DNA of 64,000 nucleotides from Actinopolymorpha cephalotaxi. GTDB lineage: Bacteria; Actinomycetota; Actinomycetes; Propionibacteriales; Actinopolymorphaceae. The notes under the pieces are model-generated. The model ran no database searches and was not told where the DNA came from. It saw only the letters and a list, made by a program, of their open reading frames with translations. Position numbers and translations under genes: made by a program. Position 1 is the first letter of the stretch. The number at the start of each line of letters is the position of its first letter. Location of the stretch: positions 1,302,001 through 1,366,000 of the forward strand of contig NZ_JACBZA010000001.1 in assembly GCF_013408535.1 (NCBI RefSeq). The letters are read 5' to 3'. Shown one piece after another: positions 1 to 64,000 of this stretch.

Positions 1-1128
1 CGTCGGCCCGAGTTCCGTGGAACGGAGCCCGGCCCCGGGCCGGACGGGCCGCTGCTGTCGGTCCGTGACCTGCACGTGCACTTCCGCCGGGGCAAGGAGG
101 TCCTGCGCGCGGTCGACGGCGTGAGCTTCGACCTGCACGCCGGCCGGGCGCTGGCGATCGTGGGGGAGAGCGGCAGCGGCAAGACGGTGACCGCCCGCAG
201 CCTGCTGCGGCTGCTGCCGCGCAACGCCCGGATCGCGGACGGGCAGGTGTGGTTCAACCACGCCGCCGGCGTGCGGGACGCCGATCACGCCGATCCGCAT
301 CCTGGCGGGGACCGCCCGGCCGGCCGTGGCCGGCGCGACCGGGGTGCGGCCGGCCCGCGCGACCTGCTGCGCCTCGGCGAGCGGGAGATGCGGAGAGTAC
401 GCGGACGCGACATCGGCATGGTGTTCCAGAACGCCATGGAGGCGATGAACCCCACCCTCACCCTCGAACGCCAGTTGACCGAACACCTGCTCTGGCACGG
501 GATCTGCGGCAAGGCGGAGGCGCGCGACCGCGCGGTGCGGGCGCTCGGCGACGTCGGCATCCCCGAACCCGAACGCCGGATCCGTACGTACCCCTTCCAG
601 CTGTCCGGCGGGATGCGCCAGCGGGCGATGATCGCGATGGCGATGCTCACCCAGCCGGCCCTGCTGATCGCCGACGAACCCACCACCGCCGTCGACGTGA
701 CCGTGCAGCGGCAGATCCTCGACCTGCTGGCGGAGGTGAAGAACCGCGGCACCGGCATCGTGATGATCACCCACGACCTCGGCGTCGCGCGGTACTTCTG
801 CGACGACGTGGTGGTGATGTACGCCGGGCGGGTGGTGGAGCGGGCGAGCACGCCGGAGCTGCTGGACTCACCGCGCCATCCGTACTCCGTCGGCCTGCTC
901 GGCTCGTGCGTGGAGATCGGCGACCGCGGCCGGCCGCTGACACCGATTCAGGGCGCCCCGCCCGACCTGGCCCGCCGGCCGCAGGGCTGCGCGTTCCATC
1001 CGCGGTGTGCGCAGGCCGAGGCACCGCGATGCCTCACCGACCAGCCGTTGCTTCCGCTCGTCAGCAGCGGTTCCGGTGGTACGGGTGGCCGGGAGGCCGC
1101 GTGCTGGAAGGTGGTGCCGGATGCCTGA
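1..1128 (+). CDS. Oligopeptide/oligosaccharide-type ABC transporter ATP-binding protein, DppD-like (5' partial)
   Basis: The reading frame is open from base 1, so the true start lies upstream; the first in-window GTG (76) would cut into the first beta strand (PLLSVRDLHVHF). It is an ATPase of a peptide/nickel/oligosaccharide (PepT family) importer, acting on the cytoplasmic face. Visible: Walker A GESGSGKT (codons 55-62), Q-loop VFQNAMEAMNP, signature LSGGMRQR (about codon 201), Walker B LLIADEP, H-loop MITHDLG, and a C-terminal oligo_HPY motif (CAFHPRC near the end). An Ala/Gly/Arg/Asp-rich insertion of about 33 residues (codons 87-119) sits between Walker A and the Q-loop, where family members are usually compact. 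The stop overlaps the next ATPase gene by 8 bp, so the two are translated together. Substrate unknown; neighbouring glycan enzymes suggest oligosaccharides. Confidence 0.9.
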   Translation, partial: RRPEFRGTEPGPGPDGPLLSVRDLHVHFRRGKEVLRAVDGVSFDLHAGRALAIVGESGSGKTVTARSLLRLLPRNARIADGQVWFNHAAGVRDADHADPHPGGDRPAGRGRRDRGAAGPRDLLRLGEREMRRVRGRDIGMVFQNAMEAMNPTLTLERQLTEHLLWHGICGKAEARDRAVRALGDVGIPEPERRIRTYPFQLSGGMRQRAMIAMAMLTQPALLIADEPTTAVDVTVQRQILDLLAEVKNRGTGIVMITHDLGVARYFCDDVVVMYAGRVVERASTPELLDSPRHPYSVGLLGSCVEIGDRGRPLTPIQGAPPDLARRPQGCAFHPRCAQAEAPRCLTDQPLLPLVSSGSGGTGGREAACWKVVPDA

Positions 1129-1897
1129 GAACGTACTGGTGCGGGCGGAGAACCTCGGCAAGACGTTCTCCACCCCGGCCGGCGACGTGGTCGCCGTCGA
1201 CGACGTGTCCTTCGACGTCGTACGCGGTGAGACGCTCGGCCTGGTGGGGGAGAGCGGCAGCGGCAAGTCGACCGTGGCCAGGTTGCTGATGTGGCTGCAG
1301 GAGCCGACGTCGGGCCGGGTGGTGTTCGACGGCACCGACCTGGCGGCGGTCCCCGGCCGGGACCTGCACACCGTCCGGCGGCGGATGCAGATGGTGTTCC
1401 AGAACCCCTACGGTTCACTGCTCCCGCACTACACCGCGGCCGGCAACGTCGCCGAGCCGCTGCGCCTGCACCGCATCGGCGACAAGGACAGCCGGCGTGC
1501 ACGGGCGAAGGAACTGCTGGACCTGGTGGGTGTCAACCCGCGCTTTGCGGACCTGTATCCCCGGCAGTTCTCCGGCGGCCAGCAGCAGCGCATCGCGATC
1601 GCCCGCGCCCTGGCGCTCGAACCCGAGCTGCTGGTCTGCGACGAACCCACGTCCGCACTCGACGTCTCCATCCAGGCGCAGATCCTCAACCTGCTCGACG
1701 ATCTGCGCGAACGCCTCGGCCTGACCTGCCTGTTCATCTCGCACAACCTCGCGGTGGTGGAACGCCTCGCCAACCGGGTCGCGGTGATGCGGCAGGGACA
1801 CATCGTCGAGCTCGCGCCGACCGAGGAACTCTTCCGTACGCCGCAAGACCCCTACACCCGTGCCCTGCTGGGCGCGGTCCTGCCCGTCCGCGGATAA
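1121..1897 (+). CDS. ABC transporter ATP-binding protein, DppF/OppF-like (short form)
   Basis: Second ATPase of the same importer. The ATG at 1121 gives 258 residues beginning MPENVLVRAENLGKTF, and overlaps the DppD-like stop by 8 bp. Walker A GESGSGKS is at residues 43-50, followed by Q-loop VFQNPYGSLLP, signature FSGGQQQR (Phe in place of the usual Leu), Walker B LLVCDEPTSALD and H-loop FISHNLA. Usual DppF proteins are about 320-330 residues with a C-terminal oligo_HPY domain; this one stops right after the core (LLGAVLPVRG), so that domain is absent. The permease and binding-protein genes are presumably left of the window. Confidence 0.9.
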   Translation: MPENVLVRAENLGKTFSTPAGDVVAVDDVSFDVVRGETLGLVGESGSGKSTVARLLMWLQEPTSGRVVFDGTDLAAVPGRDLHTVRRRMQMVFQNPYGSLLPHYTAAGNVAEPLRLHRIGDKDSRRARAKELLDLVGVNPRFADLYPRQFSGGQQQRIAIARALALEPELLVCDEPTSALDVSIQAQILNLLDDLRERLGLTCLFISHNLAVVERLANRVAVMRQGHIVELAPTEELFRTPQDPYTRALLGAVLPVRG

Positions 1898-1954
1898 CCC
1901 GCACTGTCCGGTCGCCGAGGAAACTCCTCGCGTACCGGCGAAGGAGGAAGTCAC

Positions 1955-3499
1955 GTGAGTGGCACCAGTCCCGTCGCGGTAGTGCTCGACCCGGAGCTTC
2001 GGGCCGCCGCGCATGCCCGGAACGAGAACGCGTGGTGGCTCTACTCCACCGAGGTCCTGGACCACCTGCGGGTGCCGTACGACGTCATCCGGCCCGACGA
2101 GGCGGACGCCCGGCTGGCGGCCGGCGGCACCGTGCTGGTGCACCCGGCGCAGGGCCGGATCGTCGGGCCGGCGGGGGAGACGGCGTTCCCGGCCGACCTG
2201 TGGGAACGCATCGTCACCATCCAGCAGGGCACCCCGGTGCACGAGGACGGGCCGCCCGCGCCGGACGGCTCGTGCCCGGTCGACGACGGGGTGCTCAAGT
2301 GCGACGACGGCCTCGCGCTGTCCTACGACGAGGACCGGATCGTGCCGCCGGGAGAGCCCGCCCTGCGAGGTGCGTTCTCCCACACGTACCCCCCGCCTGC
2401 CGCCGCGCCGATGTTCCACCAGGCCAAGGCGGACCGGTTGCGGCTGGACTTCCTCGGGCTGCTGTTCGACGCGGCCGACGCGGCCGGGATCGCCGTGCCG
2501 TGGCTGCACTACTGGCCGGCCGGCGTCCCCGCGGTGGCACACATGTCGCACGACTCCGACGGCAACGACTCCGAGGCCGCGCTGAGCGCGCTGGACGTGT
2601 TCGACGAGGCCGGCGTGCACGTGACCTGGTGCCACTGCTTCCCGGGCGGCTACCGGCCGGACGTGGTCGCGGAGATCGGTGCCCGTGGCCACGAGCAGGC
2701 GCTGCACTACAACGCGATGGGTGACGCCGACATCGCCTCCTGGGGCTGGCCGCAGTTGCGCGCGCAGTACGCCTGGGCGCAGGCGCTGACCGGCCGCGAG
2801 GACATCGTCTCGAACAAGAACCACTACACCCGGTGGGAGGGCTGGGACGAGTTCTTCCTGTGGTGTGAGCGGATCGGCATCCGGATCGACGAGTCGCGCG
2901 GGCCGAGCAAGCAGGGCAACGTCGGATTCCCGTTCGGGTCCTGCCACCTGAGCTTCCCGATCGCCGGCGTACGCGAGCACAACCGCCGGATCGACGTCCT
3001 CGAACTCCCGCTGCACACCCAGGACCTCGCCTGGGCAGGCCACACCGCCATCCGGGACGTCATCCTGGCCGAGGCGCTGGAGGTGCACGGCGTCGCGCAC
3101 TTCCTGTTCCACGCCGCGCACCTGCACACCAAGCCCGACGTGGCGCAGGCCTGCCGCGAGGTGGCGGCGGAGGCCCGGCGGCTCGGCATGCAGTGGTGGA
3201 CCGCCGAACAGCTCAACGACTGGGAGCGTGCCCGGCGCGAGGTACGCGTCGCCGTCGAACCCGGGGCCGGCAGCGGTGAGCTGCGGGTCGAGGTCACCGC
3301 GACCACCGCGGTGAAGGGTGCGGGCGTACTGCTCGCCGTCCCGGGACTGGGCGGTTCCGGCGCCCCGGCTCGGGTCCTCACCGGCGACGCGACCTGCGCC
3401 GTGGTGACCCGGCACGGCCGCCGGCTGCTCGAGCTTTCCGCCGACCTGCCGGCCGGCACGTCGGTGTTCACCGTCACCACCGCGGGCCTGCCCGGCTGA
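1955..3499 (+). CDS. Polysaccharide-deacetylase-fold (NodB-like) protein, function unknown
   Basis: A 514-residue protein, GTG start at 1955 with a strong SD (AAGGAGGA, 1941-1948). There is no signal peptide, so it is probably cytoplasmic. The N-terminal ~180 residues look like a glutamine-amidotransferase-like Rossmann or 'beta-galactosidase trimerisation'-type domain (LYSTEVLDHLRVPYDVI). The middle carries a NodB-type metal motif, SHDSDGND (His199/Asp200 region), then a barrel with HVTWCHCF and a later HDxxH-like stretch. The C-terminal ~90 residues look like a small beta domain. It sits 57 nt after the ABC ATPase and 38 nt before a Tat-exported protein, suggesting one transcription unit for glycan processing. 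The family assignment rests on one motif and fold pattern only. Confidence 0.6.
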   Translation: MSGTSPVAVVLDPELRAAAHARNENAWWLYSTEVLDHLRVPYDVIRPDEADARLAAGGTVLVHPAQGRIVGPAGETAFPADLWERIVTIQQGTPVHEDGPPAPDGSCPVDDGVLKCDDGLALSYDEDRIVPPGEPALRGAFSHTYPPPAAAPMFHQAKADRLRLDFLGLLFDAADAAGIAVPWLHYWPAGVPAVAHMSHDSDGNDSEAALSALDVFDEAGVHVTWCHCFPGGYRPDVVAEIGARGHEQALHYNAMGDADIASWGWPQLRAQYAWAQALTGREDIVSNKNHYTRWEGWDEFFLWCERIGIRIDESRGPSKQGNVGFPFGSCHLSFPIAGVREHNRRIDVLELPLHTQDLAWAGHTAIRDVILAEALEVHGVAHFLFHAAHLHTKPDVAQACREVAAEARRLGMQWWTAEQLNDWERARREVRVAVEPGAGSGELRVEVTATTAVKGAGVLLAVPGLGGSGAPARVLTGDATCAVVTRHGRRLLELSADLPAGTSVFTVTTAGLPG

Positions 3500-3537
3500 A
3501 CGCCGGCCGCTCCGGCCGGCCCGACTGAGGAGGAACC

Positions 3538-5142
3538 ATGAGCAGTGGGCAACTCGGACGCCGGACCTTCCTGCGCAGGTGCGGCACCTCCGCGTTGGTG
3601 CTCGGCGCGGCGGGAATGGGCGGGGTCGGCGTGCCGGCCCTCGCGCCGGGCCGCCGCGCCTTTGCGGCGACGACGTACGACTACACGGCCCGGGAGACGT
3701 ACGACGTCTTCGACCGCACCTTCCACGAGAGCGGAGGAGCCGGGCAGCCGGACCAGCCGAACGACGCCGGCGGCCTGGCGTGGGGTCAGTCGTACGTGCT
3801 GGCGAGTTTCCTGCGGATGTACGACGCCTACCGCGACACCTACTACCTCGACCGGTTCGTGCACAACGCGGACCTGGTGCTCGCCAACCGCGACAGCGAG
3901 CGCGGCGTCACCGACTACGCCGGACGGTCCCGGCCGGCGTGGCGGGCGGCGAACCCCTACACGGTGGGGATCGCCCGGCTCTCCGGGGCCGGTGGTGTGC
4001 CGGTGCTGGAGGTACGCAGTGCGCTGGCCAACGCCGACCGGGCGACCGCGACCGTGCGGGCCGGTGAGGGCGGACGGTTCACCCTCGCGGTGACGAACGC
4101 GCAGTACGCCCGGACCGACACGTTCACCGACGTGACCATGGACCCGGCCAGTCCCGACTACGTTGTCACCAGGGTGTACGACGCGTACCCCACCGGCACG
4201 ATGGTGACCGTGCGGGACCTGCGTCCTGCGCCCGCGGCGGGTGACCCGCCGGCGCCGGGCGACACCGCCCTCGCCTCCGCGCCGGTCGTGTTCGCCGTGC
4301 ACACCGGGATGATCAGCTATCCGCTGGCGTGGTTCGCCGCCACCGTGCTCACCGACGCGCGCCTGCGCAGCGATCCGCGGTACCGCCGCAAGGCGGAGGA
4401 GTACGCCGCGGCCGCTCGGGACGCGGCCGCTGTGCACGACGAGGAGTGGCGGGACGGGCCCGACGGCACCGGATGGTTCCAGTGGCCCAAGGGCATGCCG
4501 CTCCCGTACGACGGCACCATCGCACCCATCAACCAGAGTGTCGCGCTCGGCCGCACCTACCTCGCGCTCGCGGAGGTGTCCCGGGACGGGACCTACCGCG
4601 ATCGGGCGAGCCGGCTGGCCAGGATGTTCGCCGCGCAACTTGAGGTTGACAGCGGCGGCGCGGCGACCTGGCACTACTGGCCGACCACCAGCCGGATGTA
4701 CGACGGCTACGCCAAGACCGGTGATCCCGCCACGGACGTGTCGATCTACACCCCGGCGTACGGGTCGGCCGGCCGCGGCGCCCAGCAGTACGAGGACGTG
4801 AGCCACGGCGCGATCGAGGTGGACTTCGCGGTCCGGGCGTTCCGGTCCGGGGTCGTCTTCCGCGGTGCCGACCTGGCGGCGCTGGCCGCGACGTACACCC
4901 GCAACCTCGCCACCACGACAGCCGAGGGCATCGCCACCACGAACACCCGCGTCGACGGCGGCGGCGGGCTCGCCGCGTCCGGGCAGTACCTCCAGGCACC
5001 CCGGTGGATGGCGGTCGCGTGGTGGGACGAGCGGGTGTTCGCCCATTCGCGGGCGATCTACGACGACCACCAGGTCCAGCCCGGGTCCGGGTCCGGCCTG
5101 CTGAACGTCGCCAACCTCAACTGGTACGCCCGCCGCGGCTGA
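3538..5142 (+). CDS. Tat-exported alpha/alpha-toroid protein, possible glycan-active enzyme
   Basis: A 534-residue protein with a clear twin-arginine signal: RRTFLRR (residues 8-14), an Ala/Gly/Leu core and a cleavage site near AFA-AT (43-44). SD GAGGAGGAA precedes ATG 3538. The mature part has repeated paired helices with aromatic/acidic patches (LAWGQSYVLASFLRMYDAY, PINQSVALGRTYLALAEV), typical of (alpha/alpha)6 toroids found in glycoside hydrolases, polysaccharide lyases and C5-epimerase C-terminal domains. A beta-rich insert lies at about residues 150-240. Its location beside importer and lyase genes fits extracellular glycan processing. I cannot assign a GH/PL family. Confidence 0.55.
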   Translation: MSSGQLGRRTFLRRCGTSALVLGAAGMGGVGVPALAPGRRAFAATTYDYTARETYDVFDRTFHESGGAGQPDQPNDAGGLAWGQSYVLASFLRMYDAYRDTYYLDRFVHNADLVLANRDSERGVTDYAGRSRPAWRAANPYTVGIARLSGAGGVPVLEVRSALANADRATATVRAGEGGRFTLAVTNAQYARTDTFTDVTMDPASPDYVVTRVYDAYPTGTMVTVRDLRPAPAAGDPPAPGDTALASAPVVFAVHTGMISYPLAWFAATVLTDARLRSDPRYRRKAEEYAAAARDAAAVHDEEWRDGPDGTGWFQWPKGMPLPYDGTIAPINQSVALGRTYLALAEVSRDGTYRDRASRLARMFAAQLEVDSGGAATWHYWPTTSRMYDGYAKTGDPATDVSIYTPAYGSAGRGAQQYEDVSHGAIEVDFAVRAFRSGVVFRGADLAALAATYTRNLATTTAEGIATTNTRVDGGGGLAASGQYLQAPRWMAVAWWDERVFAHSRAIYDDHQVQPGSGSGLLNVANLNWYARRG

Positions 5143-5151
5143 GCGGCACTG

Positions 5152-5658
5152 TCAGTCCTCCTGGCCCGAACGAGCTCGTCGGGTGCGCTGGATCGCCTCG
5201 TCGACCGCCGTGAGGTTTCCCTCCTCCCAGCGACGCTCGGTCTCGATGCCTTCGATGCGCCATCCGTCGGAGGTTCGGCGCAGATGGTTGGTGTAGATGG
5301 CACGCAGCAGATAGAACTCGCCGTTCGGGGAGCCCTGGATCAGGTGCTGGGCGTACATCGCCGACACGCAGGTGGCTCGATCGGGATCCGCGGCGTCGAA
5401 CGTGATGACGTGGTTGGTGCTCAGGTGTTGGGTCAGCGTGAACCCGTCGAGCGCCTCCGAGATCAGCGCGACCAGCTCCGCGCGGCTGGTCGAGCTGGCG
5501 GGCCGGCCGTCGCGGTACTCCGTCAGCACCGGGTCGGTGAAGCAGCGGGTGAAGGTCGCCCAGTCCCTGCGGTCGACGTTCAGGCAGTAGTTCACCACGG
5601 TCTCACTGATGGCGGCCCGGTCCTCGAGCCGCCGGACCCGGGTGGCGAGATCGTCCAT
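5152..5658 (-). CDS. SnoaL-like / NTF2-fold protein
   Basis: A 168-residue protein of the nuclear-transport-factor-2 superfamily (SnoaL_4-like). The N-terminal helix RLEDRAAISETVVNYCLNVDRRDW is followed by FTDPVLTEYRDG and the curved sheet segments with TNHVITFD and GWRIEGIETERRWEEG. Such proteins are small hydrolases, isomerases or binding proteins; no substrate can be read from the sequence. It converges with the 3538-5142 gene (9-nt gap). A tandem array of 43-bp repeats begins 37 nt upstream of its start codon and could affect its transcription. Confidence 0.8.
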   Translation of the reverse strand: MDDLATRVRRLEDRAAISETVVNYCLNVDRRDWATFTRCFTDPVLTEYRDGRPASSTSRAELVALISEALDGFTLTQHLSTNHVITFDAADPDRATCVSAMYAQHLIQGSPNGEFYLLRAIYTNHLRRTSDGWRIEGIETERRWEEGNLTAVDEAIQRTRRARSGQED

Positions 5659-5695
5659 GGCCGGCCCTCCCAGGGGCTTTCTGAAGCTGTAGAAG

Positions 5696-5886
5696 ACAGT
5701 AGGGCCGCCGACCGCAGTTGGCCCACGGCGCTGCAGAAACAGTAGGGCCGTCGGCCGCAGTTGGCCCGCGAAGCTTGGAAAGACAGTAGGGCCGTCGGCC
5801 GCAGTTGGCGCACGGCTGGCGGAAACAGTAGGGCCGCCGACCGCAGTTGGCCCACGGCGCTGCAGAAACAGTAGGGCCGTCGGCCC
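5696..5886. repeat. Tandem array, 4.4 copies of a 43-bp unit
   Basis: Units start at 5696, 5739, 5783, 5825 and 5868 (periods 43, 44, 42, 43). Each begins ACAGTAGGGCCGYCGRCC and continues GCAGTTGGC, followed by a more variable 15-17 nt. Copies 1 and 4 are identical over 43 bp, and copies 2 and 5 start identically, so a three-unit block (129 bp) was probably duplicated. Copies 2, 3 and 5 contain a short palindrome GGCCGTCGGCC. Not coding, not CRISPR. Confidence 0.9.
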
Positions 5887-5896
5887 ACCCCGCGGA

Positions 5897-5913
5897 GGTC
5901 GGCGGCCCTACTG
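5897..5913. repeat. Inverted copy of the 43-bp array core
   Basis: GGTCGGCGGCCCTACTG is the exact reverse complement of the core of array copies 1 and 4 (5697-5713). With copy 5 (5869 onward) it can fold into a hairpin with one mismatch around a short GC-rich loop. Confidence 0.75.
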
Positions 5914-5969
5914 CGTTACCGAGCCTACGACGTGTGTCCCACGGCTCGTCTCCGACCCGCGCTCTGCCG

Positions 5970-6017
5970 AAGTGTGGAGACTTACGGGGCCTATAGCACC
6001 CGTAAGTCTCCACACTT
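5970..6017. repeat. Perfect 19-bp inverted repeat (hairpin, family B)
   Basis: Arms AAGTGTGGAGACTTACGGG (5970-5988) and its exact complement (5999-6017) flank a 10-nt AT-richer loop. It lies 79 nt downstream of the DegT gene stop on the minus strand and could terminate that transcript, although no T-run follows. Its arm resembles the AGTGTGAAGACCT arms at 24909 and 24983. Confidence 0.8.
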
Positions 6018-6095
6018 CCCCGAGTGTCCGAGGGGTGGATGCCCGGCGACCCCGACACGCAGGACGGACGCCGGGCACCGGCCGAGCCCCACCGG

Positions 6096-7307
6096 TCAGA
6101 GCGTGTCGGCCTCGCCGAGGACCTTGCGCACCGCCGAGGCGATGTCGCGTACGTCGTCCTCGGTGCCGAGCAAAGCCTGCTGCGGCAGCCACACCGTGTC
6201 GGCGGCCACCAGATCGGCACCCGGCACCAGCGGCGGCTCGGCGTACGGGAGGTCGAGCCGTTTGGTGAGCGCGGCGATCTCCTCCCGCAGGGCGTTGTTG
6301 CGGTGCAGTCCGACGTAACCGCCCGAGCAGGGGATGCCCTCGGCGGCCAGCGCCTGCACGAACGCGTCCCGCTTCCCGGCCGCACCCAGCGCGGGCAGCC
6401 GCATCAGGAACAGGTGCCACCCGTGTGCGGTGACGTTCGGATCCCGCGAGGGAAGCGACACGCCCTCCACCTCACCCAGCAGCGACCCGAGCAACCGCGC
6501 GTTGACGTCCCGCGTCGTCTGCGTCCCTGGGTGGTCGCGCAGCTGCCCGGCCAGGATCGCCGCCTGGAACTCCGTCAGCCGCAGGTTGTAGCCCAGGTGC
6601 TCGTGTTGGTACCACCCGCCGCCGCGAACCCGGCCGACGTTGACGAGCGCGTACAGGTGTTCGGCCAGCCGGTCGTCGTTGGTCACCACGGCGCCGCCCT
6701 CGCCGGCACTCATGTTCTTCGACGTCTGGAAGCTGAACGTCCCGAGGTCGCCGAGCGCGCCGACACGACGGCCGCGCCACTCCGCGCCGTGGGCCTGCGC
6801 GGCGTCCTCGATGATCGCCACGCCGTGCTCGCGGCCGAGTGCGGCGAACGCGTCGAGGTCGCACGGCCGGCCGGCGATGTGCACCGGCATCACCGCCCGG
6901 GTGCGCGGGGTGATCGCGGCCGCGGCCGCCGCCGGGTCGAGCAGGTGGGTGGCCGGGTCGACGTCGGCGAACACCGGGACCGCGCCGACGAGCACCACGG
7001 CCGCCGCGCTGGCGATGAAGGTGTACGGCGGAACGACCACCTCGTCGCCGATCCCGACCCCGGCCGCACGCAGCGCGGCGACCAGCGCCAGGGTTCCGTT
7101 GCTCACGCAGATGCAGTGCGCCGCCTGCTGGTACGCCGCGAAGTCGCGTTCGAACGCGGCCACCCGGTCGCCGTGCGTGCTGCCCCACCTGCCGGACTCC
7201 AGGACGTCGAGCAGTTCGGCGCCCACCTGCTGGTCGGCGCGAGGCCAGGCGGGGAACGGTTGGGTACGGACGGGAGTGCCGCCCCGGAGGGCGAGCGTGC
7301 TGGCCAT
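6096..7307 (-). CDS. DegT/DnrJ/EryC1/StrS-family PLP aminotransferase
   Basis: A 403-residue fold-type I PLP enzyme that transaminates keto-sugars or cyclitols. The chosen ATG at 7307 (MASTLALRGGTPVRT) has GAGGTG 10 nt upstream; an in-frame GTG four codons earlier is possible. Key residues: SNGTLAL phosphate-binding loop (69-75), PPYTF (93-97), IIEDAAQAHGA with the pyridine-binding Asp168, and catalytic Lys197 in FSFQTSKNMSAGEGG. The LRGGTPVR start is common in StsC/AHBA-synthase-like members. It runs in the same direction as the heparinase-family gene upstream (97-nt gap) and has a paralogue just beyond it at 10862. The specific sugar is unknown. Confidence 0.9.
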   Translation of the reverse strand: MASTLALRGGTPVRTQPFPAWPRADQQVGAELLDVLESGRWGSTHGDRVAAFERDFAAYQQAAHCICVSNGTLALVAALRAAGVGIGDEVVVPPYTFIASAAAVVLVGAVPVFADVDPATHLLDPAAAAAAITPRTRAVMPVHIAGRPCDLDAFAALGREHGVAIIEDAAQAHGAEWRGRRVGALGDLGTFSFQTSKNMSAGEGGAVVTNDDRLAEHLYALVNVGRVRGGGWYQHEHLGYNLRLTEFQAAILAGQLRDHPGTQTTRDVNARLLGSLLGEVEGVSLPSRDPNVTAHGWHLFLMRLPALGAAGKRDAFVQALAAEGIPCSGGYVGLHRNNALREEIAALTKRLDLPYAEPPLVPGADLVAADTVWLPQQALLGTEDDVRDIASAVRKVLGEADTL

Positions 7308-7404
7308 GAGTGCGGTCACCTCGTGTGGTTCGGCGTCTGAATCGACGTGTGGTTCGGCGAGTGGGCTGGCGGTGGAACGGTAGGCGGAACGGCGTGGCGG
7401 ACGG

Positions 7405-10400
7405 TCACGCCGACCACTCCCGGGTGAGCGGGATGCGGGCGGCGGCACCTTCGGCCACGTCGTAGGTGTACCCCTTGTCGAAGTCCTCCGGATCGGCGTA
7501 CTCACGGATCGTGGTGACGTCACCGATGTCGAGGACGAGGGTGCGGGTGTCGGGGCGGGTGGCACCGACGATGCGGTAGACGGCGTTGCGTACGCCGTCG
7601 TTGTCGACGTACACGTAGCTGCCCACGACCGTCTCCGGTGCGGGGGCGGCTCCGGAAAGCCGCAGGGTGAGGGAGTTGTCGGTGCTCAGCTCGCGGGTGA
7701 AGCCGGTGACGGTGCCGGTGAGCGCGGCCGGCCCGCGCACCTGGTTGACCGCGGCCACCATCGAGGCGTCGTGCCCGAACGCGTACACCGGACGCCCGGC
7801 CGACAGCGAGTAGACGCCGAACGAGCCGCGGAAGACGAAGCGTCCGTCCACCCGGAGCACGACGTCGGTACGCAACGAGCTCACCACGTAGTCGACCCGG
7901 CCGTTTGTCAACGTCACCTTGACAGCGGTCGCTTCGTGCGCCGCGATGGTGCCGTCGGTGGCCTCCACGAGTACCGGCTCGACGGATTTCACCAGCCGGT
8001 CGCCGACGTACGGCTCGACCACCGACACGAACTGGCTGGCGAGGTCGGTGCCCGTGCGCTTGGCGATGAGGTACCGCAGCTTCGCCGGGTTGCCGGGCTT
8101 GTTGCGCGGCGGAACGCCGTCGCACAGCGCCACCTCGTCCACGTCGCCCAGCATGGTGAGCCGCACGTGCAGGTCCGGGTCGGGGTTCAGGACGTTCCAG
8201 GTGTCCTTCACCGCCCAGTCCACGCTGTACGACGAGTCGGGGTCGGCGTCGCGGGACACGTTGGACAGCCAGTCGAAACCGCTCGCACCCGCGCGCGGCT
8301 TGGCGTTGTCGGCCGGCGGTTGGACGTTCGGCCCGGCGTAGCTTCCGCCTGCCTGATCGGTGAGCGTGAGCCCGGTCGTGGTGACCGGACCTTCGGCGGC
8401 GTGGAAGGAGAAGTGGTGCTGACTGCCACCCTTGACCCGGAAGACGTCCACGGCGTAGGAGTTGTCGCCGTCGATGTCGACCAGCGCGGTCACCCGGCGG
8501 TAGAGGCTGGTCGTGGGGTAGGCCTTCGGCGCGGCGATGTCGAACACCCGCACCCGCTCGCCCGCGGCGAACCCGTACGGCTGGCCGACCCACTCCACCG
8601 CCTGCCGGGTCGCGCCGACCACGACGGTGTTGTGCGCGACGGTGTTGGACGTCCACTCCACCCGGCGGGCGTTGGAGTCGGCGAACTCCGGGTAGCCCAG
8701 GTCGGGCAGCAGGTCGACGCCGAAGCCGAACAGTCCGAGGTTAAGCGCGTCCGCGTGACCGTGCCCACCGGTGCGGCCGTACGACGTCCACAGCTCCCGG
8801 CGAGTCGCGCCCTGGCCGACCCGCAGCGCGGCGAACCCGAAGCCGGTGTGGTTTTCCGAGGCGAGGTTCAGCGGCCCGTGCTCCTTGATCAGCGCGGCGA
8901 TCCTGTCCCGGGTGCCCTCCACGTCGGCGGACCAGATGCTGCCGTACAGCCCGTCGACCTTGTTGCCGTTGAGGAGGTACGCCGACTGCGCGAGCTCCAG
9001 CCAGCCGGTCCGCTCGAACTGCCCGGTGTAGACCGTCGCGCTGTTGTAGAGCTCCGGCCCGCCGGTCGTGCCGGTGTCGCCGATGCTCGGCGTGTAGCGG
9101 TTGAGCATCGTCACCATCGGCGTGGCCCTGACCATCCGGAGGTACTTCGGGTGCTTCCACAGGTCGGCGGCGGCGTACTTCGGGTAGCCCTCGAGCGCGT
9201 CGACGACCCCGGCGATCGCGACCGGCCAGATGAAGTCGTAGTGCGGCGCGCCCTCGTCGCCCATGCCGTCGCGGTCCACGTCGTCGACCAGGGTCGCGCT
9301 CAGGTTGCCGCCGGTGATGTGCAGCTTGGGGGTGGCGACCCGGCCGCCGGTCTTGAAGACGAAGTCGATCTGCTCCTTCGTCTCGGTGTCGGAGTCGAGG
9401 ATCACCGCCGCGGCGGCCAGGGTGGCCTGGTGGGTGCCGAAGTTGCCGGCGATCTGGCTGGCCTTCACCGCCGGGTAGACCTGCCGCACCAGGCCGTCCT
9501 CGAGGTTCTGCTTCAGCGCGGCCACGGAGTCCTTCGCCGGCAGGGCGTACTTCTGCGCCTTGGCGGACAGGAAGGCCAGCACGCCGGCGTCGTCGGCGGT
9601 CGCGATCGCCGGGAAGAACGCGTCGTAGGCGGTCACGAAGTCCTTGGCCAGTGACACCTCCCAGATGCAGCCGAGGATCTTTCCCTGCCCGGACAGGCCG
9701 TCGGACTGCAGGTAGCCGTCCGCGCGCTTGTAGGCCGCGGCGTCCATCGCGGGATAGACGTCGGCAATCCGGTCCAGCAGGATCAGCCCGGCGTGGGCGT
9801 ACTTCGCTTCCCCGGTGTAGATGTAGGCGTCCCGCAGCGACCGCAGCGCGTTCTGGATCACGCCCTTCGCCGTCTCCACCGCGGCGTACCACAGGTGCCA
9901 GTGGTGGTAGTAGGCGACGAACGTCCACTTGTCGCCGTTGCTGTCGACCCAGCCGAAGCCGTCGTCGACGCCCCACGTCGCGCCCTTCTCCGGGTAGAGC
10001 TCGTTGACCAGCAGGGACCGGTCGGCGCGGGCCCGGTCGAACTCCCCGTGCTCGTCCAGGCCGCTGGCGTAGAAGGCGCCGAAGTCGTTGGTGGGGAAGA
10101 CGTAGTCGCAGGAGGGGTCGACGATTTTCCACGGCCGGTTCAGCGGGTCCGCGGTGTACGGGTAGTTGCCGAACCGGAAGATGTCCTTGCCGGTGACGGG
10201 GGATCCGAGCGCCTGGTTGACGGCGTAACTGCGGGGGAGGCGCTGGGTGGTGACCAGGCTCCACAGCCACTCGTCGCCCTTGTCGAGGTAGGGCTTCGCG
10301 GCCGCCACGGCGCCGTCGCGCAGGCGGGCGCCCCAGTCGTAGGCGGCGATGTTGCGCCGGACCGCGGCCACCTTCTCCGGGGTGTAGTACGTCGAACCGG

Positions 10401-10665
10401 CCTTCGTGGAGGCGGTCAGCGTGGAGGTGGTCAGCGCGCCGGCGGCGAACGCGCCCGGCCCGGCGGCGGCCCTGGTCGGCCTGGCGAGCGGTGAGAGGAC
10501 GCCGGCCGCACCGACCGCTCCGAACGCGGCGAGGCGAAGGACGTCGCGCCGTCGCGGGCCCCGACCGGGAGCGGTGTCGTGCGCAGCGGAGCCGGGAGCG
10601 GAGTCAGGGGTGGGGCCGGACGTGGAACCGTACGCGGAGCTGTCGACGGGGCCGGAACTGGTCAT
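7405..10665 (-). CDS. Large Tat-exported heparinase II/III-family polysaccharide lyase
   Basis: A 1086-residue secreted lyase candidate. ATG 10665 is preceded by GGAGGAGA. A long Ser/Pro/Gly N-tail precedes a twin-arginine signal (RRRDVLRLAAFGA, residues 38-50) with a cleavage site near TRAAA. An alpha/alpha-toroid domain spans about residues 80-580 (YYHHWHLWYAAVETAKG, HYDFIWPVAIAGV-type helices). The heparinase II/III beta-sandwich begins near 620, with GHGHADALNLGLFGFG, LPDLGYPEF and AHNTVVV, where lyases of this group place catalytic and metal residues. The remaining ~300 residues are beta-rich. Known relatives cleave uronic-acid-containing glycans by beta-elimination. It is larger than typical 650-850-residue members. 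It lies between two DegT aminotransferase genes. Confidence 0.85.
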   Translation of the reverse strand: MTSSGPVDSSAYGSTSGPTPDSAPGSAAHDTAPGRGPRRRDVLRLAAFGAVGAAGVLSPLARPTRAAAGPGAFAAGALTTSTLTASTKAGSTYYTPEKVAAVRRNIAAYDWGARLRDGAVAAAKPYLDKGDEWLWSLVTTQRLPRSYAVNQALGSPVTGKDIFRFGNYPYTADPLNRPWKIVDPSCDYVFPTNDFGAFYASGLDEHGEFDRARADRSLLVNELYPEKGATWGVDDGFGWVDSNGDKWTFVAYYHHWHLWYAAVETAKGVIQNALRSLRDAYIYTGEAKYAHAGLILLDRIADVYPAMDAAAYKRADGYLQSDGLSGQGKILGCIWEVSLAKDFVTAYDAFFPAIATADDAGVLAFLSAKAQKYALPAKDSVAALKQNLEDGLVRQVYPAVKASQIAGNFGTHQATLAAAAVILDSDTETKEQIDFVFKTGGRVATPKLHITGGNLSATLVDDVDRDGMGDEGAPHYDFIWPVAIAGVVDALEGYPKYAAADLWKHPKYLRMVRATPMVTMLNRYTPSIGDTGTTGGPELYNSATVYTGQFERTGWLELAQSAYLLNGNKVDGLYGSIWSADVEGTRDRIAALIKEHGPLNLASENHTGFGFAALRVGQGATRRELWTSYGRTGGHGHADALNLGLFGFGVDLLPDLGYPEFADSNARRVEWTSNTVAHNTVVVGATRQAVEWVGQPYGFAAGERVRVFDIAAPKAYPTTSLYRRVTALVDIDGDNSYAVDVFRVKGGSQHHFSFHAAEGPVTTTGLTLTDQAGGSYAGPNVQPPADNAKPRAGASGFDWLSNVSRDADPDSSYSVDWAVKDTWNVLNPDPDLHVRLTMLGDVDEVALCDGVPPRNKPGNPAKLRYLIAKRTGTDLASQFVSVVEPYVGDRLVKSVEPVLVEATDGTIAAHEATAVKVTLTNGRVDYVVSSLRTDVVLRVDGRFVFRGSFGVYSLSAGRPVYAFGHDASMVAAVNQVRGPAALTGTVTGFTRELSTDNSLTLRLSGAAPAPETVVGSYVYVDNDGVRNAVYRIVGATRPDTRTLVLDIGDVTTIREYADPEDFDKGYTYDVAEGAAARIPLTREWSA

Positions 10666-10861
10666 TGCTGTCTCCTCCGGGCGGGGGACATGCGAGGACA
10701 TGCGGCGGACGCGCGGCGGACGTGCCGCGGGAGCGTTCCAAGGAGCTTGCCGCGTACTGGACTTTAGGTCAAGACCGTATAGATTGTGGTTCGGCCGGCG
10801 GGGCCACTCCGGTCCGGCGTCTGCCAGAACCCACCGCGCGACGGATTCCTGTGAGGTACGC
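10666..10861. promoter_or_regulatory. Divergent promoter region, heparinase-family gene / DegT aminotransferase
   Basis: The 196 bp between two divergent starts contains an AT-richer patch (10762-10793) with TTTAGGTCAAGACC and GTATAGATT. TTGACC on the minus strand could be a -35 for the lyase gene, and TATAGATT an overlapping -10 for the plus strand. GGTCAAGACC is a partial palindrome that could bind a regulator. This is motif reading only. Confidence 0.35.
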
Positions 10862-12124
10862 ATGAGCCAGCCAGCCGAGGAGACCCTCGCACTCGACGGC
10901 GGAACTCCCGTCCGCACCGCGCCCTTCCCGAGCGTCGGCAACGCCGAGGGCCGCACCCTGGGGGCGGAGGAGATCGAGGCGGTCACCCGGGTGGTGGCCT
11001 CCGGCCGGCTGAACAGCACCGTGGGTGATGAGACCCGGCAGCTGGAACGCGAGTTCGCCGACTACTACGGGCTCCCGCACGCGGTCGCGTCGAGTTCGGG
11101 CACCGCGGCGATCCACCTCGCGGTGGCGGCGGTCGACCCCGACCCGGGCGACGAGATCATCACCACGCCGATCACCGACGCGGGCACGGTGCTGCCGATC
11201 CTGATGCAGAACGCCGTCCCGGTGTTCGCCGACGTCGATCCACACACCGGCAACCTCGACGTGGCCTCGGTCCGCGACCGGATCACCGCGCGCACCCGCG
11301 CGATCATCGCGGTGCACCTGTTCGGCGCGCCGGCGCCGGTGGTGGAGCTGCGGGCGCTGGCCGACGAACACGGCCTGATCCTGGTCGAGGACTGTGCCCA
11401 GGCGTACCTCACCCGCTGTTCGGACGGCAGGCTGGCCGGCACGGTCGGTCAGATCGGCTGCTTCAGCCTGCAGCAGTCCAAGCACATCACCGCCGGCGAC
11501 GGCGGTCTGTGCATCTCCGCCGACGCCGACCTGGCCCGGCGGATGCGGCTGTTCGCCGACAAGGGCTGGCCGCGCGACACCGACGAGCGCACTCACCTCT
11601 TCCTGTCCGTCAACTACCGCATGACCGAGCTGCAGGCGGCGGTGGCCCGCGCCCAGTTGCCCAAGCTGGCCGGCGTGGTGGCCGACCGCCGGGCGGGTGC
11701 GCAACGGCTCGGCGCAGCGCTGTCCGGCCTTGCCGGGTTGACGATTCCGCCCGACGAGGGCGGCGTGAGCTACTGGCAGTACCCCCTCGTCGTCGACCCG
11801 GGCCAGGCGGGCGGCAGCTGCCACGACTACGGCAAGGCGCTGGCCGCCGAGGGCATCCCCGCCAACGGCGGCTACCTGACCCGGCCGGTCTACCGCACAC
11901 CGGTGCTCACCGAACGCCGCACCTACGGCCGGTCCGGCTACCCGCTGCACTCACCGCCCGCGCGGGTGGAGCCGTCGTACGACGTCGGGCTGTGCCCGGA
12001 AGCCGAACGCCTGATCGCCGAACGCCTGCTGGTGGTGTCCTGGAACGAGCGCTACACCGAGGCCGACGTGAACGACATCGCCCGCGCGGTCCGCAAGGTC
12101 CACAACGCGTTCACCGCCAAGTAG
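10862..12124 (+). CDS. DegT/DnrJ/EryC1/StrS-family PLP aminotransferase (second copy)
   Basis: A 420-residue paralogue of the 6096-7307 enzyme. ATG 10862 with GTGAGGT just upstream; starts MSQPAEETLALDGGTPVRT. Key residues: SSSGTAAIHLA loop, DAGTVLP in the place of the usual PYTF-type loop, VEDCAQAY with Asp177, and PLP Lys207 in FSLQQSKHITAGDGG. Two amino-sugar or aminocyclitol aminotransferases around one exported lyase suggest the breakdown products are turned into, or derived from, amino sugars; this is inference. Converges with the multicopper oxidase gene (25-nt gap). Confidence 0.9.
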   Translation: MSQPAEETLALDGGTPVRTAPFPSVGNAEGRTLGAEEIEAVTRVVASGRLNSTVGDETRQLEREFADYYGLPHAVASSSGTAAIHLAVAAVDPDPGDEIITTPITDAGTVLPILMQNAVPVFADVDPHTGNLDVASVRDRITARTRAIIAVHLFGAPAPVVELRALADEHGLILVEDCAQAYLTRCSDGRLAGTVGQIGCFSLQQSKHITAGDGGLCISADADLARRMRLFADKGWPRDTDERTHLFLSVNYRMTELQAAVARAQLPKLAGVVADRRAGAQRLGAALSGLAGLTIPPDEGGVSYWQYPLVVDPGQAGGSCHDYGKALAAEGIPANGGYLTRPVYRTPVLTERRTYGRSGYPLHSPPARVEPSYDVGLCPEAERLIAERLLVVSWNERYTEADVNDIARAVRKVHNAFTAK

Positions 12125-12149
12125 GTCGAGGTCGAAACGGCGAACCGGG

Positions 12150-13751
12150 TCAGGTGGTGGCGAACGCGGCCATCATCGCCATGTCCTCGTGCTCGAGGTT
12201 GTGGCAGTGCAGGAGGTACGGCCCGCGGTAGTCGGTGAAGCGCACCGCGACGTCGACGTACTCCGTGGGCCGCAGGTCGACGGTGTCCTTCCAGCCGGCG
12301 TCGTACTGCCCGGGGCCGCGGTTGCCGCGCCGGACCACCTGGAACGGGTCGAGGTGCACGTGCACCGGGTGGTGCAGGTCGGCCTGGAACCGCCAGATCT
12401 CGATGTCGCCGAGCCGGGGCCGGGCGTCCATCCGGCGCGGGTCGAACGGCCGGCCGTTGATGGTCCAGCCCCTCTCGCCGTGCACGTCGCCCTTGGCGAA
12501 CCGCCACTCCCGCGTCCGCACCGCCCTGGCGGGGTCGTGCTTCTCGATCCTGCTCAGCCTGGAAGGGATCGCGCTGTCGTCCCTGACCCGGTGGGTCACC
12601 CGGAACCGCATCACCCGCGCGGTCGGCCCGCTGCCCAGCTGGTTGACCATCGTCACCAGCGTTCCGGGCCTGTACGCCGAGAAGTCCACCACCACGTCGA
12701 AGCGCTCGGCCGGCGCGGCGACGATGGCGTCCTGGTCCACGGGGTGTTCGAGCAGGCCGCCGTCCCCGCCGATCTGCACGAACGGCGCGCCCTCGCCGGG
12801 CCCCGGGTCCAGCGCGAGCCGGTAGCGGCGGGCGTTGGAGGCGTTCAGGATCCGGAAGCGGTAGCGTGCGGCGGCCACCTCCAGCACCGGCCACGGCGCG
12901 CCGTTGACCAGGATGACGTCGCCCACGACGCCTTCCATGTAGGCGGAGGTGACACCGGGCGTGGAGCGCAGCTCCCGGTCGAGCGCGGGATAACGGAAGG
13001 CGCCGTTCTCCTCGAACGAGCGGTCGCAGATCATCAGCGGCACGTCGCGCTCGCCGCTCGGCAGCGGCAGTGCCTGCTCCTCGTCGTCGTGCACCAGGTG
13101 GAACCCGGCAAGGCCGCGGTAGACCTGCGCGCCGGTGAAGTCCATCCGGTGGTCGTGGTACCACAACGTCGCCGCGCGCTGGTGGAACGGATAGGCGTAG
13201 TCGCGTACGCCCTTGCGGACGTCGCCGGGCATGGAGGCCATCGGACTCATGTCCTGCCCACCGTGGCCGGAGCGGTGCGCCGCACCCGGGTTCCAGCCGC
13301 CGACCGGCAGCAGCAGGTCGATCGGGTAGCCGTCGTGCTCGGGCGGGGTGTGCCCGCCGTGCAGGTGCACCACCGTCGGCACCGGAAGGGTGTTGCGATG
13401 TCGTACGACGGTCCTCCGGCCGCTGCGGCTCACCAGCGTGGGCCCGGGGAACGTGCCGTCGTACCCGAGGATCGGTGTCGTCAGGCCCGGCAGGATCTCC
13501 GCGTCCGCGACCCGCTGCACGATCTCGTAGTAGTCGGTGGTGGCGTCGCTGCGCAAGGGCTTCTTGACAGCGGGCACCGGCAGCGGCACGGCGTAGGGCC
13601 GGGGGGTCGGCAGCCGGCTCGGCAGCAGCTGGGCGGTCTGCCCGGTGGTGTCCCGCCCGCAGCCGGTCAGGCCGAACGACCCGGCGACACCGGCCGCACC
13701 GGCCGCGCCGACCAGCCCGAGGAAACCTCGCCTTGACAGCGGCGTACTCAT
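12150..13751 (-). CDS. Multicopper oxidase (CotA/bilirubin-oxidase-like), Tat and lipoprotein signals
   Basis: A 533-residue exported copper oxidase that couples substrate oxidation to O2 reduction. Twin-arginine motif SRRGFLG (6-12) and a lipobox LTGC (Cys31) indicate Tat export followed by lipid anchoring outside the membrane. Copper motifs: HLHG (129-132), WYHDHRMD (about 187-194), HPVHVH (about 455) and the T1/T2/T3 signature HCHNLEHEDM (515-524). The His residues expected for T2/T3 are present, with Met524 as a possible T1 axial ligand. Its start overlaps the stop of a four-helix membrane protein gene by 4 bp, so it is the third gene of a tight operon starting near 14694. Confidence 0.95.
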   Translation of the reverse strand: MSTPLSRRGFLGLVGAAGAAGVAGSFGLTGCGRDTTGQTAQLLPSRLPTPRPYAVPLPVPAVKKPLRSDATTDYYEIVQRVADAEILPGLTTPILGYDGTFPGPTLVSRSGRRTVVRHRNTLPVPTVVHLHGGHTPPEHDGYPIDLLLPVGGWNPGAAHRSGHGGQDMSPMASMPGDVRKGVRDYAYPFHQRAATLWYHDHRMDFTGAQVYRGLAGFHLVHDDEEQALPLPSGERDVPLMICDRSFEENGAFRYPALDRELRSTPGVTSAYMEGVVGDVILVNGAPWPVLEVAAARYRFRILNASNARRYRLALDPGPGEGAPFVQIGGDGGLLEHPVDQDAIVAAPAERFDVVVDFSAYRPGTLVTMVNQLGSGPTARVMRFRVTHRVRDDSAIPSRLSRIEKHDPARAVRTREWRFAKGDVHGERGWTINGRPFDPRRMDARPRLGDIEIWRFQADLHHPVHVHLDPFQVVRRGNRGPGQYDAGWKDTVDLRPTEYVDVAVRFTDYRGPYLLHCHNLEHEDMAMMAAFATT

Positions 13752-14188
13752 CGACGGTTCTCCCTACGCACGCGGGCCCGGCGTGCTCGCGGGCCCAGCA
13801 GCCAACAGGTGAAGAGGATCTGGGTGAGGACCAGGCCCACACCGAGGGGGACGTGCACGAGCAGGTTCTGGGCGTAGCCGAGGACCGTCTGCGTCTCCGC
13901 CGCCACCAGCAGCGCCGCGGTCAGTGTCGCGGGCCACCAGCGGCCGCGGCCGCGCCACGCGTAGACCACTGCCGCCGCGAACTGCACGAACGCCAGCGCG
14001 GTGACCGCGTGCGCGTTGGCCTCGTGGATCCCGAGCGCGCCCACCTCACCGGTGAGATAGCTTCCGGCCAGTACCGGTTGGGCAAACACGATGATGGCCG
14101 TGAGCAGCGCGCAGATCCGTAACGCCAGCAGGGATCCGCGCGGGCGGGTGCCGGGCGGGGCCGGCCGGGAGTCGGTGGCTGTGGTCAT
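13748..14188 (-). CDS. Four-helix membrane protein, DUF6220-like, paralogue of the upstream gene
   Basis: A 146-residue integral membrane protein with four hydrophobic segments (about 22-42, 58-78, 86-106, 112-132). It overlaps its upstream paralogue by 4 bp and the multicopper oxidase start by 4 bp. Compared with that paralogue it conserves QPVLAG, His55, Asn58, QF, GRGR-WP, Glu98 with QT, GYA and VHVPLGV (His112). Intramembrane His and Glu at the same places in both copies could bind heme or copper. I recall a similar Q-LAG...H...H-PLG layout in DUF6220 proteins, but this cannot be confirmed here. Confidence 0.75.
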   Translation of the reverse strand: MTTATDSRPAPPGTRPRGSLLALRICALLTAIIVFAQPVLAGSYLTGEVGALGIHEANAHAVTALAFVQFAAAVVYAWRGRGRWWPATLTAALLVAAETQTVLGYAQNLLVHVPLGVGLVLTQILFTCWLLGPRARRARVRRENRR

Positions 14189-14694
14189 GCCCGCTCACCT
14201 GCCTTCGGCTGCCTGCGCAGGGTGCGCCGGGGGCGGCGGGCACCGGCCCGGAAGAGCCAGACCACGAACACCACCTGCGCGGTGACGACGGCGACGCCGA
14301 GGGGTACGTGCACGGCGAGTTGACCGGCGTACCCCATGGCCGTCTGGATTCCCTCGCCGAAGAACAGCAGGGCGGTCACCAGGAGGGGCCAGCCGCGTCC
14401 CCGGCCGGGCAGGAAGTAGACGAGCGCGGCGCCGAACTGGCACATGCAGGCGAGCATCACCAGGCCGGCGTTGAGGGAGTGGGTGGCGAGCGCGTCGAAA
14501 CGGCCACTGAGGTAGATCCCGGCGAGCACCGGCTGGCCGACCACCAGGCCGGCATGGACGAACGCGACGAACCGCAGCAGCCACAGCGTGACCCGTGGGC
14601 CGCCTGCGGGGAGGCCCGGCGGACTGGGCCGCGGGCCGGCGGTGAGGACGGAGGACGGCAACGAACCTCCCGGGTTCGGATGCGGACACCGCAC
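14185..14694 (-). CDS. Four-helix membrane protein, DUF6220-like (first gene of operon)
   Basis: Up to 169 residues with four membrane helices from about residue 36. Conserved with the next gene: QPVLAG, His72, QFGAALVY, GRGRGWP, Glu114, GYA, VHVPLGV (His129). The start is uncertain. GTG 14694 lies just after a TATAGT box, so it would be nearly leaderless, while TTG 14661 has GGGAGG 4 nt upstream and gives a shorter, more plausible N-terminus (LPSSVLTAG). The tandem duplication plus translational coupling to an exported multicopper oxidase suggests a membrane electron-transfer or metal-handling partner; no function is known. Confidence 0.75.
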   Translation of the reverse strand: MRCPHPNPGGSLPSSVLTAGPRPSPPGLPAGGPRVTLWLLRFVAFVHAGLVVGQPVLAGIYLSGRFDALATHSLNAGLVMLACMCQFGAALVYFLPGRGRGWPLLVTALLFFGEGIQTAMGYAGQLAVHVPLGVAVVTAQVVFVVWLFRAGARRPRRTLRRQPKAGERA

Positions 14695-14696
14695 AG

Positions 14697-14716
14697 ACTA
14701 TAGGTTGGCTGCCTAC
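14697..14716 (-). promoter_or_regulatory. -10 box and PadR-operator candidate for the multicopper oxidase operon
   Basis: On the minus strand TATAGT (14697-14702) is a good -10 for the 14694-12150 operon. Immediately upstream, between -10 and -35, is GTTGGCTGCCTAC (14704-14716), 11 of 13 identical to GTAGGCTGCATAC at the padR start (14839-14851). A repressor bound there would block transcription. Confidence 0.5.
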
Positions 14717-14838
14717 ACATGAATCAGGTTGTTCCCTGGTCTTCGCCGCCCGCATCCACCCCGGTATCGGCTCAGGGGAATGCCGGAGATCGTCCCTGAG
14801 GGACGCCCCGCTGAGGTGTCCGACAGTGCCGTGAATGA

Positions 14839-14853
14839 GTAGGCTGCATACTC
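14839..14853 (+). promoter_or_regulatory. padR promoter with autoregulatory operator, leaderless start
   Basis: TAGGCT (14840-14845) is a plausible actinobacterial -10 placed exactly 8 nt before the GTG at 14854, which has no SD. The same bases form GTAGGCTGCATAC, part of the inverted repeat GAGTA-N7-TACTC (14837-14853), a typical size for a PadR operator. No convincing -35 is seen. Confidence 0.5.
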
Positions 14854-15177
14854 GTGAAGGCCGACATCGTCCGCGGGCACCTGGACGCACTGCTGCTCGC
14901 CACCCTCGCCGACGGGCCCCTGCACGGCTACGCGATCATCGAGGCCCTGCAGGCCCGCAGCGGCGGCGTCCTCGACCTGCCCACCGGCAGCATCTATCCG
15001 GCGCTGCGCCGCCTCGAACGCGCGCGGTACATCTCCGGCCAGTGGGGCATCGTCGGCGGCCGGCGGCGCCGCACCTACCAGCTCACCCGCGCCGGGCGGC
15101 AGGAGCTGGCCCGGGAGCGGGCCGACTGGAGCCGGTTCACCACGGCGATCGGCGGTGTCCTGGGGGAGCCGGGATGA
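14854..15177 (+). CDS. PadR-family transcriptional regulator
   Basis: A 107-residue winged-helix protein with the standard PadR pattern: ADIVRGHLDALLLATLADGPLHGYAIIEAL, then LPTGSIYPALRRLERARYI (recognition helix and wing) and RRRRTYQLTRAGRQEL. The C-terminal dimer helix is short. GTG 14854 has no SD but lies 8 nt after a TAGGCT box, so a leaderless mRNA is likely. Its stop overlaps the next gene's ATG (ATGA), tying it to two HAAS-type membrane proteins, a common PadR partnership. A shared 13-bp motif suggests it also controls the divergent multicopper oxidase operon. Confidence 0.92.
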   Translation: MKADIVRGHLDALLLATLADGPLHGYAIIEALQARSGGVLDLPTGSIYPALRRLERARYISGQWGIVGGRRRRTYQLTRAGRQELARERADWSRFTTAIGGVLGEPG

Positions 15178-15848
15178 GCGCGCCGATCGACGGTTACGTC
15201 CGGCGGGTACGACACCTGCTGCCCGGTCCGGCGGCGGCCCGGTCGGAGCTGATGTGCGAGCTTTCCGACGGTCTGTACGACGCCGCGCGGGCCCACGTCC
15301 GTGCCGGCGTCGCGGCGGAGGAGGCCGGCGCGCGGGCGGTCGCCGACTGCGGGCCGGCCGAGGACACCGCGGCCGCGTACCGGCCCGAACTCACCGCCGT
15401 CCAGGGCCGGCACACCGCGATGCTGGTCGCCGTCCTCATGCCCGGCCTCAACCTGCTGTGGGACGTGCCGTGGATGATCTCCGGTCCGTGGAACGCCCCA
15501 CCGAACCCCGTCGTGTCGGCGTTGTCCCGCGTCGTCACCGGTTCGGACCTGCTGGCCGGCGGCAGCGCCGTGGTGTTGCTCCTCCTCATGGTGCTCGCCG
15601 CCCGGCGTGGCCGGCCGGCCACCTCGCTCACCGGCGCGGTGGCAGTGGTCGGCGTGCTCGCGTTCACGGTCACCCTCGGCTGCTCGGTGGCGATGATGGC
15701 CGTGAACGCCGACGGGCCGAGCCAGGCGTTCGCGACCTCCTGGATCGGACTGCTGGTGGGTTCGGTCACCCTCGGCTGTGCGTGCCTGCTGGTGCGGTCA
15801 CTGGTCCGGTCGCTGCGGTCGGCGTTCGCCGGCGTCCGTACGCCATGA
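15174..15848 (+). CDS. HAAS/DUF1700-like membrane protein
   Basis: A 224-residue protein. ATG 15174 overlaps the padR stop. The N-terminal ~75 residues (YVRRVRHLLPGPAAARSELMCELSDGLYDAA, then ARAVADCGPAEDTAAAYRPEL) match the helical HAAS/DUF1700-type domain often encoded next to PadR genes. About four membrane helices follow (VAVLMPGLNLLWDVPW, LLAGGSAVVLLLLMVL, VAVVGVLAFTVTL, WIGLLVGSVTLGCACLL). Probably a sensor or modulator of the PadR protein; the ligand is unknown. Paralogous to the next gene. Confidence 0.8.
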   Translation: MSAPIDGYVRRVRHLLPGPAAARSELMCELSDGLYDAARAHVRAGVAAEEAGARAVADCGPAEDTAAAYRPELTAVQGRHTAMLVAVLMPGLNLLWDVPWMISGPWNAPPNPVVSALSRVVTGSDLLAGGSAVVLLLLMVLAARRGRPATSLTGAVAVVGVLAFTVTLGCSVAMMAVNADGPSQAFATSWIGLLVGSVTLGCACLLVRSLVRSLRSAFAGVRTP

Positions 15849-16558
15849 GGACGGACCACGGCCGCCGCGGCGACGGCGGACCGATCACCGCGTACGTCAC
15901 CGATCTCGGCCGCGCGCTGCGCGGTCCGCGAGGTGCCCGGCGGGACGTCACGGCCGAGCTCGCCGACGGGCTCCGCGACGCTGCCGACGCCTACGTGGAC
16001 GCCGGCATCCCGGAGCGGGAGGCACAGGTCAGGGCGGTCCGGGAGTGCGGGCCGGTGGCGGACGTCGCGGCGGCGTACGCGCCCGAACTCGCGGCGGTCC
16101 AGGGCCGGCGGACCGCCGCCGTGTGCGCGCTGTCCATGCCGGCGACGGTGCTCGCCTGGGGCCTCACGTGGCGCGCGGAGGTGCCGAGTGCCGAGGCGCC
16201 GGTAACCCCTGCCGGGACTCACCCGTGGCGGCTGGGCGTTCTGTCCGACCTCACCGACTGGGCCGGGATCGCCGGCGGGAGCGCCGGCTGCGTCCTGGCC
16301 GGCCTGCTGGTGGTGTCGGCGCGCCGGGCGGTTCCGGTCCGGCTCGTCCTCGCCCTGCTGGTCGGGCTGTGCGGCGGCGCGGTGCTGGTCTCCACCGTCT
16401 GCTCGGCGGTGATGAACGTCGCCAACGCCGAGCTGATCGAGTGGATGCTGGCCGGCTCCACCCCGGCTGTGGTGCTCTCCCTTGCCACCGGGGCGATGTC
16501 CGCCTGGCAGCTGGTCTCGCTGTTCCGTACCGCCGATTTCGCGTTCCGCCGCGGCTGA
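15845..16558 (+). CDS. HAAS/DUF1700-like membrane protein (second copy)
   Basis: A 237-residue paralogue of the preceding gene; ATG 15845 overlaps its stop by 4 bp. It has the same N-terminal pattern (YVTDLGRALRGPRGARRDVTAELADGLRDAADAY, RECGPVADVAAAYAPELAAVQGRRTAAV) and then four hydrophobic helices. The conserved AYxPEL-AVQGR join between domain and first helix shows a tandem duplication. Converges with the serine hydrolase gene, whose stop codon at 16563 lies 4 nt beyond its own. Confidence 0.8.
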   Translation: MRTDHGRRGDGGPITAYVTDLGRALRGPRGARRDVTAELADGLRDAADAYVDAGIPEREAQVRAVRECGPVADVAAAYAPELAAVQGRRTAAVCALSMPATVLAWGLTWRAEVPSAEAPVTPAGTHPWRLGVLSDLTDWAGIAGGSAGCVLAGLLVVSARRAVPVRLVLALLVGLCGGAVLVSTVCSAVMNVANAELIEWMLAGSTPAVVLSLATGAMSAWQLVSLFRTADFAFRRG

Positions 16559-16562
16559 CGCC

Positions 16563-17639
16563 TCACGCGGCGAGTTCGGCGAGGACGGCCGTCACCGCGA
16601 GGTTGGTGAACCGCGGCCGCAGCCAGGGCATCGTGGTGGCGTCGCGTTCTGGGTGGACGCGGTTGGTGAGCAGGGTGACGTAGAGACCCAGCTCGGGATC
16701 GACCCACAGGCTGGTGCCGGTGAAACCCGCGTGCCCGTACGCCGACCCGCTCATCAGGTCGCCGGCAAGTGTCGACAGCAGGTCGTTTCCCTGCCAGGCA
16801 AGGGATCTGCGGAGGTTCAGGTGGTCGGTGGCCGGCCTGGTCATCACCGCGAGCGTACGCGGCGCCAGCAGCCGGCCGCGCTCGCCGCGACCGCCGCGGA
16901 CGAGTGCCAGCCCGAGCCGTTCGACGTCGGCGAGGGTGGCGAACAGCCCGGCGTGTGCGGACACCCCGCCGAGCACCTCGGCGTTCTCGTCGTGCACGGT
17001 GCCCTGGATCAGCCGGCCGCGCCAGGCGCACTCCTCGGTGGCCGCGGTGCTGCTCCAGCGTTCCCGCGGCGGGTTGTAGGTGAGGCCGCCGGCGCCGAGC
17101 GGCTCCGCGACGTACTCGCGTACCAACTCATCCAGCGGCCGGCCGGCGGCGGCCTCGGCGACCAGACCGAGCACGATGAAGCCCTGCGAGCTGTACTCCA
17201 CCCGGGTGCCCGGCCGGCCCTCGCGCAGCGGGAGGTCGCGCACGGCGGCCAGAAGGCTGTCCCGGTCGGGGTGGTCGCGGTAGAGGCGCTGCCCGCCCGG
17301 AATGCCGGAGGTGTGGGTCAGCAGGTGCCAGACGGTGAGGTCGGCCTTGTCGGTGCCGGCGTACTCGGGCAGGTGCATGGCCACCGGGTCGGTGAGCGCG
17401 AGCAGCCCGCGTTCGGCCAGTGCCATCACCACCAGTCCGGCGACGGGTTTGGTGAGCGAGGCGAGGTCCCAGCCGGTGTCCTCGGTCACCGGGTCGCCGC
17501 CCCAGGCGAGGGTGCCGAGGTGGCCGCGGCGGACGGGGCCGTCGGCGGTGCCGGCCGACCAGGCCGCCCCGGAGAACACCCGGTCGGTGCGGGCCTGTTC
17601 CAGCAGGGTGGTCAGCGGGTCGGTCGGCGGCGGGGTCAC
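16563..17639 (-). CDS. Serine hydrolase, class C beta-lactamase/penicillin-binding-protein-like
   Basis: A 358-residue enzyme using GTG 17639, with GGAG about 9 nt upstream. Catalytic motif SxxK is S61-L-T-K64 in DLASLTKP, the second motif is Y149-S-S in RVEYSSQGF, and HAGFTGT supplies the HxG third motif. HLLTHTSG (105-112) is typical of the esterase/beta-lactamase family. No signal peptide is visible, so it is probably cytoplasmic or released by another route. Relatives are esterases, D-aminopeptidases or transpeptidase-like enzymes. It follows the glucarate-dehydratase-like gene by 76 nt on the same strand. Confidence 0.88.
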   Translation of the reverse strand: MTPPPTDPLTTLLEQARTDRVFSGAAWSAGTADGPVRRGHLGTLAWGGDPVTEDTGWDLASLTKPVAGLVVMALAERGLLALTDPVAMHLPEYAGTDKADLTVWHLLTHTSGIPGGQRLYRDHPDRDSLLAAVRDLPLREGRPGTRVEYSSQGFIVLGLVAEAAAGRPLDELVREYVAEPLGAGGLTYNPPRERWSSTAATEECAWRGRLIQGTVHDENAEVLGGVSAHAGLFATLADVERLGLALVRGGRGERGRLLAPRTLAVMTRPATDHLNLRRSLAWQGNDLLSTLAGDLMSGSAYGHAGFTGTSLWVDPELGLYVTLLTNRVHPERDATTMPWLRPRFTNLAVTAVLAELAA

Positions 17640-17715
17640 GGCGTCGGCTCCGGATCGTGGGGGGAAAGCGGATCGTGGGTCGAGTACGTACGACAAGACG
17701 GTGGAGTGTGCGACC

Positions 17716-18846
17716 TTACGGAGTGTGGTCGCCCTCCTTCTCGTTGCGGCGGGCGTAGTGGAGGACCCGGTCGAGGTCGACGTCGACGCCGAGGCCGGCA
17801 CCCTGGGGTACCGGCAGGCTTCCGTGGGACAGTTCGATGCGCTCGGTCAGCACGTCGCCGTCGGCGAGGTAGTACATCGCGTCCACGGCATGGTCGAGCC
17901 GGTCGAGTGCCGCGGCGACCTGGAGATGGCATGCGGTGCTGATACCCAGTTCGCCGCCGCTGTGGAAGTTCAGGCCGAGACCGAACGCCCGGCAGGTGGC
18001 GGCGAGGTTCATCGTCGGACCGACGCCGCCCCATTTGTGCACGTCGGCGTGGATGATGTCGACCGCACCCATCCGCACCGCGGGGGCGAGGTCCTCCTCG
18101 CGTACGACACACATGTTGGTGCACAGGGGAGTGGCGATCTGCGCGCGCACCTGCGCCATCCCCTCCAGGCCGGCGCACGGGTCCTCGAGGTACTCAAGGT
18201 CCAGGGCGTCCAGCCGGCGGCCGGCCCACACCGACTCCGGCACCGACCAGACGGCGTTGGGGTCCACCCGCAGCGCGGTGCCGGGCAGTTTCGCGCGCAG
18301 CGCCTCCATCACCGACACGTCGAACCGCGCGTCGGTGGAGCCCTTGAACTTCACCGCGGTGAACCCGTGCTCCGCCACGATCTCGGCGGCCTTGTCGGCC
18401 AGCACGGCCGGCTGGTCGGCGCGGGGCACGTCGCCGGCCGCGCCCCGGGTGAGCAGGCCGGTGAGGGGAATCGTGTCGCGGACCGCGCCGCCGAGCTGCA
18501 GATGCAGCGGCACCCCCGACGCCTTGCCGGCAAGGTCGAGGAACGCCATCTCCAGCCCGGCCAGCGCGCAGTAGCCGAGGTAGCCGTAGAAGAACGGCAC
18601 CATCGCGCACGTACGCCGGATGGTCGCGCTCGCCCGCGGGTCGACACCGACGAACTGGTCCCGGATGCGTTCGACCAGCGCCGCTGTGGGCCGGCCGTGC
18701 ATGGTCTCGCCCCAGCCCTCGCGCCCGTCGTCGTCGCGGACGCGGATCACCGTGCGGGTGGTGCCGGCCTTGGCCTCGAAGCTGCTGGCGAACGTGGTTG
18801 TCAAGGGGACGTTGACAACCCAGACGTCGATGTCGGCGACGCGCAT
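17716..18846 (-). CDS. Enolase-superfamily acid-sugar dehydratase, glucarate-dehydratase-like
   Basis: A 376-residue mandelate-racemase/enolase-superfamily enzyme. ATG 18846 with GGACGGAG upstream. An N-terminal capping domain (1-120) is followed by the barrel with the KxK base motif K166-F-K168, metal ligands Asp195 (RVDPN), Glu221 (LEDP) and Asn244 (CTNMCVV), and a His/Asp dyad Asp268 (HADVHKWGG) and His295 (NFHSGGELG). KxK, an Asn ligand and a His-Asp dyad are the pattern of the glucarate dehydratase subgroup. Likely role: dehydration of a C6 acid sugar to a keto-deoxy acid in the cytoplasm. The exact substrate (glucarate, galactarate, idarate) cannot be read. Confidence 0.85.
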   Translation of the reverse strand: MRVADIDVWVVNVPLTTTFASSFEAKAGTTRTVIRVRDDDGREGWGETMHGRPTAALVERIRDQFVGVDPRASATIRRTCAMVPFFYGYLGYCALAGLEMAFLDLAGKASGVPLHLQLGGAVRDTIPLTGLLTRGAAGDVPRADQPAVLADKAAEIVAEHGFTAVKFKGSTDARFDVSVMEALRAKLPGTALRVDPNAVWSVPESVWAGRRLDALDLEYLEDPCAGLEGMAQVRAQIATPLCTNMCVVREEDLAPAVRMGAVDIIHADVHKWGGVGPTMNLAATCRAFGLGLNFHSGGELGISTACHLQVAAALDRLDHAVDAMYYLADGDVLTERIELSHGSLPVPQGAGLGVDVDLDRVLHYARRNEKEGDHTP

Positions 18847-18955
18847 GAATCTCCGTCCTGGGGTTGCACCGAGAGGAAGCCGTGCCCACCGCTGGACGGT
18901 GCGGCCGGCGAACGGCAGGGGTGCCGCGCGCCGACCCTACCGAAGATCGCCGACG

Positions 18956-20230
18956 TCAGGACAGGCGTACGGGAAGGCGTTCCACGCCATGGATCAGGCT
19001 GCTGTGCCGCCACCGCACCTCGTCGGAGTCGACCGCCAGGGACAGCTCGGGGAAGCGGTCGAGCATCCGGCGGAACGCCACCTCCGCCTCCAGCCGGGCC
19101 AGCGGCGCGCCCACGCAGTAGTGGATCCCGTGGCCGAACGCCAGGTGCCCGCCGCCGCGGCGGGTGACGTCGAGCTGCCCGGCACCGGGGAACCGGCTCT
19201 CGTCGTGGTTGGCCGAGGCCAGTGACACCAGGACGAACTGCCCGCGCGGGATCTCCACGTCGCCGAACCGCACCGGCTCGGAGGTGAACCTCATGGTGGC
19301 GAGGTTGATCGGCCCGTCGTAGCGCAGGAACTCCTCGACCGCACCGCCCACCAGGGACGGGTCGGCGCGCAGCCGGTCGAGCTGGCCGGGGTTGCGCAGC
19401 AGGGCGAGGACGCCGTTGCCGATCAGGTTGACGGTCGTCTCGTGCCCGGCGACGAGGAGCAGGAACGCCATCGCGATCAGCTCGTTCTCGTCCAGCCGGT
19501 CGTTGTCGTCGCGGGCCTGCACCAGGCCGGTCAGCAGGTCCTCACCGGGCTGGGCGCGCTTGGCCGCGATCAGCTGGCTGAGGTAGCCGGCCATGGCGTA
19601 CGACGCGGTGCGAACCTCGTCGTCGGTCGGGTCGTCGGCCAGCACCACCGCGGACCAGGCGCGGAAGTCCTCGCGGTCCTCGAAGGGGACGCCGAGCAGC
19701 TCGCAGATCACCGTCATCGGCAGGGGGAACGCGAACGCGTCGATCAGGTCGACCGGCTCGCCGTCCGCCCCGCGCGCGGCCATGGCGTCCAGCAGCTCCT
19801 CGGTGATCGCCTCGATCCGGGGCCGGAGCGCCTCGACCCGGCGGGAGGTGAACGCCTTGTTGACCAGCTTGCGCAGCCGGGTGTGGTCGGGCGGGTCCGA
19901 GCTCAGCATGTGCGCCCGCAGCGCCTCGGCGAACACCATCTCGTCCCCGAGCTGCTCGGGGTCCATGTACTGGTCGAGCACCCGGCCGTTCTTCAGCAGC
20001 CGCGGATCGGCGAGCGCGGCCCTGGCCTCGTCGTACCTCGTCACGATCCAGGTCTCCCAGCCGTGGGGGAGCACGACCTTGCGGGCCGGCCCCTCCTCGC
20101 GCAGCGCCGCATGCACCGCCTCCGGATCCTGGAAGTAGTCGGTGTCCAGAGCCGGCACACCGTTGGCCCCCGCCGTGGTGAACCTGGTGGACTCCGTGCC
20201 CGTCGTACCGACCACTCCTGGCTTCGTCAT
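18956..20230 (-). CDS. Cytochrome P450 (class I bacterial, CYP107-like)
   Basis: A 424-residue soluble monooxygenase. ATG 20230 with GGGAGGA upstream. I-helix oxygen motif AGHETT, K-helix ExxR in EEFLRYDGP, and the heme loop FGHGIHYCVGAPLARLE with the Cys thiolate ligand are intact. HMLSSDPPDHTRLRKLVNKAF is the usual C-helix region. No ferredoxin or ferredoxin reductase gene is adjacent. The substrate is unknown; it stands 109 nt from the dehydratase gene and may be a separate unit. Confidence 0.95.
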   Translation of the reverse strand: MTKPGVVGTTGTESTRFTTAGANGVPALDTDYFQDPEAVHAALREEGPARKVVLPHGWETWIVTRYDEARAALADPRLLKNGRVLDQYMDPEQLGDEMVFAEALRAHMLSSDPPDHTRLRKLVNKAFTSRRVEALRPRIEAITEELLDAMAARGADGEPVDLIDAFAFPLPMTVICELLGVPFEDREDFRAWSAVVLADDPTDDEVRTASYAMAGYLSQLIAAKRAQPGEDLLTGLVQARDDNDRLDENELIAMAFLLLVAGHETTVNLIGNGVLALLRNPGQLDRLRADPSLVGGAVEEFLRYDGPINLATMRFTSEPVRFGDVEIPRGQFVLVSLASANHDESRFPGAGQLDVTRRGGGHLAFGHGIHYCVGAPLARLEAEVAFRRMLDRFPELSLAVDSDEVRWRHSSLIHGVERLPVRLS

Positions 20231-20388
20231 CTGTCGTCCTCCCTCGTGTGCCCGGCATCGCCGGGACGTGCCCCCGGGACGTCTGCCTGGCCCCCGCACA
20301 GGATGAACGTCCGGGCACCGGCCCGTGATCCTGCGGGAGGAGGAAATCTCCCGGGGTGGGGTGCTTGGGTATGCCCTCGAAGGGCTGG

Positions 20389-20418
20389 TCCGCCGGGGTC
20401 CGCCGGGGTCCGCCGGGG
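20389..20418. repeat. Three tandem copies of a 10-bp unit
   Basis: TCCGCCGGGG is repeated three times without change (20389, 20399, 20409) in the non-coding gap upstream of the MFS gene. Confidence 0.9.
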
Positions 20419-20496
20419 GCGGCAATCCGGATGCGGCCCGCCGGTCCGGCCGCTATCCTCGGCCTGCCCGGGCGGTTCCGTCCGCGCGGAGATCCC

Positions 20497-20616
20497 ATGA
20501 ACCCCGTGGACACCCGCGGAAGCCCGGCCGAACGAGAGGACCCGCAGATGCGAGCCAGCACCCCGTCTCCGACCTCCGGTGCCGTGGCGAGGGGTACGTC
20601 GGCGCCCGTTCGCTGA
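20497..20616 (+). CDS. Possible 39-residue small ORF upstream of the MFS gene
   Basis: ATG 20497 has GCGGAG 5-6 nt upstream and a TATCCT box 38 nt upstream. The product would be MNPVDTRGSPAEREDPQ followed by Thr/Ser/Ala-rich residues ending TSAPVR. It ends 169 nt before the MFS start and could be a leader peptide, but its composition is undistinguished and nothing else supports it. Confidence 0.22.
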   Translation: MNPVDTRGSPAEREDPQMRASTPSPTSGAVARGTSAPVR

Positions 20617-20785
20617 CCTACCGGCTCCGTCCTGACCGGCGGCGAGCCGACTCGCCGGCCGGCGCCCGACCGCGTTCCCGCGCTCCGCGTACGCCATCCG
20701 CGTTCGCGCGCGCCCGCGCCCCGTCGACCCACTCGACGCCGGAGGGCTGTTCGCCCTTCCCCTCCTCGCGTCCGGAGTTCCACGT

Positions 20786-22060
20786 ATGCGCGCGTACCCC
20801 GTCTACCTCCTGATCCGCGGGCTCGGCTCCTTCGCCGGTGCCTGCGCGTTCACCCTCAACCTCGTCTACCAGATTCAGACCGTCGGCCTCGGTCCGCTCG
20901 AACTCGTCCTCGTGGGCACCGTGCTGGAGGTCACCTGCTTCCTCGCGCAGGTGCCGACCGGGGTGATCGCCGACCTCTACAGCCGCCGCCTCTCGGTGAT
21001 CGCCGGCTACCTGCTGATCGGGGCGGGCACCCTCCTCGAGGGGCTCGTCCCCGCCTTCCTCGCCATCGTCGTCGGCAACGTCGTGTGGGGCATCGGCTCC
21101 ACCTGCGTCGACGGCGCCGAGGAGGCATGGGTGAGCGGCGAGGTCGGTGAGGAACGGGCGCCGGGCGTGTTCACCCGGGGTGCCCAGGTCGGTCAGGTGG
21201 CCACCGTCGCGGGCATCGGCGCCGGCGTCCTGCTCGCCGGCGCCGGCCTGAACCTCCCGATCGTCGCCGGCGCCGCGGTGTGGCTGCTGCTGGGTGTGGT
21301 GCTGGTGTTCGTGATGCCCGAACGCTCCTTCGAGCCGGCGGCCCCCGCCGAGCGGGGGTCGTTCGCGGCGATGCGCGGGCAGTTCGTGGCCGGCGCCCGG
21401 GTGGTGCGCGGCCGCCCGGTCCTGGTGTGCCTGCTGGCGGCCGGGCTGTTCCTCGGCCTCGGCAGTGAGGGCTGGGACCGGCTGCAGCAGGCGCACTTCC
21501 TGCAGAGCCTGCGGTTCCCGTCGTTCGGTACGCCGGTGGTGTGGTTCGGCGTGTTCAGTGTGGTCGGCATGCTCGGCTCGGTCGCCGTCACCGAGGTCGT
21601 CCGGCGCCGGCTCGACCCGGCGCGGCCCGGGCGCCTCGGGACGATGCTCGTGGTCGCCCAGCTCGGCGTGGTCGCGGGGGTGCTGGTGTTCGCGGCGGCC
21701 GGTGAGTTCTGGCTCGCCGCGGCGGCGAGCGTGCTGGTGGGCCTGCTGCGGTCGGTGTGCCACCCGCTGGTCGCGAGCTGGCTGGTGGCGAACACCGAGC
21801 AGCGCACGAGGGCGACGGTGTTCTCCATGTCGGGTCAGGTGGACGCGGCCGGGCAGATCCTCGGCGGCCCGCCGGTCGGGATGGTCGGCGAGCGCCTCGG
21901 CATCCGCGCCGCGCTGGCGCTCACCGGTCTGCTCGTACTTCCCGCGGTCGGGTTGTACGCCCGTGCGGTGGCGCTGGGCCGGTCGCGGGGCGGGTCGGGC
22001 GGCGGGTCGGCGGGCCGGTCGCGGCGTGTGAGACGTGAGGGAGCCGACGTGATCCCGTAG
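20786..22060 (+). CDS. Major facilitator superfamily transporter
   Basis: A 424-residue, 12-helix membrane transporter. ATG 20786, CCGGAG 8 nt upstream. The first helix MRAYPVYLLIRGLGSFAGACAFTLN, then motif-A-like VPTGVIADLYSRRLSVIAGYLLIG in the loop between helices 2 and 3, mark an MFS drug/metabolite exporter (tetracycline-efflux-like group). The C-terminal tail is Arg/Gly/Ser-rich. Substrate unknown. Its stop codon TAG lies inside the TAGGCT box that probably starts ftsK transcription. Confidence 0.88.
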   Translation: MRAYPVYLLIRGLGSFAGACAFTLNLVYQIQTVGLGPLELVLVGTVLEVTCFLAQVPTGVIADLYSRRLSVIAGYLLIGAGTLLEGLVPAFLAIVVGNVVWGIGSTCVDGAEEAWVSGEVGEERAPGVFTRGAQVGQVATVAGIGAGVLLAGAGLNLPIVAGAAVWLLLGVVLVFVMPERSFEPAAPAERGSFAAMRGQFVAGARVVRGRPVLVCLLAAGLFLGLGSEGWDRLQQAHFLQSLRFPSFGTPVVWFGVFSVVGMLGSVAVTEVVRRRLDPARPGRLGTMLVVAQLGVVAGVLVFAAAGEFWLAAAASVLVGLLRSVCHPLVASWLVANTEQRTRATVFSMSGQVDAAGQILGGPPVGMVGERLGIRAALALTGLLVLPAVGLYARAVALGRSRGGSGGGSAGRSRRVRREGADVIP

Positions 22061-22071
22061 GCTCGCTGACC
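22058..22071 (+). promoter_or_regulatory. ftsK promoter -10, leaderless start
   Basis: TAGGCT (22058-22063) lies exactly 8 nt before the ftsK ATG (22072), which has no SD. The spacing and sequence are the same as at padR. The box overlaps the stop codon of the MFS gene. No clear -35. Confidence 0.45.
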
Positions 22072-24795
22072 ATGGCCCGGACGTCTTCCCCCGTACGCCG
22101 GGGACAATCCCGCACGGCGGGCCCGGCACGTTCGGACACCCGCACCGGCACCCGCACGCGTTCGGCGTCCCCGGCGCCGGCGCGGTCGAACAGGTCCGGC
22201 GGGTCCGGGAAGAAGCCCCCGGCCAAGAAGGCTCCGGCGAAGAAGGCCCAGGCCAGACGCCCCGCGAAGGGGAAGAGTTCGGGGTCGGTCGGCAGCGTCC
22301 TCGGTTCCCTGCTGAGCGGGATCGTCCGGCTGGTCGCCGGCATCTGGCTCGGCATCGCCCACCTCTTCGGCGGCATCGTCCGGCGGATGGGGTCGAGCGC
22401 GCGCGAGCTGGATCCCGAGCTTCGCCGCGACGGCGTCGGCCTGGCGTTCGTGGGGCTGGCGATCGTGGTCGCGGCCGCGGTCTGGTGGCGGATGCCCAAC
22501 GACGTCGGGCGGGCGGTCCGCGGTGTGGTCTCCGGCACCGTCGGCGTCCTCGACTGGTTCATCCCGATCCTGCTCGCACTGGTGGCCTGGCGGACGCTGC
22601 GCCACCCCGACCGCAACGGTCCCGGCGGGCGGCAGGCGATCGGGTGGGCGGCGATCCTGGGCGGCGTTCTCGGCCTGATCCACATCAAGGACGACCTGCC
22701 CCGCCCCACCAACGGCATCAGGAGCCTGGAGGACGCCGGCGGCGCCATCGGGTTCGTGATGTCGTCGGTGCCGGCCGACCTGCTCACCGTGTACGTCGCC
22801 GTTCCGCTGCTGATCCTGCTGACGCTGTTCGGCGTGGTCGTGGTGGGCGGCACGCCGTTGCACGCGCTGCCCGAGCGGTTCCGGGACCTCTGGAACCACC
22901 ACATCCTCCGTAAGGACACCGGCGAGGACGCCGACGAGTCCGACGGCGAGACCGGCGCGAAGGGGGACCCGCCGACCCAGCCGCTGCGCAGGTCGCGGTC
23001 CCGCCGGCGGGTCGGTGCGTCCGCCAAGGGCGAGGACGGCGAGGACTCCGAGTTCGCCGGCGAGTCGCCGTACGACAGCCCGGTGCTCGAGGGCCGCGAG
23101 CTCGGCAGGCGCGGCAAGGGCGGCAAGGGCAAGTCCGCCGGCGACGGCAAGTCCGCCGGTGCCGACGGGGCCGCAACTGCGGGAGCCGGCGCGGCGGCCG
23201 CGGTCGCCGCGGCTGCCGGTGCCGCGGCGGCGAAGGACGACGCCGACGGCAAGCCCGCTGAGCCGCCGCCGCACAGCCCGCTGCCGCAGCGGGTGGAGCA
23301 GCTCGCCCTGTCCGGCGACGTGACGTACACCCTGCCGGCCAACGAAACGCTCGCGCCGGGTTCCGCCCACAAGGCGCGCACCAAGGCCTCCGACGGCATC
23401 GTCGACCGCCTGACCGAGGTGCTGGAGCAGTTCGAGATCGACGCCCAGGTGACCGGCTACACGCGCGGGCCGACGGTGACGAGGTACGAGGTCGAGCTCG
23501 GCCCCGCCGTCAAGGTGGAGAAGGTCACCGCGCTCAGCAAGAACATCGCCTATGCCGTGGCCAGCACCGACGTGCGGATCCTGTCGCCCATCCCGGGCAA
23601 GTCCGCGATCGGGGTGGAGATCCCCAACACCGACAAGGAGATCGTCAGCCTCGGCGACGTGCTCCGGTCCAACGTCGCGCGCGGCGACCACCACCCGATG
23701 GTGGCCGGGCTCGGCAAGGACGTCGAGGGCGGCTTCGTCGTCGCCAACCTGGCGAAGATGCCGCACCTGCTCGTCGCGGGCGCCACCGGATCCGGCAAGT
23801 CGGTCTTCATCAACTCGATGATCACCTCGATCCTGATGCGGTCCACCCCCGACGAGGTACGCGCGATCCTGGTCGACCCGAAGCGGGTGGAGCTCAGCGT
23901 CTACGAGGGCATCCCGCACCTCATCACCCCGATCATCACCAACCCGAAGAAGGCCGCCGAGGCCCTGCAGTGGGTGGTGTCGGAGATGGACCGCCGGTAC
24001 GACGACCTGGCGGCCTTCGGGTTCCGGCACCTGGACGACTTCAACAAGGCCGTCCGCACCGGCAAGGTCACCCCGCCGCCGGGCAGCGAACGCGTCCTCG
24101 CGCCGTACCCCTATCTCCTCGTCATCGTCGACGAGCTGGCCGACCTGATGATGGTCGCCCCGCGCGACGTCGAGGACTCGGTCGTCCGCATCACCCAGCT
24201 GGCCCGGGCCGCCGGGATCCACCTGGTGCTGGCCACCCAGCGGCCGTCGGTCGACGTGGTGACCGGGCTGATCAAGGCCAACGTGCCGTCCCGGCTCGCC
24301 TTCGCGACGTCCAGCATGGCCGACAGCCGGGTCATCCTCGACCAGCCCGGCGCGGAGAAGCTGGTCGGGCAGGGTGACGGGCTGTTCCTGCCGATGGGTG
24401 CCAGCAAGCCGATAAGGATCCAGGGCGCGTGGGTCACCGAGAGCGAGATCCACAAGGTCGTCGAGCACTGCAAGACCCAGCTGCAGCCGACGTACCGCGA
24501 GGACGTCACCGCCGCGCCGGGCGCCAAGAAGGAACTCGACGACGACATCGGCGACGACATGGACCTCGTGGTGCAGGCCGCCGAGCTGATCGTGTCGACG
24601 CAGTTCGGCTCCACGTCGATGCTGCAGCGCAAGCTGCGGGTCGGGTTCGCCAAGGCCGGCCGGCTGATGGACATCCTGGAAAGCCGCGGCGTGGTCGGGC
24701 CCAGCGAGGGTTCGAAGGCGCGGGACGTCCTGGTGAAGCCGGACGACCTCGAGGGCTTCCTGATCATCCTGCGCGGCGACGCCGAGTCCGAGTAG
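22072..24795 (+). CDS. ftsK: DNA translocase FtsK/SpoIIIE
   Basis: A 907-residue septal DNA pump that moves chromosomal DNA during division. The N-terminal ~75 residues are Lys/Ala/Pro-rich (KKPPAKKAPAKKAQ). Four membrane helices follow (about 120-270), then a charged, Gly/Ala-rich linker (about 280-400). The RecA-like motor carries Walker A GATGSGKS (570-577) and Walker B YLLVIVDELADL. The C-terminal winged-helix gamma domain (QAAELIVSTQFGSTSMLQRKLRVGFAKAGRL) reads KOPS sites. All domains are intact. It is probably transcribed from its own leaderless promoter. A palindromic hairpin 24 nt past the stop may end the transcript. Confidence 0.97.
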   Translation: MARTSSPVRRGQSRTAGPARSDTRTGTRTRSASPAPARSNRSGGSGKKPPAKKAPAKKAQARRPAKGKSSGSVGSVLGSLLSGIVRLVAGIWLGIAHLFGGIVRRMGSSARELDPELRRDGVGLAFVGLAIVVAAAVWWRMPNDVGRAVRGVVSGTVGVLDWFIPILLALVAWRTLRHPDRNGPGGRQAIGWAAILGGVLGLIHIKDDLPRPTNGIRSLEDAGGAIGFVMSSVPADLLTVYVAVPLLILLTLFGVVVVGGTPLHALPERFRDLWNHHILRKDTGEDADESDGETGAKGDPPTQPLRRSRSRRRVGASAKGEDGEDSEFAGESPYDSPVLEGRELGRRGKGGKGKSAGDGKSAGADGAATAGAGAAAAVAAAAGAAAAKDDADGKPAEPPPHSPLPQRVEQLALSGDVTYTLPANETLAPGSAHKARTKASDGIVDRLTEVLEQFEIDAQVTGYTRGPTVTRYEVELGPAVKVEKVTALSKNIAYAVASTDVRILSPIPGKSAIGVEIPNTDKEIVSLGDVLRSNVARGDHHPMVAGLGKDVEGGFVVANLAKMPHLLVAGATGSGKSVFINSMITSILMRSTPDEVRAILVDPKRVELSVYEGIPHLITPIITNPKKAAEALQWVVSEMDRRYDDLAAFGFRHLDDFNKAVRTGKVTPPPGSERVLAPYPYLLVIVDELADLMMVAPRDVEDSVVRITQLARAAGIHLVLATQRPSVDVVTGLIKANVPSRLAFATSSMADSRVILDQPGAEKLVGQGDGLFLPMGASKPIRIQGAWVTESEIHKVVEHCKTQLQPTYREDVTAAPGAKKELDDDIGDDMDLVVQAAELIVSTQFGSTSMLQRKLRVGFAKAGRLMDILESRGVVGPSEGSKARDVLVKPDDLEGFLIILRGDAESE

Positions 24796-24817
24796 GCCCC
24801 GGTCGCGCAGCCCCACG

Positions 24818-24837
24818 GATTCTTCCGCGGAAGAATG
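24818..24837. repeat. Family-A palindrome, copy 1 (possible ftsK terminator)
   Basis: ATTCTTCCGCGGAAGAAT (24819-24836) is a perfect 18-bp palindrome, 24 nt downstream of the ftsK stop. It can form a hairpin, but no U-tract follows. Confidence 0.85.
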
Positions 24838-24908
24838 CCGTGGTCTGAGGGCGCGCCGCAGGCCCGGTCGCCGGTTCGTCGTACGGAGTCGCACCCTCGT
24901 CGTACGGA

Positions 24909-24954
24909 AGTGTGAAGACCTCGGGTGGCTCCAGCCACCGGAAGTCTTCACGCT
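24909..24954. repeat. Family-B hairpin, copy 2
   Basis: Outer arms GTGAAGAC (24912-24919) and GTCTTCAC (24944-24951), inner arms GGTGGCT (24924-24930) and AGCCACC (24933-24939), flanked by AG/CT. The left arm AGTGTGAAGACCTCGGGT recurs at 24983 and resembles the arm at 5970. Confidence 0.85.
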
Positions 24955-24982
24955 CCGGTCGGGCCGGTCTGTCGGGGGCTGC

Positions 24983-25027
24983 AGTGTGAAGACCTCGGGT
25001 TGCTCTGACCACCGTGGGATTTCACGC
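24983..25027. repeat. Family-B hairpin, copy 3 (degenerate)
   Basis: Left arm AGTGTGAAGACCTCGGGT is identical to copy 2 over 18 bp. The right arm has decayed, leaving only GTGAA/TTCAC pairing at the base. Confidence 0.8.
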
Positions 25028-25073
25028 TTCCGCCGGCCCCGCGGGCCGCGCCCAAGCGGTCGCCAGGCCGGCC

Positions 25074-25093
25074 GATTCTTCCGCGGAAGAATC
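25074..25093. repeat. Family-A palindrome, copy 2
   Basis: The same 18-bp palindrome ATTCTTCCGCGGAAGAAT (25075-25092) as at 24819, with one more flanking G/C pair. Two identical palindromes 256 bp apart. Confidence 0.85.
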
Positions 25094-25162
25094 CAGGGGT
25101 CGCACCCAGAGACCCAGGCAACTCGGCAGGGAGCGGCAGTCCGGCTGTCTCGCGCGTCGCCG

Positions 25163-25180
25163 GATTCCTCCGCGGAAAAT
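25163..25180. repeat. Family-A palindrome, degenerate copy 3
   Basis: GATTCCTCCGCGGAAAAT keeps the CCGCGG centre and the ATTC/AAT ends with two changes and one lost base. Confidence 0.6.
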
Positions 25181-25344
25181 CTCGCGGGTTCCTCCGCCGG
25201 CCCGCGTCCCTGCTCGCACGACGTGCCGATCCCGGCCGACCGGCGTGGGGCCCCGGCGTACCCCGCGGCGCCTGGGCCCGCGATCATGTCGCCAGGACGA
25301 CCGACGAGAGTCGGTCAGGCAGCGAGATCGCGAGGAGTGGTGGC

Positions 25345-26202
25345 GTGCGCATTGCGGTGACCGGGGCGAACGGCCGGCTGGGCAGGGGAGTGGTGGCCGC
25401 CGCGCTCAAGGAGGGCCACGAGGTCGTCGCGCTGGACCGCGTCACCGGGCAACCGGCGGGCGAGCCGGACGTCCGGGCGCCGTTCGGGACGCTGGCGGTG
25501 CCCGTGCAGGAGGTCGACGTCACCCACTACGACAACCTGCTCGAACGCCTGACCGCCGCGGGGGCCGACACCCTGGTGCACCTCGCCGCGATCCCCGGAC
25601 CGGGCGGCACGCCGGACCACCTCGTCCACGCCACGAACGTTCTCGGCAACTACCACGCGCTCCGCGCGGCGGTCGAGCTCGGCATCCGCCGCGTCGTGTG
25701 CGCCTCCAGCATCAACGCGATCGGCGGCATCTACAGCAGGCACGTCCGCTACGACTACCTGCCGGTCGACGAGGCGCACCCGACGTACGCCGAGGACGCC
25801 TACAGCCTGTCGAAGTGGCTGGGCGAGCAGCAGGCGGACGCGTTCGTACGCCGAGAGCCCGGCCTCACCGTCGCCAGCCTCCGCTTCCACGGCATCACCC
25901 CGCAGCCGCCGGCGCTGGAGCCGCGCGACGAGGAGCGGCTCGCCTTCGAGGCCAAGCACCTGTGGGGCTGGGTGGGGCTGGAGGCGGCGTCCCGGGCCTG
26001 CCTGCTCGGGCTGACCGCCGACTTCACCGGACACGAGGCGTTCTTCGTGGTCGCACCGACCACCACCAGCCCGCTGGACTCCGGCGAGCTTCGGCGCCGC
26101 TTCTACCCCGACGCGGAGGTCCGGACGGAGCTGTCCGGGCAGCAGGGTTTCTACGACTGTGGCAAGGCCGCGAGGGTGCTCGGCTGGTCCCACGACGGGT
26201 AG
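25345..26202 (+). CDS. NAD-dependent epimerase/dehydrogenase, possible uronate dehydrogenase
   Basis: A 285-residue extended short-chain dehydrogenase. GTG 25345, SD GAGGAG (25332-25337). N-terminal NAD motif TGANGRLG (6-13) and catalytic YSLSK (Tyr/Lys) are present, with SSINAIGG supplying the Ser. The length and single-domain form resemble uronate dehydrogenases and related sugar-acid enzymes. It is followed after 80 nt by a mannonate dehydratase gene, which supports a role in uronate/aldonate metabolism, but substrate identity is inference. Confidence 0.8.
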   Translation: MRIAVTGANGRLGRGVVAAALKEGHEVVALDRVTGQPAGEPDVRAPFGTLAVPVQEVDVTHYDNLLERLTAAGADTLVHLAAIPGPGGTPDHLVHATNVLGNYHALRAAVELGIRRVVCASSINAIGGIYSRHVRYDYLPVDEAHPTYAEDAYSLSKWLGEQQADAFVRREPGLTVASLRFHGITPQPPALEPRDEERLAFEAKHLWGWVGLEAASRACLLGLTADFTGHEAFFVVAPTTTSPLDSGELRRRFYPDAEVRTELSGQQGFYDCGKAARVLGWSHDG

Positions 26203-26282
26203 CTCGCCGGCGCGCGGGGACCAGCACCCATCACGAATCGCACGATCTGCCAGGACGCCGGCGTACGACCGGAAGGGTTGGC

Positions 26283-27287
26283 ATGAAGCTCGCAGAAATG
26301 GTTCCGTCCGCGCCCGAGGCCGCACCGCTGGCCCGGCTCGTGGTCCAGGCCGGTGTCGGGTGGGCGGTCGGCGGACTGCCGCAGACCATCGGCGCGGACC
26401 GGCGCGGCACCGACGCGCCGTGGGACTACCTCCCGCTGCTGTCGATGAAGAAGAGGTACGAGAACGCCGGCCTGCGGCTGGCCGTCATCGAGGCCCGCCC
26501 GCCGCTGGACCGGGCCAAGCGCGGGCTGGACGGCCGCGACGCCGAGATCGACGCGGTGTGCACGCTGCTGACGAACATGGGCCGGCTCGGCATCCCGGTG
26601 TGGTGCTACGAGTGGATGAGCGACTTCAACTGGCTGCGTACCGACACCGCCGTACCCTCCCGCGGCGGCTCGCTGGTGAGCGGGTACGACCACGCGCTGA
26701 TGCAGCAGGCGCCGCCGGTGGAGGCCGGGCCGATCAGCGAGGACGAGCTCTGGGAGAACCTCGAGTACTTCCTGCGCCGGGTCGTCCCGGTTGCCGAGGA
26801 GGCCGGCGTCAAGCTGGCCATGCACCCCGACGACCCGCCGATCTCACCGGTGCGCGGGGTGGGCCGGATCATGCGCAGCGTGGACAACTTCCAGCGGCTG
26901 CTCGACCTGGTGCCGAGCCCGGTGAACGGCATCACGCTGTGCCAGGGCAACTTCCGGCTGATGACCGACGACATCCCGGCCGCGATCCGGAAGTTCGGTG
27001 AGCAGGGGAAGATCTTCTTCGTCCACTTCCGCGACGTCCGCGGCACCGTCGAGAGCTTCGTGGAGACCTGGCACGACGACGGACCGACCGATCTGTACGA
27101 ATGCCTGCGCACCTACCGCGAGGTGGGGTTCGACGGTCCGATGCGGCCCGACCACGTGCCGACGGTGGAGGGGGACAGCAACGTCAACCCCGGCTACTCG
27201 TTGTACGGACGGCTGTTCGCGCTCGGCTACATCCGCGGGCTGATGGAGGGCGTTCAGCGAGACGGCCGAGCCGCGCCGGTGCGCTGA
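26283..27287 (+). CDS. uxuA: D-mannonate dehydratase
   Basis: A 334-residue xylose-isomerase-fold enzyme that converts D-mannonate to 2-keto-3-deoxy-gluconate. ATG 26283, GGAAGGG upstream. Characteristic segments: MHPDDPP (metal/substrate loop), CQGNFRLM, VHFRDVRG (metal His) and the end motif RPDHVP. It is somewhat shorter than the E. coli enzyme (about 394) but close to the Gram-positive form. With the preceding dehydrogenase it fits breakdown of glucuronate-type sugars, perhaps released by the lyase region at 7.4-10.7 kb. Its 3' end overlaps the convergent HTH gene by 34 bp. Confidence 0.92.
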   Translation: MKLAEMVPSAPEAAPLARLVVQAGVGWAVGGLPQTIGADRRGTDAPWDYLPLLSMKKRYENAGLRLAVIEARPPLDRAKRGLDGRDAEIDAVCTLLTNMGRLGIPVWCYEWMSDFNWLRTDTAVPSRGGSLVSGYDHALMQQAPPVEAGPISEDELWENLEYFLRRVVPVAEEAGVKLAMHPDDPPISPVRGVGRIMRSVDNFQRLLDLVPSPVNGITLCQGNFRLMTDDIPAAIRKFGEQGKIFFVHFRDVRGTVESFVETWHDDGPTDLYECLRTYREVGFDGPMRPDHVPTVEGDSNVNPGYSLYGRLFALGYIRGLMEGVQRDGRAAPVR

Positions 27288-27577
27288 CCGGGCTTGTCGG
27301 GTACGACCCGGAACAGGTCGCCGGGCTGGCACTCGAGCGCGTCGCACAGGGCGGTGAGCGTGGAGAAGCGCACCGCCCTGGCCCGGTTGTTCTTCAGTAC
27401 GGACAGGTTGACGACGGTGACGCCGACCCGCCGGGCGAGTTGGGTGACCGTCATGCCACGCCGGGCGAGGAGTTCGTCCAGCCGGCACTCGACCCGATGA
27501 CCCTCGCCCGCGTCGCCGACTCCGTCGCCGTCTCCGGGACCGCCGCCGGGTCCGTCACCGCCGCGGGCCGCCCTCAC
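27254..27577 (-). CDS. Small HTH (XRE/YozG-type) transcriptional regulator
   Basis: A 107-residue protein. GTG 27577 overlaps the DUF2975 gene stop (GTGA). The helix-turn-helix is in the second half: CRLDELLARRGMTVTQLARRVGVTVVNLSVLKNNRARAVRFSTLTALCDALECQPGDLF, the typical YozG/Cro-like module paired with DUF2975 membrane proteins. The N-terminal ~25 residues are Gly/Asp-rich and may not be translated if an internal start is used. It converges on uxuA with a 34-bp overlap. Confidence 0.85.
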   Translation of the reverse strand: MRAARGGDGPGGGPGDGDGVGDAGEGHRVECRLDELLARRGMTVTQLARRVGVTVVNLSVLKNNRARAVRFSTLTALCDALECQPGDLFRVVPDKPGQRTGAARPSR

Positions 27578-28242
27578 ACCAGCCCCTCCACGTCCCGGCT
27601 CATCTGCCGGCCTCGCCGGAACACCTCGGCGAGCACGAGCAACCCGGCAGCCACGAGCAGCGGGCTCACCGCGATGCCGATTCCGGGTGCGCTGACGACC
27701 AGTCCGGGCGGCAGGTTCAGGTCCGCGTAGGAGAGCAGCGCGGCGGAGGCGGCGCTCTCCAGCCACGGGCCCCCGATTCCGCAGACCAGAACGAGCAGGG
27801 CGAGGATCCGGAACCGCCGCGGGTTACGCGAGTCGAAGGGGTGGTCCTTCTGGACGCTGTCCAGGAACGCCCACAGGTAGAGCGCGCCGATCCCCAGGCA
27901 GAGCCACGTGAGTCCCGCCCGGCTGTCGCTGAGCACCCGGATCCACCACCACGGCACCGACCCCAGCTCCAGGGTGAAGGCGCCGTACTGCTCGTGCGCC
28001 CGCAGCCAGGTGCCGGCCGGCAGGTGCGGCAGTCGCGGAGCGGCGGCGGCCCCTTCCACCAGGACCGTGACGGTGGCGCCGGTGTGGGTGCCCTGGTTGA
28101 TCGGGATGGCGACGCCGGCGATGAGCGCGGGGATCGACGCGACCCTGGCGAGGTAGGCGAGGACGGAGATCGTCCGGCGGGCGGTGGGACGTTGGTCCGG
28201 CTCGGTGCTTCTGGCACGGATGTCGCGAACGCGCTCGGTCAT
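27574..28242 (-). CDS. DUF2975-family membrane protein
   Basis: A 222-residue membrane protein. ATG 28242 with GGGGGAT upstream. Four hydrophobic helices: VLAYLARVASIPALIAGVAIP, WLCLGIGALYLWAFLD, ILALLVLVCGIGGPWLES and ISPLLVAAGLLVLAEVF-like. DGHPFDSRNPRR-type text (KDHPFDSRNPRRFRILALL) and the ending LAEVFRRGRQM are hallmarks of DUF2975. It forms a translationally coupled pair with the HTH regulator; such pairs are widespread but have no assigned role. Confidence 0.85.
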   Translation of the reverse strand: MTERVRDIRARSTEPDQRPTARRTISVLAYLARVASIPALIAGVAIPINQGTHTGATVTVLVEGAAAAPRLPHLPAGTWLRAHEQYGAFTLELGSVPWWWIRVLSDSRAGLTWLCLGIGALYLWAFLDSVQKDHPFDSRNPRRFRILALLVLVCGIGGPWLESAASAALLSYADLNLPPGLVVSAPGIGIAVSPLLVAAGLLVLAEVFRRGRQMSRDVEGLV

Positions 28243-28262
28243 GCTGATCCCCCGTCGGACGC

Positions 28263-28275
28263 ATCGATAATCGAT
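28263..28275. promoter_or_regulatory. Candidate operator for the DUF2975-HTH pair
   Basis: ATCGAT-A-ATCGAT, two palindromic 6-mers in tandem, lies 21 nt upstream of the DUF2975 start in an otherwise GC-rich gap. It could be the binding site of the co-encoded HTH protein. It also lies between the divergent starts at 28242 and 28386. Confidence 0.35.
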
Positions 28276-28371
28276 AAGGTACGCCGGGAGCGAGCCCGCT
28301 GCCAGCCCCTGCGGGGGAGGCGGGACGGGCACCCGGGGGACGCCGGGATCGCCGGTCGAGCTCCCGTACGC

Positions 28372-28385
28372 GAGGATGGGCCGCG
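28372..28385 (+). promoter_or_regulatory. Possible leaderless-type -10 before rimO
   Basis: GAGGAT (28372-28377) lies exactly 8 nt before the rimO ATG, as at padR, ftsK and rmlA. It matches only the key A2 and T6 of a -10, and GAGG could instead be read as an SD, so this is weak. Confidence 0.25.
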
Positions 28386-30002
28386 ATGACTGCGCCTTCC
28401 CATGCCCACCCGACCGCCGACGTGGCCCCCGAAGCGACCACCACCGTGGCCGTCGTCACGCTCGGCTGCGCCCGCAACGAGGTCGACTCCGAGGAGCTCG
28501 CCGGCCGGCTGGCCGAGGGCGGCTTCACCCTCGTCGAGGACGCCGAGTCCGCCGATGCCGTTCTGGTCAACACCTGCGGCTTCATCGAGACCGCGAAGAA
28601 GGACTCGGTGGACCAGCTGCTCGGTGCCGCCGACCTGAAGTCCGACGGCGGCCGTACGCAGGCGGTGGTCGCCGTGGGCTGCCTGGCCGAACGCTACGGC
28701 GAGGAGCTGGCCCGGGAGCTGCCCGAGGCCGACGCGGTGCTGAGCTTCGACGACTACCCCGACATCGCCGACCGCGTACGCACGATCCTGACCGGCGCCC
28801 CGCACGTGCCGCACGCCCCGCGCGACCGGCGCAAGCTGCTGCCCATCTCACCCTCCGCGCGCGGTTCGGCCGCGGCGGACGCGACCGGCGCCGGCGGCGC
28901 GGTCGTTCCCGGCCACCGGGTGGTGACGTCGGGCTCGCCGGTGGCGGCGGCCGACCTGACGCCGGACCTGCCGGCCGGGATCGCGCCGGCGTCGGGTCCC
29001 CGCGTACACCGGCGGCGGCTCGGCGGGGGACCGGTCGCGCCGCTGAAGCTCGCGTCCGGTTGCGACCGGCGCTGTGCGTTCTGCGCGATCCCGCGGTTCC
29101 GCGGCGCGTTCATCTCCCGGCCCCCCGAGGACGTCATCGCCGAGGCGGAGTGGCTCGCCGGGCACGGCGTCCGCGAGCTGTTCCTGGTCAGCGAGAACTC
29201 CACTTCGTACGGCAAGGACCTCGGTGACCTGCGGCTGCTGGAGACCGGCCTGCTGCCCGCCCTGGCCGCCGTCGACGGGATCGAGCGGGTCCGGGTGTCC
29301 TACCTCCAGCCCGCCGAGATGCGTCCCGGCCTGGCCGAGGCGATGGCCACCCTGCCGGGCGTCGCGGCGTACTTCGACCTGTCGTTCCAGCACTCCAGCG
29401 CCACCGTCCTGCGACGGATGCGGCGGTTCGGCGACACCGAACGCTTCCTCGGCCTGATCGAGCAGATCCGCTCCGTCGCGCCCGAGGCCGGCATCCGCAG
29501 CAACGTCATCGTCGGCTTCCCCGGCGAGACCGAGGACGACGTCGAGGAGCTGTGCGGGTTCCTCGAGGCGGCCCGGCTGGACGTGGTGGGTGTGTTCGGC
29601 TACTCCGACGAGGACGGTACGGAGGCACTGGGCTACGACGGCAAGCTGGACGAGGACGAGATCGCCGCGCGGGCCGCCCGGGTCGGTGAGCTCGCCGAGG
29701 AACTCACCGCGCAGCGGGCCGAGGACCGGATCGGGGAGGTCGTCGACGTCCTGGTCGAGTCCGTCGAGCCGGCCGAGTCCGTCGAGTCCGTCGGGTCGAA
29801 CGGCTCCGCCGGGTCCGCCGGGTCCGTCGAGCCGGCCGGGACGGTCGAGGGCCGGGGCGCGCACCAGGGGCCCGAGGTCGACGGCACAGTCCGGGTGTTC
29901 GGCGCGACCGGCGCCCGTGTGGGAGATTTCGTCCGTGCCCTGGTGGTGGACACCGAAGGCGTGGACCTCGTGGCGGAGGCCCTCCCGGGTGCGGGTCGTT
30001 GA
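28386..30002 (+). CDS. rimO: Ribosomal protein S12 methylthiotransferase RimO
   Basis: A 538-residue radical-SAM enzyme that methylthiolates an Asp of ribosomal protein S12. First Fe-S cluster cysteines Cys28 ([13 protein letters not shown]), Cys64 (NTCGF) and Cys99 (VGCLAE); radical-SAM CxxxCxxC at Cys226/230/233 (GCDRRCAFC). The C-terminal TRAM domain is split by a low-complexity Val/Glu/Ser/Gly stretch of about 40 residues (about 457-500), and an Ala/Gly-rich linker of about 70 residues sits before the SAM domain. This makes it longer than the usual 440-500 residues. Followed by pgsA with a 19-nt gap. Confidence 0.95.
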
Positions 30003-30021
30003 GATCTCGGGGAGGCGTACG

Positions 30022-30597
30022 GTGACCGAAGTTCCGAAGGCCTCGCCCAGCGTGTGGAACGGCCCCAACGTCCTGACCGCGCTCCGCGTGGTGATGGTCC
30101 CGGTGTTCGGCTGGCTGCTGCTGCACGAGGACGGCGCCAATACGACCTACCGGTTCGCCGCGCTCGCGGTCTTCCTGCTCGCCGCCCTGACCGACCGGTT
30201 CGACGGCGAGCTCGCCCGGCGTTACAACCTCGTCACCGACTTCGGGAAGATCGCCGACCCGCTCGCCGACAAGGCGCTGATGGGCATGGCCCTGGTCGGG
30301 CTGTCCATCCTCGGCGAGCTGCCCTGGTGGGTGACGGTCGTGGTGCTCGTCCGCGAGGTGGGTATCACCCTGCTGCGGTTCCTGGTGATCCGGTCGCAGG
30401 TGATCGCGGCCAGCCGGGGCGGCAAGGCCAAGACCGTGCTGCAGACCGTGGCGATCGCGTTGTACCTGCTTCCGTACGGCGGTCCGGTGCACGTCGCGGC
30501 GGTGGTGGTGATGGCCGCGGCCGTGGTGGTCACGGTGGTCACCGGGGTGGACTACCTGTGGAAGGTGCTGCGGTCGCGCCGGTCGCGGTCCGCCTGA
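30022..30597 (+). CDS. pgsA: CDP-diacylglycerol-glycerol-3-phosphate 3-phosphatidyltransferase
   Basis: A 191-residue membrane enzyme of phosphatidylglycerol synthesis. GTG 30022 with GGGGAGG (30009-30015). The CDP-alcohol phosphotransferase signature D-x2-DG-x2-AR-x8-G-x3-D-x3-D is complete (TDRFDGELARRYNLVTDFG, then KIADPLAD). About five to six helices. The N-terminal NGPNVLTALRVVMVP is typical of PgsA. It lies in the conserved rimO-pgsA-cinA order of actinobacteria. Confidence 0.95.
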   Translation: MTEVPKASPSVWNGPNVLTALRVVMVPVFGWLLLHEDGANTTYRFAALAVFLLAALTDRFDGELARRYNLVTDFGKIADPLADKALMGMALVGLSILGELPWWVTVVVLVREVGITLLRFLVIRSQVIAASRGGKAKTVLQTVAIALYLLPYGGPVHVAAVVVMAAAVVVTVVTGVDYLWKVLRSRRSRSA

Positions 30598-30621
30598 CGT
30601 CGACGTCGAAGGGGGTGTCCG

Positions 30622-31221
30622 GTGGGGTCGGACAGCGGTGCCGGCACCGGAACGAGTGCTGCCAGGTCGGGTGAGGCCAGGTCGGGTGAGGCCAGGTCGG
30701 GTGAGGCCGGGGCGAACGGGGCGAACACGGCGTCGGCCGAGGACCTGGCCGGCCGGTGTCACGAACTCCTGCGCCGGCAGCACGCCACCGCCGCCACCGC
30801 CGAGTCGCTGACCGGCGGACTTCTGGGCGCCGCGTTCACCCACCAGGCCGGATCCTCAGCCACCTACCGCGGCGGCGTGGTGTCGTACGCCGTGGATCTG
30901 AAGACCACGCTGCTCGGCGTGGACGCGGACCGGCTGGCCGAACACGGACCGGTGCACCCGAGCACCGCCCGGGCGATGGCCGAGGGGGTCCGCGACCGGC
31001 TCGGCGCCACCTACGGCCTGTCCACCACCGGGGTCGCCGGGCCCGAGCCGCACGGCGACCAGCCGGTCGGCACGGTCGACGTGGCCTGCGCCGGACCTGG
31101 GGGTACGCGGGGTGAACGGCTGCGGCTCCGCGGTGACCGGGAGCAGATCCGCCGGTCCACGGTGACCGCCGCTCTGGAGCTCCTCCTGGACGTACTCCGG
31201 GCCACGCCGCGTACCAGCTGA
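30622..31221 (+). CDS. CinA-family nicotinamide-nucleotide amidohydrolase
   Basis: A 199-residue CinA C-terminal-domain protein that deamidates NMN in pyridine-nucleotide salvage. GTG 30622 with AAGGGGG. Core motifs: ATAESLTGGLLGAAFT, GSSATYRGGVVSYA, LSTTGVAGPEPHGDQPVGTV. The N-terminal ~36 residues are a repeat expansion (ARSGE repeated three times), encoded by a 15-bp minisatellite, and carry no known function. 24 nt downstream of pgsA. Confidence 0.92.
   Translation: MGSDSGAGTGTSAARSGEARSGEARSGEAGANGANTASAEDLAGRCHELLRRQHATAATAESLTGGLLGAAFTHQAGSSATYRGGVVSYAVDLKTTLLGVDADRLAEHGPVHPSTARAMAEGVRDRLGATYGLSTTGVAGPEPHGDQPVGTVDVACAGPGGTRGERLRLRGDREQIRRSTVTAALELLLDVLRATPRTS
30661..30705 (+). repeat. 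In-frame 15-bp minisatellite in the cinA 5' end
   Basis: GCCAGGTCGGGTGAG occurs three times without change (30661, 30676, 30691), encoding ARSGE repeats ahead of the conserved domain. Confidence 0.9.
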
Positions 31222-31365
31222 TCAATCCGTTCCGTGTCCTGGGCGTGCGGAGTCGTCACCGGGGTACGAAGGCGGGTACGGTGGGTTCAGCCCACTGCCG
31301 GATGTCCGGTGTCAGACCGTTCGACGCCGGATGCCACAACGAGGGGACACCGAGGGGAGCCACCA

Positions 31366-31749
31366 ATGGTCCTGGTTCGTCACCTGCTGGGTGGCGTACT
31401 CCGCCGCCAGCGCCTACGCCGCGGGCTCACCCTCCGCGAGGTCTCCCTCGACGCCCGGGTGAGTCTGGGCTACATCTCCGAGATCGAACGCGGCCAGAAG
31501 GAAGCCTCCAGCGAGCTGCTGGCCGCGATCTGTACTGCCCTGGACGTTCCGCTGTCCGACGTGTTGCGTGAGGTCAGCGACGAGATCGACAAGGCGCAGA
31601 CCCGCGTCCTCACCGCCGCGCCCCGCCAGCAGGTGATCCGCAAGGTCACCTCCAAGCGGATCGTCGCCAAGCGGATCGACGGGCCCCGACTGGACACCTC
31701 GAGGATCGAGCCGACCGACGCCCACCGTGACGTCGTCGTAGCCGCCTGA
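31366..31749 (+). CDS. clgR: ClgR-type XRE transcriptional regulator
   Basis: A 127-residue HTH protein. ATG 31366 with [64 protein letters not shown], as in ClgR, the actinobacterial activator of clp protease and stress genes. The position right after rimO-pgsA-cinA matches the clgR locus of streptomycetes. The C-terminus ([18 protein letters not shown]) ends in AA preceded by Val residues, and ClgR proteins are themselves Clp substrates through such tails; that is family knowledge, not shown here. Confidence 0.88.
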
Positions 31750-32291
31750 TGGCAGCCGGTCCCGACGGGCCACCCAGCGACCAGGACCCTCCGCGCGAGG
31801 ACCCTCCCCACGCCGCGGACGAACACGCCATGCTCGAGGCCTGGCTCTCCTTCCACCGCGCGACCGTCGCGGTGAAGTGCGCCGGGCTGACCCAGGCCGG
31901 CGCCCACAACGCCCCGGTGCCGACGTCACCGCTGATGACCGCGGCCGGCCTGGTGTCCCACCTTCGGTGGGTGGAGAGCTACTGGTTCGAGCGGGTGCTC
32001 CTCGGCGAGCCCGACGCGGCGCCGGTCGATCCCGGCGATCCCGACGCCGAGTGGCGCCCGCCCTACGACGTGCCGCTCGCCGACCTGCTCGCCGCGTACG
32101 ACAAGCAGACCGCGAGGTCGCGGGAGATCGCCGCCGTGTTCTCCCTGGACCACCGCGCCGCCCCGCGCCGTCCTGGCGAGGAGGGCGTCACGCTTCGCTG
32201 GATCCTGCACCACCTGATCGAGGAGACGAGCCGGCACAACGGCCACCTCGACATCATCCGCGAGCTCACCGACGGGGTGACGGGGGAGTAG
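31749..32291 (+). CDS. DinB/DUF664-family protein
   Basis: A 180-residue four-helix-bundle protein. ATG 31749 shares one base with the clgR stop. Metal His candidates: His72-like in GLVSHLRWVESYWFERVLLG and the HHLIEETSRHNGHLD helix with H-x3-H spacing. Family members include mycothiol-dependent thiol S-transferases; the specific reaction is unknown. The N-terminal 25 residues are Pro/Asp-rich. Confidence 0.88.
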   Translation: MAAGPDGPPSDQDPPREDPPHAADEHAMLEAWLSFHRATVAVKCAGLTQAGAHNAPVPTSPLMTAAGLVSHLRWVESYWFERVLLGEPDAAPVDPGDPDAEWRPPYDVPLADLLAAYDKQTARSREIAAVFSLDHRAAPRRPGEEGVTLRWILHHLIEETSRHNGHLDIIRELTDGVTGE

Positions 32292-32372
32292 CGGCGGAAG
32301 CCGTACCGGCCGGTGGCGTGCCGGCGGGGACGGTGCCGGCCGGCGTCTCGTGCCGGGGATGTCGTACGGGCG

Positions 32373-33176
32373 TCAGCCGGGTTCGGTGCCCGCGGGATCC
32401 GGTTGGCAGTGCGGGCACCAGAACGTCACCCGCTCCTGTCCGGGCGGGCCGAGCTCGCCCCGCTTGATCCTGGTCCGGCACCGCCGGCAGGGTTCGCCGG
32501 CCCGGCCGTACACCCAGTGTTCGCGGCCTCTGCGCAGGTCGCCGGTGGTGGCCTGTTCGGGATGCTCGCGATTGACCCAGAGCATCTGCCGGGCCAGCCT
32601 GACCATCCGGGTGAGATCACCGGCCGCCGACACCGGCGCGGTCGGCGGCACCCCGCGCAGGAACAGCACCTCGGCGCGGTACATGTTGCCGATCCCGGCG
32701 AGGTTGCGCTGGTCCAGCAGTGCCTCGCCGATGGTGCGGTCGGGTTCCTCGGCGATCCGGCGGACCGCCTCGGCCTGGTCCCAGTCCGGGCCGAGCAGGT
32801 CCGGGCCGAGGTGGCCGACCAGCGTGTCCTCCCGGTCGGTGGTCACCAGGTCGACCCGGGCCAGGCTCCGGCCGACGGCGACCGCGCGGGCGTTGGCCAG
32901 CACCACCCGGACCGGCTCGCGGGGCCCCGGGAACGCCGTACCGGCCGGGAGCAACCGCCAGGAACCATCCATGCCCAGGTGGGTGTGCAACGTCAGGTCC
33001 GGCTCGATCCGGATCAGCAGGTGCTTGCCGCGGGCGAGCACCTCGGTCACCGTCCGGCCGGTGAGGTCGGCGGTGGCGTGCTGGGGCACGCGCAGGTCGG
33101 CGTGGGTCAGCTGCTGCCCGGCCAGCGCCACCGCCAGCCGCCGGGCCGTCAGCCAGACGGTGTCGCCCTCAGGCAC
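32373..33176 (-). CDS. Fpg/Nei-family DNA glycosylase-AP lyase (Nei2-like)
   Basis: A 267-residue oxidised-base repair enzyme. GTG 33176 gives MPEGDTVW, with catalytic Pro2 and Glu3. The H2TH region (LLDQRNLAGIGNMYRAEVLFL) binds DNA, and a C-terminal zinc finger CRRC...CPHC is intact. The LHTHLGMDGSWRLL segment is typical of endonuclease VIII. The start overlaps the SGNH hydrolase stop by 8 bp, so the two are coupled. Confidence 0.93.
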   Translation of the reverse strand: MPEGDTVWLTARRLAVALAGQQLTHADLRVPQHATADLTGRTVTEVLARGKHLLIRIEPDLTLHTHLGMDGSWRLLPAGTAFPGPREPVRVVLANARAVAVGRSLARVDLVTTDREDTLVGHLGPDLLGPDWDQAEAVRRIAEEPDRTIGEALLDQRNLAGIGNMYRAEVLFLRGVPPTAPVSAAGDLTRMVRLARQMLWVNREHPEQATTGDLRRGREHWVYGRAGEPCRRCRTRIKRGELGPPGQERVTFWCPHCQPDPAGTEPG

Positions 33177-33867
33177 CGGGCACCCCGCCCGCCTCGGGCT
33201 CCCTGGGCTCCTCGGGCTCCCTGGGCTCCTCGGGCTCCCTGGGCTCCTCGGGCACCGCCGCGGGGGAGTCCAGCCAGTCCCACCAGCCCGAGTCGAGGAC
33301 CCGCCGGGCGAGGAGCTCGTAGCCCACGGCACGTGGGTGGGCTCCGTCGCCGGTGGACAGCTCGGCCCGCCACCGGGTGTCCTCGGCGAGCGACGGCGCG
33401 AGGGGTACGAACGGCACCCCGCGCCGGGCGGTGAGCTCCCGCATCAGGGCGGTCAGCGCCAGCAGTCGGGCGTTCCGGGAGTCGTCGGTCAGCGCGGGCG
33501 GGCCGACCACGAGCGTGGGCAGGCCCTGCCGCCGGGTCCACTCGAGCAGGTCGGCCAGCACGGCGAGGGTGCCGACGTCCGGCACCCGCTCGCCGCCGAC
33601 GCCTTCGGCCGGCGCGGTGTCGTTGGTCCCGAAGGACAGCACGACACGGTTGTCGCAGCCGGCGGCCCTTCGCGCGACGATCTCGCCCGCGAACCTCGCC
33701 TGGATGTTGCGGGAGGTGTCCCGGCGTACGCCGAGGTTGTAGAACGTGAGGTCCCGGCCCCTGCGCAGCGTCTCCCGGGCGACCCGTCCCACCCAGCCGA
33801 GGCCCTCGGGATCGCCCACGCCGGCGGTGTAGGAGTCGCCGACGAAACAGATGCGCAGGTCGGTCAT
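33169..33867 (-). CDS. SGNH/GDSL-family hydrolase
   Basis: A 232-residue esterase-type enzyme. Block I VGDSYTAGVG (Ser nucleophile), block III GTNDT (Asn) and block V DGAHPRAVGY (Asp/His) are in place; no signal peptide. ATG 33867 (MTDLRICFVGDS) has GGGAAG about 10 nt upstream; ATG 33876 adds MRP and is also possible. The C-terminus is a repeat tail (EEPREP three times) encoded by an 18-bp minisatellite, beyond the catalytic fold. Coupled to nei2 downstream. Confidence 0.9.
   Translation of the reverse strand: MTDLRICFVGDSYTAGVGDPEGLGWVGRVARETLRRGRDLTFYNLGVRRDTSRNIQARFAGEIVARRAAGCDNRVVLSFGTNDTAPAEGVGGERVPDVGTLAVLADLLEWTRRQGLPTLVVGPPALTDDSRNARLLALTALMRELTARRGVPFVPLAPSLAEDTRWRAELSTGDGAHPRAVGYELLARRVLDSGWWDWLDSPAAVPEEPREPEEPREPEEPREPEAGGVPGA
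33193..33253 (-). repeat. In-frame 18-bp minisatellite in the SGNH hydrolase 3' end
   Basis: Three exact copies and a partial one of CTCGGGCTCCCTGGGCTC (plus-strand spelling; 33193, 33211, 33229), encoding EEPREP-type repeats in the C-terminal tail. Confidence 0.9.
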
Positions 33868-33981
33868 GGGCCGCATTCTTCCCGACAGCTCTCCGACGGC
33901 TCCCCACGGCGCTCCGGGCGGGTCCGAGCCGGGTCGAGGCTGGGTCCGGCCGGCACCGGTACGTGGGCCATGCTGACGGGC

Positions 33982-34578
33982 ATGGACTTCGCAGACGTCG
34001 TACGCCGCCGCCGGATGGTGCGCAACTTCGACCCCCGCCCCGTGGACCCGGTCGTGGTCGAACGCGTCCTGGACAACGCGCTGCACGCCCCGTCCGCCGG
34101 CTTCAGCCAGGGCTGGGGGTTCCTGGTGCTGGACCAGCCGGCCGACGTCCAGCGCTTCTGGGCAGCGACCACGCCGGAGGGGGCCGGCGCCGACTCCTGG
34201 TCGCGGGGCCTGCGCCGGGCCCCGGTGCTGATCGTGCCGCTGTCGTGCAAGCGTGCCTATCTCGACCGGTACGCCGAACCCGACAAGGGCTGGACCGACC
34301 GGGACGAGTCGCGGTGGCCCGTGCCGTACTGGGACATCGACACCGGCATGGCGGCGCTGCTGATGCTTCTCACCGTCACCGACGAGGGGCTCGGCGCCTG
34401 CTTCTTCGGTATCCCGCCCGAGCGCATCCCGGCGTTCCGCCGTGAGTTCGGCGTACCGGAGGACCACCTCCCGATCGGCGTGGTCGCGCTCGGGCACCGG
34501 GCGCCGGACCGGCGTTCGCCGTCGCTGCGGCGCGGCCGTCGCGGCACGGACGAGGTGGTGCACCGCGGCCGGTGGTGA
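33982..34578 (+). CDS. Nitroreductase-family FMN oxidoreductase
   Basis: A 198-residue protein starting MDFADVVRRRRMVRNFD, the usual nitroreductase N-terminus with the Arg-rich FMN phosphate site; ATG 33970 (four residues longer) is an alternative. HAPSAGFSQGWGFLVL and DEGLGACFFGIPPERIPAFRREFGVPEDHLPIGVVALG are the conserved FMN segments. It probably reduces quinones, nitro compounds or a cofactor; the substrate is unknown. Divergent from the SGNH hydrolase gene. Confidence 0.9.
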   Translation: MDFADVVRRRRMVRNFDPRPVDPVVVERVLDNALHAPSAGFSQGWGFLVLDQPADVQRFWAATTPEGAGADSWSRGLRRAPVLIVPLSCKRAYLDRYAEPDKGWTDRDESRWPVPYWDIDTGMAALLMLLTVTDEGLGACFFGIPPERIPAFRREFGVPEDHLPIGVVALGHRAPDRRSPSLRRGRRGTDEVVHRGRW

Positions 34579-34580
34579 CC

Positions 34581-34661
34581 GCGGCGCAACCCCGCCTTAC
34601 CCGCGCCAACCCCGCCTTGCCGGATGTCAATTCCGTCTTGCCCGCGCCAACCTCGGGTTGA
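34581..34661. repeat. Four degenerate copies of a ~20-bp unit
   Basis: Units near CCGCGCCAACCCCGCCTTGC start at 34581, 34601, 34621 and 34641. Copies 1, 2 and 4 share CGCCAACC-like cores and copy 3 is diverged (CAATTCCGTCTTGC). The repeat fills the whole gap between the convergent nitroreductase and glpK genes. Confidence 0.75.
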
Positions 34662-34667
34662 CTCCGC

Positions 34668-36182
34668 TCAGTCCTCGTCGTCCACCCAGTCGAACGTCCG
34701 GGTGACCGCCTTCTTCCAGCGGGCGTAGTCGCGCTCGCGCACCTTCTCGTCCAGCTTCGGCGTCCAGCGCTTGCCCTCCTGCCAGTTGCGGCGCAGGTCG
34801 TCCTCGCCGGACCAGTACCCGACGGCCAGTCCGGCCGCGTACGCCGCACCGAGCGCGGTGGTCTCGGCCACCTGCGGGCGGACCACCGGCACGTCGAGGA
34901 TGTCGGACTGGAACTGCATCAGCAGCTCGTTGACCACCATGCCGCCGTCGACCTTGAGCTCGGTCAGGGCGACGCCGGAGTCGGCGTTCATCGCGTCGAC
35001 GACCTCGCGGGTCTGGTACGCCGTGGCCTCCAGCACCGCCCGGGCGATGTGCCCCTTGTTGACGTAGCGGGTCAGGCCGACCAGGGCGCCCCGGGCGTCG
35101 GAGCGCCAGTACGGCGCGAACAGACCGGAGAACGCCGGGACGAAGTACGCGCCGCCGTTGTCGTCCACCGAGCGGGCCAGCGTCTCGATCTCCTCCGCCT
35201 TGCCGATCAGGCCGAGGTTGTCCCGGATCCACTGCACCAGCGAGCCGGTGACCGCGATCGAACCCTCCAGCGCGTAGACGGGCGCGTTGTCGCCGATCTG
35301 GTAGCAGGCGGTGGTGATCAGGCCGTTCTCGCTCATCACGCGTTCGGTGCCGGTGTTGAGGAGCAGGAAGTTGCCGGTGCCGTAGGTGTTCTTCGCCGTG
35401 CCCACCTCGAAACAGACCTGGCCGAACGTGGCCGCCTGCTGGTCACCGAGGATGCCGGCGATCGGCACACCGGGCAGCGAGCCGCCGCGCCGGCCCTCGG
35501 CGTACACCTGCGACGACGGCCGGATCTCCGGCAGCATCGACATCGGGATGCCCATCTCCTCGGCGATGTTCTCGTCCCACCGCAGGCTCGCGATGTCCAT
35601 CAGCATCGTCCGGGACGCGTTCGTCACGTCGGTGATGTGCAGGCCGCCGTCGGTGCCGCCGGTCATGTTCCACAGCAGCCAGCTGTCCATCGTGCCGAAC
35701 ATCAGCTCACCGCGCTCGGCGCGTTCGCGGACGCCCTCCACGTTGTCCAGGATCCAGCGCACCTTCGGTCCGGAGAAGTACGTCGCCAGCGGGAGGCCGG
35801 TGCGGTCGCGGTAGCGCTCGGCGCCGCCGCCGAGCGCGCCGAGCTGTTCACAGATCCGGTCGGTACGGGTGTCCTGCCACACGATCGCGTTGTAGACCGG
35901 CTTGCCCGTCGCCCGGTCCCACACCAGCGCCGTCTCCCGCTGGTTGGTGATGCCGACCGCGGCCACGTTGGTGGCGGTGAGGTCGGCGCCGGCCAGCGCA
36001 CCGGCCACCGTCTGCCGGGTGTTGCGCCAGATCTCCTCCGCGTTGTGTTCGACCCAACCCGCGCGCGGGAAGATCTGTTCGTGCTCCAGTTGGTGCACGC
36101 TCACGACCTGACCCGCATGGTCGAAGATCATGCACCGGGTGCTGGTCGTTCCCTGGTCGATGGCTGCGACGTAGTCGGTCAT
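34668..36182 (-). CDS. glpK: Glycerol kinase
   Basis: A 504-residue FGGY kinase that phosphorylates glycerol to sn-glycerol 3-phosphate. ATG 36182 with GGGAGCT. N-terminal ATP loop [16 protein letters not shown]; glycerol site residues in NQRET and [27 protein letters not shown]; the C-terminal [27 protein letters not shown]. Length and all family motifs are normal. It follows the aquaglyceroporin gene on the same strand (103-nt gap). Confidence 0.97.
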
Positions 36183-36285
36183 GTGAGCTCCCACTGGGTT
36201 GGAAGGGTGCGGGGGTAGCGTACGTAGAACCGGCGTCGATGTGCCGGGGCCGGCCCAAGCCTGTGCCGGGTGGGGAGGTGGCATG

Positions 36286-37008
36286 TCAGGACGCGACCCG
36301 GGCGAGCAGACCCGCGACGACACCTCCGGCCAGCGGCGCCACCACCGGCACCCAGGCGTACGGCCAGTCGCTCTCGCCCTTGCCTTTGATAGGAAGAACG
36401 GCATGGGCGAACCGTGGGCCGAGGTCGCGGGCGGGGTTGATCGCAAACCCGGTCGGGCCGCCCAGGCACGCGCCGATGCCCACGACCACCAGCGCCACGG
36501 CCAGCGGGCCGAGCCCGGACGGCGTGCGCCCGAACACCAGAACGACATAGACCAGGACGAAGGTCGCGATCGCCTCGGTCACGACGTTCCATGCGTACGC
36601 ACGATAACGGGGCGCGGTGGCGAAGACCGCCAGCTTGTCGGCTTCGGTCTCGCTGTGTTCGAAGTGCAGCCGGTACGCCAGGAAGCACAGGACCGCGCCG
36701 AGGAACGCGCCGGCGAACTCCCCGGCCAGGTAGGCGAGGGTGTTCAGGGGCGTCACCGCGATGCCCGGCGCGAAGCTCGGCGCGCCGTCGACGACGATGC
36801 CCAGCGTCACCGCGGGGTTGAGGTGCGCGCCGCTGGCGTACGCGACGTACACGCCGACGAAGATGCCGAGGCCCCAGCCGAGGCTGACCAGCAACCAGCC
36901 GCCGCGATGGCCGAAGGTGTTCTTCAGCAGCACGTTCGCACCCACCGAGCAGCCCAGCAGGGTCAGCATCATCGTCCCCAGCGTCTCCGAGACGACGATC
37001 GACCACAT
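36286..37008 (-). CDS. glpF: Glycerol uptake facilitator (aquaglyceroporin)
   Basis: A 240-residue MIP channel with six helices. The two pore motifs are HLNPAVTLG and [10 protein letters not shown]; the Asp after the second NPAR marks glycerol-conducting members. ATG 37008 with GAAGGG. It supplies glycerol to GlpK. The divergent partner is glpD, so the 215-bp gap 37009-37223 should hold the control region for glycerol catabolism. Confidence 0.95.
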
Positions 37009-37156
37009 CGAAGGACCCTTCCGGGCGGCACCCGAGGGGTGGCGGCGACCGAGCAGTGGCCGGGGACCACGGGCCGGCCGACCGTCCCTGCCCGATCCTG
37101 CCCGCCGCCGCACCGGCTGTCGCCAAAGTCCACGACTTCTGCGATCCTGCGTGATT

Positions 37157-37170
37157 CCCGGATATCGGGG
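37157..37170. promoter_or_regulatory. Palindromic operator candidate between glpF and glpD
   Basis: CCCGGATATCGGGG is an almost perfect palindrome around ATAT, centrally placed in the divergent glpF/glpD gap. It could be the site of a glycerol regulator (GlpR/GylR type), but no regulator gene is adjacent. Confidence 0.3.
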
Positions 37171-37223
37171 CCGGCAGGTCTTCGCCCGAGTCCGCTGTCC
37201 ACGTATCGGCTGAGGAGTTGGTT

Positions 37224-38942
37224 GTGAGTAGTTCCGGGAAGTTGGGCCCGCAGGAACGCGCCGAGGCCTGGGACCGGTTCGGTGCCGAGCAGTTCGACGT
37301 CCTCGTGGTGGGCGGCGGCGTGACCGGTGCGGGTTCCGCGCTGGACGCCGTGACGCGCGGACTGAACACCGCACTGGTCGAGGCGCGCGACTTCGCCAGC
37401 GGCACGTCCAGCCGGTCCAGCAAGCTCTTCCACGGCGGCCTGCGCTACCTCGAGCAGCTGAACTTCGGACTGGTCGCCGAGGCGTTGCGCGAACGCGAGC
37501 TGATGCTCACCCGGATCGCGCCGCACCTCGTCAAGCCGGTTCAGTTCCTCTACCCGCTGCAGCACCGGCTGTGGGAGCGCCCTTACGTCGGCGCCGGCCT
37601 GATCCTGTACGACACGATGGGCCGCGGCCGGTCGGTGCCCGCTCACCGGCACCTCAGCCGGACGGGCGCACTGAGGCTCAGCCCCGGACTCCGCCAGGAC
37701 TCACTCGTCGGCGCGGTGCGCTACTACGACGCGCAGGCCGACGACGCCCGGCACACGCTGACGGTGGTGCGCACCGCCGCCCGCTACGGCGCCGCGGTCC
37801 GCAACTCCAGTGAGGTGACCGGTTTCCTGCACGAGGGCGGCCGGGTGGTTGGCGCGGAGGTGCGCGACGTCGACTCCGGCGCCACTACGACGATCCGGGC
37901 GAAGGCCGTCATCAACGCGACCGGCGTGTGGACCGACGACCTGCAGCGCCTCACCGGCGGGCGGGGACGGTTCCGCGTACGGGCCTCCAAGGGCGTGCAC
38001 GTGCTGGTGCCGCGGGACCGGATCGCCTCCGAGGTCGGGCTGATCCTGCGGACCGAACGCTCGGTGCTGTTCGTCATCCCGTGGGGCAACCACTGGATCA
38101 TCGGCACCACCGACACCGACTGGAACCTCGACCGCGCCCACCCCGCGGCCAGCCGGGCCGACATCGACTACCTCCTGGCGCACGTCAACGAGGTCCTGTC
38201 GGTGCCGCTCACCCACGACGACATCGAGGGCGTGTACGCCGGACTCCGGCCGCTGCTGGCCGGGGAGTCCGAGCAGACCAGCCAGCTGTCCCGCGAACAC
38301 GCGGTGGCCCGGCCGCTGCCGGGCCTGGTGTCGATCGCCGGCGGGAAGTACACGACGTACCGCGTGATGGCCAAGGACGCGATCGACGCGGCCCGGCCCG
38401 ACCTCGGGCACTCGCTGCCGCCGTCGGTGACCGAGCACGTCCCGCTGGTCGGGGCCGAGGGGTACCACGCGCTGATCAACCAGGTGGACCGGCTGGCCGA
38501 GGACCGCGGGCTCCCGGTGTGGCGGATGCAGCGGCTGCTGGACCGGTACGGCTCGATGGTCGACGAACTGATGGCGCTGGCCCAGGACGACCCGACGCTG
38601 CTGGAGCCGATGCCGGGTGCGGGGGAGTACCTCCGGGTGGAGGGGAGGTACGCCGCCACGCACGAGGCGGCGGTGCACCTGGACGACGTCCTCGCCCGGC
38701 GGACGCGGATCTCCATCGAGACGCCGCACCGGGGCACCGACTCGGCGCGGCCCGCGGCCGAACTCGTCGCGGACGTGCTCGGCTGGGACGAGGCACGCAC
38801 CCGCAACGAGGTGGAGGTCTACCAGGCCCGGGTGGCCGCCGAGCGCGAGTCGCAGCGCAAGCCCGACGACCTGGGCGCCGACGCGGAGCGGCTGCTCGCG
38901 CCGGACACCCGCAAGCTCGCGGTCGGCCGCGCCCTGGGCTGA
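37224..38942 (+). CDS. glpD: Aerobic glycerol-3-phosphate dehydrogenase
   Basis: A 572-residue FAD enzyme that oxidises glycerol 3-phosphate to dihydroxyacetone phosphate and feeds electrons to the quinone pool at the membrane. GTG 37224 lies 6 nt after GAGGAG; a TTG at 37218 is inside the SD and is unlikely. FAD motif VVGGGVTGAGSALDA, then SSRSSKLFHGGLRYLE, GTTDTDWN and the C-terminal DAO_C domain (GRYAATHEAAVHLDDVLARRTRI). Complete. Confidence 0.96.
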   Translation: MSSSGKLGPQERAEAWDRFGAEQFDVLVVGGGVTGAGSALDAVTRGLNTALVEARDFASGTSSRSSKLFHGGLRYLEQLNFGLVAEALRERELMLTRIAPHLVKPVQFLYPLQHRLWERPYVGAGLILYDTMGRGRSVPAHRHLSRTGALRLSPGLRQDSLVGAVRYYDAQADDARHTLTVVRTAARYGAAVRNSSEVTGFLHEGGRVVGAEVRDVDSGATTTIRAKAVINATGVWTDDLQRLTGGRGRFRVRASKGVHVLVPRDRIASEVGLILRTERSVLFVIPWGNHWIIGTTDTDWNLDRAHPAASRADIDYLLAHVNEVLSVPLTHDDIEGVYAGLRPLLAGESEQTSQLSREHAVARPLPGLVSIAGGKYTTYRVMAKDAIDAARPDLGHSLPPSVTEHVPLVGAEGYHALINQVDRLAEDRGLPVWRMQRLLDRYGSMVDELMALAQDDPTLLEPMPGAGEYLRVEGRYAATHEAAVHLDDVLARRTRISIETPHRGTDSARPAAELVADVLGWDEARTRNEVEVYQARVAAERESQRKPDDLGADAERLLAPDTRKLAVGRALG

Positions 38943-38953
38943 CCGACGGCCTC

Positions 38954-39018
38954 CTGGTTGGCGGTCGGGGCTGGTTGACGGCCTGCTTGTGGGGGTCTGC
39001 TGGCGGACTGCCGACCAG
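38954..39018. repeat. Imperfect inverted repeat between convergent glpD and lhr
   Basis: CTGGTTGGCGGTC (38954-38966) pairs with GACTGCCGACCAG (39006-39018) at 11 of 13 positions around a 39-nt loop that itself repeats CTGGTTG and CGGCCT. It may act as a weak two-way terminator. Confidence 0.35.
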
Positions 39019-39057
39019 CGGAGTGCCTCGTTCGACACTGCGGGTCCGGGCCAGCAG

Positions 39058-42000
39058 TCAGCCGCGCATCCGCAGCCCGCGCGGTGTGACGTGGAACCCG
39101 GCCGCGGCCAGCGCGGTGGCCAGTGGCGTGGTGCCGCCGGGATGGTTGGCCGGTCGCAGGATCGCCTCGCCGTCGACGCGTTCGACGGTCAGCTTGCCGA
39201 GCACCCCGTCGCGGACGGCGAGGGCTAGCGCGTCGACCGCGGGCTGCAGCACCTGGAGGTCCTCCGACCAGGTGAGGAGGGTGCGGCCGCCGCGTTCGAC
39301 GTACAGCACCAGCTCCCCGCCGACCAGCACGACGAGCGCGCCTGCCTTGCGGCCGGGGCGGTGGCCGTGCTGGTCCTCCGGTGCCCGGTCGGGCCGGGGG
39401 GGCCAGGCCAGCGCGGCGCCGTAGGGGTTGCCCGGGTCGGTGGCGGCGAGCACCAACGTCCTGCCGGAGGTGTCCGCGGACCGGCGGCCCGATCCCCGGC
39501 CACCCTGCCCGTACTGCCCACCAGGATCCGTGGTGGAGTCGGCGTTCGGGTCGCCCATGCCGCGTAACCGGTCGACGGCGCCGGGCGCGCCGAACTGCGC
39601 GGCGCCCAGGCCGGCGACGAAGTAGCCCCGCCGGCAGCGGCCGGACTCCTCGAACGCCGACAGCACCTGGTAGACGGCTGCGAATCCGCCGGGGATGCGT
39701 TCGGCGACCACGGCGCCGCGGGTCACCACGCCGTGCCGGTCCAGCAGCGCCTCGGCGGCGGCGTGCGCGCGCCGGGTGGCGTCGGGATCGCGTTCGGGTA
39801 ACAGCGACCAGCGGCCGGCGGCGGTGGGCGGACCGGTCCTCGACGGCATCGCCGGTCGCCCGCGCCCGCGTAGACCCGAGCGTCCGGCGGCGAACCGCGC
39901 CCGGGGCGTGCTGCGCCGGCTCCGGTGCGCCGAGGAGCCGCTGCCCACCAGCGTCCGCAGCGGGGCCAGCGTGTCGCCGGTGACGTGCCCCGCCCACACC
40001 AGGTCCCACAGCGCGGTCACCAACGTCTGGTCGTCGAGCACCGGACTCTCGCCGATCCGGGACTGGACCGCCCCGGCCAGCGGCCGGAAGAAGAACCCTC
40101 CGCCGGACCCGAGCACCTCCAGGATCGCCGTGTGCACCGGACTCGGCTCGAACTCCGGATCGGGGTCGGGCAACGTCAGGTCGGCGGTGTCGGCGAGGTG
40201 CAGCGACACCCAGCCGTCGGTGCCCGGCAGCGTGCCGTGGCCGGACCAGACGACGTCACCGGAGGCGGTCAGCTCGTCCAGCATCGCGGGGGAGTAGTCG
40301 GGCACCCGGGTGGCCAGCACCAGGCGTTCGAGTGCGGACGCCGGCACCGCGCAGCCGGCCAACTGCTCGACCACCGACAGCACTCCGTCCGGGCCGCGCT
40401 GCCGGCCGCCGACCTGTTGCCAGGTGGGCAGGAACCTGGCGAGGACGGCGGGCTCGACCGGCTCGACCTCGCTGCGCAGGACGGCGAGCGAACGGCGGCG
40501 CAGGGTGCGCAGCACCCCGGCGTCGCACCATTCGGTGCCGTGCCCGGCGCCCACCGACCGGGCAGCTGGGACGACCGGACCCGCCGCGCCGTCCGCGCCG
40601 TCGGTCCCTGCCGCGCCGTCCGCACGTGCCGCGTCGTCCGCATCCCCGGCCCCAGGCGTTCCTCCACCGGGCGCCGACGCGTCACCGGCCGGGCGGAAGG
40701 CGCCCTCGACCACGCGCCCCTCACCGGCCAGCCGGCGCAGGGTGTCGGCGACCACGACGACACCGAGCCCGAACCGGGCCGCCACCTCCCCGGCGTGGAA
40801 CGGGCCATGGGTGCGGGCGTACCGGGCCACCAGGTCACCCATCGGGTCCGCGACCGGCTCGGTGAACGCCTCCGGCACGCCCACCGGAAGCGGGATGCCG
40901 AGCGCGTCCCGCAGCCGTGCGGCGTCCTCGACCGCGGCCCAGCGTTCGTCACCGGCAAGGCCCGGTCCGCGGAACGCGATCACCCGGCGGGCCTGGGCCA
41001 GCTCGGCGAGCCAGCCGGCCGCCTGGGCGGGTTCGGTGCAGCGTCGCCCGACCTCCGCCGCGGACATCGGGCCCAGCAGGCGCAGCAGGTCGGCGACTCC
41101 CTCGGCGTCCCGGCACCGGCGGTCGGGCACGAGCCGTTGCAGCTCGGCCTCGGTCCGCTCGATCACCTCCGCGTCGAGCAGGTCGCGCAGCTCGGTGGTG
41201 CCGAGCAGCTCCGCCAGCAGCGACTTGTCCAGGGCCAGCGCCGCGGCCTTGCGTTCGGCCAGCGGGGCGTCCCCTTCGTACATGAACGCGGCGATGTAGC
41301 CGAAGGTCAGCGACTTCGCGAACGGCGACGGCTCCTGCGTCTCCACCTCGACCACCCGGATCCGGCGAGCGGCCACTCCGCGCAGCAGCTCGACCAGCCC
41401 GGGCAGGTCGTAGACGTCCTGAAGGCACTCGCGCACGGTCTCCAGCACGATCGGGAACGAGGCGTACTTGCCGGCGACGGCGAGCAGTTGCGCGGAGCGC
41501 TGCCGCTGCTGCCACAGCGGGGTGCGGCGGCGCGGGTCGCGGCGGGGGAGCAGCAGGGCACGGGCGGCGCACTCGCGGAACCGGGACGCGAAGAGCGCCG
41601 ACCCGCCGAGCTCGTCGGTGACGATCCGCTCGATCTCCTCCGGCTCGAACAGCACCACGTCGGCGCCGGGCGGGTCCTCGTCGGTGTCGGGGATGCGGAG
41701 CACGATGCCGTCGTCGGCGTGCGCGGCCTGGACGTCGACGCCGTAGCGTTCGCGCAGCCGGGCCCCGATGGCCAGCGCCCACGGCGCGTGCAGCCCGCCG
41801 CCGAACGGCGTGTGCACACAGACCCGCCAGTCGCCGAGCTCGTCCCGGAAACGCTCGACCACGATGGTCCGGTCGTCGGGCACGTGCCGGGTGGCCTGTT
41901 TCTGCTCCTCGAGGTAGGAGACGAGGTTGTCGGCCGCCCACTCGTCCAGACCCGATGCGCGTACCTGTGCCCGCGCGTCGTCGGGTGCCTGGCGGCCGAG

Positions 42001-44037
42001 CTTGCGGACGAACGCGCCGATCGCCTGGCCCAGCTCGGCCGGGCGGCCCAGTGCGTCGCCCTTCCAGAACGGCAGCCGCCCGGGCTGCCCGGGCGCCGGC
42101 GACACCAGCACCCGGTCGTGGGTGATGTCCTCGATCCGCCAGGACGAGGCGCCCAGGGTGAACACGTCGCCGGTGCGCGACTCGTACACCATCTCCTCGT
42201 CCAGCTCGCCCACCCGGCTGGCCTTCTCACCGACCAGGAACACGCCGAACATGCCCCGGTCGGGGATGGTGCCGCCACTGGTCACCGCGAGCCGCTGGGC
42301 ACCCGGCCGGGCGGTGAGGGTGCCCGCCACGCGGTCCCACACCAGCCGGGGGCGCAGCTCGGCGAACTCGTCGGAGGGGTAACGGCCGGCCAGCATGTCC
42401 AGCACCGCGTCGAACGCCGACCGGGGCAGGGTGTGGAAGGGCGCGGCCCGGCGAACGAGGTCGTACAGCTCGTCCACCGGCCAGGCGTCCACACACACGG
42501 CGGAGACGACCTGCTGGGCGAGCACGTCGAGCGGGTTGGCGGGCACCTTCGTGGCCTCGATCGAGCCGGTGCGCATCCGCTCGGTCACCACCGCGGTGGC
42601 GATGAGGTCGCCGCGGTACTTCGGGAAGATCACGCCCCGGGACACCGCGCCGACCTGGTGGCCGGCGCGACCGACCCGCTGCAGGCCACTGGCCACCGAG
42701 GGCGGCGCCTCCACCTGCACCACCAGGTCGACCGCGCCCATGTCGATGCCCAGCTCCAGGCTGCTGGTGGCGACCACGCAGGGCAGCCGGCCCGACTTCA
42801 GGTCGTCCTCGATCAGGGCCCGCTGCTCCTTGCTCACCGAGCCGTGGTGAGCCCGGGCCAGAACGGGAGCGGCACCTCCGCTCGCACCCGCCTGGCCCAT
42901 CAGCTCCGCGGGCCGCCCGACCACCCGCGGGCGCACGAGGTCGCCGGGGAAGTCGACGGTCGAGCGTTCCTCCGCCTCCTGCTCCGCGCTCTCCGCGGCG
43001 CGCTCCTCGGCGATCTCGTTCAGCCGCGCGGTGAGCCGCTCGGCCAGCCGCCGGGAGTTGGCGAACACCAGCGTGGACCGCTGCGCCGCCACCAGGTCGG
43101 TGACCCGCTCCTCCACGTGCGGCCAGATGGACACCCGGCGGTCGGCGCCCGCGGCCGCGCCCAGCTGCTCCTCCGCCGGCAGCGGCCGCCCGAGCTCGCT
43201 CATGTCCTCCACCGGGACGACCACCCGCAGGTCGAACTCCTTGGCGTACGGCGGGTTGACCACCGTCACCGGGTCGGCCCCGCCCAGGAACCGCGCCACC
43301 TCCTCGGGCGGGCGCACGGTCGCGGACAGCCCGATCCGCTGCGCCCGGCGACCGGACGACGTCGGCGCGGTCGCGGTCACGGCGCCGGCCGCCTCCGCGC
43401 CCTTGTCGGCGTTCGCCCCGGTCTCTTCGGTCTCCTCGGGGGCCGTCCCGGGCTCGGTGAGCAACGCGTCCAGCCGCTCCAGCGACAGCGCCAGGTGTGC
43501 GCCCCGCTTGGTGCCCGCGACCGCGTGCACCTCGTCCACGATCACCGTCTCCACACCGCGCAGCGACTCCCGGGCCTGGGAGGTGAGCAGCAGGAACAGC
43601 GACTCCGGCGTGGTGATCAGCACGTCGGCGGGGGTACGGGCGAACCGCCGCCGCTCGTCGGCCGGGGTGTCACCGGACCGGACGGCCACGTCGATGTGCG
43701 GCTCGGGCAGGCCGAGCCTGGCGGCGGTGTGCCGCAGACCGGTCAGCGGTGCGCGGAGGTTGCGCTCGATGTCGACCGCGAGCGCCTTCAGCGGGGAGAC
43801 GTAGAGAACCCGGCACCGGCGGGTGCGCTCGGCCGGGACCGGCTCGCGGGCCAGCCGGTCCAGCGCCCACAGGAAGGCCGCGAGCGTCTTGCCCGAACCG
43901 GTCGGTGCGACCACCAGGCTGTGGTGGCCGCGGCTGATGGCGTCCCAGGCGCCCTCCTGGGCCGCGGTGGGCGCGGCGAAGGAGGACCGGAACCACTCCT
44001 GGGTGGCCGGGGAGAAACGGTCGAGAACGTCGGGCAC
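39058..44037 (-). CDS. Lhr-family ATP-dependent DNA helicase
   Basis: A 1659-residue superfamily-2 helicase of the long Lhr type, linked to DNA repair in mycobacteria. GTG 44037 (MPDVLDRFSPATQEWFRSSF). Walker A APTGSGKT (44-51), DEVH box (168-171), GTSSLELGIDMG and QRVGRAGHQ (motif VI) form the two RecA domains. The Lhr winged-helix and core follow, then a ~900-residue C-terminal region. Three Ala/Gly/Glu/Asp-rich inserts are present: about residues 195-230, about 350-390, and about 1125-1165 with DGADGAAG-type text. No single inactivating change was found. Confidence 0.93.
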   Translation of the reverse strand: MPDVLDRFSPATQEWFRSSFAAPTAAQEGAWDAISRGHHSLVVAPTGSGKTLAAFLWALDRLAREPVPAERTRRCRVLYVSPLKALAVDIERNLRAPLTGLRHTAARLGLPEPHIDVAVRSGDTPADERRRFARTPADVLITTPESLFLLLTSQARESLRGVETVIVDEVHAVAGTKRGAHLALSLERLDALLTEPGTAPEETEETGANADKGAEAAGAVTATAPTSSGRRAQRIGLSATVRPPEEVARFLGGADPVTVVNPPYAKEFDLRVVVPVEDMSELGRPLPAEEQLGAAAGADRRVSIWPHVEERVTDLVAAQRSTLVFANSRRLAERLTARLNEIAEERAAESAEQEAEERSTVDFPGDLVRPRVVGRPAELMGQAGASGGAAPVLARAHHGSVSKEQRALIEDDLKSGRLPCVVATSSLELGIDMGAVDLVVQVEAPPSVASGLQRVGRAGHQVGAVSRGVIFPKYRGDLIATAVVTERMRTGSIEATKVPANPLDVLAQQVVSAVCVDAWPVDELYDLVRRAAPFHTLPRSAFDAVLDMLAGRYPSDEFAELRPRLVWDRVAGTLTARPGAQRLAVTSGGTIPDRGMFGVFLVGEKASRVGELDEEMVYESRTGDVFTLGASSWRIEDITHDRVLVSPAPGQPGRLPFWKGDALGRPAELGQAIGAFVRKLGRQAPDDARAQVRASGLDEWAADNLVSYLEEQKQATRHVPDDRTIVVERFRDELGDWRVCVHTPFGGGLHAPWALAIGARLRERYGVDVQAAHADDGIVLRIPDTDEDPPGADVVLFEPEEIERIVTDELGGSALFASRFRECAARALLLPRRDPRRRTPLWQQRQRSAQLLAVAGKYASFPIVLETVRECLQDVYDLPGLVELLRGVAARRIRVVEVETQEPSPFAKSLTFGYIAAFMYEGDAPLAERKAAALALDKSLLAELLGTTELRDLLDAEVIERTEAELQRLVPDRRCRDAEGVADLLRLLGPMSAAEVGRRCTEPAQAAGWLAELAQARRVIAFRGPGLAGDERWAAVEDAARLRDALGIPLPVGVPEAFTEPVADPMGDLVARYARTHGPFHAGEVAARFGLGVVVVADTLRRLAGEGRVVEGAFRPAGDASAPGGGTPGAGDADDAARADGAAGTDGADGAAGPVVPAARSVGAGHGTEWCDAGVLRTLRRRSLAVLRSEVEPVEPAVLARFLPTWQQVGGRQRGPDGVLSVVEQLAGCAVPASALERLVLATRVPDYSPAMLDELTASGDVVWSGHGTLPGTDGWVSLHLADTADLTLPDPDPEFEPSPVHTAILEVLGSGGGFFFRPLAGAVQSRIGESPVLDDQTLVTALWDLVWAGHVTGDTLAPLRTLVGSGSSAHRSRRSTPRARFAAGRSGLRGRGRPAMPSRTGPPTAAGRWSLLPERDPDATRRAHAAAEALLDRHGVVTRGAVVAERIPGGFAAVYQVLSAFEESGRCRRGYFVAGLGAAQFGAPGAVDRLRGMGDPNADSTTDPGGQYGQGGRGSGRRSADTSGRTLVLAATDPGNPYGAALAWPPRPDRAPEDQHGHRPGRKAGALVVLVGGELVLYVERGGRTLLTWSEDLQVLQPAVDALALAVRDGVLGKLTVERVDGEAILRPANHPGGTTPLATALAAAGFHVTPRGLRMRG

Positions 44038-44231
44038 CGCTCCATCGTGCCCCTGCCCACCGACAACCCCGCCCTCGGGCGCGGCCGGCCCAGGTCAGCG
44101 GGGTACGAACCGGACGGATCGCGATCACGCGGACATCGCGCAGTCGCCGGCTGCGGGGCCGTGCTGCGGACAGGTCCGGTCGGGTCGAGGTCGAGGTCAG
44201 CTCCGGTTCGGGACCAGCCGGGCCTCCAGGA

Positions 44232-45581
44232 TCATCTGACCGTGACCGGCTGCCAGGTGCCGCCGCCGTCGGCGGTGCGGAACAACCCGCCGTCCACGTC
44301 GAGGATGTAGCCCACCCGGTCGCTGGTGAACCCGGCGTACGTCGGGGTGCCGAGGCCCTCCACCTTCGCCTGCGCAGGCTGGCCGGACTCGCTCACCACG
44401 AGCGCCTTCCCGGGAACGGCCACCACCGCCTGCCGGCCACTCCGGGCGCCGAGCGCGGCCGCGGTGCCCGAGATCGCGGGGGTGCCCGAGGACACCGCCG
44501 TCCAGGAGGCGCCCTCGTCGCGGGAGACGTGCACCTCCGCGGCGGTTCCCGTGGGGCAGGTCAGCCACATCGAGTCGGTGGTCGCGGACAGCCGGCCGGC
44601 ATCGAGGTCGGCCTTGCACGGCGTCGGATGCTGGTCGAAGGTGTCGCCGCCGTCGGCGGAGGTGAGCACGTAGGCGTCGTTGCCGGACCGGTCGGTGACG
44701 GCCACCACCTGGCTGGTCACGGCGAGGCTCGCGGGCGAGTGCAGCTCGACGCCGGCCCGGCTCCAGGTGTCCTCGCCACGGGGTGAGCGCCACAGCGTCC
44801 AGGTGGAGCCGTCGCGCACCAGCGCGTACGCCGTGCCGTTCGCGGTCTCCAACTGCTGCACCAGGCCGGGCACGGTCCGCACCTGCTGCCAGCCCTGGCC
44901 GCCGTCGTGGGTGCTCCACAACGCACCGCCGTACGCCCAGCCGTCCTTGGTGTCAGCGGCGAACCGCACGTCGTGGACGGTGTCGGCGGTGACCTTGTTG
45001 GTGGCGCGTACGACCGGAGCGGCGAACTCCGGCAGGGCGGTGAAGCGTTCCCCGCCGTCCCGGGTGACCACGACCGTGGCGCGGCCGGGCCCGGCGGCGG
45101 ACTCCCCGAGGACCCAGAAGTTCTGGTCACTCGCGGCGGTGAGGGACACCGGCGAGAACTTCGCCGGCACCACGCCCACCGCGACGTCGGGCGTCGCGGA
45201 CTTACCCGGCGGCGTCGGTGACGGGGTGCGGGAGGCGGCGGTGGGGCTCGGGGCCCGCGTCGAACTCGGGCGCCGGGTGGGCGCCGGCACGCCGGCGGTG
45301 TCGTCCTGGGTCGGGTCCGGGGCGGTGCCCCGCGCGCGTTCGACGGTGGTGGACGCGCTCTTGCCGGCCACCGTCAGGACGGGCTGGCGGAAGATGTACC
45401 CCACCCCGCCCATGCCGGCCACGAGCAGGAACACCGCGACCGCGGTCACCGCGGCAGTGCGGTGGCGCCTGCGCCGGGCGGCGGCGTTGACGCGCACACG
45501 GGCGAGCAGGTCCGAATCGGCCGGCAACCGCCACGCGTCGTCGCGCAGCGCCTCGCGCAGCCGGCCCTCTAACGGGTCCAT
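44232..45581 (-). CDS. Membrane-anchored Asp-box (BNR) beta-propeller protein
   Basis: A 449-residue type II membrane protein: a short cytoplasmic head (1-35, DPLEGRLREALRDDAWRLPADSDLLARVR), one helix (about 40-62), a Pro/Ser/Thr-rich wall-spanning stretch (about 85-135) and an extracellular propeller with repeated Asp-boxes (TRDGGERF, THDGGQGW, SADGGDTF, SRDEGASW, TADGGGTW). Its start overlaps the sigma factor stop by 13 bp. The cytoplasmic head followed by a helix and an outside sensor domain has the layout of an anti-sigma factor, though no zinc motif is present. Ligand unknown. Confidence 0.78.
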   Translation of the reverse strand: MDPLEGRLREALRDDAWRLPADSDLLARVRVNAAARRRRHRTAAVTAVAVFLLVAGMGGVGYIFRQPVLTVAGKSASTTVERARGTAPDPTQDDTAGVPAPTRRPSSTRAPSPTAASRTPSPTPPGKSATPDVAVGVVPAKFSPVSLTAASDQNFWVLGESAAGPGRATVVVTRDGGERFTALPEFAAPVVRATNKVTADTVHDVRFAADTKDGWAYGGALWSTHDGGQGWQQVRTVPGLVQQLETANGTAYALVRDGSTWTLWRSPRGEDTWSRAGVELHSPASLAVTSQVVAVTDRSGNDAYVLTSADGGDTFDQHPTPCKADLDAGRLSATTDSMWLTCPTGTAAEVHVSRDEGASWTAVSSGTPAISGTAAALGARSGRQAVVAVPGKALVVSESGQPAQAKVEGLGTPTYAGFTSDRVGYILDVDGGLFRTADGGGTWQPVTVR

Positions 45582-46216
45582 CGTGTGTTCTCTCCCTCGC
45601 CGGCGGCGGGACGCTTGGCCGGATGGTCCACGGCGGCGGGGTGTTGGGCCGGAGTTTCCATGACGACGGTCGAATCGAGCGAGGGTTCGGCGACGGGCCG
45701 AACCGGGGGCGGCGTACTGGCGCGGGTGAGGGTGCCGGCGGCCTCGGGCAACCGGAGCCGAAGCTTCGCAAGCGCCTTGGAGGTCTGGCTCTTCACCGTG
45801 CCGACGGAGCAGCCCAGCATGTCGGCGGTCTGGCGTTCGGAGAGGTCCTCGGCGAACCTCAGCACGAGGACGGCCCGCTGGCGGCGGGGAAGGGAGTCCA
45901 TCGCGGCCTGGAGCTCCTGGTCGGGAAGCGGGGGGTCGAGGTGCTGGCCGCTCTCGGGAACCTCGTCGGTGAGGTATTCACGGCGACGCCGGCGCCAGAC
46001 GCTGACGTTGCGGTTGACCATCGTCCGGCGTACGTAGCCCTCGGGGTCGTCGCGGTTGCGCACCCGCGGCCAGGCCGCCAGAGTGCGCTCCAGTGCGTCC
46101 TGGACGAGGTCGGCGGCCGCGTCGGCGTTGCCGGTCAGCATGTGGCCGAACCGCAACAAGTCGGACATACGCCCACGAACGAACGCATCGAACGCATCCT
46201 CCTCTTCGCGCCGCAC
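45569..46216 (-). CDS. ECF RNA polymerase sigma factor (SigE/SigM-like)
   Basis: A 215-residue sigma-70-family group IV factor. GTG 46216 with GGGGAGC. Region 2: FDAFVRGRMSDLLRFGHMLTGNADAAADLVQDALERTLAAWPRVRNRDDPEGYVRRTMVN; region 4: LPRRQRAVLVLRFAEDLSERQTADMLGCSVGTVKSQTSKALAKL, the SigE-family wording. A C-terminal extension of ~45 Pro/Ala/Thr residues is not needed for sigma function. Coupled to the propeller membrane protein, which may regulate it. Confidence 0.92.
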   Translation of the reverse strand: MRREEEDAFDAFVRGRMSDLLRFGHMLTGNADAAADLVQDALERTLAAWPRVRNRDDPEGYVRRTMVNRNVSVWRRRRREYLTDEVPESGQHLDPPLPDQELQAAMDSLPRRQRAVLVLRFAEDLSERQTADMLGCSVGTVKSQTSKALAKLRLRLPEAAGTLTRASTPPPVRPVAEPSLDSTVVMETPAQHPAAVDHPAKRPAAGEGENTRWTR

Positions 46217-46249
46217 TCGGCTCCCCTTCGCCTCTGGCGGTCCGTGCTT

Positions 46250-46278
46250 CTGACGCAGGACCGTTCACCGTAGGTTGC
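46250..46278 (-). promoter_or_regulatory. ECF-type promoter candidate upstream of the sigma gene
   Basis: On the minus strand GCAACC (46273-46278), a 17-nt spacer and CGTCAG (46250-46255) match the AAC-type -35 and CGTC-type -10 seen in many ECF-dependent promoters. It lies 34 nt upstream of the start codon and would make the sigma factor autoregulated. Confidence 0.45.
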
Positions 46279-46369
46279 CCGGCTTCCCGAAATCTTCGCA
46301 TCCGTCTCGATACTCACGTTGCTACCCATCCTCGCCGAGGCGAGCGGCGCACTGCCCAGTCCGGACGGC

Positions 46370-46383
46370 TATGGTGTCGACCC
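46370..46383 (+). promoter_or_regulatory. rmlA -10 box, leaderless start
   Basis: TATGGT (46370-46375) lies exactly 8 nt before the rmlA ATG (46384), which has no SD. The same -10-to-start spacing occurs at padR and ftsK. Confidence 0.45.
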
Positions 46384-47451
46384 ATGCGAGCACTGGTGCT
46401 CTCGGGTGGAGCAGGAACACGCCTTCGACCTATCACCCACACGTCCGCCAAGCAGTTGGTGCCGGTCGCCAACAAGCCTGTCCTCTTCTACGGGCTGGAG
46501 GCGATCGCCGAGGCCGGCATCACCGAGGTCGGCATCGTGGTGGGGGACACCGCCCAGGAGATCAAGGAGGCGGTGGGCGACGGGGCGCAGTTCGGGATCT
46601 CGGTCACCTACATCCCGCAGGAGGCGCCGCTCGGGCTGGCGCACGCGGTCCTGATCGCCCGGGACTTCCTCGGCGACGAGGACTTCGTGATGTACCTCGG
46701 GGACAACTTCATCGTCGGCGGCATCTCCTCCCTGGTGGAGGCGTTCCGCGCCGACCGGCCCGAGGCGCAGATCCTGCTCACCAAGGTGCCCAACCCGACC
46801 GCGTTCGGGGTCGCCGATCTGGACGCCTCCGGCGCCGTGGTGGCACTGGAGGAGAAGCCGCAGCACCCCAAGAGCGACCTCGCCCTCGTCGGCGTCTACC
46901 TCTTCACCAAGGCCATCCACGAGGCGGTCGACGGGATCGAGCCGTCCTGGCGGGGCGAGCTGGAGATCACCCACGCCATCCAGTGGCTGATCGACAACGA
47001 CCACGACGTACGTTCCACGGTGATCTCGGGGTACTGGAAGGACACCGGGAACGTCGACGACATGCTCGAGGTCAACCGCTCGGTGCTGGAGACGCTGGAG
47101 CCCCGCGTCGAGGGGACCGTGGACGAGGCGTCGGAGATCATCGGCCGGGTGGTGATCGAGGAAGGCGCGGAGATCTCCGGATCGCGCATCGTCGGGCCTG
47201 TCATCATCGGTGCGGGCACGAAGGTCGTCGACTCCTACGTCGGGCCGTTCACGTCCGTCCAGCACGACTGCCGCGTGGTCGACTCCGAGATCGAGTTCTC
47301 GATCGTGCTGCACGACTCCTCGATCGAGGGCGTACGCCGGATCGAGGCGTCGCTGGTCGGCCACCACGTGGAGGTCACCCCGGCGCCACGCGTACCCAAG
47401 GCCCACCGGCTGGTCCTCGGCGACCACAGCCGGATCCAGATCAGTTCATGA
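46384..47451 (+). CDS. rmlA: Glucose-1-phosphate thymidylyltransferase, long form
   Basis: A 355-residue nucleotidyltransferase making dTDP-glucose, the first step to dTDP-L-rhamnose. ATG 46384: MRALVLSGGAGTRLRPITHTSAKQLVPVANKPVLFY holds the GxGTRLRP nucleotide loop and catalytic Lys. YLGDN and WKDTGN are conserved. A C-terminal left-handed beta-helix (about 245-340, hexapeptides such as IIGRVVIEEGAEISGSRIVG) makes it the long form common in actinobacteria and antibiotic clusters. Probably translated from a leaderless mRNA. First gene of rmlA-rmlB-rmlD. Confidence 0.93.
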   Translation: MRALVLSGGAGTRLRPITHTSAKQLVPVANKPVLFYGLEAIAEAGITEVGIVVGDTAQEIKEAVGDGAQFGISVTYIPQEAPLGLAHAVLIARDFLGDEDFVMYLGDNFIVGGISSLVEAFRADRPEAQILLTKVPNPTAFGVADLDASGAVVALEEKPQHPKSDLALVGVYLFTKAIHEAVDGIEPSWRGELEITHAIQWLIDNDHDVRSTVISGYWKDTGNVDDMLEVNRSVLETLEPRVEGTVDEASEIIGRVVIEEGAEISGSRIVGPVIIGAGTKVVDSYVGPFTSVQHDCRVVDSEIEFSIVLHDSSIEGVRRIEASLVGHHVEVTPAPRVPKAHRLVLGDHSRIQISS

Positions 47452-47512
47452 CCGCATCCCATGACGGCGTGACCGACGTCATGGCCGAGCGAGCATCAGG
47501 GAGTGTTACACC

Positions 47513-48520
47513 GTGCCTCAACCCGGCGCGACCTCGCGCATCCTCGTCACCGGCGGCGCCGGATTCATCGGCTCCCACTTCGTCCGCGCACTGTTCTCGG
47601 GCGCCTACCCGGGCCTGACCGGCTCGCGCGTCACGGTGCTCGACAAGCTGACGTACGCCGGCAACCCGGCCAACCTCGACCCGGTGCGGGACCAGCCGGG
47701 CTTCGCGTTCGTCGAGGGTGACATCACCGACGCCGGGCTGGTCGACAGCCTGCTGGCCGACCACGACGCGGTGGTGCACTTCGCCGCCGAGTCGCACGTC
47801 GACCGGTCCATCACCGGCGCCGCCGACTTCGTGGTCACCAACGTCGTGGGCACCCAGACCCTGCTGGACGCCGCGCACCGCCGCGACATCGGGCCGTTCG
47901 TGCACGTGTCGACCGACGAGGTGTACGGCTCGATCCCCGAGGGCTCCTGGCCGGAGACCGACCCGCTCGCGCCCAACTCGCCGTACTCCGCGTCGAAGGC
48001 GTCCAGCGACCTGATCGCGCTGGCCTATCACCGCACCCACGGCCTGGACGTACGCGTCACCCGCTGCTCCAACAACTACGGGCCGTACCAGTTCCCGGAG
48101 AAGGTCATCCCGCTGTTCATCACCAACCTGCTCGACGGCGGGAAGGTGCCGCTGTACGGCGACGGCCTGAACATCCGCGACTGGCTGCACGTCGACGACC
48201 ACTGCCAGGGCATCGCGCTGGTCCTGGAGAAGGGCCGGGCCGGCGAGGTCTACAACATCGGCGGCGGTACGGAGATCACCAACAAGGAGCTCACCGACCG
48301 GCTGCTGTCCGCGTGCGGCGCCACCTGGGACAGCGTCGACTACGTCGAGGACCGCAAGGGCCACGACCGCCGCTACTCCGTCGACTGGCGCAAGATCAAC
48401 GCCGAGCTGGGCTACGAGCCGCGGCACGACTTCGGGTCCGGGCTGGCCGAGACGGTCGCGTGGTACCGCGACAACCGTGCCTGGTGGGAGCCGCTGAAGC
48501 AGCGGGCCGGTCTCGCGTGA
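47513..48520 (+). CDS. rmlB: dTDP-glucose 4,6-dehydratase
   Basis: A 335-residue extended SDR enzyme. GTG 47513 with GGGAG 9 nt upstream. NAD motif TGGAGFIGSHFVRA, substrate segment AAESHVDRSI, catalytic STDEVYGS and YSASK, and NNYGPYQFPEKVIPLFI are complete. Makes dTDP-4-keto-6-deoxyglucose. Its stop overlaps rmlD (GTGA). Confidence 0.96.
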   Translation: MPQPGATSRILVTGGAGFIGSHFVRALFSGAYPGLTGSRVTVLDKLTYAGNPANLDPVRDQPGFAFVEGDITDAGLVDSLLADHDAVVHFAAESHVDRSITGAADFVVTNVVGTQTLLDAAHRRDIGPFVHVSTDEVYGSIPEGSWPETDPLAPNSPYSASKASSDLIALAYHRTHGLDVRVTRCSNNYGPYQFPEKVIPLFITNLLDGGKVPLYGDGLNIRDWLHVDDHCQGIALVLEKGRAGEVYNIGGGTEITNKELTDRLLSACGATWDSVDYVEDRKGHDRRYSVDWRKINAELGYEPRHDFGSGLAETVAWYRDNRAWWEPLKQRAGLA

Positions 48521-49386
48521 GGTGGCTGGTCACCGGCGCGGGCGGGATGCTCGGCCACGACGTCGTTGCCCGGCTGCGCGCCGACGGCGTTGACGACGCC
48601 GACGGCGACGCTGTGCTCGGGCTGACCCGAACCGACCTCGACGTCACCGACGCCGCCGCGGTGGCCAAGGCGATGGCCGAGCACGCCCCTGACGTCGTGG
48701 TCAACTGCGCCGCCTACACCGCGGTCGACGACGCCGAGGAGCACGAGGACGCGGCCCACGCGATCAACGCCGACGGGCCGCGGGTGCTGGCCCAGGCCTG
48801 CGCCGAGCGCGGTGGCCGGCTGCTGCACGTGTCCACCGACTACGTGTTCGCCGGTGACGGCACCCGGCCCTACGCCGAGGACGACCCGACCGCGCCGCGG
48901 ACGGCGTACGGCCGTACCAAGCTCGCCGGCGAGCAGGCGGTCCTCACCGCGCTGCCCGAGACCGGGACCGTGGTCCGCACCGCCTGGCTGTACGGCGAGC
49001 ACGGCGCCAACTTCGTCCGGACGATGATCCGGCTGGAAGGCGAACGGGACACCCTCGACGTCGTGGACGACCAGCGCGGCCAGCCGACCTGGACGGCCGA
49101 CGTCGCGGGGGCACTGGTCGCGCTCGGTAGGCGCCCGGACGCGCACGGGGTGTTCCACGCCACCAGCGCGGGGGAGGCGACCTGGTGCGACCTCGCCCGG
49201 GAGGTGTTCCGGCTGCTCGGCGCCGACCCGGAGCGGGTCCGGCCGACGACCACCGACAAGTTTCCGCGGCCCGCGCCGCGGCCGGCCTACAGCGTGCTCG
49301 GCCACGACCGCTGGGCCCAGGTGGGAATTCCGCCGCTACGAGAGTGGCGGGATGCCTTGCGAGCGGCGTTTTCGTCGCTAAGGTGA
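48517..49386 (+). CDS. rmlD: dTDP-4-dehydrorhamnose reductase
   Basis: A 289-residue SDR reductase giving dTDP-L-rhamnose. GTG 48517 (MRWLVTGAGGMLGHDVVARL) overlaps the rmlB stop by 4 bp. VNCAAYTAVDDAE, VSTDYVFAGDG and YGRTKLAGE (Tyr/Lys) are the family motifs. The 3,5-epimerase needed just before it (rmlC) is not adjacent but 3 kb away at 52243. Confidence 0.95.
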   Translation: MRWLVTGAGGMLGHDVVARLRADGVDDADGDAVLGLTRTDLDVTDAAAVAKAMAEHAPDVVVNCAAYTAVDDAEEHEDAAHAINADGPRVLAQACAERGGRLLHVSTDYVFAGDGTRPYAEDDPTAPRTAYGRTKLAGEQAVLTALPETGTVVRTAWLYGEHGANFVRTMIRLEGERDTLDVVDDQRGQPTWTADVAGALVALGRRPDAHGVFHATSAGEATWCDLAREVFRLLGADPERVRPTTTDKFPRPAPRPAYSVLGHDRWAQVGIPPLREWRDALRAAFSSLR

Positions 49387-49543
49387 GGCCACCTGGGTGC
49401 GACGCCGGAAAGTAGCGGCAGGACGAGTACGCGGTCACAGCCATGGCCCTGTACGTCACTGTCGGTTTCAGGCTACGGTCGCTCGCTTGAGACAGAGACC
49501 GGCCCGCAGTTCGACCGTCCGTCCGTAAGAGGAGTGTGTTCCT

Positions 49544-50560
49544 GTGCTTCGCCACGAGTTCCTCCGCACGCTGCACGAGGTCTCCCGGCCGCGTGCCTAT
49601 TTCGAGGTGGGCATCAACGACGGCCGAAGCCTCGCCCTGTCCCGCGTACCCACCGTCGCCGTCGACCCGGCGTTCAAGGTCGTGAAGGAGGTCCGCTGCG
49701 ACCTGCACATGGTGCGGGCCACCAGCGACGACTTCTTCGCCCGCGAGCAGCCGTTCGAGCACCTGAACGGCGCTGACATCGACCTGGCGTTCATCGACGG
49801 GATGCACCTGTTCGAGTTCGCGCTCCGCGACTTCATCAACACCGAGCGGCACGCCCACGCGGGCACCGTGGTGGTGTTCGACGACATGCTGCCGCGCAAC
49901 ATCGACGAGGCGGCCCGCGACCGGCACACCGGCGGCTGGACCGGGGACGTCTACAAGATCGTCCCGGTTCTGCAGCGCTACCGTCCGGACCTGATCCTCG
50001 CGCTGATGGACACCGGGCCGACCGGAGTGCTCGTCGTCCTCGGGCTCGACCCGGCCAACACCGTGCTCGCCGACAAGTACGACGAGATCGTCGAGGCCTA
50101 CATCCAGCCCGACCCGCAGCAGGTCCCCGACGTGCTGATCGACCGGCGCGTCGCGATGCCCCCGGAGACCGTGCTCAAGGCGGACTTCTGGCCCCGCTTC
50201 ATCGCCGCCCGCGACAACGGTGCCGCCGCGGACCTGACCGCCGTACGCACCGAGATCGAGAAGGTGCTCGGCGAGGCGCCGGACGTCCCGCTCTCCCTCG
50301 CCGGCTGGCAGCCCGAGCCGCGCCCGGCCGCGCCGAAGCCGACGCCCAAGCCCAAAGCGGCGCCCAAGTCCGCCCCGGCCGCCTCGGCGGCTCCGGCCGG
50401 TGCGAACGGCAAGGCCACCGTCTCCCAGCGGCTGATCCGCGGCGCCGCAGGGCAGCCGGCGGTCCGCGCGGCGGGCAAGAAGGTCGTCGACCGGCTGCCG
50501 GACGACGTACGCCAGCTCGTCCGCAACCGCGTCCGCCGCAGCCTGCGCGCCGGTCGCTGA
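49544..50560 (+). CDS. Class I SAM-dependent methyltransferase-like protein
   Basis: A 338-residue protein. GTG 49544 after AAGAGGAG. RAYFEVGINDGRSLAL resembles the SAM-binding glycine loop, and DIDLAFIDGMHLFEFALRDFIN plus VVVFDDMLPRN match the Methyltransf_24/cephalosporin-hydroxylase-like group that modifies surface glycans. The final 90 residues are a Pro/Lys/Ala linker (APKPTPKPKAAPKSAP) and a basic tail. Placed between the rhamnose and teichoic acid genes, it may methylate a wall glycan; this is inference. Confidence 0.75.
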   Translation: MLRHEFLRTLHEVSRPRAYFEVGINDGRSLALSRVPTVAVDPAFKVVKEVRCDLHMVRATSDDFFAREQPFEHLNGADIDLAFIDGMHLFEFALRDFINTERHAHAGTVVVFDDMLPRNIDEAARDRHTGGWTGDVYKIVPVLQRYRPDLILALMDTGPTGVLVVLGLDPANTVLADKYDEIVEAYIQPDPQQVPDVLIDRRVAMPPETVLKADFWPRFIAARDNGAAADLTAVRTEIEKVLGEAPDVPLSLAGWQPEPRPAAPKPTPKPKAAPKSAPAASAAPAGANGKATVSQRLIRGAAGQPAVRAAGKKVVDRLPDDVRQLVRNRVRRSLRAGR

Positions 50561-50580
50561 CCGGCGACGCCCGAAGCATC

Positions 50581-50618
50581 GAGAGGCCCTCACCCGCGCG
50601 GGTGAGGGCTTCTCGCTG
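50581..50618 (+). terminator. Strong hairpin terminator after the methyltransferase gene
   Basis: Arms GAGAGGCCCTCACCCG (50581-50596) and CGGGTGAGGGCTTCTC (50599-50614) pair with one mismatch over a 2-nt loop, followed by GCTGTTT. Lies between convergent genes and can serve both. Confidence 0.85.
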
Positions 50619-50635
50619 TTTCGCGTCGGGCGGGG

Positions 50636-51520
50636 TCAGGTGGGGGTTCCGCCTCCCGTGTCGTTCCGCAGGTCCGCCAGCGAGCGGAGCAGCATTGCGG
50701 TGGCCCGGTCGGCGGGGAAGAACGTCTCGATCGCGATCTCGTCCAGGGTGACGTCACGCGGCGACCCGAACACCGTGGCCGTGTAGAGCAGCGCGAGCTC
50801 GCCGTACGGCGTGGTCATCCGCAACGGGACCACCAGGTCGTCGGCGGTGGTCCGGTCTGCCGGTGCGCTTGGTGCGCTTGGTGCGCTCGGTGCGGCCGGT
50901 GCGACAGGAGGGCTCGGTGGGGATGGTGGGCCGTAGCTCTCGAGGTCGGCGAGGAGCGCCGCGAGCCCGTCGGCGGCGGTGCGTTCGAGCTGCCGGCGTA
51001 CCCTCCGCACGACATGCGCCCGCCACTGGCGGAGGTTCACGATCTGCGCCGCCAGGCCGTCCGGGTGCAGGGTCGCCCGCATCATGTTGACCGGGGCGCG
51101 GCCGAGCTCACCGGGCAGGTCGCGAAGGAACGCCCCCATCGCCTCGTTGGCCGCCAGCAGGTCCCAGTGCACGTTCACGGCGACCGCCGGGTTGGGTTCC
51201 ATGCCCGCGAGCACCGCGCGTACCGCGTCCTGGGCGGCGCCGAGGTCGGTGAGCGGCCGCTCGCGGTACGCCGGCGCGAAGCCCGCGGCGAGGTGGAAGC
51301 GGTTGCGTTCGCGCAGCGGCACGTCCAGCTCGCCGCAGATCCGCTCGATCATCGCCGGGCTGGGGTTGGACCTCCCGGTCTCGATGTAGCTCAGGTGCCG
51401 GGCCGACATCTCCGCGGCCAGGGAGAGCTCCAGCTGGGAACGGCGCCGGCGTTCACGCCACCGTTTCACCAGCATCCCGATGGTCTCCTCCGGCGCGGCT
51501 GTGGCAGTCATGTTCGCCAC
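50636..51520 (-). CDS. XRE-family regulator with MmyB-type ligand domain
   Basis: A 294-residue regulator. GTG 51520 lies 8 nt after GGAAGG; ATG 51511 is a possible shorter start. N-terminal HTH: GMLVKRWRERRRRSQLELSLAAEMSARHLSYIETGRSNPSPAMIERICGELDVPLRERN. The C-terminal MmyB-like domain (NVHWDLLAANEAMGAFL) usually binds a small ligand. It is interrupted by a Ser/Ala/Pro tract (SAP repeated), encoded by 9-bp repeats at 50862-50906. Divergent from the SnoaL-like gene, with a 12-bp inverted repeat between them. Confidence 0.9.
   Translation of the reverse strand: MANMTATAAPEETIGMLVKRWRERRRRSQLELSLAAEMSARHLSYIETGRSNPSPAMIERICGELDVPLRERNRFHLAAGFAPAYRERPLTDLGAAQDAVRAVLAGMEPNPAVAVNVHWDLLAANEAMGAFLRDLPGELGRAPVNMMRATLHPDGLAAQIVNLRQWRAHVVRRVRRQLERTAADGLAALLADLESYGPPSPPSPPVAPAAPSAPSAPSAPADRTTADDLVVPLRMTTPYGELALLYTATVFGSPRDVTLDEIAIETFFPADRATAMLLRSLADLRNDTGGGTPT
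50862..50906 (-). repeat. In-frame 9-bp repeat tract in the XRE regulator gene
   Basis: Five units of GGTGCGCTT or close variants (50862 to 50906, plus-strand spelling) encode APS-type repeats inside the ligand-binding domain. Confidence 0.85.
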
Positions 51521-51537
51521 GATGACGTCCTTCCGTC

Positions 51538-51574
51538 CGGCCGGGCAATGACGTCTGAGGTTATTGCCCGGCCG
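51538..51574. promoter_or_regulatory. 12-bp inverted repeat, operator candidate for the XRE regulator
   Basis: Perfect arms CGGCCGGGCAAT (51538-51549) and ATTGCCCGGCCG (51563-51574) with a 13-nt spacer containing GACGTC, located between the divergent XRE and SnoaL-like genes, 18 nt upstream of the regulator start. A second GATGACGTC lies at 51521. Confidence 0.55.
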
Positions 51575-51686
51575 CCGCCGGCCGCGTCACCGTGTGGGCG
51601 TTGCGCAACCGTCGCCGCCCGAGCCGCGGGCGGCGACCCACACGTCGCCACGTCGCCACGTCGTCGCGAAGCGGAGGACCCTGCAG

Positions 51687-52175
51687 ATGACCGACACCAC
51701 TGGAACCACCGAAACCACTGGCGCCACCGAAACCACTGGCGCCACCGACACCACCCGTGCCGACCGGCCGCCGTCCACCGAGCCCGGCCCCACCGTGTCC
51801 GGCGTACCGGCGGTCGACCGGTACGTCGAGTTCTGGAACGCGGCGGCGCCGGAGGACCAGCAGCGGCTGGCCGCGCGGACGTTCGCCGACGGGGTGAGCT
51901 CACGTACGCCCATCGCGTTCATGCGGAGCGTCGAGGAGCTGGTCGCGTTCCGGAACCAGTTCGCGCAGAACTTCCCGGACTACCGGTTCCGGGCGCGTGC
52001 GGAGCCGGAGGCCCACCACGAACGGGCTCGCCTGCGGTGGGAGCTCGTCGTCGGCGGCACGTCGTTCGCCACCGGGACGGACGTACTCCGGCTCGACGAC
52101 GCGGGCCTGATCACCGAGATCACCGGCTTCCTCGACCGGCCGCCGGAGGGGTTCGGCCACCACGAGCACGACTGA
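51687..52175 (+). CDS. SnoaL-like / NTF2-fold protein (polyketide-cyclase-like)
   Basis: A 162-residue protein. ATG 51687 with GCGGAGGA 8 nt upstream. The fold starts at about residue 40 (VDRYVEFWNAAAPEDQQRLAARTFADGVSSRTPI) and ends with GLITEITGFLDRPP. The first ~25 residues are TTG-TTE-type repeats from an 18-bp minisatellite. Probably controlled by the divergent XRE regulator. Reaction unknown. Confidence 0.85.
   Translation: MTDTTGTTETTGATETTGATDTTRADRPPSTEPGPTVSGVPAVDRYVEFWNAAAPEDQQRLAARTFADGVSSRTPIAFMRSVEELVAFRNQFAQNFPDYRFRARAEPEAHHERARLRWELVVGGTSFATGTDVLRLDDAGLITEITGFLDRPPEGFGHHEHD
51696..51755 (+). repeat. In-frame 18-bp minisatellite in the SnoaL-like gene 5' end
   Basis: Units ACCACTGGMRCCACCGAM at 51696, 51714 and 51732 plus a partial copy, encoding TTG(T/A)T(E/D) repeats. 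Confidence 0.9.
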
Positions 52176-52183
52176 CCGACCCT

Positions 52184-52223
52184 GGCCGGGTGGATTCCCC
52201 CGCAGAGGAATCCACCCGGCCAC
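52184..52223. terminator. Bidirectional hairpin terminator, contains a family-A palindrome
   Basis: A perfect 16-bp stem TGGCCGGGTGGATTCC (52184-52199) with its complement (52208-52223) over an 8-nt loop, between convergent genes ending at 52175 and 52243. The centre (GGATTC...GAATCC around CCGC) matches the family-A palindromes at 24818 and 25074. Confidence 0.75.
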
Positions 52224-52242
52224 CGGTGAGCCGGCGCGGGTG

Positions 52243-52845
52243 TCAGCCGGCCCGGGAGCGCAGCTGCTCGCGGTAGGCCTGGCAGTCCGCGTACGACGGC
52301 AACAGACCCTGGTTCTCCGCCTCGGCCAGCGTGGGCGCGGCGGCGTCCTTGTCCGACAGCAGCGGTTCGAGGTCGGCCGGCCAGTCGATCCCGAGCGCCG
52401 GGTCGAGCGGGTGGACGCCGTGTTCGCGGCTGGGCGCGAAACCTTCCGAGCAGAGGTACAGCAGGGTCGCGTCGTCGGTGAGCGCCATCACCGCGTGCCC
52501 GAGCCCCTCGCTGAGGTAGACCGCGTGCCGGGTCTGGTCGTCCAGGCGTACCGCCTCCCACTGGCGGTAGGTCGGCGAGCCGACCCGGATGTCCACGACC
52601 ACGTCCAGGAGGGCGCCGCGGACGCAGGTGACGTACTTCGCCTGGCTCGGCGGCACGTCGGCGAAGTGGACACCGCGCAGCACCCCCCGGGCGGACACCG
52701 AGAGGTTGGCCTGGCGAAGGTCCAGGTCGTGTCCGGTGGCCTTGCGGAAATCCTCACCGGAGAACCACGGCGAGAACAGGCCCCGGCTGTCGGGGAAGAC
52801 CGGGGGCTGGGCGAGCCAGGCGCCGTCGATGCTCAGGGGCTGCAA
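52243..52845 (-). CDS. rmlC: dTDP-4-dehydrorhamnose 3,5-epimerase
   Basis: A 200-residue cupin enzyme that completes the rhamnose pathway with rmlA, B and D. The best start is TTG 52845, 6 nt after CGAGGAGT, giving MQPLSIDGAWLAQPPVFPDSRGLFSPWF; upstream in-frame codons read Pro/Asp-rich filler. Catalytic His in RGVHFAD and the Tyr in AVYLSEGLGHAVMAL are present, with QANLSVSARGVLRG typical of RmlC. On the minus strand 68 nt downstream of the TarS-like gene, so likely co-transcribed with it. Confidence 0.92.
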   Translation of the reverse strand: MQPLSIDGAWLAQPPVFPDSRGLFSPWFSGEDFRKATGHDLDLRQANLSVSARGVLRGVHFADVPPSQAKYVTCVRGALLDVVVDIRVGSPTYRQWEAVRLDDQTRHAVYLSEGLGHAVMALTDDATLLYLCSEGFAPSREHGVHPLDPALGIDWPADLEPLLSDKDAAAPTLAEAENQGLLPSYADCQAYREQLRSRAG

Positions 52846-52912
52846 CGTTCCACTCCTCGTTCCGTGTGGCCGTCCGCGCAACGGATCGTCGTCGGACTGT
52901 GGGGGTTCGGGT

Positions 52913-55024
52913 TCACCGGCCGCCGGACCGGGCACGCCTGAGCCGGGTGGCGACCAACCTGCCGGCCCGGCGTCCGAGGCCCTTTCCGGCGCGGCGGCCG
53001 AGCCGCCCTCCGGTGCGCAGCCAGGCGAGCACTTCCGGTCGCAGGCCCTGGGCCGCGCCGTCGTCGGCGTCCCGGAAGGGAGTGTTGTCCCCGGACCGCC
53101 GGCCGAACTGGTTCAACGCGGGCAGGCCGGCGCCGGCCGGGACCGTCAGGGTCACCGGCAGCGGGACGAACGTGCCCTGTTCGGGGGCGACGAGCCGCAC
53201 CCGCACCGACCAGCGGCCGGCGCTGAGGGCGTCCGGGGAGAACTGCGCCGACAGCCGCGAGCAGCCGATGCCGTCGTGGACGTAGGGGGTGAGCCGGCCG
53301 GGCACCTGCACCGCCACGCCGCTGCCCTCGTGCAGCAGCTGGACGGCGGCCACGTCGATCTCGGTCGCCACGACGGTGCGCAGCGGGAGCGCCAGCAGGA
53401 GTTCGGACCCCCCCGAAGGGTCGTCGGTGGCGGGGCCCAGCGCGGACGCGTCGGGAATCAGCAGATCGTTGCCGACGCTGGAGGTCCGCTGGGCGACGTC
53501 GACGGACAGGTTGCCCTTGTCGGTCCAGTACGGCGTGATCACCCGGGGCGGTGTGCCCGCCACCGCGGCGACCCGGTGCGCGCCGGCCCGTGCGGTGCGG
53601 ACCGATCCCAGCCGGGTGTCCTTTCGCCAGCCGCAGGAGCCGATCCGGGCGACGACGTCCCAGATGCCCCGCTCCAGCGGTGCTCCGCCGGCCGCCGTGT
53701 CGGCGTCCAGGGTGGCCTCCGCGCGCAGCTCCAGCCTGAACGTGGAGTTGCTCGCGCCGACCGTGTGCCGGTCGGCGGCGAAGGTCACCGGGAGGTAGTG
53801 CTCCGCGCCGTTGTCGCGGGAGCGGAGGATGATGTCCACCTTGCTCTGTGTCAGCCTGTCGGTGGCGTCCAGGTCGGCCGCGGAAACCCGCTCGGCGGCC
53901 TCGGCCGACAGGGGCGGGTCGAGGACGTCGCGGCCGCCGGTGTGCCGGAAGGTCATCGGCTCCCGGCCGGCCCACAGCTGCGAGGTCAGCGACATCCGCA
54001 GCGAACCGCCGTGCCAGGCGAGGTCCTCCAGCTCGGCGTGGTGGCTGATGCCGGCCTCCCAGTTGGCCAGCCGCACCAGGTCGTCGAGCCCTCGCGCGCG
54101 GATCAGGGCCGCGACCACCCGCTGGCTGGGGGGCAGGCCGGCCGCCACCCCGGGCCCGAAGCGTTCGCAGGTGTTCGCGATCTGGTCGAAGAGTTCACGG
54201 CGGTAGTCGTCCGGAGCCGCCAGGAGCTTGTTGCCGCGCAGACGCTCCACCATCTCCACCCGCAGCCAGCGGCGGTACAGGCTGTCCCGCAGCCGACCGG
54301 GCTCGGTGTTGGCCTCGACGACGTCCAGGGCCTCGTTGAGGTTGGCGAAGTAGCCCACCGGGTCCATCCGCTGGAAGCCCGCGTTGGAGGAGTCGTCCCG
54401 GCGTACGTGGTAGTAGCAGACGTAGTCGCTGAGCACCGAGATCGTCTCGGCGGCGAAGAACGCCGCGGTGACGAAGACGTGGTCCTCCAGCCGCCGCCGG
54501 CCCTCGGGGAAACGCAGGCCGTTCTTGTCGAGGAACGCCTTCCGGAACATCTTGTGCGGGGTCAGGCTGTCGATCAGCGGCGCGGTGGCCAGGGTCGCCT
54601 TGGGGTACGTACGCCGGAACAGCTCGCGGGGGACCCCGCGGCCCTTGCCGGCCATCTTGCCGATCACGACGTCGGAGTCGTTCTCCCGGGCGAAGGCGTA
54701 CATCCGCTCCAGGGCCTGGTCGCCGAGCCAGTCGTCGTTGTCGACGAAGTAGACGTACTCGCCCCGAGCCGCGTCGACACCGACGTTGCGCGGCTTGCCG
54801 GGCCAGCCGGAGTTCTCCTGGTGGATCACCCGCATGTGCGGGTGCTCGGCGGCCAGCGCGTCCAGCCGGGCCGGTGTCTCGTCGGTCGACCCGTCGTCGA
54901 CGAAGATCGCCTCGAACTCCTCCGCCGGCAGGCTCTGCCGCAGCAGGGACGCGATGCAGTCCTCGACGTAGCGCCCGGGGTTGTAGACCGGAACGACCAC
55001 GCTGACCTTGAGTTGCTCCGCCAT
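52913..55024 (-). CDS. Large GT2 glycosyltransferase, TarS/TarP-like (wall teichoic acid sugar transferase candidate)
   Basis: A 703-residue enzyme. ATG 55024 after GGCGGAGGAC. GT-A domain (1-230): VSVVVPVYNPGRYVEDCI, VDDGSTDETP, HQENSGWPGKPRNVGV, the metal-binding FVDNDDWL and catalytic-region RRRLEDHVFV. The wording NSG-PGKPRN, RGVP, L-P-KMFR and ED-xF is the one recalled for staphylococcal TarS and TarP, which add GlcNAc to poly(ribitol phosphate). A helical linker (about 230-340) and two beta-rich C-terminal domains (about 350-640), like the TarS trimerisation part, follow, then a basic Arg/Gly tail. Paralogue of the 61191 gene. Confidence 0.85.
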   Translation of the reverse strand: MAEQLKVSVVVPVYNPGRYVEDCIASLLRQSLPAEEFEAIFVDDGSTDETPARLDALAAEHPHMRVIHQENSGWPGKPRNVGVDAARGEYVYFVDNDDWLGDQALERMYAFARENDSDVVIGKMAGKGRGVPRELFRRTYPKATLATAPLIDSLTPHKMFRKAFLDKNGLRFPEGRRRLEDHVFVTAAFFAAETISVLSDYVCYYHVRRDDSSNAGFQRMDPVGYFANLNEALDVVEANTEPGRLRDSLYRRWLRVEMVERLRGNKLLAAPDDYRRELFDQIANTCERFGPGVAAGLPPSQRVVAALIRARGLDDLVRLANWEAGISHHAELEDLAWHGGSLRMSLTSQLWAGREPMTFRHTGGRDVLDPPLSAEAAERVSAADLDATDRLTQSKVDIILRSRDNGAEHYLPVTFAADRHTVGASNSTFRLELRAEATLDADTAAGGAPLERGIWDVVARIGSCGWRKDTRLGSVRTARAGAHRVAAVAGTPPRVITPYWTDKGNLSVDVAQRTSSVGNDLLIPDASALGPATDDPSGGSELLLALPLRTVVATEIDVAAVQLLHEGSGVAVQVPGRLTPYVHDGIGCSRLSAQFSPDALSAGRWSVRVRLVAPEQGTFVPLPVTLTVPAGAGLPALNQFGRRSGDNTPFRDADDGAAQGLRPEVLAWLRTGGRLGRRAGKGLGRRAGRLVATRLRRARSGGR

Positions 55025-55349
55025 CAGCCCCGTCCTCCGCCCCTTTTCCAGGGGCCTCGAATGCGTTGGTCGTCGCCTGTCGATGCGCAGTGAGAGGGTA
55101 GCCGAGTGCGCTCGCCACGGCGTCCGGGCCGCGCCGTGGGGGTCACGACCGACCGGGTGGCCGTCAGCCCGGTGAAGGGCAGACGACAGGTGGACGGCGG
55201 GCGACCGGACGCCTGGCGCACCGGCCGTCTACCATCCCTGGAACCGTACCTACCGGACCTGGGAGCCTCCACCGACGGTTCCCGGGCGCCGGAAGCGGGC
55301 GGAGACCCCGCCCGGCTCTGGCAGACCCGGACACCAGGACGCACTGCGT
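55025..55349. promoter_or_regulatory. Divergent control region of the teichoic acid genes
   Basis: A 325-bp gap between the two divergent transcription units. Candidate -10 boxes: TACCCT on the minus strand (55095-55100) for the TarS-like gene, and TACCAT (55230-55235) with a GGACG-type -35 for the plus strand. No operator-like palindrome or small gene was recognised. Confidence 0.35.
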
Positions 55350-57038
55350 GTGTCGACGGGTACGAAAAGTGACGACCAGAGGGGATGTGACCCGACCGTG
55401 GCCGACACGAGGCCCGAGACCACGCCAGCGGCGGCGCCCACGACGCCGGCGGCAGGCGAACCACTGCGCTCGGTGGGGGTGGTGCTGGCCGGTGGCCAGG
55501 GCACCCGGGTGGGCCTTCGCCTCCCCAAGCAGCTACTCAAGGTGGCCGGCAAGCCGCTCCTCGAGCACACCCTCGAGGTGTTCGAGACCTCGCCGGAGAT
55601 CGACGAGATCGTCGTCCTGATGGCGCCGGGCTGGACCGAGGACGCCGAGAAGATCATCCAGAACGCCGGCTTCCGGAAGGTCACCCGCGTCCTGGAGGGC
55701 GGCGAGACCCGCAACGACACCACCCGGCGGGCGCTGGAGGCGGTCGGGCCGGGGGAGGCCAAGGTGTTGTTCCACGACGCCGTACGCCCGCTGCTGGACC
55801 ACCGCATCATCGCCGACTGTGTGAAGGCGCTGGACACGTTCGAGGCGGTCGACGTGGCGATCCCCTCCGCGGACACGATCGTGGTCGTCGACGACGGGCT
55901 CATCACCGACATTCCCAGCCGGGCGCGACTGCGGCGCGGGCAGACCCCGCAGGCGTTCCGGCTGTCGACGATCCGCCGCGCCTACGAGGTGGCCGCGGAC
56001 GACCCGAACTTCGCCGCCACCGACGACTGCGCGGTGGTGCTGCGCTACCTCCCCGAGGTGCCGATCACGGTGGTGGAGGGCTCCGAGCGCAACATGAAGG
56101 TGACGTACCCGATCGACGTCTTCCTCGCCGACCAGCTCTTCCGGCTCGGCTCGCACACCCCGCCAAGCCCGGTGTCGACGGACCAGGCCGGTGAGCTCCT
56201 GGCGGGCAGGACGCTGGTCGTCTTCGGCGGCAGTTACGGCATCGGGGCGGAGATCGGCGACGCCGCGCGGGAGTTCGGGGCCAGGGTCTTCAGCTTCAGC
56301 CGATCCGCGACGGGCACGCACGTGGAGGACCCCGAGCACGTGGCCGCGGCGCTGAAGCAGGCGTACGACGAGTCCGGCCGGATCGACTACGTCGCGGTGA
56401 CGGCCGGGGTGCTGCACACCGTGCCGCTGGCCGAGGCCCCCGACGACCTCATCGCCCAGAGCCTGCAGGTCAACCTGCTCGGCCCGGTCTACGTCGCGCG
56501 GGCGGCGCACCGCTACCTCGCCGAGACCGGCGGGCACCTGTTGTTGTTCACGTCCAGCTCCTACACCCGGGGCCGGGCGGGCTACAGCCTCTACTCCTCG
56601 ACCAAGGCGGCCGTGGTCAACCTCACCCAGGCACTGGCCGACGAGTGGGCCGCCGACGGGATCCAGGTCAACTGCGTCAATCCCGAACGCACCCAGACGC
56701 CGATGCGCACCCGTGCGTTCGGCGAGGAGCCGCCGGGCACGCTGCTGCCCGCGCGCGACGTCGGCCTGGCCTCGCTCGACGTCCTGCTGTCGGAGCAGAC
56801 GGGCAACGTCGTCGACGTCAGGCGGGACCCCGCCCCGGCGCCGGTGACCACGCCGCCCGGTGACCACGACCACGCCCGGGACATCTCGACCGCGCTCGAA
56901 CAGGTGGAGGAGCACGCGGCCGACGACGAGGTGGACGCCGTGGACTCCGTGGACGCCGTGGATGCTCTGGACGTGAACCCGGCGGACGGCGGGCGGAGCA
57001 CCCGCACGGGCGACGGGAACGACCGGCACCGCGGATGA
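55350..57038 (+). CDS. Fused polyol-phosphate cytidylyltransferase / SDR reductase, Bcs1 (TarI-TarJ)-like
   Basis: A 562-residue two-domain protein. Domain 1 (about 40-270) is IspD/TarI-like: LAGGQGTRVG, PKQLLKVAGKPLLEHTL, FHDAVRPLL, RGQTPQAFR, ATDDCAVVL. Domain 2 (about 285-500) is a short-chain dehydrogenase: VVFGGSYGIGAEIGDAA and catalytic YSLYSSTKAAVV. This order is that of Haemophilus Bcs1, which reduces ribulose 5-phosphate and makes CDP-ribitol. An acidic tail with VDAVDSVDAVDA repeats follows. The start is uncertain: GTG 55350, or GTG 55398 which lies 14 nt after AGAGGGG. It overlaps the next gene (ATGA). Confidence 0.88.
   Translation: MSTGTKSDDQRGCDPTVADTRPETTPAAAPTTPAAGEPLRSVGVVLAGGQGTRVGLRLPKQLLKVAGKPLLEHTLEVFETSPEIDEIVVLMAPGWTEDAEKIIQNAGFRKVTRVLEGGETRNDTTRRALEAVGPGEAKVLFHDAVRPLLDHRIIADCVKALDTFEAVDVAIPSADTIVVVDDGLITDIPSRARLRRGQTPQAFRLSTIRRAYEVAADDPNFAATDDCAVVLRYLPEVPITVVEGSERNMKVTYPIDVFLADQLFRLGSHTPPSPVSTDQAGELLAGRTLVVFGGSYGIGAEIGDAAREFGARVFSFSRSATGTHVEDPEHVAAALKQAYDESGRIDYVAVTAGVLHTVPLAEAPDDLIAQSLQVNLLGPVYVARAAHRYLAETGGHLLLFTSSSYTRGRAGYSLYSSTKAAVVNLTQALADEWAADGIQVNCVNPERTQTPMRTRAFGEEPPGTLLPARDVGLASLDVLLSEQTGNVVDVRRDPAPAPVTTPPGDHDHARDISTALEQVEEHAADDEVDAVDSVDAVDALDVNPADGGRSTRTGDGNDRHRG
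56931..56966 (+). repeat. In-frame 9-bp repeat in the Bcs1-like gene tail
   Basis: Four units of GTGGACGCC or near variants (56931, 56940, 56949, 56958) encode VDA/VDS repeats in the acidic C-terminal tail. Confidence 0.85.
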
Positions 57039-58984
57039 CCACCCGTCTGGTCCAGGTCACCGAGCGGGCGCCCGCGCCGGACACCGGGCGCCTCGCGCTC
57101 GGCCTGGCCGGCGGTCTGCTCCTCGCCTACGCCGGCCTGCTGGCGGCCGCGCTGGTCCCTACCGCGGCCGGCCTGCTCGTCGCGGCGGTGGCGGTGGCCG
57201 CCCTGGAGGTGGCCGGCACCCTGCGGGCGCCGTTCGTCGGCTGGGCCGCGGGCCGGATCGGTCTGGGCGCCCAGTGGCGCGGGCTGCTGCGCGCGGTGGC
57301 CGTCCTGACGTTCCTCGTCCGTACCGACGCGCCACGGAGCTGGTTCGTGATCGCCGTGGCCGGGCTGCTCGCCCTGGCCGCGCTGCGGGCGGCCGGCGCC
57401 GCGCTCGCCGAGGTGGTGCACCGGGCACGGAAGATGCCGGTGCTCAGCCGCGGGCTCGACCTGGGCAGGCTCCGGGTGCCCAGGGCGCTGCCGCCGGCGC
57501 TGGGCAGGCACACCGACACCACGCTGGGGTGCCCGGACGTCGCCCTGTCGGCAGGTGCGGCGGTCGCCGTGCTGGCCGGCTCGCCGGGTCCGCTGGTGGC
57601 AGGTGCGGTGGTCGCCGCGGCGCTGGTGCTGGCCGGCGTCGGTGCGCTCGCCTACGCCGCGGTGGCGATGCGCCGGCTGAGCCGGGCGAGGCTGCGCGCG
57701 GCGATCGGCAAGGCGCTGGCCACCGCCGCGCCGGAGGTCGCGGTGCACTTCGGCTCCGGCCCGGACACGCTCTACCAGCTGGAGATGTGGGTCGAGACGC
57801 TCGAACGCCTGGACGTGTCGGTCCTGCTGATCCTGCGGGACCGGGAGACCTTCCGCCACCTCGGCCCGACCACCCTCCCGGTGCTGTGCGTGGAGCACAG
57901 CACCGTGCTGATGGAGCTTCCGCTGCCGCATCTTCGGGTGGCGATGTACGTCTCGCACGCGGTGAGCAACCTCCACCTGCTCCGCCGTCGCGGTGTCCGG
58001 CACGTGTTCGTCGGGCACGGCGACAGCGACAAGCCGGTGACCACCAATCCCTTTCTCAAGGCGTACGACGAGGTGTGGGTCTCCGGCCCGGCCGCGCGGG
58101 AGCGGTTCGCGGCCGCCGGGATCGGCGTCGACCCCGCCCGGGTGGTGGAGATCGGCCGGCCCCAGCTCGACGAGGTGGCCGGCCGCCGCGACGTGAGCGC
58201 GGCGGGGCACCGGGTGCCCGGCCGGCTGACCGTGCTGTACACCCCGACCTGGGAGGGGTACGGCGACGAGCCCGGCCAGACCTCGCTCGGCGCCGGCGGC
58301 CGGGAACTCCTCGAACGCCTGCTGGCCGAGGGTGACGTCCGCGTTCTGTACCGCCCACACCCGCTGGCCGGCACCCGTGATCCGGCCGTCGCCCGGGCGC
58401 ACCGGGAGATCGTCACGCTGCTGGGCGACCGCCGGGTACGCCGGCCCGCGTCCCCCGCGCGGCTGGCCGTCCCGCGTGACGACCTGGACGTCGTGACGGC
58501 GCCGGCCACCACCTCGCGGGTGGAGGAGGTCACCGCCCAGGCGGCCTGGGCCGGTGCCCGGCTCGCCGACCGGCCGGGTCCGCCGGTCCACCTCGTGGTC
58601 CCGGGCCCGGACTTCAACCTGTACGCCTGCTTCGCCGCGGCCGACGTCCTGGTCAGCGACGTGTCCAGCGTGATCACCGACTTCCTGGCCGGCGGGCGGC
58701 CGTACGCCGTCACCAACCCGGCCGGTCTCCCCGAGGAGGAGTTCGGCGTTCGGTACCCTTCCTGCCGCGGCGGCTACGTGCTCGGTGCCGACGGTGCCGA
58801 CGGTGCCGACGGTGCCGACGGTGCCGGTGGTGCCGGTGGTGCCGGCCTGGACCGGTTGCTGGCAGCCGGACGTGGGCAGGCCGACCCGGCCGCGGCCGAA
58901 CGAGCGACGCTGCGGGCGGAGCTCCTCGGCCCGGCGGAGCCCCCGGCTCTGGAACGCATGCGAAAGGCGGTGGCCGGGTCCTGA
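57035..58984 (+). CDS. CDP-polyol glycerophosphotransferase family (TagF/TarL-like), membrane-anchored
   Basis: A 649-residue enzyme. ATG 57035 overlaps the Bcs1-like stop. The N-terminal ~230 residues hold five to six hydrophobic helices, unlike the mostly peripheral Bacillus and Staphylococcus enzymes. The GT-B catalytic part starts near 240 (VAVHFGSGPDTLYQLEMWVETLERL). The nucleotide-donor region reads VFVGHGDSDKPVTTNPFLKAYDEVW, then PTWEGY, RPHPLAGTRDP and DVSSVITDFLAGGRPYAV. HGDSDK takes the place of the HGT-x-LK motif of TagF. A (GAD)n/(GAG)n tract (about 584-604) interrupts the C-terminus. Likely polymerises ribitol or glycerol phosphate; donor inferred from context. Confidence 0.85.
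   Translation: MTTRLVQVTERAPAPDTGRLALGLAGGLLLAYAGLLAAALVPTAAGLLVAAVAVAALEVAGTLRAPFVGWAAGRIGLGAQWRGLLRAVAVLTFLVRTDAPRSWFVIAVAGLLALAALRAAGAALAEVVHRARKMPVLSRGLDLGRLRVPRALPPALGRHTDTTLGCPDVALSAGAAVAVLAGSPGPLVAGAVVAAALVLAGVGALAYAAVAMRRLSRARLRAAIGKALATAAPEVAVHFGSGPDTLYQLEMWVETLERLDVSVLLILRDRETFRHLGPTTLPVLCVEHSTVLMELPLPHLRVAMYVSHAVSNLHLLRRRGVRHVFVGHGDSDKPVTTNPFLKAYDEVWVSGPAARERFAAAGIGVDPARVVEIGRPQLDEVAGRRDVSAAGHRVPGRLTVLYTPTWEGYGDEPGQTSLGAGGRELLERLLAEGDVRVLYRPHPLAGTRDPAVARAHREIVTLLGDRRVRRPASPARLAVPRDDLDVVTAPATTSRVEEVTAQAAWAGARLADRPGPPVHLVVPGPDFNLYACFAAADVLVSDVSSVITDFLAGGRPYAVTNPAGLPEEEFGVRYPSCRGGYVLGADGADGADGADGAGGAGGAGLDRLLAAGRGQADPAAAERATLRAELLGPAEPPALERMRKAVAGS
58784..58846 (+). repeat. In-frame 9-bp repeat tract in the first TagF-like gene
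   Basis: Seven consecutive 9-bp units, four GGTGCCGAC then three GGTGCCGGT/C (58784-58846), encoding GAD x4 and GAG x3. Confidence 0.95.
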
Positions 58985-59037
58985 CCACCGTCCGCCGTTG
59001 ACCGCCGCCCGTCCACGACCACCTGGGAGAACCACCC

Positions 59038-61038
59038 GTGCTGCAGACGCTCGTCCGCCGAGGACCGCTGATCGGCGTCCTCTTCGCGCTCGTCGCGAGC
59101 TACGCCGCGCTGGTCGTGACCGCGGTCCTGGCCACCCCGCTGATCTTCGCGTTCTTCCTGCTGGTCGCCGCGGGGATGGACATCGTGGTCGAACGCAGGT
59201 TCCGGCCGGTGGTGATCCTGCTGCGCCGGGCGCAGTTCGGCATCTCCCACCGCGCGTTCGTGCAGATCTTCCTGCTGCTGCTGCTGATGGCGATCACCGA
59301 CGCCAACCGGGACATGAGCCGTACGGAGCTCCTGGTGGTCAGCCTGGTGGCGATGCTGGTGCCGGTGGGCCGGATCGGCTACCTCGGCCTGCTCACCCTG
59401 GTGCGCCGGCGGACCCAGCCGCCGGTCGAGGTGCGCAACGTCGACCTGCCGCCGGAGCTGCGGCCGACCTCGCCGCCGGGGATCCTGGTGGACAACCTCA
59501 CGTTCCGGCTGCTCAGCCTGGGGCTGTTGCCGGTGCTCGCCGGCGCGGTCAGCGTCCGGCTCAGCGACTTCCGGCCGTTCGGCGTCATGATGGTCCTCTA
59601 CGTGCTGGTCGTCGGGGTGGCCAGCCTGCTGCTGCTGCGGCAGCTGTTCGCGCTCGGTGCCAGGCTGGGCCGCCAGACCCTCCTGGACGGAGTGAGCGCC
59701 GCGGTCCGTGATCAGCACCACCCCGAGGTCGTGCTGTACTTCAGCGGCTCGGCCACCTCGCTGTACCAGGCCGAGATGTGGCTGCGGACGGTCGAACGCA
59801 TGCCGCACCAGGGTGTCGTCGTCGTACGCCAGCGGCACGCGATCCGCAACCTCGGGCGCACCACGCTGCCGATCGTGTGCATCCCGAACCAGGTCGACCT
59901 GATGAACTTCACCCTGGCCGACGCCCGGATCGCGTTGTTCGTCGCCAACGTCGGCAACAACATCCACCTGCTGCGCGAGCCCCGGGTCAAGCACGTCTTC
60001 ATCGGCCACGGCGACAGCGACAAGGTGGCGAGCTTCAACCCGTTCAGCAAGGTCTACGACGAGATCTGGGTGGCCGGCCCGGCCGGACGGGAACGCTACG
60101 CCCGTGCCCAGGTCGGCGTCCGCGACGACGAGATCGTCGAGGTCGGGCGTCCCCAGCTGGACGTGATCGAACGCCGGACCGGCGCGCTGCCGCCGATCAC
60201 CGCGGAGCGGCCGCTGACCGTTCTCTACCTCCCCACCTGGGAGGGCTGGACCGACGACGACTTCCAGACCTCGCTGACGGTGATGGGGCTGGAGGTCGTC
60301 AACCGGCTGCTGGCCTCGCCGTTGCCCGTCCGCATCATCTACAAGCCGCACCCGCTGACCGGCACCCGCGACCCCCGCGCGGCCGAGGCCGACCGGCGGA
60401 TCCAGGCGGCGATCACCGCGGCCACCAGGGACATGCCGCCGCTGCCCGAGCGCGCCGCCGCCGAGCTGGCCGAGCTGGAGGCCGGGCTGGCCGCCGACGA
60501 CGTGCCCGTCGCGGAGGCCGAACGCCTGCAGGCGCGCTGGCACGAGGTGTTCTGGGCCGCCCAGGGCGCACGGCACGTCCTGGTCGAGGGCGCGCTGCCC
60601 AACCTGTTCGACGCGTACAACCAGGCCGACGTCCTGGTCGCCGACATCTCCAGCGTCGTGTCGGACTTCCTGGCCACCGGCAAACCCTGCGTGGTCGCCA
60701 ACCCCAAGGGCCTGTCCGAGGACGACTTCCGCGCGGCGTTCCCGAGCGCGTACTCCTCCTACCTGCTGAACCCCGGCGCGGACATCACCGAGCTCGTGGA
60801 CACGATCGTGCGCACCGACCCGCAGGCGGACGCCCGCGTGCAGGCCCGCGCCTACCTCCTCGGGCCCGACGAGCCGCCCGCGCAGGAACGCTGGAACGCC
60901 GCCGCGGACGCGCTGATGGCGGCGGCCGACCTGGAGTGGGACGGCCAGCACGGCGCCGGGCCACAGCTGGAACAGGTCACCGCGTTCGTCGAGCCCAGCA
61001 CGACGCCGGAGGCGATGGGGGAGTCCCGCCCCGGCTGA
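59038..61038 (+). CDS. CDP-polyol glycerophosphotransferase family (TagF/TarL-like), second copy
   Basis: A 666-residue paralogue of the previous gene. GTG 59038, GGGAGA 7 nt upstream. Six N-terminal membrane helices (ALVASYAALVVTAVL, LLLLMAITDA, LLVVSLVAMLVPV and others), then the catalytic domain from about 225: VVLYFSGSATSLYQAEMWLRTVERM, VFIGHGDSDKVASFNPFSKVYDEIWV, PTWEGW, YKPHPLTGTRDP, ADISSVVSDFLATGKPCVV. About 60 extra residues (ALPNLF and the AELAELEAGLAADD helix) distinguish it from copy 1. Two such enzymes suggest primer and polymerase steps, as for TarF/TarL. Confidence 0.87.
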   Translation: MLQTLVRRGPLIGVLFALVASYAALVVTAVLATPLIFAFFLLVAAGMDIVVERRFRPVVILLRRAQFGISHRAFVQIFLLLLLMAITDANRDMSRTELLVVSLVAMLVPVGRIGYLGLLTLVRRRTQPPVEVRNVDLPPELRPTSPPGILVDNLTFRLLSLGLLPVLAGAVSVRLSDFRPFGVMMVLYVLVVGVASLLLLRQLFALGARLGRQTLLDGVSAAVRDQHHPEVVLYFSGSATSLYQAEMWLRTVERMPHQGVVVVRQRHAIRNLGRTTLPIVCIPNQVDLMNFTLADARIALFVANVGNNIHLLREPRVKHVFIGHGDSDKVASFNPFSKVYDEIWVAGPAGRERYARAQVGVRDDEIVEVGRPQLDVIERRTGALPPITAERPLTVLYLPTWEGWTDDDFQTSLTVMGLEVVNRLLASPLPVRIIYKPHPLTGTRDPRAAEADRRIQAAITAATRDMPPLPERAAAELAELEAGLAADDVPVAEAERLQARWHEVFWAAQGARHVLVEGALPNLFDAYNQADVLVADISSVVSDFLATGKPCVVANPKGLSEDDFRAAFPSAYSSYLLNPGADITELVDTIVRTDPQADARVQARAYLLGPDEPPAQERWNAAADALMAAADLEWDGQHGAGPQLEQVTAFVEPSTTPEAMGESRPG

Positions 61039-61089
61039 CCGGAGCAGTCGACCGTAAAACCAGAGTCAAAGATCAACTTCGCGCGCAAC

Positions 61090-61113
61090 CCGTCGCTGTT
61101 TCCGACGGTTTGT
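61090..61113 (+). terminator. Possible weak terminator after the second TagF-like gene
   Basis: CCGTCG (61090-61095) and CGACGG (61103-61108) pair over a 7-nt loop and are followed by TTTGT. Short stem, so read-through to the TarS-like gene at 61191 is likely. Confidence 0.4.
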
Positions 61114-61190
61114 CCAGATGAGTAACCGGGAACCTCATCGGAACGGCTGCTCTGCTGCAGCCACGGGGACGAACCAGCGCGGGGGAATCA

Positions 61191-63224
61191 ATGATCAAGG
61201 CCAGTGTCGTCGTACCCGTCTACAACCCCGGACGGTATCTCCGGCACTGCGCCGAGTCACTGCTGGGCCAGAGTCTCCCTCCCGACGAGTACGAAATCGT
61301 CTTCGTGGACGACGGGTCCACCGACGACTCTCCCGAGCGGCTCGACGCGCTCGCGGCCGCCCACCCGCAGGTGCGGGTGCACCACCAGGAGAACTCCGGC
61401 TGGCCCGGCAGGCCCCGCAACGTCGGTGTCGAGCTCGCGCGCGGTGAGTACGTCCAGTTCGTCGACCAGGACGACGAGCTCGCACCGGAAGCGCTGGAAC
61501 GCATGTACACCCTGGGATCGGACAACGACGCCGACATCGTCCTCGGCAAGGTCGGCGGCACGATGACCGCTCCCAGCAACGTGTTCGCGCGGACGGTGGC
61601 CTCGTGCACAGTCGCGGACGCACCGCTGATCGAGAGCGTCACGCCGCACAAGATGTTCCGGCGCTCCTTCCTGCTGGACAACGGCATCCGGTTCCCCGAG
61701 GGCCGGGTCCGCCTGGAGGACCAGCTGTTCATGGCCCGCGCGTACACCCGCGCGAAGTCGGTCTCCATCGTCGGCGACTACGTCTGCTACCGCTGGATCC
61801 GCCGCGACGACGGCGGGAACAACAGTGGCAACGCCCTCAACCTGAGGGCCTACTACCAGAACCTCCGGCAGGTGATGGATGCCGTCGTGGAGGGCACCGA
61901 GCCGGGCGAGGTACGCGACCTGCTGCTCCGCCGCTTCCTCCGGGTGGAGATGATGGGCCGGCTGCGGGAGCCGAAACTCAACCGCTACTCCGACGGCTAC
62001 CGCGACGCGGGCTACCAGGAGGTACGCAAGCTCGCCCTGGAACGCTTCCGCGAGGACGACGGGGTGGTCGGGGGCCTGGCGCCGCTCATGCGGCTGCGCG
62101 CGACGTTGCTCCTGCGCGACCGGCTGGACGGTCTGCGCGAGATCGCCAGTCGGTGCGAGAAGGTGCGCGCCGAGCTCTCGGTCGAGGAGGTGGGCTGGCG
62201 TGAGGGTGCGCTCCGGATCCGCGTGCGTGCCGTCCTCGTCCACTCCGACGGTCGTCCGGTCGTGGTCACCGAACGCGCCGGCAGGTACCACCTCGACGAC
62301 GTGCTGACCGCCGGCCTGCCCACCCTGCCCGACGGGTGGGACGTCGGTGACCCGTGCCGGGACGTGCAGGGCGAACTCCGGGTCCTCCACCGGGACACCG
62401 GCACGTGGTGGTTCGCACCCGAGCCCCTGCGCGGCTCGCTGGAGCGCGTCGAGCACGACGGTCCGCAGCCGCGCTACCAGGTGGTCGCCTCCGGTGAGTT
62501 CTCCTTCGATCCGGACCGGCTGGCCGGCGGTGGGCCGCTTTCCGCCGGTCGGTGCGAGCTGTCGGTCTCGGTCCAGATCCTCGGCCTCGGGCGCTCGGTG
62601 CCGGTCGCCCTTGACGGTAGCCCGCACTGGGAGCAGTCGCTGGTGCCCGCACTGGTCGGTCAACCCGCCAGGATCGTCGTACCCAGGCGGACGATTCCCA
62701 CCGGCCGGCTGACCATCGAGGTGGGTGACCGTGACCAGGCGCTCGCCGTCGCCGTCGCCGCACTGGGCGTGGGTCCATCGCACCTCGGTGGGTCGCACCT
62801 GCGGCTGTCGCTGCCGATACGCACCGGCCCGGGCGCGGGCGCGCACGAGGTCGAGGTGGTGGTCGGCCGGGCCGGCAGGGCGCGCACCCTGCCGGGCCGG
62901 ATCGAGCCCGCGGGGGCGGCGGTGCTGGCGCTGGAGGACGTGCCCGCGCTGCCGGCGGGACGGCACCCGATCGCCCTGCGGACCGAATCCTCCGGCCGGC
63001 GGCCGGCCGTCCCGATCGGTGTGGCGGTCGTGCGCGAGGGCCGGATCGTGGCCGTGCACGGCGTCGGCCACCGCGCCCTGCCGCGGCGGCTGCTGGCCCG
63101 GGTGGCCGGGGACCGGCGGTTGCGCCGCCCGGTGTACCAGCTGGTGGGGAAACTGCCCGACGAGCAGGCGGAGCTGGCGAAGAAGGTGATCCGGCGGGTG
63201 GCCCGCTGGTCCCGCACCGGCTGA
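61191..63224 (+). CDS. Large GT2 glycosyltransferase, TarS/TarP-like (second copy)
   Basis: A 677-residue paralogue of the 52913-55024 enzyme. ATG 61191 after GGGGGAATC. VVVPVYNPGRYLRHCAESLL, VDDGSTDDSP, NSGWPGRPRNVGV, metal site FVDQDDEL, TPHKMFRRSFLLDNGIRFPEGRVRLEDQLFM. The C-terminal ~350 residues are beta-rich (two or three Ig-like domains inferred) and diverge from copy 1 more than the catalytic domain does, so the two may add different sugars or linkages to the same polymer. 152 nt after the TagF-like pair, same strand. Confidence 0.85.
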   Translation: MIKASVVVPVYNPGRYLRHCAESLLGQSLPPDEYEIVFVDDGSTDDSPERLDALAAAHPQVRVHHQENSGWPGRPRNVGVELARGEYVQFVDQDDELAPEALERMYTLGSDNDADIVLGKVGGTMTAPSNVFARTVASCTVADAPLIESVTPHKMFRRSFLLDNGIRFPEGRVRLEDQLFMARAYTRAKSVSIVGDYVCYRWIRRDDGGNNSGNALNLRAYYQNLRQVMDAVVEGTEPGEVRDLLLRRFLRVEMMGRLREPKLNRYSDGYRDAGYQEVRKLALERFREDDGVVGGLAPLMRLRATLLLRDRLDGLREIASRCEKVRAELSVEEVGWREGALRIRVRAVLVHSDGRPVVVTERAGRYHLDDVLTAGLPTLPDGWDVGDPCRDVQGELRVLHRDTGTWWFAPEPLRGSLERVEHDGPQPRYQVVASGEFSFDPDRLAGGGPLSAGRCELSVSVQILGLGRSVPVALDGSPHWEQSLVPALVGQPARIVVPRRTIPTGRLTIEVGDRDQALAVAVAALGVGPSHLGGSHLRLSLPIRTGPGAGAHEVEVVVGRAGRARTLPGRIEPAGAAVLALEDVPALPAGRHPIALRTESSGRRPAVPIGVAVVREGRIVAVHGVGHRALPRRLLARVAGDRRLRRPVYQLVGKLPDEQAELAKKVIRRVARWSRTG

Positions 63225-63530
63225 CGCCGGGAACCTTTGTACGACCTTCTCGTACGACCCTTCTGTGCGACCTCCCGGGGACCTTGTGCCGCGACCTTTC
63301 GCACGACCGGAGTGCGCGGTCGGACCCGGACGCGAACGTCCTGCACGGGCACGTCCGCTCCGGCGAACGTCGGCGTGGGTCCGGGTCCTTGGTAGCGACT
63401 CGCGCACCCCGGTCGGGCCGGTCGGCCGAAGCCGAGGACAGGCAGCGGGCGCTGGTTACGCTCCCCTCATGACCGGCCACGTTCGGTGAGAACGAGCTCG
63501 CCGGGCGGGCACTTCGAGGAGGGGAACCCA
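63225..63530. other. 306-bp gap before the ferritin-like gene
   Basis: It begins with a degenerate tandem of TACGACCYTTCT-like units (63239-63310, about three to five copies). It ends with a probable promoter and a 6-codon ORF (63469-63489, MTGHVR) just upstream of the ferritin-like gene. Otherwise nothing recognised. Confidence 0.6.
63435..63462 (+). promoter_or_regulatory. Promoter candidate for the exported ferritin-like gene
   Basis: AGGACA (63435-63440), a 16-nt spacer and TACGCT (63457-63462). The predicted start point falls at or next to the ATG of a 6-codon ORF (63469). Confidence 0.4.
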
Positions 63531-64000
63531 ATGCGCACAGCCAGGAGGCTCTCCATCGTGGCGATGGGGGCACTGCTCGGGCTCGGCCTGGTCGGGACCG
63601 CGCAGGCGTCGACCAGCGTCTCCCCGCAGACGAGGGAGGACACCCTGTCCGCGATGCACGGGGAGGCGTTCGCGTACGCCTCCTACAACGCGTACGCGCA
63701 GGAGGCGGCCCGGACCGGCATCGACGCCCTCGCCAAGTTGTTCCGGAAGACCGCACACACCGAGCGGTACGACCACTTCGCCGCCGAGGCGCGCCTGATC
63801 CACTTCGTCCGCGGCAATGCCGACAACCTGCGGACGTCGATCGCGGGTGAGACCCGCGAGGCCACCGTCATCTATCCGTACTTCGCCTACCAGGCCGAGC
63901 AGGACCGATGCGAGCCGGCGGCAAAGCTGTTCCGGGAGCTGGCGGCCGACGAGGCGGTGCACGCCAAGCGGTTCCGCAGGGCGCTGTACGCCATCACCCA
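63531..64000 (+). CDS. Exported ferritin-like (rubrerythrin-type) protein, 3' partial
   Basis: The frame from ATG 63531 stays open to the window end (156 codons). SD GAGGAGGGG (63516-63524). A signal peptide is clear: MRTARRLSIVAMGALLGLGL then VGTAQA-ST (cleavage near residue 30). The mature part is a four-helix bundle with carboxylate/His pairs expected for a diiron site: HGEAFAYASYNAYA, TERYDHFAAEA, GETREATVIYPYFAYQAE and ADEAVHAKRF. Rubrerythrin-like domains scavenge peroxide or store iron and are usually cytoplasmic, so export is unusual. The C-terminal rubredoxin domain, if any, would be beyond the window. Confidence 0.85.
   Translation, partial: MRTARRLSIVAMGALLGLGLVGTAQASTSVSPQTREDTLSAMHGEAFAYASYNAYAQEAARTGIDALAKLFRKTAHTERYDHFAAEARLIHFVRGNADNLRTSIAGETREATVIYPYFAYQAEQDRCEPAAKLFRELAADEAVHAKRFRRALYAIT

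Follow-up and report, generated by a model that had tools for sequence, protein, structure and literature searches.

What would two small, paralogous membrane proteins contribute to an exported multicopper oxidase (MCO) with whose gene theirs are interlocked? The question is raised by a locus of Actinopolymorpha cephalotaxi that lies in the 64,000-nucleotide stretch of DNA analysed here (the window). The common view of laccase-like oxidases in bacteria is that they act on their own, on phenols or in copper defence. An earlier note on this DNA, made from the sequence alone, had proposed a membrane carrier that feeds electrons or copper to the oxidase.

Two four-helix membrane proteins adjoin an exported multicopper oxidase

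The features of the locus are as follows (positions in the window; the residue coordinates of proteins A and B were computed by hand from the ORFs):

12150..13751, minus strand: three-domain MCO of 533 aa (Tat signal, LTGC lipobox, copper-ligand residues)
13748..14188, minus strand: protein A, four-helix membrane protein of 146 aa, adjoining the MCO (ORF and AlphaFold2 model)
14185..14694, minus strand: protein B, four-helix membrane protein of 169 aa, paralogue of A (ORF and alignment)
14024..14026, minus strand: His55 of protein A, helix 2, invariant (79/79), proposed heme ligand
13853..13855, minus strand: His112 of protein A, helix 4 (HVPLG), invariant (79/79), proposed heme ligand
14078..14080, minus strand: Gln37 of protein A, helix 1 (77/79)
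13889..13891, minus strand: Gln100 of protein A, helix 3 (72/79), aligning with a Gln of the CtaA C bundle
14479..14481, minus strand: His72 of protein B, helix 2, counterpart of His55 (alignment)
14308..14310, minus strand: His129 of protein B, helix 4, counterpart of His112 (alignment)
14854..15177, plus strand: divergent PadR-family regulator (Pfam PadR, 80.6 bits), candidate regulator of the operon
14837..14853, plus strand: palindrome GAGTA-N7-TACTC directly 5' of the PadR gene, candidate operator

The ORFs agree with the description of a tandem of paralogues followed by the oxidase, the MCO and A genes and the A and B genes each overlapping by 4 bp and the two small proteins being 47% identical. 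A second four-helix–MCO unit, overlooked in the earlier note, is present in the same genome, unlinked to the first.

The MCO matches Cu-oxidase_2 (79.5 bits) and Cu-oxidase_3 (62.5 bits) of Pfam, both above cut-off, and its set of copper-ligand residues (HLH, HDH, HPVHVH, HCHNLEHEDM) is complete and invariant across eight aligned MCOs. Both export signals ascribed to it were found, the Tat signal scoring 19.9 bits with TAT_signal_seq (NCBIfam cut-off 16.7); the lipobox is not a general feature, since of 77 family MCOs with a Tat-like signal only 24 have one. The palindrome, a pattern picked after the sequence had been seen, matches once in the window against 0.02 matches expected, and a scan for promoters and terminators there found nothing. 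Among the upstream neighbours of the unit in other genomes (62 of 79 were used, the 17 left out including loci with no four-helix gene), the commonest regulators are LysR (8/62), histidine kinase (8/62), PadR (7/62) and MarR (6/62).

Genomic coupling to type-1 copper proteins

The family is coupled in genomes to type-1 copper proteins. Across 57 genomes of the order, that of A. cephalotaxi included, an MCO gene lies downstream on the same strand in 39 of 44 regions bearing a family member (four of 48 regions, with no member by profile, were set aside), and the five regions without one all come from a single family. Starting from the oxidase, a four-helix gene is directly upstream in 71 of 80 MCO loci; these are the best 80 of 504 candidates ranked by likeness to the window MCO, so that the figure holds for its near relatives. 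The genes overlap by 4 bp in 63 of these 71 loci, with the MCO start taken as the in-frame start nearest to such an overlap and at most 18 codons before the twin Arg, a choice that favours overlaps. Neighbouring genes were called by a simple codon-position script and not by a gene caller. In three further loci among the 80 the membrane-gene slot is filled by a protein of the DUF6220 family (PF19728), and six show no membrane partner by the tests run, as judged from ORFs at L101 and L104 and from the gene map alone at L108, L119, L129 and L156. Recurring as it does in most of the relatives examined, the gene order is not a product of chance, and the clustering elsewhere, on which the earlier note had staked its idea, is there.

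The triple itself fared less well: coupling of a four-helix gene to an MCO recurs, but tandem pairs occur in only 22 of the 39 order regions and in six of the 80 MCO loci (L127, where the second match is a fragment, is excluded), and the paralogue pair cannot be regarded as essential. The general unit is one membrane gene with one oxidase, and the tandem is an elaboration of it. A tree of the family gave no clear placement of the origin of A relative to B. The two copies of Kribbella fall into sister clades (support 94/93, just short of the level that the program marks), so that tandems may have formed on several occasions.

A second setting appears in a sample of 35 members from the whole phylum (39 regions less four in which the profile detected none). 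Of these, six are preceded by a plastocyanin-like gene, of which two were confirmed as PF00127; in all six loci an in-frame start of the four-helix gene lies from 4 bp before to 2 bp after the cupredoxin stop, the nearest of the possible starts having been taken, which again favours overlaps. These cupredoxins resemble self-anchored lipoproteins. The cupredoxin profile derives from these six loci, which a pattern search had picked out, and other cupredoxins may escape it. Neither an MCO nor a cupredoxin adjoins 27 of the 35 members in the stretches fetched, some of which were cut by contig ends.

Conserved residues of the four-helix family

The AlphaFold2 model of protein A, the only one of the pair modelled, is a four-helix bundle with a mean pLDDT of 92.9, in line with the fold first assigned. 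The His of helix 2 and that of the HVPLGV segment of helix 4 are common to A and B as had been noted, and in the family alignment both are invariant (79/79). Their conservation extends to the phylum-wide sample of 35, 33 of which have no nearby MCO: every row that reaches the position retains the His, 34 of 34 for one and 33 of 33 for the other. For the His, the conservation in wider homologues that the earlier note had named as a test is thereby borne out. The Glu of helix 3 that had been grouped with them does not share this conservation: it precedes the conserved Gln by two residues in one paralogue and by three in the other, and even the commoner of these columns holds Glu in only 34 of 79 sequences. 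Two Gln that had escaped attention are nearly invariant, that of helix 1 in 77 of 79 sequences and that of helix 3 in 72, and four positions after each conserved His or Gln stands a small residue (Gly, Ala or Ser), with counts of 76 to 79 among the 79 sequences. Both ends of the sequence and its middle loop are basic, which, taken with the helix limits of the protein A model, would place both His near the outer face of the membrane. A PHROGs search with protein A matched one family of no known function at E 0.001.

DUF6220 and the heme-b bundle of CtaA

DUF6220 shares with the window family the slot in front of an MCO (as at L132, L134, L142 and L143) and the same Gln-His-Gln-His plan, and profile alignment points to remote homology between the two (P 7.6e-6, reached by none of 100 shuffles). 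Of 24 DUF6220 matches that exceed the Pfam cut-off, 22 have a locus, and in 21 of these the gene precedes an MCO, as it does in three of eight loci below the cut-off; the usual MCO partner looks like a subfamily different from that of the window. Proteins A and B are not themselves assigned to DUF6220, A scoring 16.3 bits against a gathering score of 29.8 and B having no listed match.

Two reports place heme b of the heme A synthase CtaA in its C bundle, coordinated by two His, which in Bacillus subtilis are His 216 of helix VI and His 278 of helix VIII (PMC12808453, PMC7327177). Aligned with the C half of CtaA, the family profile pairs His-Gln-Gly-His in register; in sequence pattern and register, the putative heme-b His pair and the helix-3 Gln-x3-Gly of CtaA are thus present in the family. 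With trimmed profiles, the C half of CtaA gave P 0.0011 with the window family and 0.00056 with DUF6220, and neither score was reached by any of 100 block-shuffled controls (for DUF6220, 32.1 observed against 29.6 for the best shuffle). These P values are modest, with five comparison families tried and an hhalign probability of about 20% for the window family against CtaA; aligned with the window family, other profiles gave P 0.2 (DoxX), 0.1 (anthrone oxygenase-like) and 0.024 (b561-type). One DUF6220 protein occupying the MCO slot matches Pfam COX15-CtaA at E 0.0023, below the cut-off. The comparisons support, if weakly, a relation of the family to the CtaA heme-b bundle.

The window proteins are not CtaA proteins, having no match to PF02628 at E up to 1, and this family is absent from the 16 Pfam families matched by 57 members at E up to 0.1. 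Elsewhere in the genome lies a distinct gene that does exceed the PF02628 cut-off. No Pfam heme family was matched above cut-off by the window proteins or by the 57 members. Cytochrome b561 (PF01292), whose relatives are membrane helix bundles that move electrons within the membrane through His-ligated heme, was likewise rejected, with 9.9 bits against 30.1 for protein B (E 0.8) and no listed match for A. When solved structures were searched by sequence, family profiles had no hit up to E 5, and one DUF6220 protein had two (E 0.34 and 0.93). Comparison by structure yielded generic four-helix bundles: Foldseek returned no match at E 0.001 or better with the models of protein A and of DUF6220 (the latter with pLDDT 76.8, built on four sequences), and the matches of VIA-align were for the most part helical bundles, de novo or soluble, with some oxidase subunits. 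CtaA, whose structure is solved, was not among the 50 structure matches listed.

Proposed electron transfer and alternative explanations

The reading that best accommodates these observations, and to which we assign a probability of about one half, is that of a bis-His heme-b membrane protein passing electrons to type-1 copper; heme binding, a quinol donor and the direction of electron flow are inferred as parts of it. One low-spin heme b would be held between the helix-2 and helix-4 His near the outer face, arranged as in the C-terminal bundle of CtaA. Electrons would most likely be drawn from the menaquinol pool and accepted by a type-1 copper centre outside, which in the window would be that of the MCO, with O2 reduction to follow, and in some other actinobacterial lineages that of a plastocyanin-like lipoprotein. 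Proteins A and B may pair into an assembly of two bundles, much as CtaA consists of two halves. The proposed carrier is strengthened because some members adjoin a plastocyanin-like type-1 copper protein and because the heme-b bundle of CtaA can be aligned with the family and with DUF6220 alike; the conserved Glu and the obligate pairing are the parts of the idea that fell. The members that stand beside neither copper protein count against the heme reading, as do the MCO loci that have no membrane partner, the weakness of the CtaA link and the failure to reach any Pfam heme family above cut-off.

The same His pair could instead bind copper in the membrane and load it, as a chaperone or carrier would, onto the exported type-1 copper protein. 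Every recurrent partner found, whether MCO or cupredoxin, is indeed a copper protein, copper can be ligated by His and so might be bound by the invariant residues here, and one of the 62 upstream neighbours encodes an assembly factor of the copper-linked CtaG type. We nevertheless consider copper delivery unlikely, as known copper carriers use clusters of Met, Cys or His, unlike the two His and Gln of this site, the profile link is to a heme bundle, and no copper-sensing regulator is found among the best 25 of 45 upstream-neighbour families. Quinone-binding residues are commonly His and Gln, and with the N end on the inside both His and both Gln would fall in the outer parts of the helices, which would also suit a heme-free site that docks menaquinol near the outer face and presents it to type-1 copper; two fully invariant His, each with a small residue at a distance of one turn, and the register shared with the CtaA heme-b bundle fit heme better, and we regard such docking as distinctly improbable.

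A protein without any cofactor, anchoring the exported copper protein or assisting its assembly by stabilizing or localizing it, would agree with the tight overlap of the genes (63/71), but it would leave two invariant polar residues inside hydrophobic helices unexplained, and cupredoxins that look like self-anchored lipoproteins would hardly need it; its chances appear slim. In Fet3/Ftr1 an MCO works together with a membrane permease, and on that model the window MCO would oxidize Fe(II) or Mn(II) and the membrane protein would import the product. That explanation verges on the untenable, given only four short helices, no acidic motif of the REXXE type on inspection by eye, and a cupredoxin partner that, having no oxidase activity, supplies no metal substrate.

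On the preferred reading, the many soil actinobacteria in which an exported copper oxidase is accompanied by a small unnamed four-helix membrane protein, with its His pair resembling a heme site, would possess an undescribed route for electrons from the membrane to copper proteins outside. A wider reading, held only tentatively and somewhat doubtful as a whole, is that of a widespread undescribed actinobacterial module in which a cytochrome b of minimal size, four helices around a bis-His heme, would draw electrons from menaquinol and deliver them to exported type-1 copper proteins; it would embrace the window family and DUF6220, with shared ancestry with the CtaA heme-b bundle, the laccase-like oxidase as a membrane-coupled oxygen reductase and the lipoprotein cupredoxin as an outside electron carrier. 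No title found in the literature on DUF6220 or on MCOs with a membrane or heme partner describes such a unit, subscription journals being thinly covered. If true, the electron donor of many actinobacterial laccase-like oxidases would be the respiratory chain rather than unknown phenols, DUF6220 and the unnamed window family would gain a functional handle, and there would be a bearing on how the origin of heme A synthase relates to a heme bundle pared down to four helices.

Comparison with known systems

The best solved relatives of the window MCO are CotA-type and bilirubin oxidases, and the nearest NCBIfam model is PhsA. It is neither an o-aminophenol oxidase of the PhsA type (232.9 bits, equivalog cut-off 950) nor the copper efflux oxidase CueO (229.5 bits, equivalog cut-off 525). 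To our knowledge, MCOs of the CotA, bilirubin oxidase and phenoxazinone synthase types work without a membrane partner.

As in the window family, the C bundle of CtaA/COX15 (PF02628) bears His in its second and fourth helices and Gln-x3-Gly in its third. CtaA usually has eight helices, whereas the window proteins have four, and between helix 3 and the helix-4 His the window family is shorter by eight alignment columns. The two also differ in the company they keep: the recurrent partner of the window family is a type-1 copper protein, in contrast to the heme-copper oxidase assembly served by CtaA.

Organization of the locus

The gene run singled out in the earlier note, two four-helix membrane proteins and a multicopper oxidase (MCO) joined by 4-bp overlaps, is present on the minus strand, with a regulator gene facing away from it:

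14185-14694, minus strand, protein B (169 aa), overlapping protein A by 4 bp
13748-14188, minus strand, protein A (146 aa), overlapping the MCO gene by 4 bp
12150-13751, minus strand, multicopper oxidase (533 aa), last of the three-gene run B, A, MCO
start at 14854, divergent from the run, PadR gene (Pfam family match)

The oxidase encoded on this 6.86-Mb chromosome has three domains and a complete set of copper-ligand residues; its closest relatives of solved structure are CotA-type and bilirubin oxidases, and its N end carries both the Tat signal and the lipobox previously read there. Neither protein A nor protein B matched a Pfam family above cut-off; the family including both is referred to here as 4TM. 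A perfect palindrome, GAGTA-N7-TACTC, lies ahead of the PadR gene (14837-14853; one found against 0.02 expected, for a pattern picked post hoc), and a TAGG...CCTA inverted repeat was seen by eye near the start of protein B (about 14700-14716). Both are candidates for operators at which PadR would act on the two divergent promoters. The gene after PadR (15174-15848) resembles permease prefix domain 1 at 26.2 bits, the NCBIfam cut-off being 30.

Conserved residues of the 4TM family

The His of helix 2 and the His of helix 4 (His55 and His112 in protein A) are each found in 79 of 79 rows of the family alignment. Both were likewise present in 66 of 66 rows of an earlier alignment of the order only, and among 35 members collected phylum-wide, of which 33 have no MCO in the vicinity, they are kept in 34/34 and 33/33 of the rows reaching the position. 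The earlier note was right in outline, as to genes, overlaps and histidines, but wrong about a conserved Glu in helix 3, which occupies the commoner column in only 34 of 79 rows. Glutamines occur in helix 1 (Gln37, 77/79) and helix 3 (Gln100, 72/79), and the position four residues past each of these His and Gln is occupied by a small residue (Gly, Ala or Ser) in 76-79 of the 79 rows. AlphaFold2 models protein A as a confident four-helix bundle with helices of membrane length (residues 17-45, 50-78, 85-106, 109-131), followed by a short helix in the tail. Basic residues flank the bundle at its two ends and also occur in the middle loop, suggesting that both His and both Gln would sit in the outer part of their helices.

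Recurrence and partners

A relative of protein A at E 0.001 or better was found in 29 of 57 genomes sampled from the order, its own included, and 44 of the 48 stretches taken around those matches (two from its own genome) hold a 4TM member by profile. An MCO gene lies downstream on the same strand in 39 of these 44, the five MCO-less stretches all belonging to one other family of the order (f2). The coupling to an oxidase is recurrent; the full triple that the earlier note proposed to look for, with two 4TM genes in tandem, occurs in 22 of the 39, from Actinopolymorpha and a genus grouping with named Kribbella in the tree. A scan with the window oxidase, from which the best 80 of 504 candidates were kept, covered many actinobacterial families; among these 80 loci, most have a single 4TM gene, and 71 have one directly upstream of the MCO, a 4-bp overlap with the oxidase being possible in 63 of the 71. 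One of the 71, from Haloactinopolyspora, is by Pfam a member of the membrane family DUF6220 (PF19728), and a true DUF6220 protein fills the upstream slot in three further loci of the 80, all from Rubrobacteraceae. A Tat-like signal is found in 77 of these 80 oxidases, a lipobox in only 24 of the 77. The genome containing the window has a second, unlinked unit at about 0.61 Mb (locus L034, local positions about 4352-6327), comprising a third 4TM protein and its own oxidase. At another locus (L256:4590-4970), a DoxX-like membrane gene (PF13564) immediately precedes the 4TM-MCO pair. No description of the 4TM-MCO unit was found in the literature searched at listing level.

Across the phylum (396 genomes sampled, of which 36, own included, gave matches at E ≤ 1e-4), the fetched stretches contained 35 members. 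Two of the 35 have an MCO partner; in six, a small gene of plastocyanin type, beginning like a lipoprotein, immediately precedes the 4TM gene (two of these were confirmed by Pfam as Copper-bind). At each of the six cupredoxin loci the 4TM reading frame offers a start no further than 4 bp ahead of the cupredoxin stop or 2 bp past it. For 27 of the 35 the fetched stretch, at a contig end in some cases, contained neither MCO nor cupredoxin, and several of these adjoin unrelated genes (for instance a glutaminase, chloride-channel or hydrolase gene). Among 30 DUF6220 loci found without reference to MCOs, an MCO-type gene lies downstream on the same strand in 21 of the 22 above the Pfam cut-off and in three of the eight below it; two of these genes were confirmed as Cu-oxidase by Pfam. 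The oxidases behind DUF6220 fit the profile of window-type MCOs only weakly (E between 2.3e-6 and 1.1e-14), and those of three loci (L294, L295 and L299) have, by eye, a long N-terminal stretch with seemingly several membrane helices before the Tat-like signal; on these grounds we take them as another MCO subfamily. At L142:2997-3515, a second small membrane gene, weakly similar to Anthrone_oxy (24.7 bits, cut-off 27.3), overlaps the DUF6220 gene preceding the MCO. The MCO, cupredoxin and DUF6220-MCO couplings thus link two related membrane families with exported type-1 copper proteins of three kinds.

Proposed function

What the recurrent partners have in common is an exported type-1 copper centre. 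With its two His placed as for a heme and predicted near the outer face, the 4TM protein is best explained as the electron donor to this centre, by way of a putative heme. Menaquinol would probably pass electrons to the heme; the MCO would hand them to oxygen, and the cupredoxin would take them elsewhere. The membrane carrier imagined in the earlier note is a plausible hypothesis, better backed than the window sequence alone would have allowed.

The 4TM protein could instead load copper onto partners that all hold this metal. Regulators are commonest among 62 upstream neighbours scanned (LysR 8, histidine kinase 8, PadR 7, MarR 6), and a CtaG-type assembly factor accounts for one; LysR, PadR and MarR regulators often respond to small molecules, a mild argument against a role in simple copper homeostasis. 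The protein may otherwise dock quinol without heme or act as a mere anchor; these readings, like copper loading, are ranked as rivals of electron donation through a heme.

Comparison with heme A synthase and other helical bundles

A profile built on 143 4TM sequences matched DUF6220 at P 1.4e-5 (7.6e-6 when trimmed) and heme A synthase (CtaA/COX15, PF02628) at P 0.0011-0.0012, and DUF6220 matched CtaA at P 0.00024-0.00056. None of 100 block-shuffled controls equalled any of the three scores, the best shuffle coming close for DUF6220 against CtaA (29.6 against 32.1 observed), and reversed profiles scored at background. Comparison families aligned with the 4TM profile gave P 0.2 (DoxX), 0.1 (anthrone oxygenase-like) and 0.024 (b561 family); the first two are four-helix families that, to our knowledge, are not known as heme proteins. 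One DUF6220 protein matched Pfam COX15-CtaA at E 0.0023, under its cut-off, and a structure search with models of protein A and of a DUF6220 protein returned generic helical bundles.

In the profile alignment with CtaA, the 4TM residues that line up with C-half counterparts are the His of helix 2, the Gln-x3-Gly of helix 3 and the His of helix 4. Passages of two reports place the matching His in helices VI and VIII, describe heme b in the C bundle with two His ligands, and mention four-helix heme A synthases in some archaea (PMC12808453, PMC7327177). In helix 2 of the N half, 21 of 23 actinobacterial CtaA proteins listed (L192-L219) read, by eye, EFGNR or a close variant; the Asn stands at the position of a His in L192 and L193. 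As two four-helix units, proteins A and B recall the two halves of CtaA, yet most of the 80 MCO loci (best 80 of 504) have one such unit.
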